This document shows, one piece after another, positions 1 through 38,584 of a DNA stretch of 38,584 nucleotides; the stretch's first letter is position 1, and every line of letters begins with the position of its first letter. The notes beneath the pieces were generated by a model that ran no database searches, was not told where the DNA came from, and saw nothing but the letters and a program-made list of their open reading frames with translations. The stretch spans positions 1 to 38,584 of the forward strand of contig JADGAY010000016.1 in the NCBI GenBank assembly GCA_015231775.1. The letters are read 5' to 3'. A program made the position numbers and the translations under genes. The DNA is from Magnetococcales bacterium (GTDB lineage Bacteria; Pseudomonadota; Magnetococcia; Magnetococcales; Magnetaquicoccaceae).

Positions 1-2
1 CT

Positions 3-39
3 GCGGGATCGTTTCGCGCCTTTGGCGAAACGATCCCGC
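3..39. repeat. 15-bp inverted repeat
   Basis: A perfect 15-bp inverted repeat (arms 3-17 and 25-39) encloses a 7-nt loop, GCCTTTG. No T tract follows on the plus strand, so it is not a standard intrinsic terminator in that direction. It may end an upstream gene outside the window or be a dispersed palindrome. The rest of 40-155 holds only a short AGGGC-TTA-GCCCT palindrome at about 90-104. Confidence 0.6.
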
Positions 40-155
40 GAACATGGCCCCAAACAGGCCTCCGTGGCGGCTCTCCCGTGAAAGGCCACAGGGCTTAGCC
101 CTTGGATTCCGGTGACACTGGAACCCTGTCTCCCCTTTCTCGCACGGTTGGTTCG

Positions 156-1685
156 ATGAGCAGAACAGAAACCCCACCGGAACGTTTGAACCCCGCCATC
201 GCCCGGTCGCTTCCATTTGCCGTGGCCAAACGGGCCCTGTTCCTGCCGGCCTGGAAAACCGACAATGGCCGCCTGGAGGTGTGGACCACCGCGCATACCG
301 ATCCCCATGCCCTGGATCAGTTCCGGCTGGCCCGTGCGGAGCCGGTCAAACCGGTCCGGGTCTCCAAGGAGCAACTGCTCGACGCCCTGCAACGGGTGCA
401 TCAGGAGCACGGCATCGCGGTGGAAAACGTTCTCGACGAACTCCCGCCTTCGATGCTCGCCAGCCAACTGGCGGAAAAGCCGGATCTGCTTGAAGCGGAT
501 AACGACGCGCCGATCATCCAACTGGTCAATTCGCTCATCATCCAGGCTCTGCGCAACCGCGCCTCGGATATCCATATCGAACCGTTCGAGAATAATCTGA
601 TTGTACGTTTCCGGGTCGATGGCATGCTGCACGAGGCGTTGCGTCCCCCCAAGCCGGTGCAGGCTCCGCTCATGTCGCGCATCAAGGTGATGGCCGGCCT
701 GAACATCGCCGAGAAACGGCTGCCCCAGGATGGCGCGCTGCGGGTGCAGGTGGCCAGCCAGGAGATCGATGTGCGGGTGTCGGTGCTGCCGGGCCATTAC
801 GGCGAACGGTTGGTGATGCGCCTGTTGGAGAAGCAGGGCGAGAAGACCGGTTTGACCGAGTTGGGACTCACCGAACCACAGATGGGCTGGATCCGATCGC
901 GCATGACCGCCAGCCATGGCATCATGCTGGTCACCGGTCCGACCGGGAGCGGCAAGAGCACGACCCTCTATTCGATCCTGTCGGCGATCAATACCTCGGA
1001 GAAGAACATCATCACCATCGAGGATCCGATCGAATATTCGCTGACCGGGGTGGGACAGATCCAGGTAGCCCCGAAGATCGGCCTGACCTTCGCTTCCGGA
1101 CTGCGTTCGATCCTGCGCCAGGATCCGGATGTGATCATGGTGGGCGAAATCCGTGATCTGGAGACCGCCGAGATCGCCATTCAGGCCAGTCTCACCGGAC
1201 ATCTGGTCTTCTCGACCCTGCACACCAATGACAGCGTGGGCGCGGTGGTGCGGTTGGTGAACATGGGGATCGAGCCGTTTCTGGTCAGTTCCTCGGTGGA
1301 TGGGGTGGTGGCGCAACGGTTGGTGCGTCGGCTCTGCGAGGGGTGCAAGGAGCCGTTCGTACCCGAGGAGGCGCTGCTGCGCGCCAACGTGGGCGATAGT
1401 CGCGCGGATGCGCTGGCGGGGGCGCGTTTTTATCGTCCCAAGGGGTGCCCGAGTTGCATGGGCACCGGCTATCTGGGACGGACGGCGGTGTTTGAGTTGT
1501 TGACCATGAGTTCGGCGATCCGGGCCTTGATCGACCGACGCGCTTCGGATCTGGAGTTGCACCGGGTGGCGCGGGAGGAGGGGATGACCTCGTTGCGCGA
1601 GGCGGGTCTGATCAAGGCCGCCGAGGGGCTCACCAGTCTGGAGGAGGTGTTTCGCGTCACCCAGGAGCGCGGTGAGGTGGTCTGA
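156..1685 (+). CDS. gspE: GspE/PilB-family secretion or pilus assembly ATPase
   Basis: This is a cytoplasmic hexameric ATPase that powers a type II secretion or type IV pilus-like machine. The N-terminal domain begins with the family-like 'LPFAVAKRA'. The core has Walker A 'GPTGSGKST' near residue 261, an Asp box, 'DPDVIMVGEIRD' as Walker B, and a His box around 'TGHLVFSTLHTND'. A tetracysteine zinc motif is present (CEGC, then GCPSC about 30 residues later), as in GspE and PilB. The frame opens at a TTG at 102; I chose the ATG at 156 because it gives a normal N terminus, but neither start has a strong ribosome binding site. The stop overlaps the next ATG by one base, so the gene is coupled to the GspF-like gene. 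GspE and PilB cannot be separated here because the secretin and pilins lie outside the window. Confidence 0.9.
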   Translation: MSRTETPPERLNPAIARSLPFAVAKRALFLPAWKTDNGRLEVWTTAHTDPHALDQFRLARAEPVKPVRVSKEQLLDALQRVHQEHGIAVENVLDELPPSMLASQLAEKPDLLEADNDAPIIQLVNSLIIQALRNRASDIHIEPFENNLIVRFRVDGMLHEALRPPKPVQAPLMSRIKVMAGLNIAEKRLPQDGALRVQVASQEIDVRVSVLPGHYGERLVMRLLEKQGEKTGLTELGLTEPQMGWIRSRMTASHGIMLVTGPTGSGKSTTLYSILSAINTSEKNIITIEDPIEYSLTGVGQIQVAPKIGLTFASGLRSILRQDPDVIMVGEIRDLETAEIAIQASLTGHLVFSTLHTNDSVGAVVRLVNMGIEPFLVSSSVDGVVAQRLVRRLCEGCKEPFVPEEALLRANVGDSRADALAGARFYRPKGCPSCMGTGYLGRTAVFELLTMSSAIRALIDRRASDLELHRVAREEGMTSLREAGLIKAAEGLTSLEEVFRVTQERGEVV

Positions 1686-2923
1686 TGGCGGTTTTTCGCT
1701 ACGAGGGGATGCGCGCCGGCGGCGGTCGCAAGGTCAAGGGGGTGCTGGATGCCGACACCGAACGGGATGCCCGTCGTCTGTTGAAGCAGCAGGAGATCTA
1801 TCCCACGATTCTGGAACGGCTCGAGGGGGGGGAGGCGCCGAAACAGAGCCAGAGGCGATGGTCCTTCAAGGGACGCGCACCCCTGCCGCCGATGCGGGAG
1901 CGGATCGTCTTCACGCGGCAGATGGCAAGCCTGCTGGCGGCGGGTTTTCCAGTGATGGAGGTGTTGAGCAGCGTCGAGGAGCAGATCCGCACCGGCCCGT
2001 TTCGCGAGGTGGTGGCGACCATTCGCAACGATGTGGGCGAGGGGTTGTCGCTCTCCGAGGCGCTGGCGCGTCACGAGCGGATCTTTCCGCCGATTTATGT
2101 GAGTCTGGTGCGTGCCGGTGAACGGGGTGGCGGCGGGGCGCTGGATACCATTTTCGAACGTCTGGCGCTGGTGATGGAGGAGGAACGGCGCATCCGCGCC
2201 CGGTTGATCAGCGCCTTGATCTATCCTTCGGTCATGGCGATCGTCGGCGGGATGATCTTGATCTTCATGATGACCGTGGTGGTGCCCAAGGTGACCACGG
2301 TCTTCAAGGAGACCCAGCAGGCGTTGCCGATGGTGACCCGTTCCTTGTTGGCGATCAGTGATTTCCTGCGCGATTGGGGCGTGTGGAGCGCCGTGGCGCT
2401 TCTGATCGGGTTGCTGGTGATGGCGGGGTGGGCACGATCGGCCAAGGGACGCACGGGGTTGGAGCGGTTCTGGTGGCGTATGCCGCTGTTGGGAGAGTTG
2501 CTGTCGGCGGTGGCGACCATGCGGGTGTGTCAACTGCTTGGCTTGCTGTTGAAAAGCGGGGTGCCGGTGATCGGCAGTTTGCAGGTGACCGCGGACGCCA
2601 CCGGATTCGTCACGGTGCGATCCGCCATGCTGGAGGTGGCCAAGGCGGTGGAACGCGGCGATTCGTTGGCCGATGCCCTGGAGCGGAGCGGCTGTTTTCA
2701 AGGGTTGGCGATTCGGATGATCAAGGCCGGCGAGCGGTCCGGGAGTCTGGAGGCGATGCTGGAGCGGGCGGCGCGTTTGCATCGCGAGGAGATCGAGCAG
2801 ACCTTGGAACGTTTGATGCATCTGGTGGAACCAGTGATCATTCTGGTCATGGGTGGTGTGGTGGGTTATGTGGTTGTGGCCGTCTTGTTACCCATTTTCG
2901 AGATGAACCAGTTCATTAAATGA
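1685..2923 (+). CDS. gspF: GspF/PilC-family inner-membrane platform protein
   Basis: This polytopic membrane protein forms the platform of type II secretion or type IV pilus machines and works with the preceding ATPase. The 412-residue length is normal. The N terminus has the typical GspF start, 'FRYEGMRAGGGRKVKGVLDA'. Two repeated cytoplasmic domains follow, each beginning near 'FTRQMASLLAAGFPVMEVL' and 'VCQLLGLLLKSGVPVIGSL'. Hydrophobic segments lie around residues 175-200 and 235-255 and at the C terminus (about 380-405). The start codon overlaps the upstream stop (TGATG), and the stop overlaps the next start (ATGA), so three genes appear translationally coupled. Confidence 0.9.
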   Translation: MAVFRYEGMRAGGGRKVKGVLDADTERDARRLLKQQEIYPTILERLEGGEAPKQSQRRWSFKGRAPLPPMRERIVFTRQMASLLAAGFPVMEVLSSVEEQIRTGPFREVVATIRNDVGEGLSLSEALARHERIFPPIYVSLVRAGERGGGGALDTIFERLALVMEEERRIRARLISALIYPSVMAIVGGMILIFMMTVVVPKVTTVFKETQQALPMVTRSLLAISDFLRDWGVWSAVALLIGLLVMAGWARSAKGRTGLERFWWRMPLLGELLSAVATMRVCQLLGLLLKSGVPVIGSLQVTADATGFVTVRSAMLEVAKAVERGDSLADALERSGCFQGLAIRMIKAGERSGSLEAMLERAARLHREEIEQTLERLMHLVEPVIILVMGGVVGYVVVAVLLPIFEMNQFIK

Positions 2924-3840
2924 AGACCCGGTTACGCCTTTTCATAGGGATTCTGGCCTGTTGGCTCGCATGGCCGATGGGGGTGGAAGGGGGCTATCTC
3001 AACGCCCCGGAGGCGGTTTTTTCGTTTGCGTTGGATCTGGAGAAACAGAACGACCACAAACGGGCGGCCACCGAGTTCGGACGGTATGTGTCGGCGGCGC
3101 GGCATGGTTCGAATACGGAATTTCCCAGAGTCGAGGAGGCAATGTTCCGTCTGGCCGTGAATCTGGCCCAGGCCAACGAGACGGATGGTGCGTTGCGGGC
3201 CTTCTCCGATCTGGGCGCGGCCTATCCGAAGAGTCCTTTCATTCCGATGGCTCTGTTGCGCATGGGGTTGATCTACGAGCGGGCCGGGGCGCGTGAGGAG
3301 GCGGTGCGGCGCTATCAGCGGCTTGCCGAGATGGGCATGGAGACCGAGTTGAGCGCCTTGTCCCGTCTGCGTCTGGCGTGGCTGGCCATGGGCAAGCCGG
3401 GGGAGGAGGAGATGGCCCGCGGTCATTTGCAGGCGGTGGAGCATCCGAAGTTGAAAGAACCGGTTCGCGAATTGATTCGTGAGCTGGATCATCTTTCCAA
3501 GCTCCCTTACAAGGATCCGTGGATCTCGGGGTTGTTGACGGCGGCGGTACCGGGGGCCGGACATCTCTATCTGGATCGTGCGGAGGATGCGGGGATGGCG
3601 TTGCTCTCCAATGGATTGCTGCTGGCTGGGACGATCCAGGCCTTTTCCAAGGGGATTTCCGGGTTGGGCGCGGCGTTGGGGGTGGTGGAGCTGGGTTGGT
3701 ATTCGGGCACGATTTTCAGTGCGGTGAGCTTGACCCACAAGCAGAATCAGCGTATCCGCGAGGACCATTTGAACCATATCTGGCAGTTGCAGCAGCCCAA
3801 GATCGAGACGATCGGGCTGGAGATGGAGTGGCGGTATTAG
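2920..3840 (+). CDS. TPR-repeat membrane protein with DUF5683-like C-terminal region
   Basis: The first 25 residues form a signal peptide or membrane anchor (hydrophobic core 'LFIGILACWLAWPMG'). Residues of about 30-190 are helical repeats of the tetratricopeptide type, for example 'PMALLRMGLIYERAGAREEAVRRYQRLAEMG', whose spacing suits Tol-Pal YbgF-like or outer-membrane assembly TPRs. The C-terminal third has 'AAVPGAGHLYLDRAEDAG' followed by hydrophobic stretches. That pattern is seen in DUF5683-like membrane proteins. It overlaps gspF by 4 nt, so it may assist the secretion or pilus system, but no specific role can be read from the sequence. An intrinsic terminator follows. Confidence 0.75.
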   Translation: MKTRLRLFIGILACWLAWPMGVEGGYLNAPEAVFSFALDLEKQNDHKRAATEFGRYVSAARHGSNTEFPRVEEAMFRLAVNLAQANETDGALRAFSDLGAAYPKSPFIPMALLRMGLIYERAGAREEAVRRYQRLAEMGMETELSALSRLRLAWLAMGKPGEEEMARGHLQAVEHPKLKEPVRELIRELDHLSKLPYKDPWISGLLTAAVPGAGHLYLDRAEDAGMALLSNGLLLAGTIQAFSKGISGLGAALGVVELGWYSGTIFSAVSLTHKQNQRIREDHLNHIWQLQQPKIETIGLEMEWRY

Positions 3841-3864
3841 AGAAGGTTGGAACAGACTGGAGAT

Positions 3865-3890
3865 CGGGGCGGGTGATGCCCCGTTTTTTT
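3865..3890 (+). terminator. intrinsic terminator after the gspE-gspF operon
   Basis: A perfect 6-bp GC stem (CGGGGC 3865-3870, GCCCCG 3878-3883) with a 7-nt loop is followed directly by seven Ts (3884-3890). It lies 25 nt after the TPR protein stop and is a textbook rho-independent terminator. Confidence 0.85.
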
Positions 3891-3912
3891 GCATGAAGAT
3901 CAGGAGGGCATG

Positions 3913-4245
3913 ATGAAAAAGCGGTGGATGGGCATGATGGGGGTGGTGATTGGTCTGGGCGTGGCGGGAGCGGCGTGGGCTGCCGGGGATGTCGCGGCCA
4001 AGGAACCGGTCAAGGGCGACAAGGTCGCGCAGTTCAAGGCGCGCAAGGCGCGGGAGATCCAGGATCTGGAGGCGCGACTGACCTGTGTCAAATCCTCCAA
4101 CACCCCCGCCGAGATGAAACAGTGTCACGAGACCATCAAGGCCCGTCACCAGAGCGAGCAACTGCAACGCATCCAGGAGCAGCGCCGCAAACTCGACGAA
4201 CGGGAAAAGTCCTTGCGCGAGCAGCAATCGACCCAGGAGCGATAA
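3913..4245 (+). CDS. small exported protein with charged coiled-coil region
   Basis: This 110-residue protein has a clear signal peptide: 'MKKR' followed by a Gly/Val/Ala core and an 'AWA-AG' cleavage site near residue 23. The mature part is strongly charged and helical, with many Lys, Arg, Glu and Gln, and has two cysteines ('LTCVKSS' and 'MKQCHET') that could form a disulfide. The ATG at 3913 lies 5 nt after AGGAGG (3902-3907); an adjacent in-frame ATG is at 3910. It is likely periplasmic. I do not recognise the family. It follows the terminator at 3865-3890, so it probably has its own promoter. Confidence 0.7.
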   Translation: MKKRWMGMMGVVIGLGVAGAAWAAGDVAAKEPVKGDKVAQFKARKAREIQDLEARLTCVKSSNTPAEMKQCHETIKARHQSEQLQRIQEQRRKLDEREKSLREQQSTQER

Positions 4246-4399
4246 CCCGGTCTCTCGTTGCACATGATCAACCCGGTTCTGGAGGGCTTGCCCATTCCGG
4301 AGCCGGTGCCTGCCTTGGAATTCCTTTTGTCGCCACGACTGCCCGGCGGTTAGACTTGCAGATGGTTGAATTCGGTTCTTTTATCCACTGGAGTTTCCC

Positions 4400-6148
4400 A
4401 TGACGGATCCTTCAACGCGACCGTTGATCGTTCGCCGGTTGACCTTGAAGAATTTCAAGAGTTTCCGGGATCAGAGCTTTGATTTCGATGCCTTCGGTTT
4501 GCTGGTGGGCGGCAACAACAGCGGCAAGAGCACGATTTTGCAGGCCCTGGCGATCTGGCAGTACTGCGTGGATCTGTTTGGGAGTTCCTCCAGACAAGGT
4601 TCCAAGGGTATTCAGGTGGTGCTGCCCAATTTTACCGCGTTACCGATTCCGGAGTTCAATCTGCTGTGGCCGGATCGGACGGACCGGATCTATCCCAAGG
4701 TTGGGGATAAAAGAGAGCAGAAATTTATCCTGATCCATATTGGCGTGTCGTGGTTGACCCACGCTGGTGAAAGCAAGGTGTTTGATGTCGAGTTGCGTTA
4801 TCATTCGCCTCAGACCATGTATGCAATCCCCGTGGGAGGATGGGGTCTGTTTAACGAGGTTCAGAGTTCAGGCATGCCGCGCATGGTCTACATTCCCCCT
4901 TTCTCTGGACTGGAGCCCATGGAAAGGGCGTTGGATCCTGGGCCGGTTCGGCAACAAGTGGGCAAGGGACAGCCTGGGAGCGTGCTGCGCAATTTGCTGC
5001 TTCAGGTGGTAGACAGGAAACATATGCATCCCAGGTGGGATGAATTGGCTGATTTGGTGAGGCTTTGGTTTTCTGTCCGACTCAATCAACCCATCTATGA
5101 TGCCTCCAGTGATGTGTATATCACGGTCGAGTATGAACAGAACAAAAAGAAATATGACATCATCTCCGGGGGCAGTGGCTTTCATCAGACGTTGACCCTG
5201 CTGGCCTTCTACTATGGCTATGATGCCACGACCATCCTGATCGACGAGCCGGATGCCCATCTGCATGTCAATCTGCAACGCGCGGTCTTGGATTTTTGTC
5301 AGAGAAAATCTCTGGAAGATGGCCGGCAGTTTTTGATTGCCACCCATGCCGAGGCGTTCATTCGTGGGGTGGCACCCGAGAAGATCCTTTCGTTGCTGGA
5401 TCATACGCCACGAAAAATCGATGCCACGGAAACCGTGGTGCGGGCTTTGGCGGAGATCACCAATGAGGAGATCGCGGATTTACGGGTTTGGCCGTTTATT
5501 CTCTATGTTGAGGGGGAGAGCGATGAGCGCACCCTGCGTGCCTGGGCCAAGGCGTGTGGTGCCGAGTCAGACATGGACAGGATTCGTTTCCGGCTGATGC
5601 ATGGCGGAAACAAAGGGGAGATGAAGCGTCAGGCGGAATCACACTTTCAGGCGTTGCGCCAGGTGGTACCCGCCGTGAGACGTTTGGTGCTGTTTGATTT
5701 CGATACCCAGGAGACCGCCTTTCATCCGCCAGAGGAGAATCCGATTTTGGTGGAGTGGAAACGGAAGAATATCGAAAATTATCTCCTGGTTCCGGATGCC
5801 TGGAAACGGGTGGTTGAACTCAAGGGATATGGCCCCCTGTTTGATCGAGGCGGAATCGACAGAATTGACCAGTTCTTCGTGGGTGAGAATCTGACTCTTC
5901 CGCCTGGGCAGAGTTGGCGCACGGTGAGCGCGTCGATCTTTCGCGTGGTCGATGGCAAGCGTCTGTTATTCGAGAACGACGATTCCCTGTTTCACCAACT
6001 CCGCAGAATGGATCCATCTGTCGTGATCCCGCGCGAGGATGTCGCGCGGGCCATGTTGCCAGAGGAGATCCACGCGGATGTGCATCAATTTTTCGACCGG
6101 TTGAAACGACTGATCGCGCAACAGGAGCCGGACGAATCTTCCTCCTGA
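4400..6148 (+). CDS. OLD-family ATPase with TOPRIM nuclease domain
   Basis: The protein has 582 residues. An ABC/SMC-like AAA ATPase has Walker A 'GGNNSGKST' at residues 37-45, a signature-like 'SGGSGFHQTL' near 255, Walker B 'TILIDEPDAHLH' near 278, and an H-loop 'IATHAEAF' near 312. A C-terminal TOPRIM domain has the motif-1 glutamate in 'LYVEGESDE' near 367, the DxD-like 'LFDFDTQ' near 432, and the OLD-typical 'KRKNIENYLL'. OLD proteins are ATP-regulated nucleases, several with anti-phage activity; GajA of Gabija is related. No UvrD-like helicase partner lies beside it, so it resembles stand-alone class 1 OLD. The next gene is convergent, 7 nt away. A defence role is an inference. Confidence 0.85.
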   Translation: MTDPSTRPLIVRRLTLKNFKSFRDQSFDFDAFGLLVGGNNSGKSTILQALAIWQYCVDLFGSSSRQGSKGIQVVLPNFTALPIPEFNLLWPDRTDRIYPKVGDKREQKFILIHIGVSWLTHAGESKVFDVELRYHSPQTMYAIPVGGWGLFNEVQSSGMPRMVYIPPFSGLEPMERALDPGPVRQQVGKGQPGSVLRNLLLQVVDRKHMHPRWDELADLVRLWFSVRLNQPIYDASSDVYITVEYEQNKKKYDIISGGSGFHQTLTLLAFYYGYDATTILIDEPDAHLHVNLQRAVLDFCQRKSLEDGRQFLIATHAEAFIRGVAPEKILSLLDHTPRKIDATETVVRALAEITNEEIADLRVWPFILYVEGESDERTLRAWAKACGAESDMDRIRFRLMHGGNKGEMKRQAESHFQALRQVVPAVRRLVLFDFDTQETAFHPPEENPILVEWKRKNIENYLLVPDAWKRVVELKGYGPLFDRGGIDRIDQFFVGENLTLPPGQSWRTVSASIFRVVDGKRLLFENDDSLFHQLRRMDPSVVIPREDVARAMLPEEIHADVHQFFDRLKRLIAQQEPDESSS

Positions 6149-6155
6149 GATCCCC

Positions 6156-9100
6156 TCAGCGCCAGATGACGCCGATTTCGGCAAGCTTGCGGGTGCGTTC
6201 CGGGTCGAGTTGGCCATCCTTTTTGGCCTGGCGCTGAAACTGCAACCACATCCCCAGGCGCGGGTGGTCCGGGGAGTCGAGCGGTACCTCGCAGTGACCG
6301 TGACGCCGTTTGAAATCCCGCAACTGCTGCATCATCTCCTCGGCCACCGCCTCCTTGGGATCCCAGATCATCCCCAGCGCGCTCAACCGTTCGGCATGCT
6401 CCGGGGCCAGATGGCCCTTCAGGCGTGCGTTTCGTTGCGCGGTCACCCAGGCGGCCAGGCGCGGGTTCTCCGGCCAGTCGCCAGGCACCAGCAGATGCCC
6501 GAACCGCTCCTTGAACCCCTCCAACCCCCGGAACGACTCCAGCCAGATCACCTCCTGGGCATCCCACACAAAGCCGATCGCCTCCAGTCGCGCCACGCGC
6601 TCGGCTTCGAGTTGTCCGGACAGGCGCGCCTTGCGTTGCGCGGCCACCCACCAGGCCAGTTGTGACAGCTCCGCCGCACCCTCGGGTACCAGACAGTCGC
6701 CATGCTGGGCCCGATAGTCGGTCAAGGCGGCATACATCTCCTCCCAGAAGATCGCTTTCGAATCCCACAAAAAGCCCAACGCCTCCAGACGGGCGATCTG
6801 CTCCGGGTTGAGCTGGTTGGCGCGGTAGTCGCGGCGTTGTTGCTCCACCCAGCGGGCCAGATCCGGATCCGTCTCCCAGCGCGCCGGCACCAGACAGTGG
6901 TTGCGGGCGGCGCGAAACCGCGTCAGGGCCAGGAAACGGGCCTCCCACGCGGCCTGTCGGCCATCCCAGATAAAGCCGATTCCCTCCAGACGCACCCGTT
7001 TGTCCGCCTCCAGCCGCCCCTTTTCCTGGGCCGCGCGCACCCCCTTGATCCAGGCGGGCAGTTCCGGATCATCGGGCAGGTCGCGGGTGGGATCGAAATG
7101 GCCAAACCGGGTGAAAAAATCCTCCAGGGCCGCGAACCGTTCATCCCAGATCAGACGCGCCGGATCCCAGACAAATCCCAACGCCTCCAGTTCCGCGTGC
7201 CGTTCGGGTTGCAAGCGGGATTTTTTGGCCAAGAGGCGCACCCGCTCGGCCCAGTCCGAGAGTTCCGGCTCCTCGGGGCAGGGGTCCGGGATTCGGGGGT
7301 GGCCATGCTGTTCGATGAACCGTTTGAAACGGAGCAGATCCGCTTCCCAGGCGTGGGCCTCCAGATCCCAGACAAACCCCAACCGCTCCAATTCGGCCTG
7401 ACGCTCCCAGGAGATCTTCGCCCGTTTCCGCGCCAGGCGTTGGCGTTCCGCCCACTCGGAGAGTTCCGGATCCTCGGGGCAGGGGTTGGGAACGATGGCG
7501 TGACCGGTGCGGGCGATGAACCGCTTGAGGCGGTTCAGCTCCTCGGCCCAGGCGTGGGCCTCCAGATCCCAGACAAAGCCCAGCTTGTCGAGCCGCGCCC
7601 GCCACTCTGGGTCCAACTGTCCCCGCATGTGGGCCTGACGCATTCGCACGGCCCAGGCGGCCAGCTCCGGGGTCTGGGGCAGGTGGGTTGGCACCGCCCC
7701 ATGACCGTGCAGCCGACAGAAATGGATCAGCTCCCCGTAACGCCGCTCCTGGGGATCGCCCAAGGTACGCAACAGCGCCTCGACCAACATCTCCCCATCC
7801 ACCGTGCCCGCCGGGCCGGGGAGTATCCGCATCCGGGTCAAGAACGGTTCGGGGTCACAGGTTCCGGTCCGTCCCAACTGCTCCATGGAAGCGCGGAGCT
7901 GGGCCCCCAAGGTTGGATCCCAGGCCAGCAACCCCTTCAACAGCTCCCATAACAGCGGATTGGCGCCGATATCAGCCCCGTCGAGCACCAGGGGGAGGAT
8001 CAACAGCGCCGGCGTCTCGGCGCGGGAGGCGGCCAGCAAGGGTTCGAGCAGCGCGGTCAACTGAGTCGGGTTGAGCGCGACAAGCACCAGCGCCCCATCC
8101 ACGATCGGGAGATGCCGCCCCAGTTGCGCCGGCATCAGATGCAGGATCGCCCGGTTCGCCTGGCTGAAGGTGGTAAGAACCGGTTCGCGTATCAGGTAAC
8201 CCCGCTCTTCGGGAAGCGTAAGCCGGTTCCAGGTTGAAGGAACATCGTTGGGGCGCTTAAGATCTGTGGAGAGGGCGAAGAGATGGTCGCAGCGCTCCAT
8301 CTCTTCCAGTCGGGCGGTCAGGTCGTCAAGGGTCGGTTCCGCCGTGTCGAGCGGCAGCAGCACCAGTCGCCACGGGCGGGCCAGTGGCGCGACCACGCTG
8401 GATTCGGTCTCCGCCGGTCGGGGCAGGCTCGGGGCGGTGAGTCGGATCCGTTTGGCGGCGGCGATCGGTTCGGCGAGGGTGTCGAAGCCGATTGCCAGAT
8501 CCGCGCGGGGTGTGCCGATCATGGCGCGGGCCACCACCCCCAGCGCGGCACGGGTGGCCAGGATCACCCGTCCACCGGTGTGGCTCCAGGCCAGAAACCG
8601 GCGGATGCCGTCCACCTGGTGGGTCAGGGGAAAGTCGAGTTCCAGGGGGTGCCAGGTGGAGCCGGGCTCTTCGGTCACCTGGAGCACCGCCAGATCCCCC
8701 CAGCCCAGATGGTGACGCCACTGCCGCACCAGATGGATGAGCTGTTCGAGATCCGTGGCGATCACCACCACCAGGCGCCGCCCACCCAGGCGCAACGCCA
8801 GTCGCAGCGCCAGGAGGCCGGCCTCAGCGCCCGGAGCCAGGTGCAACTCGGCCTGATCCGAGCGGGTCAGTCCCTCGTGAAGCTGCTCCATGGCCCAGGC
8901 GTGGGAGGACACCGGCAGGGGGCGCTCGATGGCGGAACCGGCTCCTTGCAGCCAGCGTCGCAGCGCCTGGAAATGGCGCGCCTCCAGGCGGTCCAGGTCG
9001 GCTCCGCGCAAGGCGTGGGTCTGTTTGGCCTTTACCAGGTGATCGAGGCGGTCGCCGTTGGTGATGAGCAGCGGGCGCGGCGCGTTTGCGGCAAAGGGGA

Positions 9101-9455
9101 GGAGTCGTTCCGGTTCATCGGGCAAGGGGATGAGCCGATCAGGGCGGAAACAGAGTTGATAGGCGTGAATCTCCCCCTCCAGGGAGCGGAACACCCCATC
9201 GGCCCCCGGAATGCGCTCGGGCAGGGAGAGACGTCGGCGCGCCTCCAGGGGGATCTCGCCCGCGGGCCAGATCTCCACCGCCCGGTGCAAGGCGCGGGTG
9301 GTGAGGATTCCTTCGGCGAACAGTCCGAAGGCGGCCTGTTGCTCCTCGGGCGTGGGCAGCGCGCGGATGCGCGTTTCGAGATCCACGAAACGGGTGATCT
9401 CCTGAAACAGTCCGGTTTCAAGAAAATATTTGGCTTTTGGATGACGGGGCAGCAT
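6156..9455 (-). CDS. helicase-like protein with eight helicase-associated (HA) repeats, catalytic motifs apparently lost
   Basis: The protein has 1099 residues. The C-terminal half, from about residue 560, has eight tandem helicase-associated repeats of about 65-70 residues. Each has a central GH or related pair, a 'W...QR'-type helix and an end motif like 'LGFVWD'. The N-terminal half follows the layout of predicted restriction-type superfamily 2 helicases. There is an opening 'FVDLETRIRALPTPEE' segment, a nuclease-like segment where 'YQLCF' (Q100, C102) sits where a Q-x-K catalytic pair is usual, and a helicase core. In the core the Walker A position reads 'LAPGAEAG' (206-213) instead of a G-x-G-K-T type sequence, and no DEAH box is seen. 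'FALSTD' may be motif III. It therefore looks like an ATPase-dead scaffold. No clear ribosome binding site precedes the ATG. The same frame continues upstream into the 129-residue ORF, separated by one TGA. Confidence 0.8.
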   Translation of the reverse strand: MLPRHPKAKYFLETGLFQEITRFVDLETRIRALPTPEEQQAAFGLFAEGILTTRALHRAVEIWPAGEIPLEARRRLSLPERIPGADGVFRSLEGEIHAYQLCFRPDRLIPLPDEPERLLPFAANAPRPLLITNGDRLDHLVKAKQTHALRGADLDRLEARHFQALRRWLQGAGSAIERPLPVSSHAWAMEQLHEGLTRSDQAELHLAPGAEAGLLALRLALRLGGRRLVVVIATDLEQLIHLVRQWRHHLGWGDLAVLQVTEEPGSTWHPLELDFPLTHQVDGIRRFLAWSHTGGRVILATRAALGVVARAMIGTPRADLAIGFDTLAEPIAAAKRIRLTAPSLPRPAETESSVVAPLARPWRLVLLPLDTAEPTLDDLTARLEEMERCDHLFALSTDLKRPNDVPSTWNRLTLPEERGYLIREPVLTTFSQANRAILHLMPAQLGRHLPIVDGALVLVALNPTQLTALLEPLLAASRAETPALLILPLVLDGADIGANPLLWELLKGLLAWDPTLGAQLRASMEQLGRTGTCDPEPFLTRMRILPGPAGTVDGEMLVEALLRTLGDPQERRYGELIHFCRLHGHGAVPTHLPQTPELAAWAVRMRQAHMRGQLDPEWRARLDKLGFVWDLEAHAWAEELNRLKRFIARTGHAIVPNPCPEDPELSEWAERQRLARKRAKISWERQAELERLGFVWDLEAHAWEADLLRFKRFIEQHGHPRIPDPCPEEPELSDWAERVRLLAKKSRLQPERHAELEALGFVWDPARLIWDERFAALEDFFTRFGHFDPTRDLPDDPELPAWIKGVRAAQEKGRLEADKRVRLEGIGFIWDGRQAAWEARFLALTRFRAARNHCLVPARWETDPDLARWVEQQRRDYRANQLNPEQIARLEALGFLWDSKAIFWEEMYAALTDYRAQHGDCLVPEGAAELSQLAWWVAAQRKARLSGQLEAERVARLEAIGFVWDAQEVIWLESFRGLEGFKERFGHLLVPGDWPENPRLAAWVTAQRNARLKGHLAPEHAERLSALGMIWDPKEAVAEEMMQQLRDFKRRHGHCEVPLDSPDHPRLGMWLQFQRQAKKDGQLDPERTRKLAEIGVIWR

Positions 9456-9479
9456 GAGGTTTTTTTTATCGCAAGCAGG

Positions 9480-9869
9480 TCAGTTCAGATGGGGGGCGAG
9501 GTCTACCGCGTCGGTCTGGGTGGCGGCAAGGTGTGGCTCGGCGTGGCGTGGATAGACTCCGGAGCGCAGAAACAGTTGAAACAGATCCGGCACCTGACGC
9601 AGACGGGGCGGGAAAGGGATCTCCTTGAGCGTGTTGAAGGTGTGCTCCACCGGGCCCGCGACGATGCCGCGCTTCTGGCCTTTCAGGATGCCGCGCCGGA
9701 TGAGCCGATTGTCCAACGACTCGGCATTCAGCAGGGGCTGCGCCCGCCACAGGGGTTGGATCTCCCGTTGCTCGAAGAGATCCAGCAGATTGGGAGCCTT
9801 CGCGTTGAAAAAGGAGAGGGTGTCCCCTCCGCATCCGCCGCTCTGCATCCAATAGCGTGTGACTGGCAT
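9480..9869 (-). CDS. 129-residue ORF with N-terminal resemblance to [NiFe]-hydrogenase small subunit
   Basis: The first 40 or so residues, including 'YWMQSGGCGGDTLSFFNA' and 'EIQPLWR', resemble the N terminus of [NiFe]-hydrogenase small subunits. There, C-G-G-D/C-T-x-S holds a ligand of the proximal FeS cluster and is followed by 'I..LWHPSL'. After residue 45 the match is lost or very degenerate, and the protein is far shorter than the usual 270-370 residues. The large subunit is absent. AGGA lies about 11 nt before the ATG. The ORF ends 24 nt before the HA-repeat gene on the same strand and in the same frame, so the two are probably co-transcribed. It could be a hydrogenase remnant, a small protein that kept one cluster-binding fold, or chance similarity. 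Confidence 0.5.
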   Translation of the reverse strand: MPVTRYWMQSGGCGGDTLSFFNAKAPNLLDLFEQREIQPLWRAQPLLNAESLDNRLIRRGILKGQKRGIVAGPVEHTFNTLKEIPFPPRLRQVPDLFQLFLRSGVYPRHAEPHLAATQTDAVDLAPHLN

Positions 9870-9916
9870 GCCGTTTTATTCCTGGGGAGATAAAATCAGT
9901 GAATGATCACGGTGCC

Positions 9917-9946
9917 ATGATGCGCTTTTCGAGGCGGAAAAGTCAA
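9917..9946 (-). promoter_or_regulatory. possible promoter of the 129-residue/HA-repeat operon
   Basis: On the minus strand, TTGACT (9941-9946) and CATCAT (9917-9922) are separated by 18 nt, about 50 nt before the ATG at 9869. The -10 is weak. The rest of the gene-free stretch 9870-10092 shows nothing else I can name. Confidence 0.35.
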
Positions 9947-10092
9947 AGAGAACCTCATGATGCCAGGTCGAGAATGGGGTGGGGGGGGTGAATCGAGCCG
10001 GTGTTCTTCGTGGGATTCCACAGATCGCGGGTGGATGCGGGGATGGCGTCTCCAGAGTGGGACGCGTGGGCGGTGCTGGTGGGGACAAAAGA

Positions 10093-10137
10093 AAACGCGC
10101 AAGCGTCCGGTCGATGTCGAGGGGCGCTTGCGCGTTT
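10093..10137 (-). terminator. intrinsic terminator of the 83-residue gene
   Basis: A perfect 13-bp inverted repeat (10093-10105 and 10125-10137, arm AAACGCGCAAGCG) has a 19-nt loop. On the minus strand the stem ends in TTT and continues TTCTTTTG, giving a T-rich tail. It lies 36 nt after the stop of the small minus-strand gene. Confidence 0.75.
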
Positions 10138-10172
10138 ATTTGTTAACGGTAGTCACGGCAACTCCATCCGGG

Positions 10173-10424
10173 TCAACCGAAGAGCAGGCCGGGCCGCTGG
10201 TGGGCGTCGAGAAAACCGGTTTCCATCTCGCCGATCAGCATTTCGCTCAACTCCTGGGCAATGCCGAGTTCCGGGATCCCCTCGATCACGCAGTCGCCGA
10301 CCTGCGGATGATCGTTGTGGCAGATGCTGTAGCCGTTGTCACCCAGGGCGATGTGGACATGATCGCGCGCTCCTTGATAGAGCTTGTGGAGATCTTGCGC
10401 GAAGGTTTGGTAGGTAGCGTTCAT
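10173..10424 (-). CDS. small hypothetical acidic protein, 83 residues
   Basis: The family is not recognised. A strong ribosome binding site (AAGGAGA) precedes the ATG at 10424 and a good terminator follows the stop, so it is very likely a real single-gene unit. The protein is soluble and acidic. It has two Cys residues ('YSICHNDHP' and 'GDCVIEG'), several His residues in the first half, and a helical second half ('ELGIAQELSEMLIGEMETGF'). The His/Cys pattern could bind a metal, but this is only a guess. Confidence 0.7.
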   Translation of the reverse strand: MNATYQTFAQDLHKLYQGARDHVHIALGDNGYSICHNDHPQVGDCVIEGIPELGIAQELSEMLIGEMETGFLDAHQRPGLLFG

Positions 10425-10678
10425 GGTTGTGTCTCCTTGTCAGGTAGCGTGCATTCAGACCTTGTGGCATGTTCCCGATAAGCGGTCCCTTGGATGCGCT
10501 TTGCCTCATGCCCCTGGTTTGACGGTTGGGGCATTTTTCGAGACGGTGTTTCGACTCTTCCTGGATGGGTTGAGGGTTGATATGAATGGACGCTTATTCA
10601 TGCTTCACGTTCTGAATCGGTCTTATTTTGTCAGCTTGTTTAATAGGTATGACACCACAGCCTGCGAAAAGTTGCAAC
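10425..10678. other. gene-free stretch with no recognised signal
   Basis: The stretch lies between the 83-residue gene and the dapB terminator. A plus-strand open frame crosses it (10423-10740), but it has no family resemblance, no ribosome binding site and runs through the terminator, so I do not call it a gene. The promoter of the 83-residue gene must lie in its left part. Confidence 0.4.
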
Positions 10679-10707
10679 AAAAAAACGCGGCCCAGTGGGC
10701 CGCGTTT
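10679..10707 (-). terminator. intrinsic terminator of dapB
   Basis: An 11-bp perfect stem (10683-10693 and 10697-10707) has a 3-nt loop. On the minus strand it ends in a run of seven Ts (complement of A 10679-10685), 30 nt after the dapB stop. Confidence 0.88.
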
Positions 10708-10736
10708 GAAAATCCATTTCAAAACAACGCATTGCC

Positions 10737-11642
<906 letters not shown>

Positions 11643-11752
11643 TCAGCTTGCAAGATTGCTTGCCGGAAGGCAAGGGGTGTTGCCGGAATGGTTGCCAAAC
11701 GGCAGCGCCTGTTGCAAACAGGTTTGATGAGTCGAACAGAAGCGGCTTGCAT

Positions 11753-11766
11753 GATTCCATGGAATC
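11753..11766. promoter_or_regulatory. 14-bp palindrome upstream of the antitoxin, possible operator
   Basis: The perfect palindrome GATTCCATGGAATC lies 75 nt before the antitoxin start. Phd/YefM antitoxins usually repress their own promoter by binding palindromes, so this is a reasonable operator candidate. Confidence 0.45.
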
Positions 11767-11782
11767 GGACTAAACTTAGTCC
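11767..11782. promoter_or_regulatory. 16-bp inverted repeat next to the first palindrome, possible second operator
   Basis: GGACTAA-AC-TTAGTCC (7-bp arms, 2-nt spacer) directly abuts the 14-bp palindrome. Its right arm runs into the first unit of the pentanucleotide repeat. Confidence 0.45.
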
Positions 11783-11817
11783 AGTCCAGTCCAGTCCAGT
11801 CCAGTCCAGTCCAGTCC
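11778..11817. repeat. pentanucleotide tandem repeat, eight copies of AGTCC
   Basis: There are eight perfect AGTCC units over 40 bp, ending 24 bp before the antitoxin ATG. Simple repeats of this kind change copy number by polymerase slippage. Because it lies in the promoter or leader of the toxin-antitoxin pair, each copy changes spacing by half a helical turn. Confidence 0.95.
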
Positions 11818-11841
11818 ATCCATGATAAACAGGAGACGCCC

Positions 11842-12084
11842 ATGCAGACCATCAACATCCATGAAACCAAAACCCATCTCTCACGGTTCGTGGACCGGGT
11901 GGCCACCGGGGAGGAGATCATCATCGCCCGTGCCGGAAAGCCCGTGGCACGATTGATCTCCTTGGATATCCCCCAAGAACGCCCGCGCACCCTGGGACTT
12001 GGCAAGGGCAAGTTCACCCTGCCCGACAGTTTCGACAGCCTGCATGCGGACGAGATTCAGGCCATGTTCGAGCAGGGGGCGTAA
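11842..12084 (+). CDS. Phd/YefM-family antitoxin
   Basis: This 80-residue protein has the Phd/YefM DNA-binding N-terminal fold: 'INIHETKTHLSRFVDRVATGEEIIIARAGKPVARLI' as separate strand-helix elements, a family hallmark. The C-terminal tail, ending 'LHADEIQAMFEQGA', would wrap the toxin. It has an AGGAGA-type ribosome binding site and is followed 3 nt later by the PIN toxin. It would neutralise the toxin and bind the upstream palindromes. The gene runs opposite to dapB and dnaJ. Confidence 0.92.
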   Translation: MQTINIHETKTHLSRFVDRVATGEEIIIARAGKPVARLISLDIPQERPRTLGLGKGKFTLPDSFDSLHADEIQAMFEQGA

Positions 12085-12087
12085 CCC

Positions 12088-12495
12088 ATGTCCCGGCGAG
12101 TCTATCTGCTGGATACGAATATCCTGCTGACTGCGCTCATCGCACCGGAGCGTTTGCCTGCCGAAGTGCGGACCTGGTTGAGCCAGCCACGTAACGACGT
12201 GTTTTTTAGCGCGGCCAGCATCTGGGAGATCGCCATCAAGTGCTCATTGCAGCGGGAGGGATTCACCTTTCGGCCCGAGGAGATCCACGCACTGGCCCTG
12301 GAGACCGGTTTTACCGAACTGGCCATCCAGAGCGATCACGGCTATCCCATCGCCACCATGCCCTGGCACCATCGCGACCCGTTCGACCGGATGCTGGTGG
12401 CTCAGGCCCAATCCCTTCCCGCCCATCTGTTGACCACCGATTCGGTATTGAAGCGGTACTCCGAACTGGTGGTCGTGGTGGGTTTGGTGGCTTGA
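12088..12495 (+). CDS. vapC: PIN-domain (VapC-type) toxin ribonuclease
   Basis: This 135-residue PIN-domain RNase is the toxin partner of the preceding antitoxin. Acidic residues expected to bind Mg are present: D9 in 'LLDTN', E46 in 'SIWEIAIK', D99 in 'DPFDRML' and D117 in 'LLTTDSV'. All four look intact, so the toxin should be active. VapC toxins cleave tRNAs or rRNA; the target cannot be told here. Only 3 nt separate it from the antitoxin stop. Confidence 0.93.
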   Translation: MSRRVYLLDTNILLTALIAPERLPAEVRTWLSQPRNDVFFSAASIWEIAIKCSLQREGFTFRPEEIHALALETGFTELAIQSDHGYPIATMPWHHRDPFDRMLVAQAQSLPAHLLTTDSVLKRYSELVVVVGLVA

Positions 12496-12500
12496 TCCAG

Positions 12501-12547
12501 CATCCCTCCGGGCCAGCGCGGCACGGAGGGATGGGAAGATTTTATTT
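12501..12547 (+). terminator. probable terminator between vapC and dnaJ
   Basis: A 10-bp perfect stem (CATCCCTCCG 12501-12510, CGGAGGGATG 12524-12533) with a 13-nt loop is followed 6 nt later by TTTTATTT. It lies just after the vapC stop and between convergent genes. Confidence 0.6.
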
Positions 12548-12594
12548 GGCAAGGGGCCAGGCGAGCGATCCGGCTTGGCCGACACTGGGGAAGG

Positions 12595-13752
12595 TCACTT
12601 CGAGGACATCTTGTCCAGGAACTCTTTGACCTTGTCGAGGAAGGAGTGGGATTCGGGTTGCGACTCCTGATTGGATAGCTCCTCGAACTCCTGCAACAGC
12701 TCTTTTTGACGCTTGGTCAAGGTGACCGGCGTCTCGACCCGCACCTCCACCACCAGATCGCCGAAGACGCCGGGACGGTTGAGATGGGGCAGCCCCTTGC
12801 CGCGCAACGCCAGACGCTTGCCGGTCTGCACGCCGGGGGGCAGGGTGACGATGGCCCGACCCACCAGGGTCGGCACCTCCAGCTTGCCGCCCAGGGCCGC
12901 TTGCGGGAAGGTGATCGGCGCGTGACAGAGGATGTCCGGGCCGAACCGCTCGAAGATCGGATGGGGGGCCACGTCGATGATGATGTAGAGATCCCCGGAC
13001 GGGCCTCCCAGGGGGCCGGCGCCACCCTCGCCGGTGAGGCGGATGCGGGTGCCGGTCTCCACGCCGGGCGGGATCTTGACCGTGAGGGTCTTTTCGGAAC
13101 GTTGCCGTCCCTGGCCCTGACATTCGCCGCACGGGTTGCGGATGATGCGTCCCTGGCCGCGACAGTTCGGACAGGGACGGGAGATGGAGAAGAACCCCTG
13201 CTGGGTGCGCACCTGACCGGAGCCGCCGCACGAGCCGCAGGTCTCCGGACCGCTGCCCGGACGGGAGCCCGATCCGCGACAGGTTTCGCAGCGCACGATC
13301 GAGGGGATGCGGATCCGCTCGCTGGCGCCATGCATGACCGTCTCCAAGGTGACGGTCATGTCGTAGCGGAAATCCTCGCCCTTTTGGGGTCCGCCGCGGC
13401 CACCGCCGCGGCCACCACCCCCACCGCCGAAGATGTCGCCGAAGAACTCCTCGAAGATATCCCCGAAACCGCCGCCGCCAAAGCCGGACGGATCCCCGGA
13501 GAAGCCGCCACCGCCGCCGCCCGCCGACTGGTTGAGTCCGGCGTGGCCGTACTGGTCGTAGATGGCGCGCTTTTTCGGATCTTTCAACACCTCGTAGGCG
13601 CCATTGACCTCCTTGAATTTGGACTCGGCCACCTTGTCACCTGGATTGCGATCCGGGTGGAGTTCCATGGCCAAGGCCCGGTAGGCCTTCTTGATGGCGG
13701 CGTCCGAGGCATCCTTGGGAACGCCGAGGAGTTCGTAGAGGTCTTTGGACAT
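12595..13752 (-). CDS. dnaJ: chaperone DnaJ (Hsp40)
   Basis: DnaJ is the Hsp40 co-chaperone that delivers substrates to DnaK and stimulates its ATPase. The 385-residue length is normal. The J domain has HPD in '[10 protein letters not shown]' near residue 33. A long Gly/Phe-rich linker is followed by four zinc repeats of the CxxCxGxG type ([32 protein letters not shown]). The substrate-binding C-terminal domains end at 'DKMSSK'. The ATG overlaps the last base of the dnaK stop (TAATG), so translation is coupled to dnaK. Confidence 0.98.
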
Positions 13753-15698
13753 TACTTACCGTCTTTATCGGTCTTGACTTCCTCGTAATCGGCATCGACC
13801 ACATCGTCGTGTTTGCCGCCATGGCCCTCTTGCTTACCGGTCGCGTGGGGATCGGCGCCGAAACCTTCCGCGCCGGCACCCGCCTGGGCCTCCTGACTCT
13901 CCTTGTACACCGCCTCACCCAGTTTGAGCGAGGCTTCCATCAACGTCTGGGTGAGATTTTCGATTTTTTCCGCGTCATCGCCGTCGATGACCCCCTTCAG
14001 GGCGGCCACGGCATCCTCGATGGATTTCTTCACGCCGGCATCCACCTTGTCCCCATGCTCCTTCAAGGACTTCTCGGTGGAGTAGACCAGGGAGTCGGCA
14101 TGGTTGCGGGCATCGATCAGCTTGCGCTTCTTGGCGTCCTCGCTGGCGTGGGACTCGGCGTCACGCACCATCTTGTCGATCTCGTCCTGGGTCAGGCCGC
14201 CCGAGGCCTGGATCTTGATCGACTGTTCGCGACCGGTCCCCTTGTCCTTGGCCGACACATGGACCATGCCGTTGGCGTCGATGTCGAAGGTGACCTCGAT
14301 CTGCGGAATGCCGCGCGGGGCCGGCGGAATTCCCACCAGGTCGAATTGTCCCAAAAGCTTGTTGTCCGCGAACATGTCGCGCTCGCCCTGGGCCACGCGG
14401 ATGGTCACCGCCGACTGGCTGTCCGAGGCGGTCGAGAAGATCTGGGACTTGCGGGTCGGGACCGTGGTGTTCTTGTCGATGAGCTTGGTGAAGATGCCGC
14501 CCAGGGTTTCGATGCCCAGGGACAACGGGGTGACATCCAGCAGCAGGACATCCTTCACCTCGCCCTTGAGCACGCCGCCCTGGATCGCCGCGCCGATGGC
14601 CACGACTTCATCCGGGTTGACCCCCTTGTGAGGATCCTTGCCGAAGAACTCCGCCACCAGGCTCTGCACCTTGGGCATGCGGGTCATGCCACCCACCAGG
14701 ATCACCTCGTCCACTTCGCGGGTGGAGATGCCGGCATCCTTCAAGGCGATGCGACAGGGCTCGAGGGTGCGTTGCAGCAGGTCATCGACCAGGGATTCGA
14801 GCTTGGGGCGGGACATGCTGATGTTCAGATGCTTCGGACCGCTGGCATCCGCCGTGATGAAGGGGAGATTGATGTCGGTCTGGGTGCTGTTGGAAAGCTC
14901 GATCTTGGCCTTTTCGGCGGCCTCTTTCAACCGCTGGAGCGCCATGTTGTCCTGGCGCAGGTTGATGCCGGTCTCCTTCTGGAAGGTGTCGGCCAGATAC
15001 TGGATGATGGCGTGGTCGAAATCCTCGCCCCCCAGGAAGGTGTCACCGTTGGTCGATTTGACCTCGAAGACGCCATCGCCGATGTCGAGGATCGAGATGT
15101 CGAAGGTGCCGCCGCCCAGGTCGTAGACCGCGATGGTCTGGCTCCCCTTCTTGTCGAGACCGTAGGCGAGGGCCGCCGCGGTGGGCTCGTTGATGATGCG
15201 CAGCACGTTGAGACCGGCGATGCGACCGGCATCCTTGGTGGCCTGGCGCTGGGCATCGTTGAAGTAGGCGGGTACGGTGACCACCGCGTCCGTCACCTTT
15301 TCCCCCAGATAATCCTCGGCGGTCTGCTTCATCTTTTGCAGAATCATGGCCGAGATCTCCGAGGGACTCATTTTTTTGTCCCCGCAGCGCACCCAGGCGT
15401 CGCCGTTGTCGGCCTTGATGATCTCATACGAGACCAGTTTCTGATCGCGACGGGTGGTGGGATCCTCGAAACGCCGTCCGATCAGTCGCTTGATGGCGAA
15501 GAGGGTGTTTTTGGGGTTGGTGACCGCCTGACGCTTGGCCGATTGGCCGACCAGACGCTCGTTGCTCGAGGTGAAGGCGACCATGGACGGCGTGGTGCGG
15601 CTGCCCTCGCTGTTCTCGATCACCTTGGGGTCTCCCCCTTCCATGATGGCCACGCAGGAATTGGTGGTACCCAGATCAATACCGATGACTTTGCCCAT
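13752..15698 (-). CDS. dnaK: chaperone DnaK (Hsp70)
   Basis: This Hsp70 chaperone has 648 residues. It shows the phosphate-binding motifs 'GIDLGTTNS' and '[10 protein letters not shown]', the linker region '[17 protein letters not shown]', and the C-terminal tail 'VVDADYEEV' typical of proteobacterial DnaK. The open frame extends to 15926, but the ATG at 15698 has a GAGGAA ribosome binding site and matches the family N terminus. A heat-shock-type promoter and a hairpin lie just upstream, so it appears to have its own promoter rather than depend on grpE. Confidence 0.98.
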
Positions 15699-15754
15699 GT
15701 TCGAATTTCCTCGTTTTAAGCCGTGTGGCGATGCATTTTTATATTTCAGTTTCA

Positions 15755-15783
15755 GGAATCCGCTTTTTGCGCACGCGGATTCC
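15755..15783 (-). promoter_or_regulatory. hairpin at the 5' end of the dnaK leader
   Basis: Perfect 9-bp arms (GGAATCCGC 15755-15763, GCGGATTCC 15775-15783) enclose 11 nt. It lies 7 nt downstream of the predicted -10, so it would form at the very 5' end of the dnaK mRNA or act as an operator. Its sequence is not the CIRCE element. Confidence 0.55.
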
Positions 15784-15790
15784 GAGCTTG

Positions 15791-15819
15791 ATATGGGAAT
15801 GGTCCGGCGTGTTGTCAAG
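15791..15819 (-). promoter_or_regulatory. sigma-32-like promoter of dnaK
   Basis: On the minus strand, CTTGACA (15813-15819) and TCCCATAT (complement of 15791-15798) are 14 nt apart. This is close to the sigma-32 consensus CTTGAAA and CCCCATnT. The leader would be about 85 nt. Confidence 0.6.
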
Positions 15820-15962
15820 AGCGTCGCGATCAAGAATTCCCGGACCGTGGATTCGCATGGCATGACCAGGATGCGCTCCTTGTGGTTTGGATCACGTGCA
15901 TGAAACGCTTCCAGAGTCACCATCACCCGAAGTGCTTTTTTGCGAACATTTCACGGTACAAG

Positions 15963-16142
15963 TCAGTCTTTCACGGGGTTGCTGGACGAAGATGAGCTTT
16001 GTGGGGGTTTGGTGGGCACCCCGGAGCCACCTTTGGGGGGATTGGATGGATTAACGATGCCTTTTGTGGGTTGGACACCGGATCGGATTGATGAAACAGA
16101 TGGATTGGTACGTAAAGTCGGATACGATGATTGGTTGTTCAT
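15963..16142 (-). CDS. 59-residue Pro/Ser/Gly-rich small protein downstream of the DUF6338-like gene
   Basis: I translated this ORF by hand: ATG at 16142, TGA at 15963-15965. The product starts 'MNNQSSYPTLRTNPSVSS' and ends with a Ser run and 'NPVKD'. It is rich in Pro, Ser, Asn and Gly and has no membrane segment, so it is probably disordered. The start lies 4 nt after the stop of the DUF6338-like gene, and AAGGGAGA at the end of that gene forms a strong ribosome binding site. This arrangement suggests a coupled two-gene unit. I do not recognise the family. Confidence 0.6.
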   Translation of the reverse strand: MNNQSSYPTLRTNPSVSSIRSGVQPTKGIVNPSNPPKGGSGVPTKPPQSSSSSSNPVKD

Positions 16143-16146
16143 GGCA

Positions 16147-16722
16147 CTATTCTCCCTTGAAGAACTCTATAGAAAAAATTTCTTTTCCAAGTACGACAAT
16201 TCCCGCGCTGCGCTCAACCTTTTTATCGAATTTACCATCTTCATCGAGTTTCCATACCTCCTCGAGATAGATCTGAGGTTCCGCTGGATATACGGTTGCA
16301 AACGATTGTTCGCTGTAGAGACCACCAATCTTTCTGCCGTCGGATAAGTGGATGATTACCCAATAACTGGCTTTTTTCTCAAAAATATGATCCCATGCGG
16401 TTGGTGTCAGATTTCTGATGTTTCTTGTAAAGACGTCGGAGCGCGTGAATTTGACCCAAAGATAGGCGGCTAATGCTGGAAAGAAAAACAGAAAAGCCAA
16501 CAGCCATAGAATGCTGATCGATGCAAAATTGATTTGGAAAAACAATATGATAAGGTAATAGATCGCAAAGAAGAATGCTGACAATCCAACGGCTTCGGGA
16601 ATCGTTTTTGTAAAATCACGACGTTCACCGGCTATCAAAAGATCGTAGACTTTGAATGAAACGAAACCGGGAACAAACAATAGAAGAAAGTATTGAATTG
16701 CTTGAGGAGCCCAGATGTTCAT
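16147..16722 (-). CDS. DUF6338-like membrane protein
   Basis: A 191-residue protein. The first two thirds hold three or four hydrophobic segments ('IQYFLLLFVPGFVSFKVYDLL', then about residues 47-65 and 67-88). The C-terminal soluble domain reads like a small beta domain ('YWVIIHLSDGRKIGGLY', 'IYLEEVWKLDEDGKF'). 'PGFVSFKVYDLL' near the N terminus fits DUF6338, whose function is unknown. The frame is open to 16827; the ATG at 16722 gives the natural start with the first membrane helix. The gene is clearly AT-richer than its neighbours and splits grpE from dnaK, which suggests horizontal acquisition. Confidence 0.75.
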   Translation of the reverse strand: MNIWAPQAIQYFLLLFVPGFVSFKVYDLLIAGERRDFTKTIPEAVGLSAFFFAIYYLIILFFQINFASISILWLLAFLFFFPALAAYLWVKFTRSDVFTRNIRNLTPTAWDHIFEKKASYWVIIHLSDGRKIGGLYSEQSFATVYPAEPQIYLEEVWKLDEDGKFDKKVERSAGIVVLGKEIFSIEFFKGE

Positions 16723-16837
16723 GAGAATTCCATGAGTAATTTGAATGACATTCAGGATGGACAGGTCTGATTGAAATACTGTTTCCCGTGGTCCGGTCCA
16801 GGATACGGGAAACAGAGACGTTGTCAAACAGAAAGGT

Positions 16838-17470
16838 CTAATTTCTGGAGATCCCCACCATGGACGGGCGCAGCAGGCGTTGATTCAACAGATATCCGGT
16901 TTGCAGCTCGCGCACCACCTGATCCGGGGCCACGTCCGGATCCTCGATCTGCATCACCGCCTGATGGAGATTGGGATCAAAGGGGGTGTTCAGGGCCTGG
17001 ATGCGGGTCACGCCATGTTTTTTCAGGGTGCTCTCCAGACCGCTGGCCACCATGCGCACCCCGTCGGTCAGGGCGGTGGCCAGAGGATCGTCGCTGGCCG
17101 GGATCGCCCCCAGGGCCCGCTCCAGATTGTCCGCCACCTGCAACAGATCCTTGGCGAACGATTCGATGGCGAACTGCCGCGCCTGCTGCATCTCCCGTTC
17201 GGTGCGCTGGCGTAGATTCTTCATGTCCGCCAGGGCGCGCAGGTAGTCGTTGCGATACTCCTCGGCCTTGGCCTGCGCCTGGATCAGCATCTCCATCGGC
17301 GAGATGTACCCCTCCGGCTTTTCGGAGGGCTCCGCACCCGCCTCGACGGCGGCTTCATCCATCTCGCCATCCGCGTCCGGGGTGATCGGGGAGGCCCCGC
17401 TGGCTGCGTCGAATCCGGCCTCTCCGTTGGCTGGGATCTCTTCCTGGTTTTGACTGATGTTGTTGCTCAT
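16838..17470 (-). CDS. grpE: nucleotide exchange factor GrpE
   Basis: GrpE releases ADP from DnaK. The protein has 210 residues from the ATG at 17470; a TTG at 17530 would add 20 residues and is less likely. An acidic, disordered N terminus is followed by a long helix ('AQAKAEEYRNDYLRALADMKNLRQRTERE' region). The C-terminal beta domain has 'GVTRIQALNTPFDPNLHQAV' and the end motif 'GYLLNQRLLRPSMVGIS'. It is on the same strand as dnaK but separated from it by the DUF6338-like gene and its small partner. Confidence 0.97.
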   Translation of the reverse strand: MSNNISQNQEEIPANGEAGFDAASGASPITPDADGEMDEAAVEAGAEPSEKPEGYISPMEMLIQAQAKAEEYRNDYLRALADMKNLRQRTEREMQQARQFAIESFAKDLLQVADNLERALGAIPASDDPLATALTDGVRMVASGLESTLKKHGVTRIQALNTPFDPNLHQAVMQIEDPDVAPDQVVRELQTGYLLNQRLLRPSMVGISRN

Positions 17471-17572
17471 GGTCGCGCTCGTTCCCGCTGGGGCTGAAAT
17501 GACGATGTGACGTGGGATGGACGATGCCAACCGGGGGTGTCGCCGGGTCGGTCTTCGCGGGCATCCTCCCTT

Positions 17573-17600
17573 CAGATAAGTCTCCTTGGGAAAAAGTCAA
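17573..17600 (-). promoter_or_regulatory. promoter of grpE
   Basis: On the minus strand, TTGACT (17595-17600) and CTTATCT (17574-17580), or TATCTG read as a sigma-70 -10, lie 14-16 nt apart, about 100 nt before the grpE ATG. CTTATCT fits the alphaproteobacterial heat-shock -10 pattern. Confidence 0.45.
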
Positions 17601-17715
17601 CCAGGAAGGCGGAAATTCTCCCTATTCACCCGGCACGCGCGCCATCGATTGCCCGGATGGGGGTTTGGGCCTATCATGTTTTGTTCCATTCATCCGTGTT
17701 CTTGAATGATCGGGC

Positions 17716-20700
17716 ATGTCCACCAGCGAATCCACCTCCCAAGAGCTTCCCGCCCCACGGCCTGGAAAGCCATCTCCATCCGGGTTGACGCGCGGTCTGG
17801 AGTGGATCTCCCGATTGCTGCTCTGGTGTCTGGCGCCCGTGGTGGCCCTGGCGCTCCTTTTGGGTGGGGCGGTGGCCCTTGTCACCTTCCATCCCCCTGA
17901 TCTCACCCCGTATGTCGAAACCCTGGCGACCTTTCTCTCCGAGAAGAGCGGCTTTGCCGTTCGCCTGGCAAGCCTCGATCTGACCACCGGTCTGTCGCTG
18001 GCCGTGGTCGGCCAGGGGGTGGAGATCGACGATCCGGTGAACGGAGCGCCCATTCTGTCCGCCGAGCGGATTCTGCTGCGCGTCTCCCCCTTGGCTCTGG
18101 CCAGGGGTGGGCTGCCGGTCGCCATCACCCTGGAGCAACCCAAGGCTACGTTGCGACGCGACGCGGCTGGGAAACTTTACCTCGGCGGCCTGCCTTTGGC
18201 GGGCGAAGCGGGGGCTCCGGCCCGCGATCACGCCTGGGTGCTGCTCAATGCCGTGGATCTGCACGGCGCGGAGTGGATCTGGATCGACGAGACCATCCGC
18301 GACGCGGGGCGACCGCTGCGACTCGTCGCCGCCGACATCACCCTTTCCGCCTTTCTGGAACGGGCCGGGCAGGGACGGGTGAACGGATCGGCGCGGTTGG
18401 CATCTTTCGGGGAGGGGGGACGGCTGGAGTTTTCCGGGGAGCGGTTCCGGGACGGTCGCTGGAGCGCGCGCGTGGCGTTGCATCAGGGGTTGGTCGCCCC
18501 GCTCAAGCCTTACCTGAGCGATGCGGAGCCGTTGAACGGTCTGACCGCGCCCATCGATGCGACCGTGGAGATGACCGGCCAGGATCGGGATCTCCTCAAG
18601 GCCGACTGGCGGGCGGAACTGGGCGCCGGCGAGCTGGCCTGGCCCGCGTTGTTCCGCTGGCCGCTCCCCATCACCCGTCTGACCGCCCACGGCGGCCTCG
18701 ATCATGAGGCTGGTGGCTGGCGCGTCGATGTCCAGGGCTTCGCGTTGCGTTCCGCCCACGGACAGGCCCAAGGTTCGGTGCTGGTGAGCGGGATCGGCGG
18801 TCCGGGATCCCCGTTCATGGATCTCAAGGCCGAGGCCTCCGGCAACCCGGCCAGCAAGGCCGGTTTCTACTATCCCACCCCGATCATGGCCCCCTCGCTG
18901 GTCCAATGGCTCGACAACGCCATCAAGGAGGGCCAGGTCAAACGGGCCTCGGCCCACATCAAGGGCCATCTGGCCAACATGCCCGCCGGTCCGAACGATC
19001 CCCCCGAGGATCGTTTCCACATCGAGGCCGATGTCACCGGCGCGACCCTGCACTACTTTCCGCCCCTGGTACCCCTCACCCAGGCCACGACCCATCTGAT
19101 CTTCGATCGCTATTCGTTCACCGCGCGGGTCTCCGAGGCTACCTATGGAGAGACCCGCAAGGTCAAGGGAGAGGTGCGGATCGCCAACATGGTGGACAAC
19201 CCGGTGGTGGAGATCGCCGCCGACTCCCCCCAGCTCGATTTGGGGTCGATCTGGCAGGAGATCGTCACCCATCCGAAACTGCGTTGGGACGAGGCGGTGG
19301 GCATGGGGGGCGCCAAGGCCACAGGGCAGGGGAGTGGATCGATTAAACTAAGCCTGCCGCTGGAGAATCTCGCCACGTTGAGTTATTCGGGCCAGGTGGA
19401 GATGAAACAGACCCAGTTCCATCCCCGCTTTCTCGACCACCCCCTCACCGAGGCCACCGGAACCCTCTCCATCGATTCCGAGCGGCTCGACATCCGCCTC
19501 GAGAGCGGCCAATTCGGGGAGTTCCCGCTCTCCGGGGAGGCGGCGGCCCGCCACTACCGGGAGCCTGGCAAGACCGCGTTCACCGCCCGTGTGAAGACGC
19601 GGGTGGAGGCGGAACATCTGGCCGAATGGTTGGCCCCGCTGTTGGGCGAGGAGGGGGGGATCCGGGGGCGGGCACCGCTGGAGATCGGGTTCGTCCGTCA
19701 GCCGGGTGGCGCCGGGTTTGCCGTCCAGGGGACGGCGAATCTCAAGGAGATCGCCGCGCGTGGGCGCATGGGTTGGAGCAAGGTGGCCGGCGAGGAGGGG
19801 GAGATCCGGGGCGAGGGGGTGCTGGACGGGGATGGCCGGTTGAAGCTGACCGATTTCCGGGTGAACGCCGGCAACCTCGGTGGCGCGGGTCGGCTCGATT
19901 GGGATCTGGCCGGGAATCTCGGCGAGGTGGCGTTCGGTGAGCTGCGTCTGGACAAGAGCTTCGGCAAGGTGAAGTTGACCCGTGCGCGCGGCAAGGGCGG
20001 GGTGGGTTGGTCGATCGATGCGGCCTGGAAGCAGCTCGACATGGGCCCCCTGTGGAGCCAACCCGGTGGAACGGGCGATCCTCGTGCCGCCGCCGGCGAT
20101 GCCGAACGGATCGATCCGAAACGGAGTTGGCCCAGGGTGGCCATGAAGCTGCGCGCCGACCATCTGTTGCTGGCCAACGGTGAACGGGCCAGCCAACTCG
20201 ACACCGAGGTGGAGATCGAGCTGCGCATTCTGCGTATCGCCGCCTTTTCCATGCTCCAGTCCGGGGGGGAGGTGAGCGGCAATGGGGAGTTCTTGTGGTC
20301 GAATCGCATCGGCTCCGGTGGCTACTCGGGTCGTCTGCTGATGCACGGCTCCGATTTCGGCAGGTTGTTCAAATCCCTCGACCTCAACGAAGGTCTGGAG
20401 GGGGGATCCGGACAGATGGAGGTATCTCTCGACGGCTTCAAGCCTCCCGGTCAACGCTGGATCGATACCCTCTCCGGCACTGCCCGTTTCAAGTTCCAGG
20501 ATGGCAAGGTGCGCCGTCTCGGTTTCGTGGCCACCCTCCTCGGACTCTTCTCCCTGAAGGATCTGCCCAAGCTCGTGCTGGGCGCGCGGCCCGATTTGGA
20601 TGTGACCGGGTTGCACTATCGGGAGTTCCAGGGGGATTTCGCCATTCGCGAGAGCGTCTGGGTGATTGACGGGATGCGGCTGCTCAGTCCCTCGATGAAC

Positions 20701-21024
20701 ATGGTGGTCACCGGCAGGATCGATTTCCCTGGCGATACGGTGGACCTGCTGGTGGGCATGCGTCCCCTGCAAACGCTGGATTCGTTGGTCAATACCGTGC
20801 CATTGCTGGGGAAATTGGTGACCGGCGACCGTCAGGCCGTGCTCGAGACCCAGTTCGATGTCACCGGTTCGACCCATGCGCCGCAAGCGACCATTCGCCC
20901 GGTTTCCAGTCTGGCCCCCGGCCTGTTGCGTGATTGGATCACCGCCCCGATCGACTGGATCAAGCGGGTCACCGGCAAGTCGAAGTCGTCCGCCGCGCCG
21001 GAGCGTGGCGCGAAGGAGCCCTGA
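17716..21024 (+). CDS. YhdP/AsmA-like envelope protein
   Basis: A 1102-residue protein anchored by one N-terminal membrane helix ('LLLWCLAPVVALALLLGGAV', about residues 35-57). A long periplasmic beta-rich region follows. The N-terminal part matches the YhdP/DUF3971 type ('FAVRLASLDLTTGLSLAVVGQGVEIDDP' region). The C-terminal AsmA-like end includes 'MRPLQTLDSLVNTVPLLGKLVTG' and 'ATIRPVSSLAPGLLRD'. YhdP and related AsmA-like proteins are thought to bridge the envelope and move phospholipids to the outer membrane. At about 1270 residues the E. coli protein is somewhat longer. The gene is transcribed divergently from grpE and is probably monocistronic. Confidence 0.85.
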   Translation: MSTSESTSQELPAPRPGKPSPSGLTRGLEWISRLLLWCLAPVVALALLLGGAVALVTFHPPDLTPYVETLATFLSEKSGFAVRLASLDLTTGLSLAVVGQGVEIDDPVNGAPILSAERILLRVSPLALARGGLPVAITLEQPKATLRRDAAGKLYLGGLPLAGEAGAPARDHAWVLLNAVDLHGAEWIWIDETIRDAGRPLRLVAADITLSAFLERAGQGRVNGSARLASFGEGGRLEFSGERFRDGRWSARVALHQGLVAPLKPYLSDAEPLNGLTAPIDATVEMTGQDRDLLKADWRAELGAGELAWPALFRWPLPITRLTAHGGLDHEAGGWRVDVQGFALRSAHGQAQGSVLVSGIGGPGSPFMDLKAEASGNPASKAGFYYPTPIMAPSLVQWLDNAIKEGQVKRASAHIKGHLANMPAGPNDPPEDRFHIEADVTGATLHYFPPLVPLTQATTHLIFDRYSFTARVSEATYGETRKVKGEVRIANMVDNPVVEIAADSPQLDLGSIWQEIVTHPKLRWDEAVGMGGAKATGQGSGSIKLSLPLENLATLSYSGQVEMKQTQFHPRFLDHPLTEATGTLSIDSERLDIRLESGQFGEFPLSGEAAARHYREPGKTAFTARVKTRVEAEHLAEWLAPLLGEEGGIRGRAPLEIGFVRQPGGAGFAVQGTANLKEIAARGRMGWSKVAGEEGEIRGEGVLDGDGRLKLTDFRVNAGNLGGAGRLDWDLAGNLGEVAFGELRLDKSFGKVKLTRARGKGGVGWSIDAAWKQLDMGPLWSQPGGTGDPRAAAGDAERIDPKRSWPRVAMKLRADHLLLANGERASQLDTEVEIELRILRIAAFSMLQSGGEVSGNGEFLWSNRIGSGGYSGRLLMHGSDFGRLFKSLDLNEGLEGGSGQMEVSLDGFKPPGQRWIDTLSGTARFKFQDGKVRRLGFVATLLGLFSLKDLPKLVLGARPDLDVTGLHYREFQGDFAIRESVWVIDGMRLLSPSMNMVVTGRIDFPGDTVDLLVGMRPLQTLDSLVNTVPLLGKLVTGDRQAVLETQFDVTGSTHAPQATIRPVSSLAPGLLRDWITAPIDWIKRVTGKSKSSAAPERGAKEP

Positions 21025-21212
21025 ATGGCCATCCTGTCTGGTGGGTGAGCGACTTTCGCGGAAGATAATTTGTAACGCATTGTATCGGCTTTGTCAGGAA
21101 TATCGCGCGGATGGTTCACGCGGGATTGCGCGGGCAGGCCCTCATGGAATATTTTTCGACATTTGGCGAGAAATATTCGTGGTTGGATGGAATCAAGGGT
21201 TCAAAGGGTCGC

Positions 21213-22916
21213 ATGTTCGACGAAGCAAGCCAGCAGGCACTCATGCAGGAGTTCTTCTCCGAGAACCGGGAGGCGTTGGACCGGATCGAGCGGGGACTGC
21301 TGCAACTCGAGACCGCTCCGGAGAGTCGCGATCTGCTCAACTCCGTGTTCCGCGACATGCATACCGTCAAGGGCAACTGCCGGATGATGGGGTTCGAGCG
21401 GCTCGAGGAGTTGACCCACACCGCCGAATCGCTGCTCGACGTCATGCGTGATGGCCGGGTGGTGATCGACGTGTTGATCGGCAATCAGCTCTTGAGCGTG
21501 CTGGACACGGTGCGCCGCACGTTGGAGGAGATCGAGCGGAGTGGTTCCGAGGGTGAGGCCGATTTCTCCGCGTTGATCCAGCAGCTCGAGCGGTTGCAGC
21601 AGCGTCAGGGTGCCAACATTTCGATGGAACACGACGAAGGGGATACCCCGGAGGTTGTCCGCGTCTCCTCTCCTGGCGCTCTGTTCGATGAGGCGACCCA
21701 GCGCGGAGAGGGCGATGCCGCGACGGGCAAACTCGATTCGATCCGGCTCTCCATCGAGCGACTGGATGGGCTGATGAGCCTGGTCGGCGAGTTGGGCGCC
21801 ACTTTCAATCAGGTGAAATATGCCCTGGCGCGCAACGCCTCGCAACTCGATCAGGTGCTCGAGAATCTCGGTCAACAGATCCAGACCCTCCAGGGCGAGG
21901 TGTTGCAGTATCGATTGCAACCCATCGGGCGCATCCTCGACACCTACCATCGTCTGGTGCGGGATCTGGCGGTGGAGACCAAGAAGAAGGTGGTGCTCGA
22001 TCTGGTCGGCGAGGAGACCGAGGTCGATCGCAATGTGCTCATCTCCATCAAGGAGGTGTTGGGCCATCTGATTCGCAATGCCGTGGATCACGGCATCGAA
22101 ACCCCGGAAGATCGCGTGGCCCATGGCAAGTCGCCGGTGGGTCGGGTCCGTCTGCTGGCCGAGCAGAAGCAGGGACAGATCTACCTGGAGATCACCGACG
22201 ACGGGCGTGGCATCGATGTGGCGCGGGTACGTCTCAAGGCCCTCGAACGGGGGTTGATCACCCACGAGCAGGCCGGGGAGATGGCCGAGGCCGAGCTGAT
22301 GCGTCTGATCATGGCCCCCGGCTTCTCCACCGCCGATCATGTCAGCAAGATCTCGGGACGCGGCACCGGCATGGATGTGGTTCAGGCCGCCATCGACAAG
22401 CTGGGCGGATCGGTGGCCATCTCCAGTCAGATCGGCCAGGGATCCCGCTTTCGGCTGCGCATTCCCCAGACCATGGCGATCGTGCCGGTTCTGCTGGTCA
22501 CCGCCGCCGGCGAAACCTTTGCCGTGCCCCAGGTGAACATCGTGGAGCTGGTCTCCTATCACGGCGCCGAGATCGCCGGACATGTCGAGGGGAAGATGCG
22601 GGCCCCGATGGTGCGGGTGCGCGAACGGCTCCATCCCATGGTGGCCCTGCGCGAGGCGGTGGCCCATCCCAGCCAGGCGACCCAACGGGTTCGAAGCGTC
22701 GAGCAGATCCTGGCCGAGCCGGCGCTGCATGTGGTGGTGCTGCAATCCGAGGAGCGCCTGTTCGCCCTGGACGTGGATGACATCAAGGAGCCGGCCAATC
22801 TGGTGATCAAGCCGGTGAACCGGATCTTTGCCGACATTCCGATTCTGGCCGGGACCGCGGTGATGCCGGATGGTTCGGTATCGTTTCTGTTGAGTGTGAC
22901 CGAACTGATCAAGTAG
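21213..22916 (+). CDS. cheA: compact CheA-type histidine kinase
   Basis: A 567-residue kinase. The P1/HPt domain has the phosphorylated His in 'DMHTVKGNC' (H50 from this start). There is no obvious P2 CheY-binding domain. P3 dimerisation follows ('LDSIRLSIERLDGLMSLVGELG'), then the P4 ATPase with 'HLIRNAVDHGIE' (N box), 'DDGRGID' (G1) and 'SGRGTGMDVV' (G2). A P5 CheW-like domain ends the protein. The frame is open to 21111 with ATGs at 21111 and 21144. I prefer 21213 because 'MFDEASQQALMQEFF' is the usual start of such proteins. It heads a run of signalling genes; no receptor, CheW, CheR or CheB lies in the window. Confidence 0.9.
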   Translation: MFDEASQQALMQEFFSENREALDRIERGLLQLETAPESRDLLNSVFRDMHTVKGNCRMMGFERLEELTHTAESLLDVMRDGRVVIDVLIGNQLLSVLDTVRRTLEEIERSGSEGEADFSALIQQLERLQQRQGANISMEHDEGDTPEVVRVSSPGALFDEATQRGEGDAATGKLDSIRLSIERLDGLMSLVGELGATFNQVKYALARNASQLDQVLENLGQQIQTLQGEVLQYRLQPIGRILDTYHRLVRDLAVETKKKVVLDLVGEETEVDRNVLISIKEVLGHLIRNAVDHGIETPEDRVAHGKSPVGRVRLLAEQKQGQIYLEITDDGRGIDVARVRLKALERGLITHEQAGEMAEAELMRLIMAPGFSTADHVSKISGRGTGMDVVQAAIDKLGGSVAISSQIGQGSRFRLRIPQTMAIVPVLLVTAAGETFAVPQVNIVELVSYHGAEIAGHVEGKMRAPMVRVRERLHPMVALREAVAHPSQATQRVRSVEQILAEPALHVVVLQSEERLFALDVDDIKEPANLVIKPVNRIFADIPILAGTAVMPDGSVSFLLSVTELIK

Positions 22917-22969
22917 TCGTTTTTTTTTGTAGATTTTACCTATTGTTGGAAGTGCGGAGCAGAGAAATC

Positions 22970-23329
22970 ATGGAGAGAAAATCGGTTTTGATCGTGGACG
23001 ACAGCAGTCTGGCGCGCATGATGGTACGCAAGATCTTCGCCACCCGTTTTCCGGATTGGAATCTGGTCGAGGCCAAGGATGGGGAGGAGGCGTTGTCCCT
23101 CACCAGCGACGAGGTGCTGTTGGCGCTGGTGGATTTCAACATGCCGGGCATGAACGGCATCGAGTTGGCCGAGAAACTGATGGAACGCAATCCACGCCTC
23201 TTGGTCTATCTGGTGACCGCCAACATTCAGGAGCGGATGCATCAGCGGGCGGAGAGCATGGGAATCGGTTTCATCAAGAAGCCGATCGCCGAGAACAAGA
23301 TCGCGGAGATTTTGAAGTCATTCGTTTAG
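22970..23329 (+). CDS. CheY-like single-domain response regulator
   Basis: A 119-residue receiver domain. The acidic pocket is in 'IVDDSS', the phosphoacceptor Asp in 'ALVDFNMPG', Thr in 'LVTAN' and Lys in 'FIKKPI'. All key residues are intact. The start is the ATG at 22970, since the frame's TTG at 22943 has no support. It lies between cheA and cheC, so CheA is its likely phosphodonor and CheC its likely phosphatase. Confidence 0.92.
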   Translation: MERKSVLIVDDSSLARMMVRKIFATRFPDWNLVEAKDGEEALSLTSDEVLLALVDFNMPGMNGIELAEKLMERNPRLLVYLVTANIQERMHQRAESMGIGFIKKPIAENKIAEILKSFV

Positions 23330-23354
23330 GGGGGGTGGCTGGTCCCGGGGGGGG

Positions 23355-24089
23355 ATGAACCATTGGGATGCCAAGCATATGCACGCGGGTAGCGATGATC
23401 TGGCCGGGCCGGGGAGCGATGACGAGATGTTTTTCCTGACCGAGATGGAAGAGGATGCCTTGAAGGAGTTCTTCAACATGGGGCTGGGCATGGCTGCGGC
23501 CTCGTTGAGCCAGATGGTGGACAACGAGGTGCTGCTCTCCCTGCCGCAGTTGAAGGTGGTATCCTACGCGGAGGCGACCCGCATGCTGGTCTCCGACAGC
23601 GAGGAGAAGCTGGTGGCGATCCGCCAGAACTTCACCGGCGAGTTGACGGGTACCGCGTTGTTGATCTTTCCCGGCGCGGAGAGTCTGGAGTTGGTGCGCA
23701 CTCTTTTGAACGAGCAGATGCCCCTGGAGGTGCTCGTCGAGCTGGAACAGGAGACGCTTCAGGATGTGGGCAACGTGGTGTTGAACGCCTTTCTGGAGAG
23801 TTTCACCCAGATGATGTCGATCCAGTTCGAGTTCGAGGCCGCGGAGTTTCTGAAAGGGAGCGGCAGTTTTCTGTTGGACATCTCCTCGCATTTGGCGGCG
23901 CAGCGTCGGGCTCTGAGCGATGTGGATGACAGCGGGGGGGAGCGGGCTTTCGTGTTGATGATGGACTTCAAGACCCATGACGAAGAGGAGACCCAGCGTA
24001 CCTTGAGCGGTTTCGTGGTGCTGTTGTTCTCGCAGCACTCGATGGAGATCCTCAAGCGGGAGTTGAAGGTGATTCTGGCGAATTTGTGA
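23355..24089 (+). CDS. cheC: CheC-family CheY-phosphate phosphatase
   Basis: A 244-residue CheC-type protein. The first active-site motif is an exact D-x3-E-x2-N-x22-P match ('DALKEFFN', then Pro after 22 residues). The second site, 'ETLQDVGN', keeps the Asn but has Asp for Glu and lacks the spaced Pro, so one site is clearly active and the other is uncertain. The N-terminal 25 residues before 'MFFLTEMEEDA' are an unusual acidic extension. The ATG is directly preceded by eight Gs (23347-23354), an unusual ribosome binding site complementary to the C-rich loops at 35.2-35.5 kb. Confidence 0.88.
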   Translation: MNHWDAKHMHAGSDDLAGPGSDDEMFFLTEMEEDALKEFFNMGLGMAAASLSQMVDNEVLLSLPQLKVVSYAEATRMLVSDSEEKLVAIRQNFTGELTGTALLIFPGAESLELVRTLLNEQMPLEVLVELEQETLQDVGNVVLNAFLESFTQMMSIQFEFEAAEFLKGSGSFLLDISSHLAAQRRALSDVDDSGGERAFVLMMDFKTHDEEETQRTLSGFVVLLFSQHSMEILKRELKVILANL

Positions 24090-24090
24090 A

Positions 24091-24152
24091 GCATGGTTCG
24101 AGTGCACGGGAACCATGCGCGTTCATGGATTCCGTGGATGGAATCCATGAAC
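24091..24152 (+). promoter_or_regulatory. two adjacent hairpins between cheC and the hybrid kinase gene
   Basis: The first has a 9-bp stem (24091-24099, 24110-24118). The second has a perfect 13-bp stem (24121-24133, 24140-24152) with a 6-nt loop. No T tract follows, so they look like an mRNA processing or stability element or an attenuator rather than a full terminator. Confidence 0.55.
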
Positions 24153-24180
24153 AGTCTCTAAAGGTGTTCGCGTTATCCGC

Positions 24181-26955
24181 ATGAGCGAGCTGGACATTAT
24201 ACTGCTGACCAGGGCTCTGGAAGTCAGTGCCGTGGGGACGATTCTGCTCGATTCCGATCAGAGAGTGCTCTTTTGGAACGATTGGATGGAGAAGGGGTCG
24301 CGCCTGCAGGCGGACGAGGTGGTGCGTCGCCCGCTCTTCGACATCTTCCCGGAGCTGGCCGGCTCGCGCATCGCCCGCGCCGTGGAGAGCGCCTTGAACT
24401 CCGGTCTGCCGACCATGTTGTCCCACCGGCTCACGCCGACCCCGTTTCCCTTGTTCACCGCCTCGGAAAAAAGCGCCGACCGTCCGCCGCGCATGAGCCA
24501 GATGGTGCTGATCAAGGCGATTCGGGATGCCGCCGATATCCGCTATTGTCTGATCCAGATCCAGGACATCACCAACACCGTCTCCCGTGAGATGATGTTG
24601 CGCACCCAGGCCCAGGAGCTTCAGGCCGCCAAGGAGAGCGCCCAGGAGGCCAACAAGGCCAAAAGCGATTTTCTGGCCAACATGAGTCACGAAATCCGCA
24701 CCCCGATGAACGCCATCATCGGCATGACCCATCTGGCGTTGAAGACCGAACTCAATCCCAAGCAGCGCGACTACATCACCAAGGTCCACGCCTCGGCGCA
24801 GTCGCTGTTGGGGATCATCAACGACATCCTGGACTTCTCCAAGATCGAGGCCGGCAAGCTGACCATGGAGTCGGTGCCGTTCTATCTGGAGGATGTGCTC
24901 AACAACGTGGCCAACCTGGTGGCGTTGCGCGCCGAGGAGCAGGGGCTGGAGGTGAACTTCCACGTGGCTCAGGGGGTGCCGTTGAACCTGATCGGCGATC
25001 CGCTGCGCCTTGGCCAGATCCTCGTCAACCTCACCAACAACGCGGTGAAGTTCACGAAAAAGGGGAACATCGTCGTCTCCATGCGGGTGATCCGTCACGA
25101 GACCACCGAACACCGGGTGGGGTTGCATTTCACGGTCGAGGATACCGGCATCGGCATGAGCGAGGAGCAGATGAGTCGTCTGTTCACCGCCTTCACCCAG
25201 GCCGACTCCTCGACGACGCGCCGGTTCGGTGGCACGGGATTGGGATTGACCATCAGCAAGCGGCTGGTGGAGATGATGCACGGGCGCATCTGGGTGGAGA
25301 GCGCGCCGGGGGTGGGGAGTACCTTTCATTTCACCGCGATTCTGGGTCAGAAGGGGACCGATCGGCGTCGTTTCCGGCTCCCTTCCCGGGATCTGGTCGG
25401 CATGCGGGTATTGGTGGCCGATGACAACCCGGTCTCCCGGGAAATTCTGCAAAAATCCTTTGAATCGTTCTCCTTCAAGGTCACCTGCGTGGCCTCGGGG
25501 GAGGAGGCGGTCTTCGAGATGGAACGGGCCATCGCCACCCGTCATCCCTATCGGATGGTCTATCTGGACTGGCAGATGGGCGAGATGGACGGCATTCGCA
25601 CCGCCAGGGAGATCAGCCGCCGTTTTCCCCAGGCTCACATCCCCAAGATCATCATGGTGACCGCCTACTCACGGGAGGATATCATTCTGGCGGCGGATGG
25701 GGCGGGGATCGATGCCTTTCTGACCAAGCCGATCAACCTGTCGGTGCTCTTCGAGACCGTGCTGTCGGTGTTGAAGCAGGATGCCGAGCGTCACGAGGGG
25801 GGCGAGGCGCGCGAGATGGTGGTGGCGCGCGGTCGCGTTGGCGAGAGCCCCTGTTCCGACTGGCGCGGGGTGCGGGTGCTTCTGGTCGAGGACAACGAGA
25901 TCAACCAGCAGGTGGCGCGGGAACTCCTGGAGGAGGAGGGGGTGGCGGTGAGCATCGCCCGCAACGGCGAGGAGGCGCTGGAGGCCGTGCGTCGCGACCC
26001 TTTCGATCTGGTGTTGATGGATGTGCAGATGCCGATCATGGACGGCTATGCCGCCACGCGGGCCATACGCGCCGAGGTGCGGTTCAAGGGGTTGCCGATC
26101 ATCGCCATGACCGCCAATGCCATGTCCGGGGATCGGGAGAAGTGCATCCAGGCGGGCATGAACGATCACATCAGCAAGCCGATCCATCCGGTCACGATGT
26201 TTGCCACCATGGGCCGCCATGTTTCGTCGCGCGCGCGCCTCCGCGAGAGCGCGGTGGCGGGGGGGAGCGTCGCCGGCTCGGGCGGTCGTTCCGAGGCCCC
26301 GCTCCCGCCATCCGTTCCGGCGCGCGAGGAGATCGATCTGCCCGAGCGGCTCGATGGGGTGGACATGAAGGCGGGGCTCGCCAATCTCAACGGCAACCGC
26401 AAGCTCTACCGCAAGATTCTCGGGGATGTGCATGCCCGCTTTCACGACGTGGTGCATCGGCTGCGCGCGGAGTTGGACGGGGGCGATCGTGTCGAGGCGC
26501 GGCGGTTGATCCACACCTTCAAGGGGGTGGTCGGAACCCTGGGCGCCAGCGAAGCGCAACGGCTCTCCGGGCAGATCGAAGAGGCGTTGGTCGATGGCGC
26601 GTTGGAGCGGGTCGAGAGGCTCATCCCGGTGTGGAACCCGGTGGTGGAGCGGCTGATGGGTTCCCTGGCCGGGATTGCCGGTGGCCGGGAGACGGTGGTC
26701 CAGCCGGTGGCAGTCGAGACCAGGCCTCTGGATGTCGAGCCGTTGCGGGGGATCTTCGACAAGCTGGCCGGTTTGATCGAGGAGGGGGATTCGGATGCCC
26801 AGGAGTGGGCGACCAAGGCCGGGGCGTTGTTGGCCGGTGCGCCGGTTGCCGGGAGCGTGGCGCGCATGATCGCCCAGATCGACGATTATGAGTTCGAAAT
26901 GGCGCGGGAGACCTTGCGTGGGATCGTGTCCGAGTTGGGCTTGCAAGGGGCGTGA
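24181..26955 (+). CDS. hybrid sensor histidine kinase, PAS-HisKA-HATPase-REC-REC-HPt
   Basis: A 924-residue protein without membrane segments, so a cytoplasmic sensor. It has an N-terminal PAS-like domain (about 1-140). The HisKA box is '[10 protein letters not shown]' with H170. The ATPase has 'NLTNNAVKF' (N), 'VEDTGIGMS' (G1) and '[11 protein letters not shown]' (G2). The first REC ('VLVADDN') has '[12 protein letters not shown]' at its phosphosite; the second ('VLLVEDNE') has the standard '[12 protein letters not shown]'. A C-terminal HPt domain has '[13 protein letters not shown]'. This is a complete phosphorelay in one chain. The next gene starts 13 nt after the stop. There is no ligand motif in the PAS that I can name. 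Confidence 0.92.
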
Positions 26956-26968
26956 GGGGGGTCGAGGC

Positions 26969-27907
26969 GTGGAACAGAATGAGAATCGTCCCAAGGTGTT
27001 CATCATCGACGACGAGACGGTCAGCATCGATGTCTTGTCCGGTCTGTTGCGTCCCTTGTACCGCGTGGTATCGGCCAAGAGCGGTGAAAACGCCCTGGCG
27101 CGACTCGACACCCAGGCACCGCCCGACCTGATCCTTCTGGACGTGGTCATGCCCGGCCTGAATGGCTATCAGGTGTGCGAGCAGTTGAAGAAGAATCCCC
27201 GCACCCGCGACATCCCGGTGATCTTCATCACCTCGAGCAACTCCGAGGAGGACGAGACGCGGGGGTTTGAGGTGGGCGCGGTCGATTACATCACCAAGCC
27301 GTATCGTCCGGGGATCGTCCTGGCGCGGGTCAAGACCCACATCGAACTCAAGCGGCGCGGGGATCTGCTGGAGCGGTTGGCGGTGCTCGACGGATTGACG
27401 AGCATTCCCAACCGGCGCCGTTTCGATCAGTTCCTGGAGTACGAATGGAGCCGCTCCCAGCGCCATGCCCATCCATTTTCGCTGTTGCTGATGGACATCG
27501 ACTATTTCAAGATGTACAACGATCTTTATGGTCACGCCCAGGGGGATGCCTGTCTGCGTCGGGTGGCCGAGGCGATTGCCCTGTCCATGCCGCGCGCCAT
27601 GGATCTGGCGGCCCGGTACGGCGGCGAGGAGTTCGCCTGCGTGCTGCCGGAGACCCATGAAAACGGTGCCCAGGCGGTGGCTCAGAGGATCCTGGGGTCG
27701 GTGCGGGCGCTCAAGATCCCCCATGCCCACTCCAAGGCCGGCGCGTATGTGACGCTGAGCATCGGGGTGGCCTGCATGATCCCGAATCCGGAAAAGCAGC
27801 CCCTGGATCTGATCACCCGGGCCGATCAGGCGTTGTACAAAGCCAAGCGGGGGGGGCGCGACCAGATGTCCACCCTGGGGCGGTTCCCGGAATCGGGGGA
27901 GACGTGA
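26969..27907 (+). CDS. REC-GGDEF diguanylate cyclase
   Basis: A 312-residue response regulator that would make c-di-GMP. The REC domain has 'IIDDE', phosphosite 'LLDVVMPGLNG', Thr in 'VIFITSS' and Lys in 'YITKPYRP'. The GGDEF domain has an intact active-site motif, GGEEF (218-222), and an apparent inhibitory I-site, RAMD, just before it, so it should be active and feedback-inhibited. I use the GTG at 26969, since the frame opens inside the upstream gene at 26888 and GAGGGGGG (26954-26961) makes a ribosome binding site. The REC is a close paralogue of those in the next two genes. Confidence 0.93.
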   Translation: MEQNENRPKVFIIDDETVSIDVLSGLLRPLYRVVSAKSGENALARLDTQAPPDLILLDVVMPGLNGYQVCEQLKKNPRTRDIPVIFITSSNSEEDETRGFEVGAVDYITKPYRPGIVLARVKTHIELKRRGDLLERLAVLDGLTSIPNRRRFDQFLEYEWSRSQRHAHPFSLLLMDIDYFKMYNDLYGHAQGDACLRRVAEAIALSMPRAMDLAARYGGEEFACVLPETHENGAQAVAQRILGSVRALKIPHAHSKAGAYVTLSIGVACMIPNPEKQPLDLITRADQALYKAKRGGRDQMSTLGRFPESGET

Positions 27908-27926
27908 GCATGAGGAGCGGGGCTTG

Positions 27927-29438
27927 ATGGGCGTGGAGCTTCCCAAGATTCTGATCGTCGATGACGAGACCACCAACATTGACGTGTTGGTGGGGCTTCT
28001 GGAAGAGGAGTGCAAGATCGTGGTCGCCAAGAACGGCGAACAGGCGGTCCGGCGCGCCCTGGTCAAGCCCCATCCGGATCTGATCCTGCTCGACATCGTG
28101 TTGCCCGACATCGACGGCTTCGAGGTGTGCCGGCGGTTGAAGGAGAACCCCGAGACCCGCGACATTCCCATCATCTTCATCACCGGCAAGGAGTCGGAAC
28201 AGGATGAAACCCGCGGATTGTCGGTGGGCGCGGTGGATTTCATCCGCAAGCCGTTCAGTCCGGTGGTGGCCCTGGCGCGCATCCAGACCCATCTGGCCCT
28301 GCAACGGCAGAAGGCCCATCTTCTGGCGCTCAACGAACTCAAGAACCGGTTTCTGGCCATGGCGGCCCATGACCTGCGCAATCCCCTCATCTCCATCGCC
28401 GGCCTGAGCGAAATCCTGCTGACCATGCCCCTCGACGAGCAGGAGAAACGCAGTTTCATCCAGTCCATACACGATGTGGCCGGCCAGATGCTCAAGCTGA
28501 TCCACGATCTTCTGGATGTCAGCACCATCGAATCCGGCGCCTTTGCCCTGGAGAAGCGTCCCACCGATCTCGCCACGCTGATTGGCGAGCGGGTGGCGTT
28601 GCTGCGGATCCCCGCGCGGGAGAAGGGGGTGACGATTCGGGATGAGCTTCCGTCGATGGCGCCCGTCGCCCTGGATCCGGACCGGTTTGCCCAGGTGGTC
28701 GATAACCTGGTCGGCAATGCCATCAAGTTCTCGCCGGTCGGGTCCGAGGTCACCGTGCGCTGCGGGTGGCTCCACGATCGCTCTTTCCTTCAGGTGGTCG
28801 ATCAGGGGCCTGGCATTCCGGATGCGGAGCGTCATCGGCTCTTCGGGGTGTTCCAGCGACTGAGCACCCGGCCCACGGCCCAGGAAAAGAGTACCGGACT
28901 GGGGTTGTCCATTGTCAAACGGATCGTCGATGCCCATCATGGTGAGATCGTGGTGGCGAACAATGCCGATCGCGGGGCGATCTTCACCTGTTTCCTCCCG
29001 GAAGGCTCCCGGGAGACCATCGCCATCCGTGCGCGTCCGGCCCTTGCCGCGGGCAAGGCGTTGCGGATGCTGCTGATCGACGACGATCCGGTATTGCGTC
29101 TCATGTATGCCAAGGCGTTTGCCGATGAGGGGTTCGAATGGGTCGGGGAGGCCAGGGATGGACAGGAGGGGGTGTCGCTCTATCAGGCATTGAAACCCGA
29201 TGTGGTGATCTGCGATATTGAGATGCCGGTGATGGATGGATTGGAGACGCTCAAGGCGTTGTTGGCCGTGGATCCCAATGCCTGCGTGATCATTCTGACC
29301 TCCTCCGTGGATCAGGAGAAGTGGACCATCTGCCTGGCCCATGGCGCCCGTTATACCCTGCGCAAGGATACGCCGTTTCCGGAGATCCGTCGCAAGGTGC
29401 TGGAGATCTGGAAGGAATACCAGGGCCGATTTGCTTGA
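27927..29438 (+). CDS. REC-histidine kinase-REC hybrid protein
   Basis: A 503-residue protein. The N-terminal REC has phosphosite 'LLDIVLPDIDG'. HisKA has 'MAAHDLRNPL', a HisKA variant with D in place of E after the His. The ATPase has 'NLVGNAIKFS' (N), 'VVDQGPGIP' (G1) and 'STGLGLSIV' (G2). The C-terminal REC has 'LIDDDP' and 'VICDIEMPVMDG'. There is no sensory or membrane domain, so phosphorylation of the first REC probably controls the kinase. It starts at the ATG at 27927 after GAGGAG, not at the TTG 3 nt earlier. Confidence 0.92.
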   Translation: MGVELPKILIVDDETTNIDVLVGLLEEECKIVVAKNGEQAVRRALVKPHPDLILLDIVLPDIDGFEVCRRLKENPETRDIPIIFITGKESEQDETRGLSVGAVDFIRKPFSPVVALARIQTHLALQRQKAHLLALNELKNRFLAMAAHDLRNPLISIAGLSEILLTMPLDEQEKRSFIQSIHDVAGQMLKLIHDLLDVSTIESGAFALEKRPTDLATLIGERVALLRIPAREKGVTIRDELPSMAPVALDPDRFAQVVDNLVGNAIKFSPVGSEVTVRCGWLHDRSFLQVVDQGPGIPDAERHRLFGVFQRLSTRPTAQEKSTGLGLSIVKRIVDAHHGEIVVANNADRGAIFTCFLPEGSRETIAIRARPALAAGKALRMLLIDDDPVLRLMYAKAFADEGFEWVGEARDGQEGVSLYQALKPDVVICDIEMPVMDGLETLKALLAVDPNACVIILTSSVDQEKWTICLAHGARYTLRKDTPFPEIRRKVLEIWKEYQGRFA

Positions 29439-29488
29439 TACGTTTCGGATGGCCGGCAGGCCTATGCTATCTGACAAGAGACCGCGAC

Positions 29489-32149
29489 ATGCAAGAAACT
29501 CAAGGCAGGATCCTGATAGTCGATGACGAGCGGACGCATCTGGAGACACTGACCGGTCTGCTCGACGGAACCTATCGGACCGTGATGGCCGAGAGCGGCG
29601 CCGAGGCGTTGCGGTTGGTCCGAGAGGATCCCAAGCCCGATCTGATCCTGTTGGATGTCGCCATGCCCGGCATGGATGGTCTGGAGGTGTGCCGATGTCT
29701 CAAGGCCGATCCGGAAACCCGCGGGATCACGGTGATCTTCGTGGCCGAGCGGGATCGAACCGAGGATGAGGATATCGGGCTCTCCCTGGGCGCGGTGGAT
29801 TATCTGTTCAAGCCGATCCGCCCCGCGCTTTTGCGCGCGCGCGTGCGCAACCACATGGCTCTGGCCGATCAGAGCCGGGTGCTGGAGCGCCAGGTGGCCG
29901 AACGCACCCAGGCCCTGGAGCAGGCCAAGGAGGCGTTGCGCTCCTCCATGGGCAATCTCCTGACCATCCGGGTGGGGCCGGGGGTCTATTGGCTGCAGAT
30001 TCCCGAGGCCGGACTCTTCATCCTGTGCGGCTGTCCCAGCGAGGTGGTCAAGCTTCTGATGCACAAGGGTCTCAACGCCCCGGCCATCAAGAACGGGGTC
30101 CACTTCGAGACCGGTCCGAACGTGATCCTTCTGTCGGATCTGTTGATGCAGAACGGCGGCTTCTCCAACATGGCCGAGTTCCCGGTGTTGCAGATGCTCT
30201 ACCGGCAGGGGATGATCCTGCCGGGTCATCCGAACAACACCGGGGTCAAACCGATGTTGATGGGCGCGGAGGATCAGGTCACGGCGCAGTTGGCCTATAT
30301 CCACCGTGGGAACTACGGACTCTCCCGCGAGGAGCTTGAAGAGTCCGGCGTGGACGCCGAGAGCGTCGAGATGATGATGCGCATCAAGCTGCAGTTCGCC
30401 TTCGGGCGGATTCGCGAGCCCTCGGAGTTTCTCGATACCCTGGTGGTCACGGACAAACCCAGGGAGATCCGCAATGGCGCGACCATCCAGCGGGTGGGTT
30501 CCAACCGTTTTCGCATCGCCTTTCGCGATGAGAGCGCCGAGATCGATCTGAATCTGCCCAAGGATACGGTCTACAAATCCCCCTATCCGTTGGGATTCCA
30601 TCGGGTGCCGCGCCACTACTTCGCGGTGCTGCACACCGGCGAGGGGGATGGCTGGGATCCGGAGCGTCCCAGCATGAGCAGCGTGCTGATGTTCCAGGGG
30701 CGGTTCTACCTCATCGATGCCATCCCCGGCGTGCTCAACGTGCTGACCGCCATGGGCATCGACATCAGCGAGGTGGAGGGTATCTTCCACACCCACGCCC
30801 ACGACGATCACTTCGCCGGTCTTCCGGCCCTGATCCAGACCGATCGTCGCCTCAAGTATTACGCCACCCCCATGGTCCGCTCGTCGGTGGCCAAGAAACT
30901 GGCCGCGCTCATGTCCTTTGACGAGGACAAGTTCAACCAGTTCTTCGAGATCCACGATCTGGAGTTCGATGTCTGGAACCAGTGCGGGGGGTTGGAGGTG
31001 CGCCCGATCTACTCGCCCCACCCGGTGGAGACCTCGCTTCTGCTCTTTCGCACCCTGGCCGAGGATGGCTACCGCACCTATGGCCACTGGACCGATCTGA
31101 CCTCCTTCTCGGTACTCGACCGGATGACCAATCCGGGACCGTTCGCGGTCCCCAGGGAGCAGATCGAGCGCATCAAGGCGAGTTACCACTTCCCGGCGGA
31201 TCTGAAAAAGCTCGACGTCGGCGGCGGGATGATCCACGGCATGGCCCAGGACTTCAAGGGCGATCCCTCCGGACGGCGCATCCTGGCCCATCTCTCCCGC
31301 GATCTGACCACCGAGGAGATGGAGATTGGCTCGGAGTCCACCTTCGGCGCCATGGATATCCTGATTCCGGGTGAGCAGGACTACCGTCGGCAGCGGGCCT
31401 TCTACTATCTGCGCGACCTCTTCCCGGAGATCTCCCACGACGACATCCGCATGCTGATCAACGGGCCGATCATCAAGTACAACGCCGGCTCGTTCATACG
31501 CTGGGAGTCGGATGCCCACGATTTCGTGGAGATGACCATCTGCGGGGATATCGTCTACCTGGATGCCGATTTCGGCATTCGTTACCATTTGGGTTTCGGC
31601 TCGTTCATGGGGTTGCAGAGGATCTTTCCGGAGATCCAGTCCGACGAGGGTGGGTATCGTTCGGTCTCTCACAGCGCGGTGTTGCGGATTCCCAGCCGGA
31701 TGTTGCGGATCTTTTTGCAAAACCGTGGGCTGTACGCCAGCCTGGCCGGGGTGTTGGAGCAGATCCGCTTCCTGCGGCACACCTGGCTGTTCGGGGAACA
31801 GACCTCCTTCGTCTTCCTGGCCACCCTCACCCGCCATATCGAGACGATCCGCGAGGAACGGGGGGCCTGGATCGAAATCACCGAGGATCCGCCGGCGTTG
31901 TGGCTGGTCTCCTCGGGTCGGGTGGCGATGTGCGATGGGACGGGCGCGGTCGTGGGGGTGATCGAGGCCGGGGGATTCTTCGGCGAATGGGCCTATTTGA
32001 ATTCAGGGCGTTGTCCGTGGCGCTTCCGGATGGAGGAGTCCGGCGATCTGGTGCGCTTGTCGTGGCCTGGCCTGCTGGATGCGCCGATCATCCATTGGAA
32101 GATGCTCGAGACCCTTCAGAAGCGCGCCAGCCTCGCTCAGCCTTCGTGA
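29489..32149 (+). CDS. REC-metallo-beta-lactamase fold-cyclic-nucleotide-binding-like response regulator
   Basis: An 886-residue protein. The REC domain (1-125) has phosphosite 'LLDVAMPGMDG', but the usual Thr is Ala ('VIFVAER'). A coiled coil follows (about 125-155). A long region then starts like an MBL fold ('GPGVYWLQIPEAGLFILCGCP') and holds a large insertion before the metal motif HTHAHDDH (434-441, HxHxDH). Further candidate ligands are in 'SPHPVETS', 'GHWTDLTS' and 'GGGMIHG'. The last 110 or so residues resemble a cyclic-nucleotide-binding domain ('FFGEWAYLNSGR'), with Cys after the phosphate-binding Arg. The frame is open to 29321; the ATG at 29489 gives a normal REC start. MBL-fold di-iron ODP proteins sense oxygen in some chemotaxis systems, so sensor or hydrolase are both possible. 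Confidence 0.85.
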   Translation: MQETQGRILIVDDERTHLETLTGLLDGTYRTVMAESGAEALRLVREDPKPDLILLDVAMPGMDGLEVCRCLKADPETRGITVIFVAERDRTEDEDIGLSLGAVDYLFKPIRPALLRARVRNHMALADQSRVLERQVAERTQALEQAKEALRSSMGNLLTIRVGPGVYWLQIPEAGLFILCGCPSEVVKLLMHKGLNAPAIKNGVHFETGPNVILLSDLLMQNGGFSNMAEFPVLQMLYRQGMILPGHPNNTGVKPMLMGAEDQVTAQLAYIHRGNYGLSREELEESGVDAESVEMMMRIKLQFAFGRIREPSEFLDTLVVTDKPREIRNGATIQRVGSNRFRIAFRDESAEIDLNLPKDTVYKSPYPLGFHRVPRHYFAVLHTGEGDGWDPERPSMSSVLMFQGRFYLIDAIPGVLNVLTAMGIDISEVEGIFHTHAHDDHFAGLPALIQTDRRLKYYATPMVRSSVAKKLAALMSFDEDKFNQFFEIHDLEFDVWNQCGGLEVRPIYSPHPVETSLLLFRTLAEDGYRTYGHWTDLTSFSVLDRMTNPGPFAVPREQIERIKASYHFPADLKKLDVGGGMIHGMAQDFKGDPSGRRILAHLSRDLTTEEMEIGSESTFGAMDILIPGEQDYRRQRAFYYLRDLFPEISHDDIRMLINGPIIKYNAGSFIRWESDAHDFVEMTICGDIVYLDADFGIRYHLGFGSFMGLQRIFPEIQSDEGGYRSVSHSAVLRIPSRMLRIFLQNRGLYASLAGVLEQIRFLRHTWLFGEQTSFVFLATLTRHIETIREERGAWIEITEDPPALWLVSSGRVAMCDGTGAVVGVIEAGGFFGEWAYLNSGRCPWRFRMEESGDLVRLSWPGLLDAPIIHWKMLETLQKRASLAQPS

Positions 32150-32161
32150 TATGGAGTTGAA

Positions 32162-32812
32162 ATGACCACGCCGTTGTTGCTCGACGAGGTCGAGGAAGAT
32201 GCCTTCAAGGAGTTGTTCAATTTGAGCTTCGGCACCACCGCCGCCACCTTGAGCGAGATGGTGGATGCGGAGATCGCGTTGTCGGTGCCCAGTTTTTGCA
32301 GACTCTCCCCCCGTTCACTGCTCATGCAAATCCATCGGCTGTTCGGTGACTCGATCGGACTGGTGGGCATGCGTTACCAGTTCATCTTCCCCTCCGAACA
32401 GGTGGTGCCGGGCATGGCGGTGTTGCTGGTGCGGGCCACGGATCTGGCGCTGTTTCTCGAGGCCTTGCATGGGGATGCCATTCCCGTGGAGATGATCGGG
32501 CAGATCGAGGCCGATTCCATGCAACTGGCCGGGGATGTGCTGCTTTATACCTGTGCCAGCAGTTTGAGCGCGCTTTTGGAGTCGGATATCGATTGTCAGA
32601 GACCGTTCTTCTTTCGTGGGGATCCGGAAGCGTTGTCGATTCAACTGGGTTTGGCGGAACGAGACGAGAGCCACGATCTGCTGATGTTGCGGGTGGATTT
32701 CTTCATGACCGGCAAGGGGGTGTCCGGTGCCTTGTTGACCTGGATGGATGGGGATGGATTGCCGTTTTTGAAGACGGAGATCGATCATTTCATTGCCACC
32801 CACATGTCTTGA
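32162..32812 (+). CDS. second CheC-family phosphatase, one site degenerate
   Basis: A 216-residue CheC-type protein. The first active site is an exact consensus ('DAFKELFN', then Pro after 22 residues). The second, 'DSMQLAGD', lacks both the Glu and the Asn. It would therefore be a one-site CheY-phosphate phosphatase. The next gene is cheD, and CheC and CheD usually bind each other. The start is the ATG at 32162 with GGAG 6 nt upstream; it lies 12 nt after the MBL protein stop. Confidence 0.85.
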   Translation: MTTPLLLDEVEEDAFKELFNLSFGTTAATLSEMVDAEIALSVPSFCRLSPRSLLMQIHRLFGDSIGLVGMRYQFIFPSEQVVPGMAVLLVRATDLALFLEALHGDAIPVEMIGQIEADSMQLAGDVLLYTCASSLSALLESDIDCQRPFFFRGDPEALSIQLGLAERDESHDLLMLRVDFFMTGKGVSGALLTWMDGDGLPFLKTEIDHFIATHMS

Positions 32813-32830
32813 TGCGCGTCGTTCTTCTCC

Positions 32831-33352
32831 ATGGAGATCATCCGTCTCGATCCTGGGGAACTCTACATCGGCACCGCCTCCGCCGAGGTGCATACCATTC
32901 TGGGTTCTTGCGTTTCTATCATTTTCTTCCATGAACGGCTCAAATTGGGCGCGATCTGCCATGGTCGCAAGCCCGATCATGCGTGCCGGCCCGCCTCCAC
33001 GGGGTTGAAGGTGTGTCGCGAGTTGGGCGATCATGTGCGTTGTTCGTTGGAGTTCATGCTGGCCTGGTTCGACACGCGCGGGGTGCCACGATCGGAGTTG
33101 GAGGTCAAGTTGTTCGGTGGGGCGATGATGTTCGCCAATCCGTTGGGGGGCGGATCCGGTCTGGGGATGGGCAAGCGCAACATCGACACGGCCATGGAGT
33201 TCATTCGTACCCGGCGGTTGCATTTGACCGCCTCGGACGTGGGTGGGCCGTGGGCCAGACAGATCGTCTTCTTCACCGATACCGGGGAGATCCGGTTGAA
33301 AAGAATTCGCAAGTCGGCCCAGGAGTTGGACGGTTTGGAGGAGTTGTGTTGA
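32831..33352 (+). CDS. cheD: chemoreceptor glutamine deamidase CheD
   Basis: A 173-residue CheD. The catalytic Cys is C27 in 'ILGSCVSI' and the catalytic His is H44 in 'AICHGRKP', the same positions as in the characterised Thermotoga enzyme. 'VKLFGGAMMF' and 'GKRNIDTAMEFI' are family motifs. CheD deamidates receptor glutamines and is held or released by CheC. No receptor gene lies nearby. The stop runs straight into a G7 tract (GAGGGGGGGAG). Confidence 0.92.
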   Translation: MEIIRLDPGELYIGTASAEVHTILGSCVSIIFFHERLKLGAICHGRKPDHACRPASTGLKVCRELGDHVRCSLEFMLAWFDTRGVPRSELEVKLFGGAMMFANPLGGGSGLGMGKRNIDTAMEFIRTRRLHLTASDVGGPWARQIVFFTDTGEIRLKRIRKSAQELDGLEELC

Positions 33353-33415
33353 GGGGGGGAGTGGTCGCCTCCGCTTCCCAGCAATCATTCGATTTCATCT
33401 GAAACGGAATACGCC

Positions 33416-34150
33416 ATGTTGAAACTCGGTGTGAACATCGATCATGTGGCCACGGTGCGTCAGGCGCGGGGAAGCCGCTATCCGGATCCGGTGGAGGCGG
33501 CATTGGTGGCGGAACGGGCTGGCGCGGACGGCATCACCGTCCATCTGCGCGAGGATCGGCGCCACATCCAGGATCGGGATGTCAAGCTGCTTCTGGAGTT
33601 GTCCCAGACCAAGGTCAACCTGGAGATGGCCGCCAGCGACGAGATGGTGGCCCTGGCCTGCAAACTGCGTCCGGCGGACTGCTGTCTGGTGCCGGAAAAA
33701 CGGGCCGAGTTGACCACCGAGGGTGGCTTGGACATCCTGGCCAACAAAGATGCGGTGCGCCGGGCCACGGACGCCCTCTCCCAGGTTGGGATACGGGTGT
33801 CGCTGTTCATCGATCCGGATCCCGAGCAGATTCGCGCCGCGGTGGCGGTGGGCGCGCCGGTGGTGGAGTTGCATACCGGCGCCTATGCCGAGTGTCACGA
33901 CGAGGGACGGCGCGAGGAGGCGTTGAGCCGCATCCGCCTGGCCGTGGAGGTGGCTAAGGCGCGTGGGTTGATGGTGAACGCCGGACATGGGTTGCACTAC
34001 CACAACGTGCAGCCGATTGCCGCGATTCCCGGCCTGACCGAATTGAACATCGGCCATGCGATCATCGCGCGGGCCCTGTTCGATGGCATGGAAGGGGCGG
34101 TGCGCGAGATGAAGCGGTTGATGCTGGAAGCCGCGGGCTGGCGGAGGTGA
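33416..34150 (+). CDS. pdxJ: pyridoxine 5'-phosphate synthase
   Basis: PdxJ joins 3-amino-2-oxopropyl phosphate and 1-deoxyxylulose 5-phosphate in the DXP-dependent vitamin B6 pathway. It is a 244-residue TIM barrel. Family signatures include '[16 protein letters not shown]' at the N terminus, '[15 protein letters not shown]', 'ELHTGAYAE' and '[11 protein letters not shown]'. The stop overlaps the acpS start by 4 nt (GTGA), a pair conserved in many proteobacteria. It is separated from cheD by 63 nt and is probably unrelated to the signalling genes. Confidence 0.97.
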
Positions 34151-34563
34151 TTCTGGGGATCGGTACCGATCTGGTGGAGATCGCCCGGATCGGCAAGGCT
34201 CTGGAACGTCATCCGGAGCGGTTCGCAGCCAAGGTCTTCACCGACGCGGAGCGACAAGCGTGCGCGCGGCGTCAGGAGACGGCCTGCCTGGCCAAACGTT
34301 TTGCCGCCAAGGAGGCGATGGCCAAGGCGTTGGGCACCGGGATGCGCGATGGGGTGTGGTTCACCGGCATGGAGGTGGAGAACGATCCGTTGGGACGTCC
34401 CACGTTGCGGGTGAACGGCGAGACGGCGCGGCGGTTGGAGACGTTGCGGGACCGGTCTGGGGCGCAAAAGGTGGTGATTCATCTCTCCCTGGCCGATGAG
34501 GGCGGCTTTGCGCTGGCCCATGTGGTGTTGGAAGGGGTGACATCCTCTGCGCCCGTGTGTTGA
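34147..34563 (+). CDS. acpS: holo-[acyl-carrier-protein] synthase
   Basis: AcpS transfers 4'-phosphopantetheine from CoA to acyl carrier protein. The 138-residue length is normal. Family motifs are '[12 protein letters not shown]' (with the Mg-binding Asp) and '[18 protein letters not shown]' (with the catalytic Glu). It starts with the GTG at 34147, overlapping the pdxJ stop. The last 10 or so residues extend slightly past the usual end. Confidence 0.97.
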
Positions 34564-35031
34564 CCTGTTTGGCGCCCATTGGTTCGTTCCTGGTTGATCA
34601 CTGTTTCGTTACAGGGTGTCCCTTTCCAGAGGCAGGGCGTTCCTTCCGTCACGCTGCCCGGCACGACCGTGGAACTTCCGAAGGTAGGTCCACGGACGGG
34701 GGTGTGGGGGCTCTCCCCCCATCATGCCCGTTACCCCATCTTCCTGGCTCCTGTTCTGGAGCGAAATGTTTCCAACGTTTGGTGGTGTTCACGGTTTTGA
34801 GCGCACGCGAAAATTTTTCGTTCTCCACGGCATTCTTGTAAAAAAAATCACCACCACCTGTTAACTGATTGATCATCAATTGTTTCTATTTAAGAATTTG
34901 CTGATGGATTTTATATTGCAGTGCAAAATCAATGAAAATTTTGCACCAGTCGGAAAGCGGATTTTTCTCGACCTTCTATGCTAATTCATTGATTTTTTTA
35001 ATAATAATCGATATTTTCAATCTTGGCACGT
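34564..35031. other. gene-free, AT-rich stretch after acpS
   Basis: No credible gene is seen. A long imperfect G/C-rich hairpin lies at 34696-34731 (arms ACGGG and CCCGT, with CTCT between G5 and C6 runs). From about 34800 the DNA becomes strongly AT-rich, unlike its surroundings, with A and T tracts and several short palindromes. It leads into the FNR-type box and the hairpin array. Confidence 0.5.
34921..34946. promoter_or_regulatory. inverted repeat in AT-rich region
   Basis: GTGCAAAAT (34921-34929) and ATTTTGCAC (34938-34946) are perfect 9-bp arms around 8 nt. TATATT lies just upstream (34912-34917). It could be an operator. Confidence 0.4.
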
Positions 35032-35051
35032 GATTTGATATTTATCAAATC
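35032..35051. promoter_or_regulatory. FNR-type binding site upstream of the hairpin array
   Basis: The core TTGAT-ATTT-ATCAA (35035-35048) is a perfect match to the FNR consensus, inside a larger palindrome GATTTGATA-TT-TATCAAATC. If class II (centre at -41.5), the start would be near 35083, and TACGGA at 35071-35076 would be the -10, which is weak. It points to oxygen-dependent control of the array downstream. Confidence 0.6.
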
Positions 35052-35149
35052 AAGGAACAAGCGTAAGAACTACGGATGGTTCAAGCTTTTGTGCGGCAGT
35101 GAGCATGTGCCGTGGCAGTTGTGATGCAGCAGTAGAAGTGGAAGGAACT

Positions 35150-35215
35150 GGGCCAGGTTCGCGCATGGCCCGGATCAAGGGTTGGATACCCTCCCCCCCA
35201 TCCAACCCTTGATCC
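35150..35215 (+). repeat. hairpin array unit 1
   Basis: Hairpin A has 6-bp arms GGGCCA (35150-35155) and TGGCCC (35166-35171). Hairpin B has perfect 16-bp arms (35172-35187, 35200-35215) with loop ACCCTCCCCCCC. C-rich sequence without a T tract follows. Confidence 0.75.
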
Positions 35216-35260
35216 TCCTCTCCTCCTTGAAAAGGGGAGTATGAAAACAAATTTCGAGAA

Positions 35261-35325
35261 GGGACGCTAGCCGTCCCGACCAAGGGTCGGCCTCCCCCCC
35301 CTCAAGCTGACCCTTGGTTCTTTTT
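35261..35325 (+). terminator. hairpin array unit 2 with T tract
   Basis: Hairpin A has 6-bp arms GGGACG (35261-35266) and CGTCCC (35272-35277). Hairpin B has 13-bp arms (35279-35291, 35306-35318) with one G-T pair and loop CTCCCCCCCCTCAA. TTTTT follows at 35321-35325. Confidence 0.75.
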
Positions 35326-35334
35326 CATGGCAAT

Positions 35335-35399
35335 GGGACGCTGGACGTCCCAACCAAGGGTCGGCCTCCCCCCCCTCAAGCTGACCCTTGGTACTTTTT
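35335..35399 (+). terminator. hairpin array unit 3 with T tract, 74 bp after unit 2
   Basis: It repeats unit 2 at a 74-bp period. Hairpin A is 35335-35340/35346-35351 with a different 5-nt loop. Hairpin B is 35353-35365/35380-35392 with the same C-rich loop. TTTTT lies at 35395-35399. Confidence 0.75.
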
Positions 35400-35409
35400 C
35401 ATCAAGACC

Positions 35410-35481
35410 GAGGCGTGGTTCGTCCATGCCTCCTCCAGGGATCCGGCCTCCCCCCCCTCAAGCCGGATCCCTGCTTTTTTT
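35410..35481 (+). terminator. hairpin array unit 4 with T tract
   Basis: Hairpin A has 9-bp arms (35410-35418, 35424-35432) with one wobble pair and loop TTCGT. Hairpin B has perfect 12-bp arms (CAGGGATCCGGC 35436-35447, 35462-35473), a stem unlike units 2 and 3, but the identical loop. Seven Ts follow (35475-35481). It lies 14 nt from the convergent rnhB stop. Confidence 0.8.
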
Positions 35482-35494
35482 ACCGATCCCCCTC

Positions 35495-36280
35495 TCAACA
35501 CAATCCCAGCAAGCGTGCAACCGGGCCATAGCCGCGCCGATGCTCCGGGGTCACACCCAACCGTTCCAACGCCGTCAGATGCGCTTGGGTGGGATAGCCG
35601 GCATTGTGCTCCCAGCCGTAACCCGGATAGCGCCGCGCCAATTCCGCCATGATCCCATCCCGGTGGGTCTTGGCCAGAATCGCCGCCGCCGCGATCGAGG
35701 CGGACAACTGATCTCCCTTGACCACCGCCCGCGCCGGGCAGGGGAGTCCGGGGGGGAGGTCGCGACCATCCACCAGCACGAATCCAGGCACGATCCCCGC
35801 ATCCGGCACGGCGGGGGAACGGTTCACACCCGCCAAGCCCGTAGCTGGCATTCCGCCAGGCGCGGCAGGGCAATCCGCGGCGTTCTCTCGGCCCGTGGCA
35901 GACCGCACTCCAGTGGCAAGGGAAGCGACACTGGGAGCGCGCAACGCCTCCACCGCGCGCAGCATGGCCAGAAGCGAGGCGCGACGGATGTTGAGCCGGT
36001 CGATCTCCACCACCGCGCACGCACCGATGCCGTAAGCGAGGGCCTCGGCACGGATCGCAACAGCCAAAGTATCCCGTTGCGCGGCGGTCAGACGCTTGGA
36101 GTCGTCGATGTTGGATAGGGAAGGGGGGAGGGCCCGGAAGGCGGGCAAAATGACAGCGGCGGCCACGACCGGACCGCACAAAGGGCCGCGACCGGCTTCG
36201 TCCACGCCGCAAATCAGCGTAAAGCCGGTCGCTTGAAGTTCCTGTTCCAGGTCGAGACCTGGACGAATACGGGCTACCAG
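35495..36280 (-). CDS. rnhB: ribonuclease HII, probable non-ATG start and an internal insertion
   Basis: RNase HII cleaves the RNA strand of RNA-DNA hybrids. The catalytic 'VDEAGRGPL' is at the N terminus, with Asp in 'VDGRDLP' and '[21 protein letters not shown]' following. The first ATG/GTG/TTG codon in frame is a GTG at 36205, which would start inside the catalytic strand. The same frame stays open upstream with family-like residues ('[10 protein letters not shown]...LICG'). A CTG at 36280, 8 nt after GGGAG and overlapping the rplS stop, is my preferred start (261 residues). About 45 Ala/Gly/Pro-rich residues between 'AVEALRAP' and 'FVLVDGRD' are extra for the family. It is the last gene of the operon. 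Confidence 0.9.
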
Positions 36281-36621
36281 TCCCGTTTCTCCCGGATGCG
36301 GGCGCCCTTGCCGGTACGATCACGCAGATAGTAGAGCTTGGCGCGGCGCACGTCGCCTCGGCGCAGCACCTCGATCTTGTCCAGCTTCGGGGAGTAGAGC
36401 GGGAACAGACGCTCCACGCCCTCGCCGAACGAGACCTTGCGCACCGTGAAGGTGGTGCGGCTCCCGGCGTTGCGCAGGGCGATGCACACACCCTCGAACA
36501 CCTGAATACGCTCACGGCTCCCTTCGATCACGCGCACATGCACCCGCAAGGTGTCGCCCGCGTTGAAGGTGGGGACATCGGTCTTGATTTGCGCCTGCTC
36601 AAACAACTGTAATTCGTTCAT
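36274..36621 (-). CDS. rplS: 50S ribosomal protein L19
   Basis: L19 is a 115-residue large-subunit protein at the interface with the 30S subunit. It shows the family signature '[26 protein letters not shown]' region, '[18 protein letters not shown]' and '[18 protein letters not shown]'. The ATG overlaps the trmD stop by 4 nt. Confidence 0.98.
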
Positions 36622-37436
36622 GATCTCTTCATCCCGTCATGCGTGTTCTCAAACTCCCCAACCTCGGAGAGTTCCTCGGTGACATCCATGGCCTCCAGAT
36701 CCGTGGCCAACTCTTCGATCAACCGCCGCTCCTGGCGACTCCAGGCAACCCGCGTCAACAACTCCGGACGACGGATCAGGGTGCGCAACAGCGACTGTCT
36801 TCTTCTCCACGCCGCTACCGCCCCGTGATTTCCGGACAAAAGCACGTTGGGTGCCGAAACCTCTTCCCCGGAAAGGGTACGCCACAGGGCCGGGCGGGTG
36901 TAATGCGGGTGATCCAACAACCCTTGTGAAAACGATTCGGCCTGAGCGCTCTCCGCGTCCCCCAGGACACCGGGAACCAACCGGGCCACCGCGTCGAGAA
37001 CCAGCATGGCGGGCAATTCACCGCCGGTCAGGACAAAATCGCCGATGGAAAGCTCCTCGTCAACCGTCTGCTCCACCCATCGTTCGTCCGCGCCCTCGTA
37101 ATGGCCGCAGACCAGAATCAGATGGGGTTCCAGACTCAACCGCAGCGCGTCATCCTGGCCAAACCGCCGGCCTTGCGGCGTCAACCAGATCACCCGACCT
37201 GGACACTCGGTCCGTGTCGCGTGCACCGCCCGTTCCAGCACGTCGGGCTTGAACACCATGCCCGGACCACCCCCGAACGGGGCGTCATCGACCCGGTTGT
37301 GCTTGTCCAGCGCGAAAGCGCGAATCTGGATCAGGCGGGTTTCGATCAACCCTTGTTCCCTGGCCCGTCCGAGGATGGAGCCATCCAGAACCGGGGCGAA
37401 CATCTCGGGAAACAGGGTCAGAACCGAAAAGCGCAT
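36618..37436 (-). CDS. trmD: tRNA (guanine37-N1)-methyltransferase
   Basis: TrmD makes m1G37 in tRNAs with a G at position 36, using S-adenosylmethionine and a trefoil-knot fold. The protein has 272 residues from the ATG at 37436; a GTG one codon earlier is possible. Motifs include 'VLTLFPEMF', '[12 protein letters not shown]', '[13 protein letters not shown]' and '[11 protein letters not shown]'. It follows rimM by 18 nt and is coupled to rplS by a 4-nt overlap. Confidence 0.98.
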
Positions 37437-37454
37437 CACGGGTGCACCGGCCCT

Positions 37455-38078
37455 TTACAGGCCCGGCATGAGCCGAACCTGAATCGTCCTGCCTGCTTCG
37501 TCCACCGCCAGGATCACATCGCGGATCATCGGCAGCAGACGTTCTTCCCCGTCGGGCTGGGTCACCACCAACACATCGTTGGAGCCGGTTCCCAGCAGTT
37601 CGCTCACCACGCCGATCTCCTGGCGTGGTACGGACCCATCCGGTGGGCTGGAACCGGCATCCTCGGACGGTTCGGTCACCGCTTCCGGAATGGCCACAAC
37701 CCGACAGCCGAGCAGGCGATACCCGTAGTGACGTCCCTGGCCCGGATCCGGCAGTTGATCCTCCGGAACCCAGACGGTCGTGCCGGCCAGGGTTTGGATC
37801 GTCTCCCGAATCGCCCACCCTTCGAGTGTCACCAGGAGTTCATCGCCGTGACGGCGACCGGAACGCACGGTCACTTCGAGTTCGGGCGGGGATGCCTTGC
37901 CCAACGCCCATCGGGGTCGCGTGAGCAGCCAATCGATGGGCAGCTCCCGCGTGGGGGCATCGTCCGGGAGAATTCGGGTAACGGGGAGTGAATACGGCAT
38001 CACCCGCGCCTCGCCCCGCACGCCGAACGCCCCCTTGATTCGCCCCAGGGCGACCCAGCGGGCGCCCGAGTCGATCAT
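37455..38078 (-). CDS. rimM: 16S rRNA processing protein RimM
   Basis: RimM helps mature the 30S subunit 3' head domain and binds S19. The protein has 207 residues. The N terminus 'ALGRIKGAFGVRGEARV' is the family start, and the C-terminal PRC-barrel ends with 'RLLPMIRDVILAVD', a common family motif. A Pro/Ser/Asp-rich loop around residues 135-155 looks like an insertion and makes it slightly longer than usual. It starts one base after the rpsP stop. Confidence 0.95.
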   Translation of the reverse strand: MIDSGARWVALGRIKGAFGVRGEARVMPYSLPVTRILPDDAPTRELPIDWLLTRPRWALGKASPPELEVTVRSGRRHGDELLVTLEGWAIRETIQTLAGTTVWVPEDQLPDPGQGRHYGYRLLGCRVVAIPEAVTEPSEDAGSSPPDGSVPRQEIGVVSELLGTGSNDVLVVTQPDGEERLLPMIRDVILAVDEAGRTIQVRLMPGL

Positions 38079-38079
38079 T

Positions 38080-38325
38080 TCAGGCCGAGGCCTGGAGTTG
38101 CTTGATCAGGCGATCCACGGTGTCCGAGGGGACCGCGCCGACGCTCAACCAGTGGTTGACGCGCTCCATGTCGAGGGAGACGCGATCGTTCTCCAGGAGC
38201 GGATTGAAAACGCCGAGTTTTTCCAGGAAACGACCATCCCGCGGCATGCGGGCATCCGCCGCGACCACGGCGTAAAAGGGACGTTTTTTGGAGCCTCTGC
38301 GTTGCATGCGAATACGAACCGCCAT
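38080..38325 (-). CDS. rpsP: 30S ribosomal protein S16
   Basis: S16 is an 81-residue small-subunit assembly protein. '[21 protein letters not shown]' region and '[13 protein letters not shown]' are the family signatures. It is the first gene of the rpsP-rimM-trmD-rplS-rnhB operon. AAGAGG lies upstream of the ATG. Confidence 0.98.
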
Positions 38326-38401
38326 TGATCTCGTGCCTCTTTTTTTCTGGATTGAAATGTCTTGCGCGCCACGTTCGGCGCATCTGCGACGAAAACCCTA
38401 T

Positions 38402-38429
38402 ATTCTATGCATTTTTTTTGGTGAGTCAA
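38402..38429 (-). promoter_or_regulatory. sigma-70 promoter of the rpsP operon
   Basis: On the minus strand, TTGACT (38424-38429) and TAGAAT (38402-38407) are 16 nt apart. The -35 overlaps the rlmN stop codon. The leader of about 70 nt holds a small GCGCC-N6-GGCGC hairpin. Confidence 0.7.
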
Positions 38430-38584
38430 GCTTCTGTTGCATGAAGGGGATTAAATAACCCCATCTCCCCTGCCGTGCCGGCCAATTGGCCACAAGCCGC
38501 CCCCACATCCGCGCCGCGACTGTCCCGGATGATGGTCACCAACCCGGCATTGGCCACCACCTCCTGGAAGCGCAGGATCTGCTC
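38426..38584 (-). CDS. rlmN: 23S rRNA (adenine2503-C2)-methyltransferase, C-terminal end
   Basis: I translated this by hand from the window edge: 52 residues beginning '[20 protein letters not shown]' and containing '[13 protein letters not shown]', the RlmN C-terminal signature. The Cys in AACGQL is the catalytic Cys that forms the covalent RNA intermediate. It is truncated by the window edge; the stop TGA is at 38426-38428. It is upstream of, and on the same strand as, the rpsP operon. Confidence 0.9.

Follow-up and report, generated by a model that had tools for sequence, protein, structure and literature searches.

Tandem hairpins with C-rich loops behind a sigma-54-type promoter point to a family of small regulatory RNAs in Magnetococcales

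Do four tandem hairpin units with C-rich loops, lying behind a perfect FNR-type palindrome, form a regulatory RNA, and what would switch it on? This question is raised by a locus in the window analysed here, i.e., the whole stretch of 38,584 nucleotides from a Magnetococcales bacterium (genome G000), in which the initial annotation had seen oxygen-controlled small RNAs whose loops could pair with G-rich ribosome binding sites. The locus was compared with those of relatives from the same genus (g1), from another genus of family f1 (g2), and from the genera g9 (family f8) and g14 (family f13).

The hairpin array is real. Both in the sequence and in computed folds, positions 35150-35481 of the plus strand comprise four tandem units, in each of which a short hairpin precedes a long one whose loop is rich in C (Table 1). 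As described initially, units 2-4 all have precisely CTCCCCCCCCTCAA as their loop, and the three copies of this sequence present in the whole genome all lie in these units, whereas unit 1 deviates in its loop and is not followed by a T tract. The T tracts after units 2-4 (5, 5 and 7 nt), the stem of unit 4, which is unlike that of units 2 and 3 and nevertheless keeps its pairing, and the 74-nt period from unit 2 to unit 3 were likewise recovered. The fold of 35060-35490 was better than those of shuffled sequences (z -7.4; 0/100 shuffles as good). The stretch 35140-35485 yielded four hairpins that combine 12 uninterrupted pairs with a loop of 10-16 nt containing eight or more C; none appeared in any of 300 dinucleotide shuffles. 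A terminator scan of the window, which models loops of 3-8 nt, called no terminator; the long hairpin of unit 4, together with the seven Ts behind it, is likely to be one.

Table 1. Coordinates of the array and of its upstream region in the window.
Feature	Position	Strand	Basis or remark
Conserved upstream element TGTAAAAAAAATCACCACC	34837-34855	+	13/19 columns invariant in nine aligned g1 regions
Inverted repeat GTGCAAAAT...ATTTTGCAC	34921-34946	+	Candidate enhancer (activator) site
Sigma-54-type promoter TTGGCACG-N4-TTGAT	35023-35039	+	GG at 35025-35026; -12 GA at 35037-35038
FNR box TTGATATTTATCAA (TTGAT-N4-ATCAA)	35035-35048	+	Overlaps the -12 element
5' hairpin GAACTACGGATGGTTC, GGA in loop	35067-35082	+	GGA invariant in 9/9 g1 loci
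Unit 1, short hairpin	35150-35171	+	Fold
Unit 1, long hairpin (16 bp), loop ACCCTCCCCCCC	35172-35215	+	Fold and R1 match
Extra small hairpin between units 1 and 2	35220-35239	+	Fold
Unit 2, short hairpin	35261-35277	+	Fold
Unit 2, long hairpin, loop CTCCCCCCCCTCAA	35278-35319	+	Fold and R1 match; T5 at 35321-35325
Unit 3, short hairpin	35335-35351	+	Fold
Unit 3, long hairpin, loop CTCCCCCCCCTCAA	35353-35392	+	Fold and R1 match; T5 at 35395-35399
Unit 4, short hairpin	35410-35432	+	Fold
Unit 4, long hairpin, loop CTCCCCCCCCTCAA, own stem	35436-35473	+	Fold and R1 match; T7 at 35475-35481

The array recurs in most genomes of the genus. It lies 3' of rnhB, in convergent orientation, in G001, G002, G003, G006, G009 and G010, and on a contig separate from that of rnhB in G004 and G005. 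The long hairpin was cast as a covariance model (R1, built from 31 sequences), which was searched under strict filters against 61 genomes, 48 of the order and 13 of the phylum. Matches at E 0.01 or better were obtained in 14 of them, namely nine of the 11 g1 genomes and five of the eight g14 genomes, and none at this threshold in the remaining 47; the two g1 genomes without a match are 57% and 76% complete. This model search of relatives, which the initial annotation had asked for, returned a single locus in each of the nine matched g1 genomes. A looser pattern (a C-run before a T tract) matched 13 of 41 genomes, mostly at unrelated places, and T tracts are weak or missing after several hairpins of the relatives.

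For the stems, covariation was assessed on those 35 of 70 R1 matches whose E-value was at most 1e-6, many of the remaining matches being the same hairpins read on the opposite strand. In line with the non-coding RNA proposed initially, 11 of the 14 stem pairs were changed on both sides. In this alignment, which is fitted to the R1 model, the covariation score was 0.284 compared to 0.187 in shuffles (0/500 as high), and 78.5% of the cells were pairing, compared to 71.5%. The MAFFT alignment behind the R1 model (A4) gave the same covariation picture, whereas the mixed-genus alignments A7 and A8 misaligned the g2 stems and were kept out of model building. Sliding the alignment by -1 still yielded a score of 0.212, an effect of bulged stems whose register differs. 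The count of further pair types was 21 against 19.2 in shuffles, 54 of 500 of which reached 21.

Related C-loop RNAs were seen in three genera besides g1, namely g2, g9 and g14. A model of the double-hairpin unit built from seven units (R2) matched six of 48 genomes, all of them in g2 (6/7 of this genus). Arrays were seen in at least two of the five g9 genomes, G037 and G041; the G041 locus has a GC content of 36%, and its loops keep C-runs of 9 and 10. The g14 RNA is a two-loop version that ends in a hairpin and a T-run, and the last hairpins of loci L261, L262 and L264 also precede T-runs. Further C-loop units were observed in G013 on contigs C10, C394 and C201 (L265-L267), so that one genome can hold several arrays. 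On the reverse strand of L152 (G037), at about 3150-3560, a long stretch of GCAGTATCGTAGTTGAAGTAACAAGAAGTGCAT-like repeats separates the promoter from the C-loop hairpins.

Upstream of the array, the sequence points to a sigma-54-type promoter (Table 1), from which transcription is predicted to begin close to 35050. In all nine g1 loci, the GG, C, C and TGATAT columns of this element were invariant, and a 17-nt element GG-N10-G(A/C) with sigma-54 spacing was present at 22/22 loci (nine g1, two g9, five g14 and six g2); these sites were picked by eye and their spacing was checked on five, so that this figure is a comparison and not a blind scan. At -12, the usual GC dinucleotide was confined to the six g2 loci, where the sites read TGGCACG-N5-TGC in five and TGGCACA-N5-TGC in the sixth, and was replaced by GA in the other 16 of the 22. 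A promoter pattern built on known members had eight sites in 61 genomes, all at C-loop arrays; seven of these were already known, and the eighth exposed the new array in G041. RpoN was encoded in all eight genomes tested, G000 included. In a scan with a sigma-70 model, four promoter-like sites were found in the window against 0.5 expected, one of them at 34890-34917 on the plus strand, which makes a second promoter possible.

The conserved control region starts at about 34837, further upstream than initially annotated, with the TGTAAAAAAAATCACCACC element, a presumed functional site. The inverted repeat at 34921-34946 is a likely candidate for an activator site. In seven of the nine g1 loci, a match of 11 nt with TTTTGCAC at its end begins 85-87 nt ahead of the promoter element; the two others have TTTTTCACC, and a TTTTnCACC motif upstream is invariant in all nine. 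In g14, the TTTTGCAC-ending match was present in 5/5 loci (L181-L185), starting 195-198 nt before the promoter element, some 110 nt more distant from it than in g1; the TTTTGCAC-type pattern was not found in the two g9 and six g2 loci. On their 3' side, the arrays of L160, L166, L261, L263 and L264 are repeatedly followed by TGCAAC-like and TTGCACC-like sites, which are perhaps sites of another activator for the next gene.

A gene for an NtrC-type response regulator lies just upstream of the array, on the same strand, in most of the loci compared (15/22: 7/9 g1, 6/6 g2 and 2/2 g9). The G009 regulator contains, according to Pfam, a receiver, a sigma-54 activator domain and a Fis-type helix-turn-helix, and it is preceded by a histidine kinase with GAF/PAS domains; a kinase frame beside the regulator was also seen in G006 and G000. 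Orthologs with 84-92% identity to the G009 protein were present in nine array-bearing g1 genomes and were not found in two other g1 genomes, both incomplete. In each of the six array-bearing g2 genomes, an array is directly 3' of a regulator gene and in the same direction. In G005, about 3.8 kb separate the two. In G000, the regulator and kinase genes close contig C41 and the array is beside pdxJ-acpS, which implies either a rearrangement or a break between contigs. No regulator was found within about 1.5 kb of the array in the five g14 loci (L181-L185), where a similar promoter is kept, and none was matched on the array's contig in G035 and G039.

In a tree of 49 regulators, from which one duplicate row had been removed, the array-linked ones fell into three groups and not into one clade. 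The array label changed three times, compared to a mean of 14.4 when labels were shuffled, which indicates that array-linked regulators are clustered, yet not a single clade, and that the pairing of regulator and array arose or was lost more than once. Three labels were set by hand, G000 and G005 being counted as array-linked though not adjacent, and L265 (G013, C10) as not linked, though an R2 match lies about 1.9 kb 3' of it.

Because of the sigma-54-like promoter and the often adjoining sensor and regulator genes, we consider it very likely that the array represents a family of small regulatory RNAs. Our preferred reading, to which we assign a probability of about 0.7, is that of a tandem C-loop non-coding RNA with a sigma-54 promoter and an NtrC-type activator, which pairs with G-rich mRNAs. 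Its gene would span about 430 nt (about 35050-35481, plus strand), and its transcription would be switched on by the linked NtrC-type response regulator acting at the TTTTGCAC site. Each tandem unit would expose its C-rich loop on a very stable stem, and the C-loops would serve as seeds for pairing with G-rich stretches of target mRNAs such as Shine-Dalgarno regions, which would alter translation or stability, probably independently of Hfq. Extra units would provide more seeds per transcript.

With regard to targets, we counted GAGGGGGG-N(0-14)-ATG sites on both strands and in a reversed control. Observed and control counts in array-bearing genomes, where part of the matches comes from the opposite strand of the arrays themselves, were 80/30 (G000), 71/23 (G001), 85/22 (G002), 38/13 (G003), 58/14 (G006), 58/28 (G010), 13/9 (G041) and 63/20 (G045). 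In genomes in which no array was found, they were 83/29 (G018), 67/19 (G021), 6/2 (G023), 159/34 (G025), 87/48 (G027), 195/71 (G028), 74/18 (G032), 35/9 (G034), 66/16 (G036) and 91/62 (G038). G-run sites before ATG thus showed no array-specific enrichment across these eight array-bearing and ten other genomes. Pairing of the C-loops with G-rich ribosome binding sites, as suggested initially, is plausible, though this count lends it no support. A separate site, TTGAGGGGGGGAG (33349-33361, plus strand), lies over the stop codon of a cheD-like gene, 54 nt before pdxJ, and is complementary to the loop of units 2-4 but for one C. A site of this kind occurred in 4/300 simulated windows, a frequency uncorrected for motif choice. 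In 0.69 Mb of Magnetococcales loci, overlaps included, 13 distinct sites were present among the matches listed, by eye all in arrays, and none in 0.61 Mb of other taxa. TTGAGGGGGGGAG is a possible candidate target in a neighbouring transcript.

With regard to protein partners, Hfq (PF17209) was not found in six of eight genomes (G000, G001, G003, G006, G010 and G013, all from g1 or g2) and was found in G041 and G045, members of the same order. Five of the six genomes without detected Hfq are at least 96% complete; the absence in G000 is uncertain because this genome is 89% complete. CsrA was found in 8/8 genomes tested, and the 5' hairpin of the RNA, with its invariant GGA, resembles a CsrA site. 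The RNA could act mainly as a protein sponge, e.g., for CsrA via GGA hairpins, with the C-loops being structural. The GGA was inside a hairpin loop in four of five leader folds, only one of which clearly beat shuffles. However, CsrB-type sponges carry many CsrA sites, and one conserved GGA hairpin was noted here; what is repeated is the C-loop, in which GGA is missing, and the leader fold of the window was no better than shuffles (122/200 as good). We therefore regard a sponge as an unlikely main function.

The initial annotation rested its oxygen control on the TTGAT-N4-ATCAA palindrome, which is indeed present upstream of the array, perfect, and found once in the window against 0.04 expected. 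FNR-driven small RNAs read from this box are nonetheless very improbable: the palindrome was intact in only two of the nine g1 loci, those of the window and of G005, while the sigma-54-type columns were invariant in all nine, and the TTGAT of the -12 element serves as its first half-site. On these grounds, FNR was rejected as the conserved regulator; an extra FNR input in the window genome and in G005 is possible.

The T tracts after units 2-4 and the T-runs behind the last hairpins of the g14 loci, L261, L262 and L264 would also suit a row of inert intrinsic terminators, and tandem hairpins could likewise belong to a mobile repeat. We give such explanations very little credence, since neither predicts four consecutive units that follow a conserved control region and keep their loop, and R1 matched at a single locus in g1 genomes; repeats scattered genome-wide were discarded on the latter count. 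That the array is a coding repeat, or belongs to an overlapping frame, is extremely unlikely: open frames do cross it, but the 74-nt period and the changes that preserve pairing speak against it.

In order to place the preferred reading, that of an NtrC-controlled C-loop RNA, among known systems, the array was compared with described RNA families. Rfam returned no family at gathering score in the window or in eight relative loci, save two tRNAs in the relatives, and the array itself had ten weak matches, up to E 5. The initial view that no named family has this layout holds in this respect; it does not hold for single traits, as gene order and promoter type are those of Pxr and the C-loop is that of GsrN, as far as the available parts of the papers cited below describe them. 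Among the weak matches, unit 4 aligned end to end with the 6C RNA (RF01066; 32.6 bits, E 0.029), which likewise has two hairpins, the longer one with a C-rich loop; this score is below the gathering score of 47. The 6C RNA is an actinobacterial family and is not known to be sigma-54 driven. The two-component systems CbrA/B and NtrB/C act with sigma-54, and no C-loop tandem units are known in the small RNAs CrcZ and NrsZ of Pseudomonas, neither of which was among the Rfam matches of the array or the relative loci. The available part of one review describes CrcZ and NrsZ as small RNAs under these two systems, a mode of control similar to that proposed here, and CrcZ, unlike the RNA proposed here, as sequestering Hfq (PMC6321483).

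The closest known system is the PxrK/PxrR-Pxr module of Myxococcus xanthus and its relatives. In the available parts of four papers (PMC5568312, PMC5684412, PMC10217877, PMC11928866), the gene for the NtrC-like regulator PxrR, together with the kinase PxrK, is just upstream of Pxr, a 108-nt gene that is mostly single copy, with a predicted sigma-54 promoter, an enhancer region and stem-loops. The first loop is essential, one C-to-A change in it being inactivating, tandem Pxr paralogs in Cystobacter each have their own promoter, and M. xanthus is without hfq. A Pxr primer as printed (positions 13-33) ends in CCCCCC, which suggests that the first loop contains, or lies close to, a C-run; one computed target site involves mainly the third stem-loop and not the first (PMC11928866). 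By these descriptions, the likeness extends to regulator gene order (at 15 of the 22 loci, with this assembly and the five g14 loci among the exceptions), promoter type, stem-loops and tandem paralogs, and the array therefore probably works like Pxr; the difference is that here one promoter heads up to six C-loop units. For GsrN of Caulobacter, the accessible text reports six tandem loop Cs modelled to pair with G-rich mRNA sites and homologs typically near their own regulator genes (PMC5869019). GsrN thus shares the C-loop as a modelled seed and differs in that a general-stress sigma factor drives it and that there is one native gene.

Two observations concern neighbouring genes of the window. 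For the adjacent RNase HII (35498-36205, minus strand), whose nearest named record among the best 80 matches is Magnetococcales bacterium WMHbin3, alignments to most relatives break into two pieces at a gap near residues 95-138, G036 being one exception; this pattern suggests an insertion in this genome. Moreover, one frame at 29321-32149 (plus strand) combines a response-regulator receiver, a metallo-beta-lactamase fold and a sub-cutoff cyclic-nucleotide-binding match.

In the title-level literature listings searched, this RNA family was not described and no study of small RNAs in Magnetococcales was apparent. The array thus adds an apparently unnamed RNA family with sigma-54-type promoters to a lineage with no apparent small-RNA study. 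The layout known from Pxr (sensor, NtrC regulator, sigma-54 promoter and small RNA) may extend beyond myxobacteria, and it may turn up again in genomes in which Hfq escapes detection. Rather more tentatively, and with considerable doubt, regulator and array might be a recurring Magnetococcales cassette, acquired or re-paired repeatedly, that would serve as an Hfq-free, dose-tunable block of G-rich ribosome binding sites equivalent to the Pxr checkpoint. With up to six seed copies, the arrays form a natural series in which the question of why small RNAs amplify in tandem could be tested.
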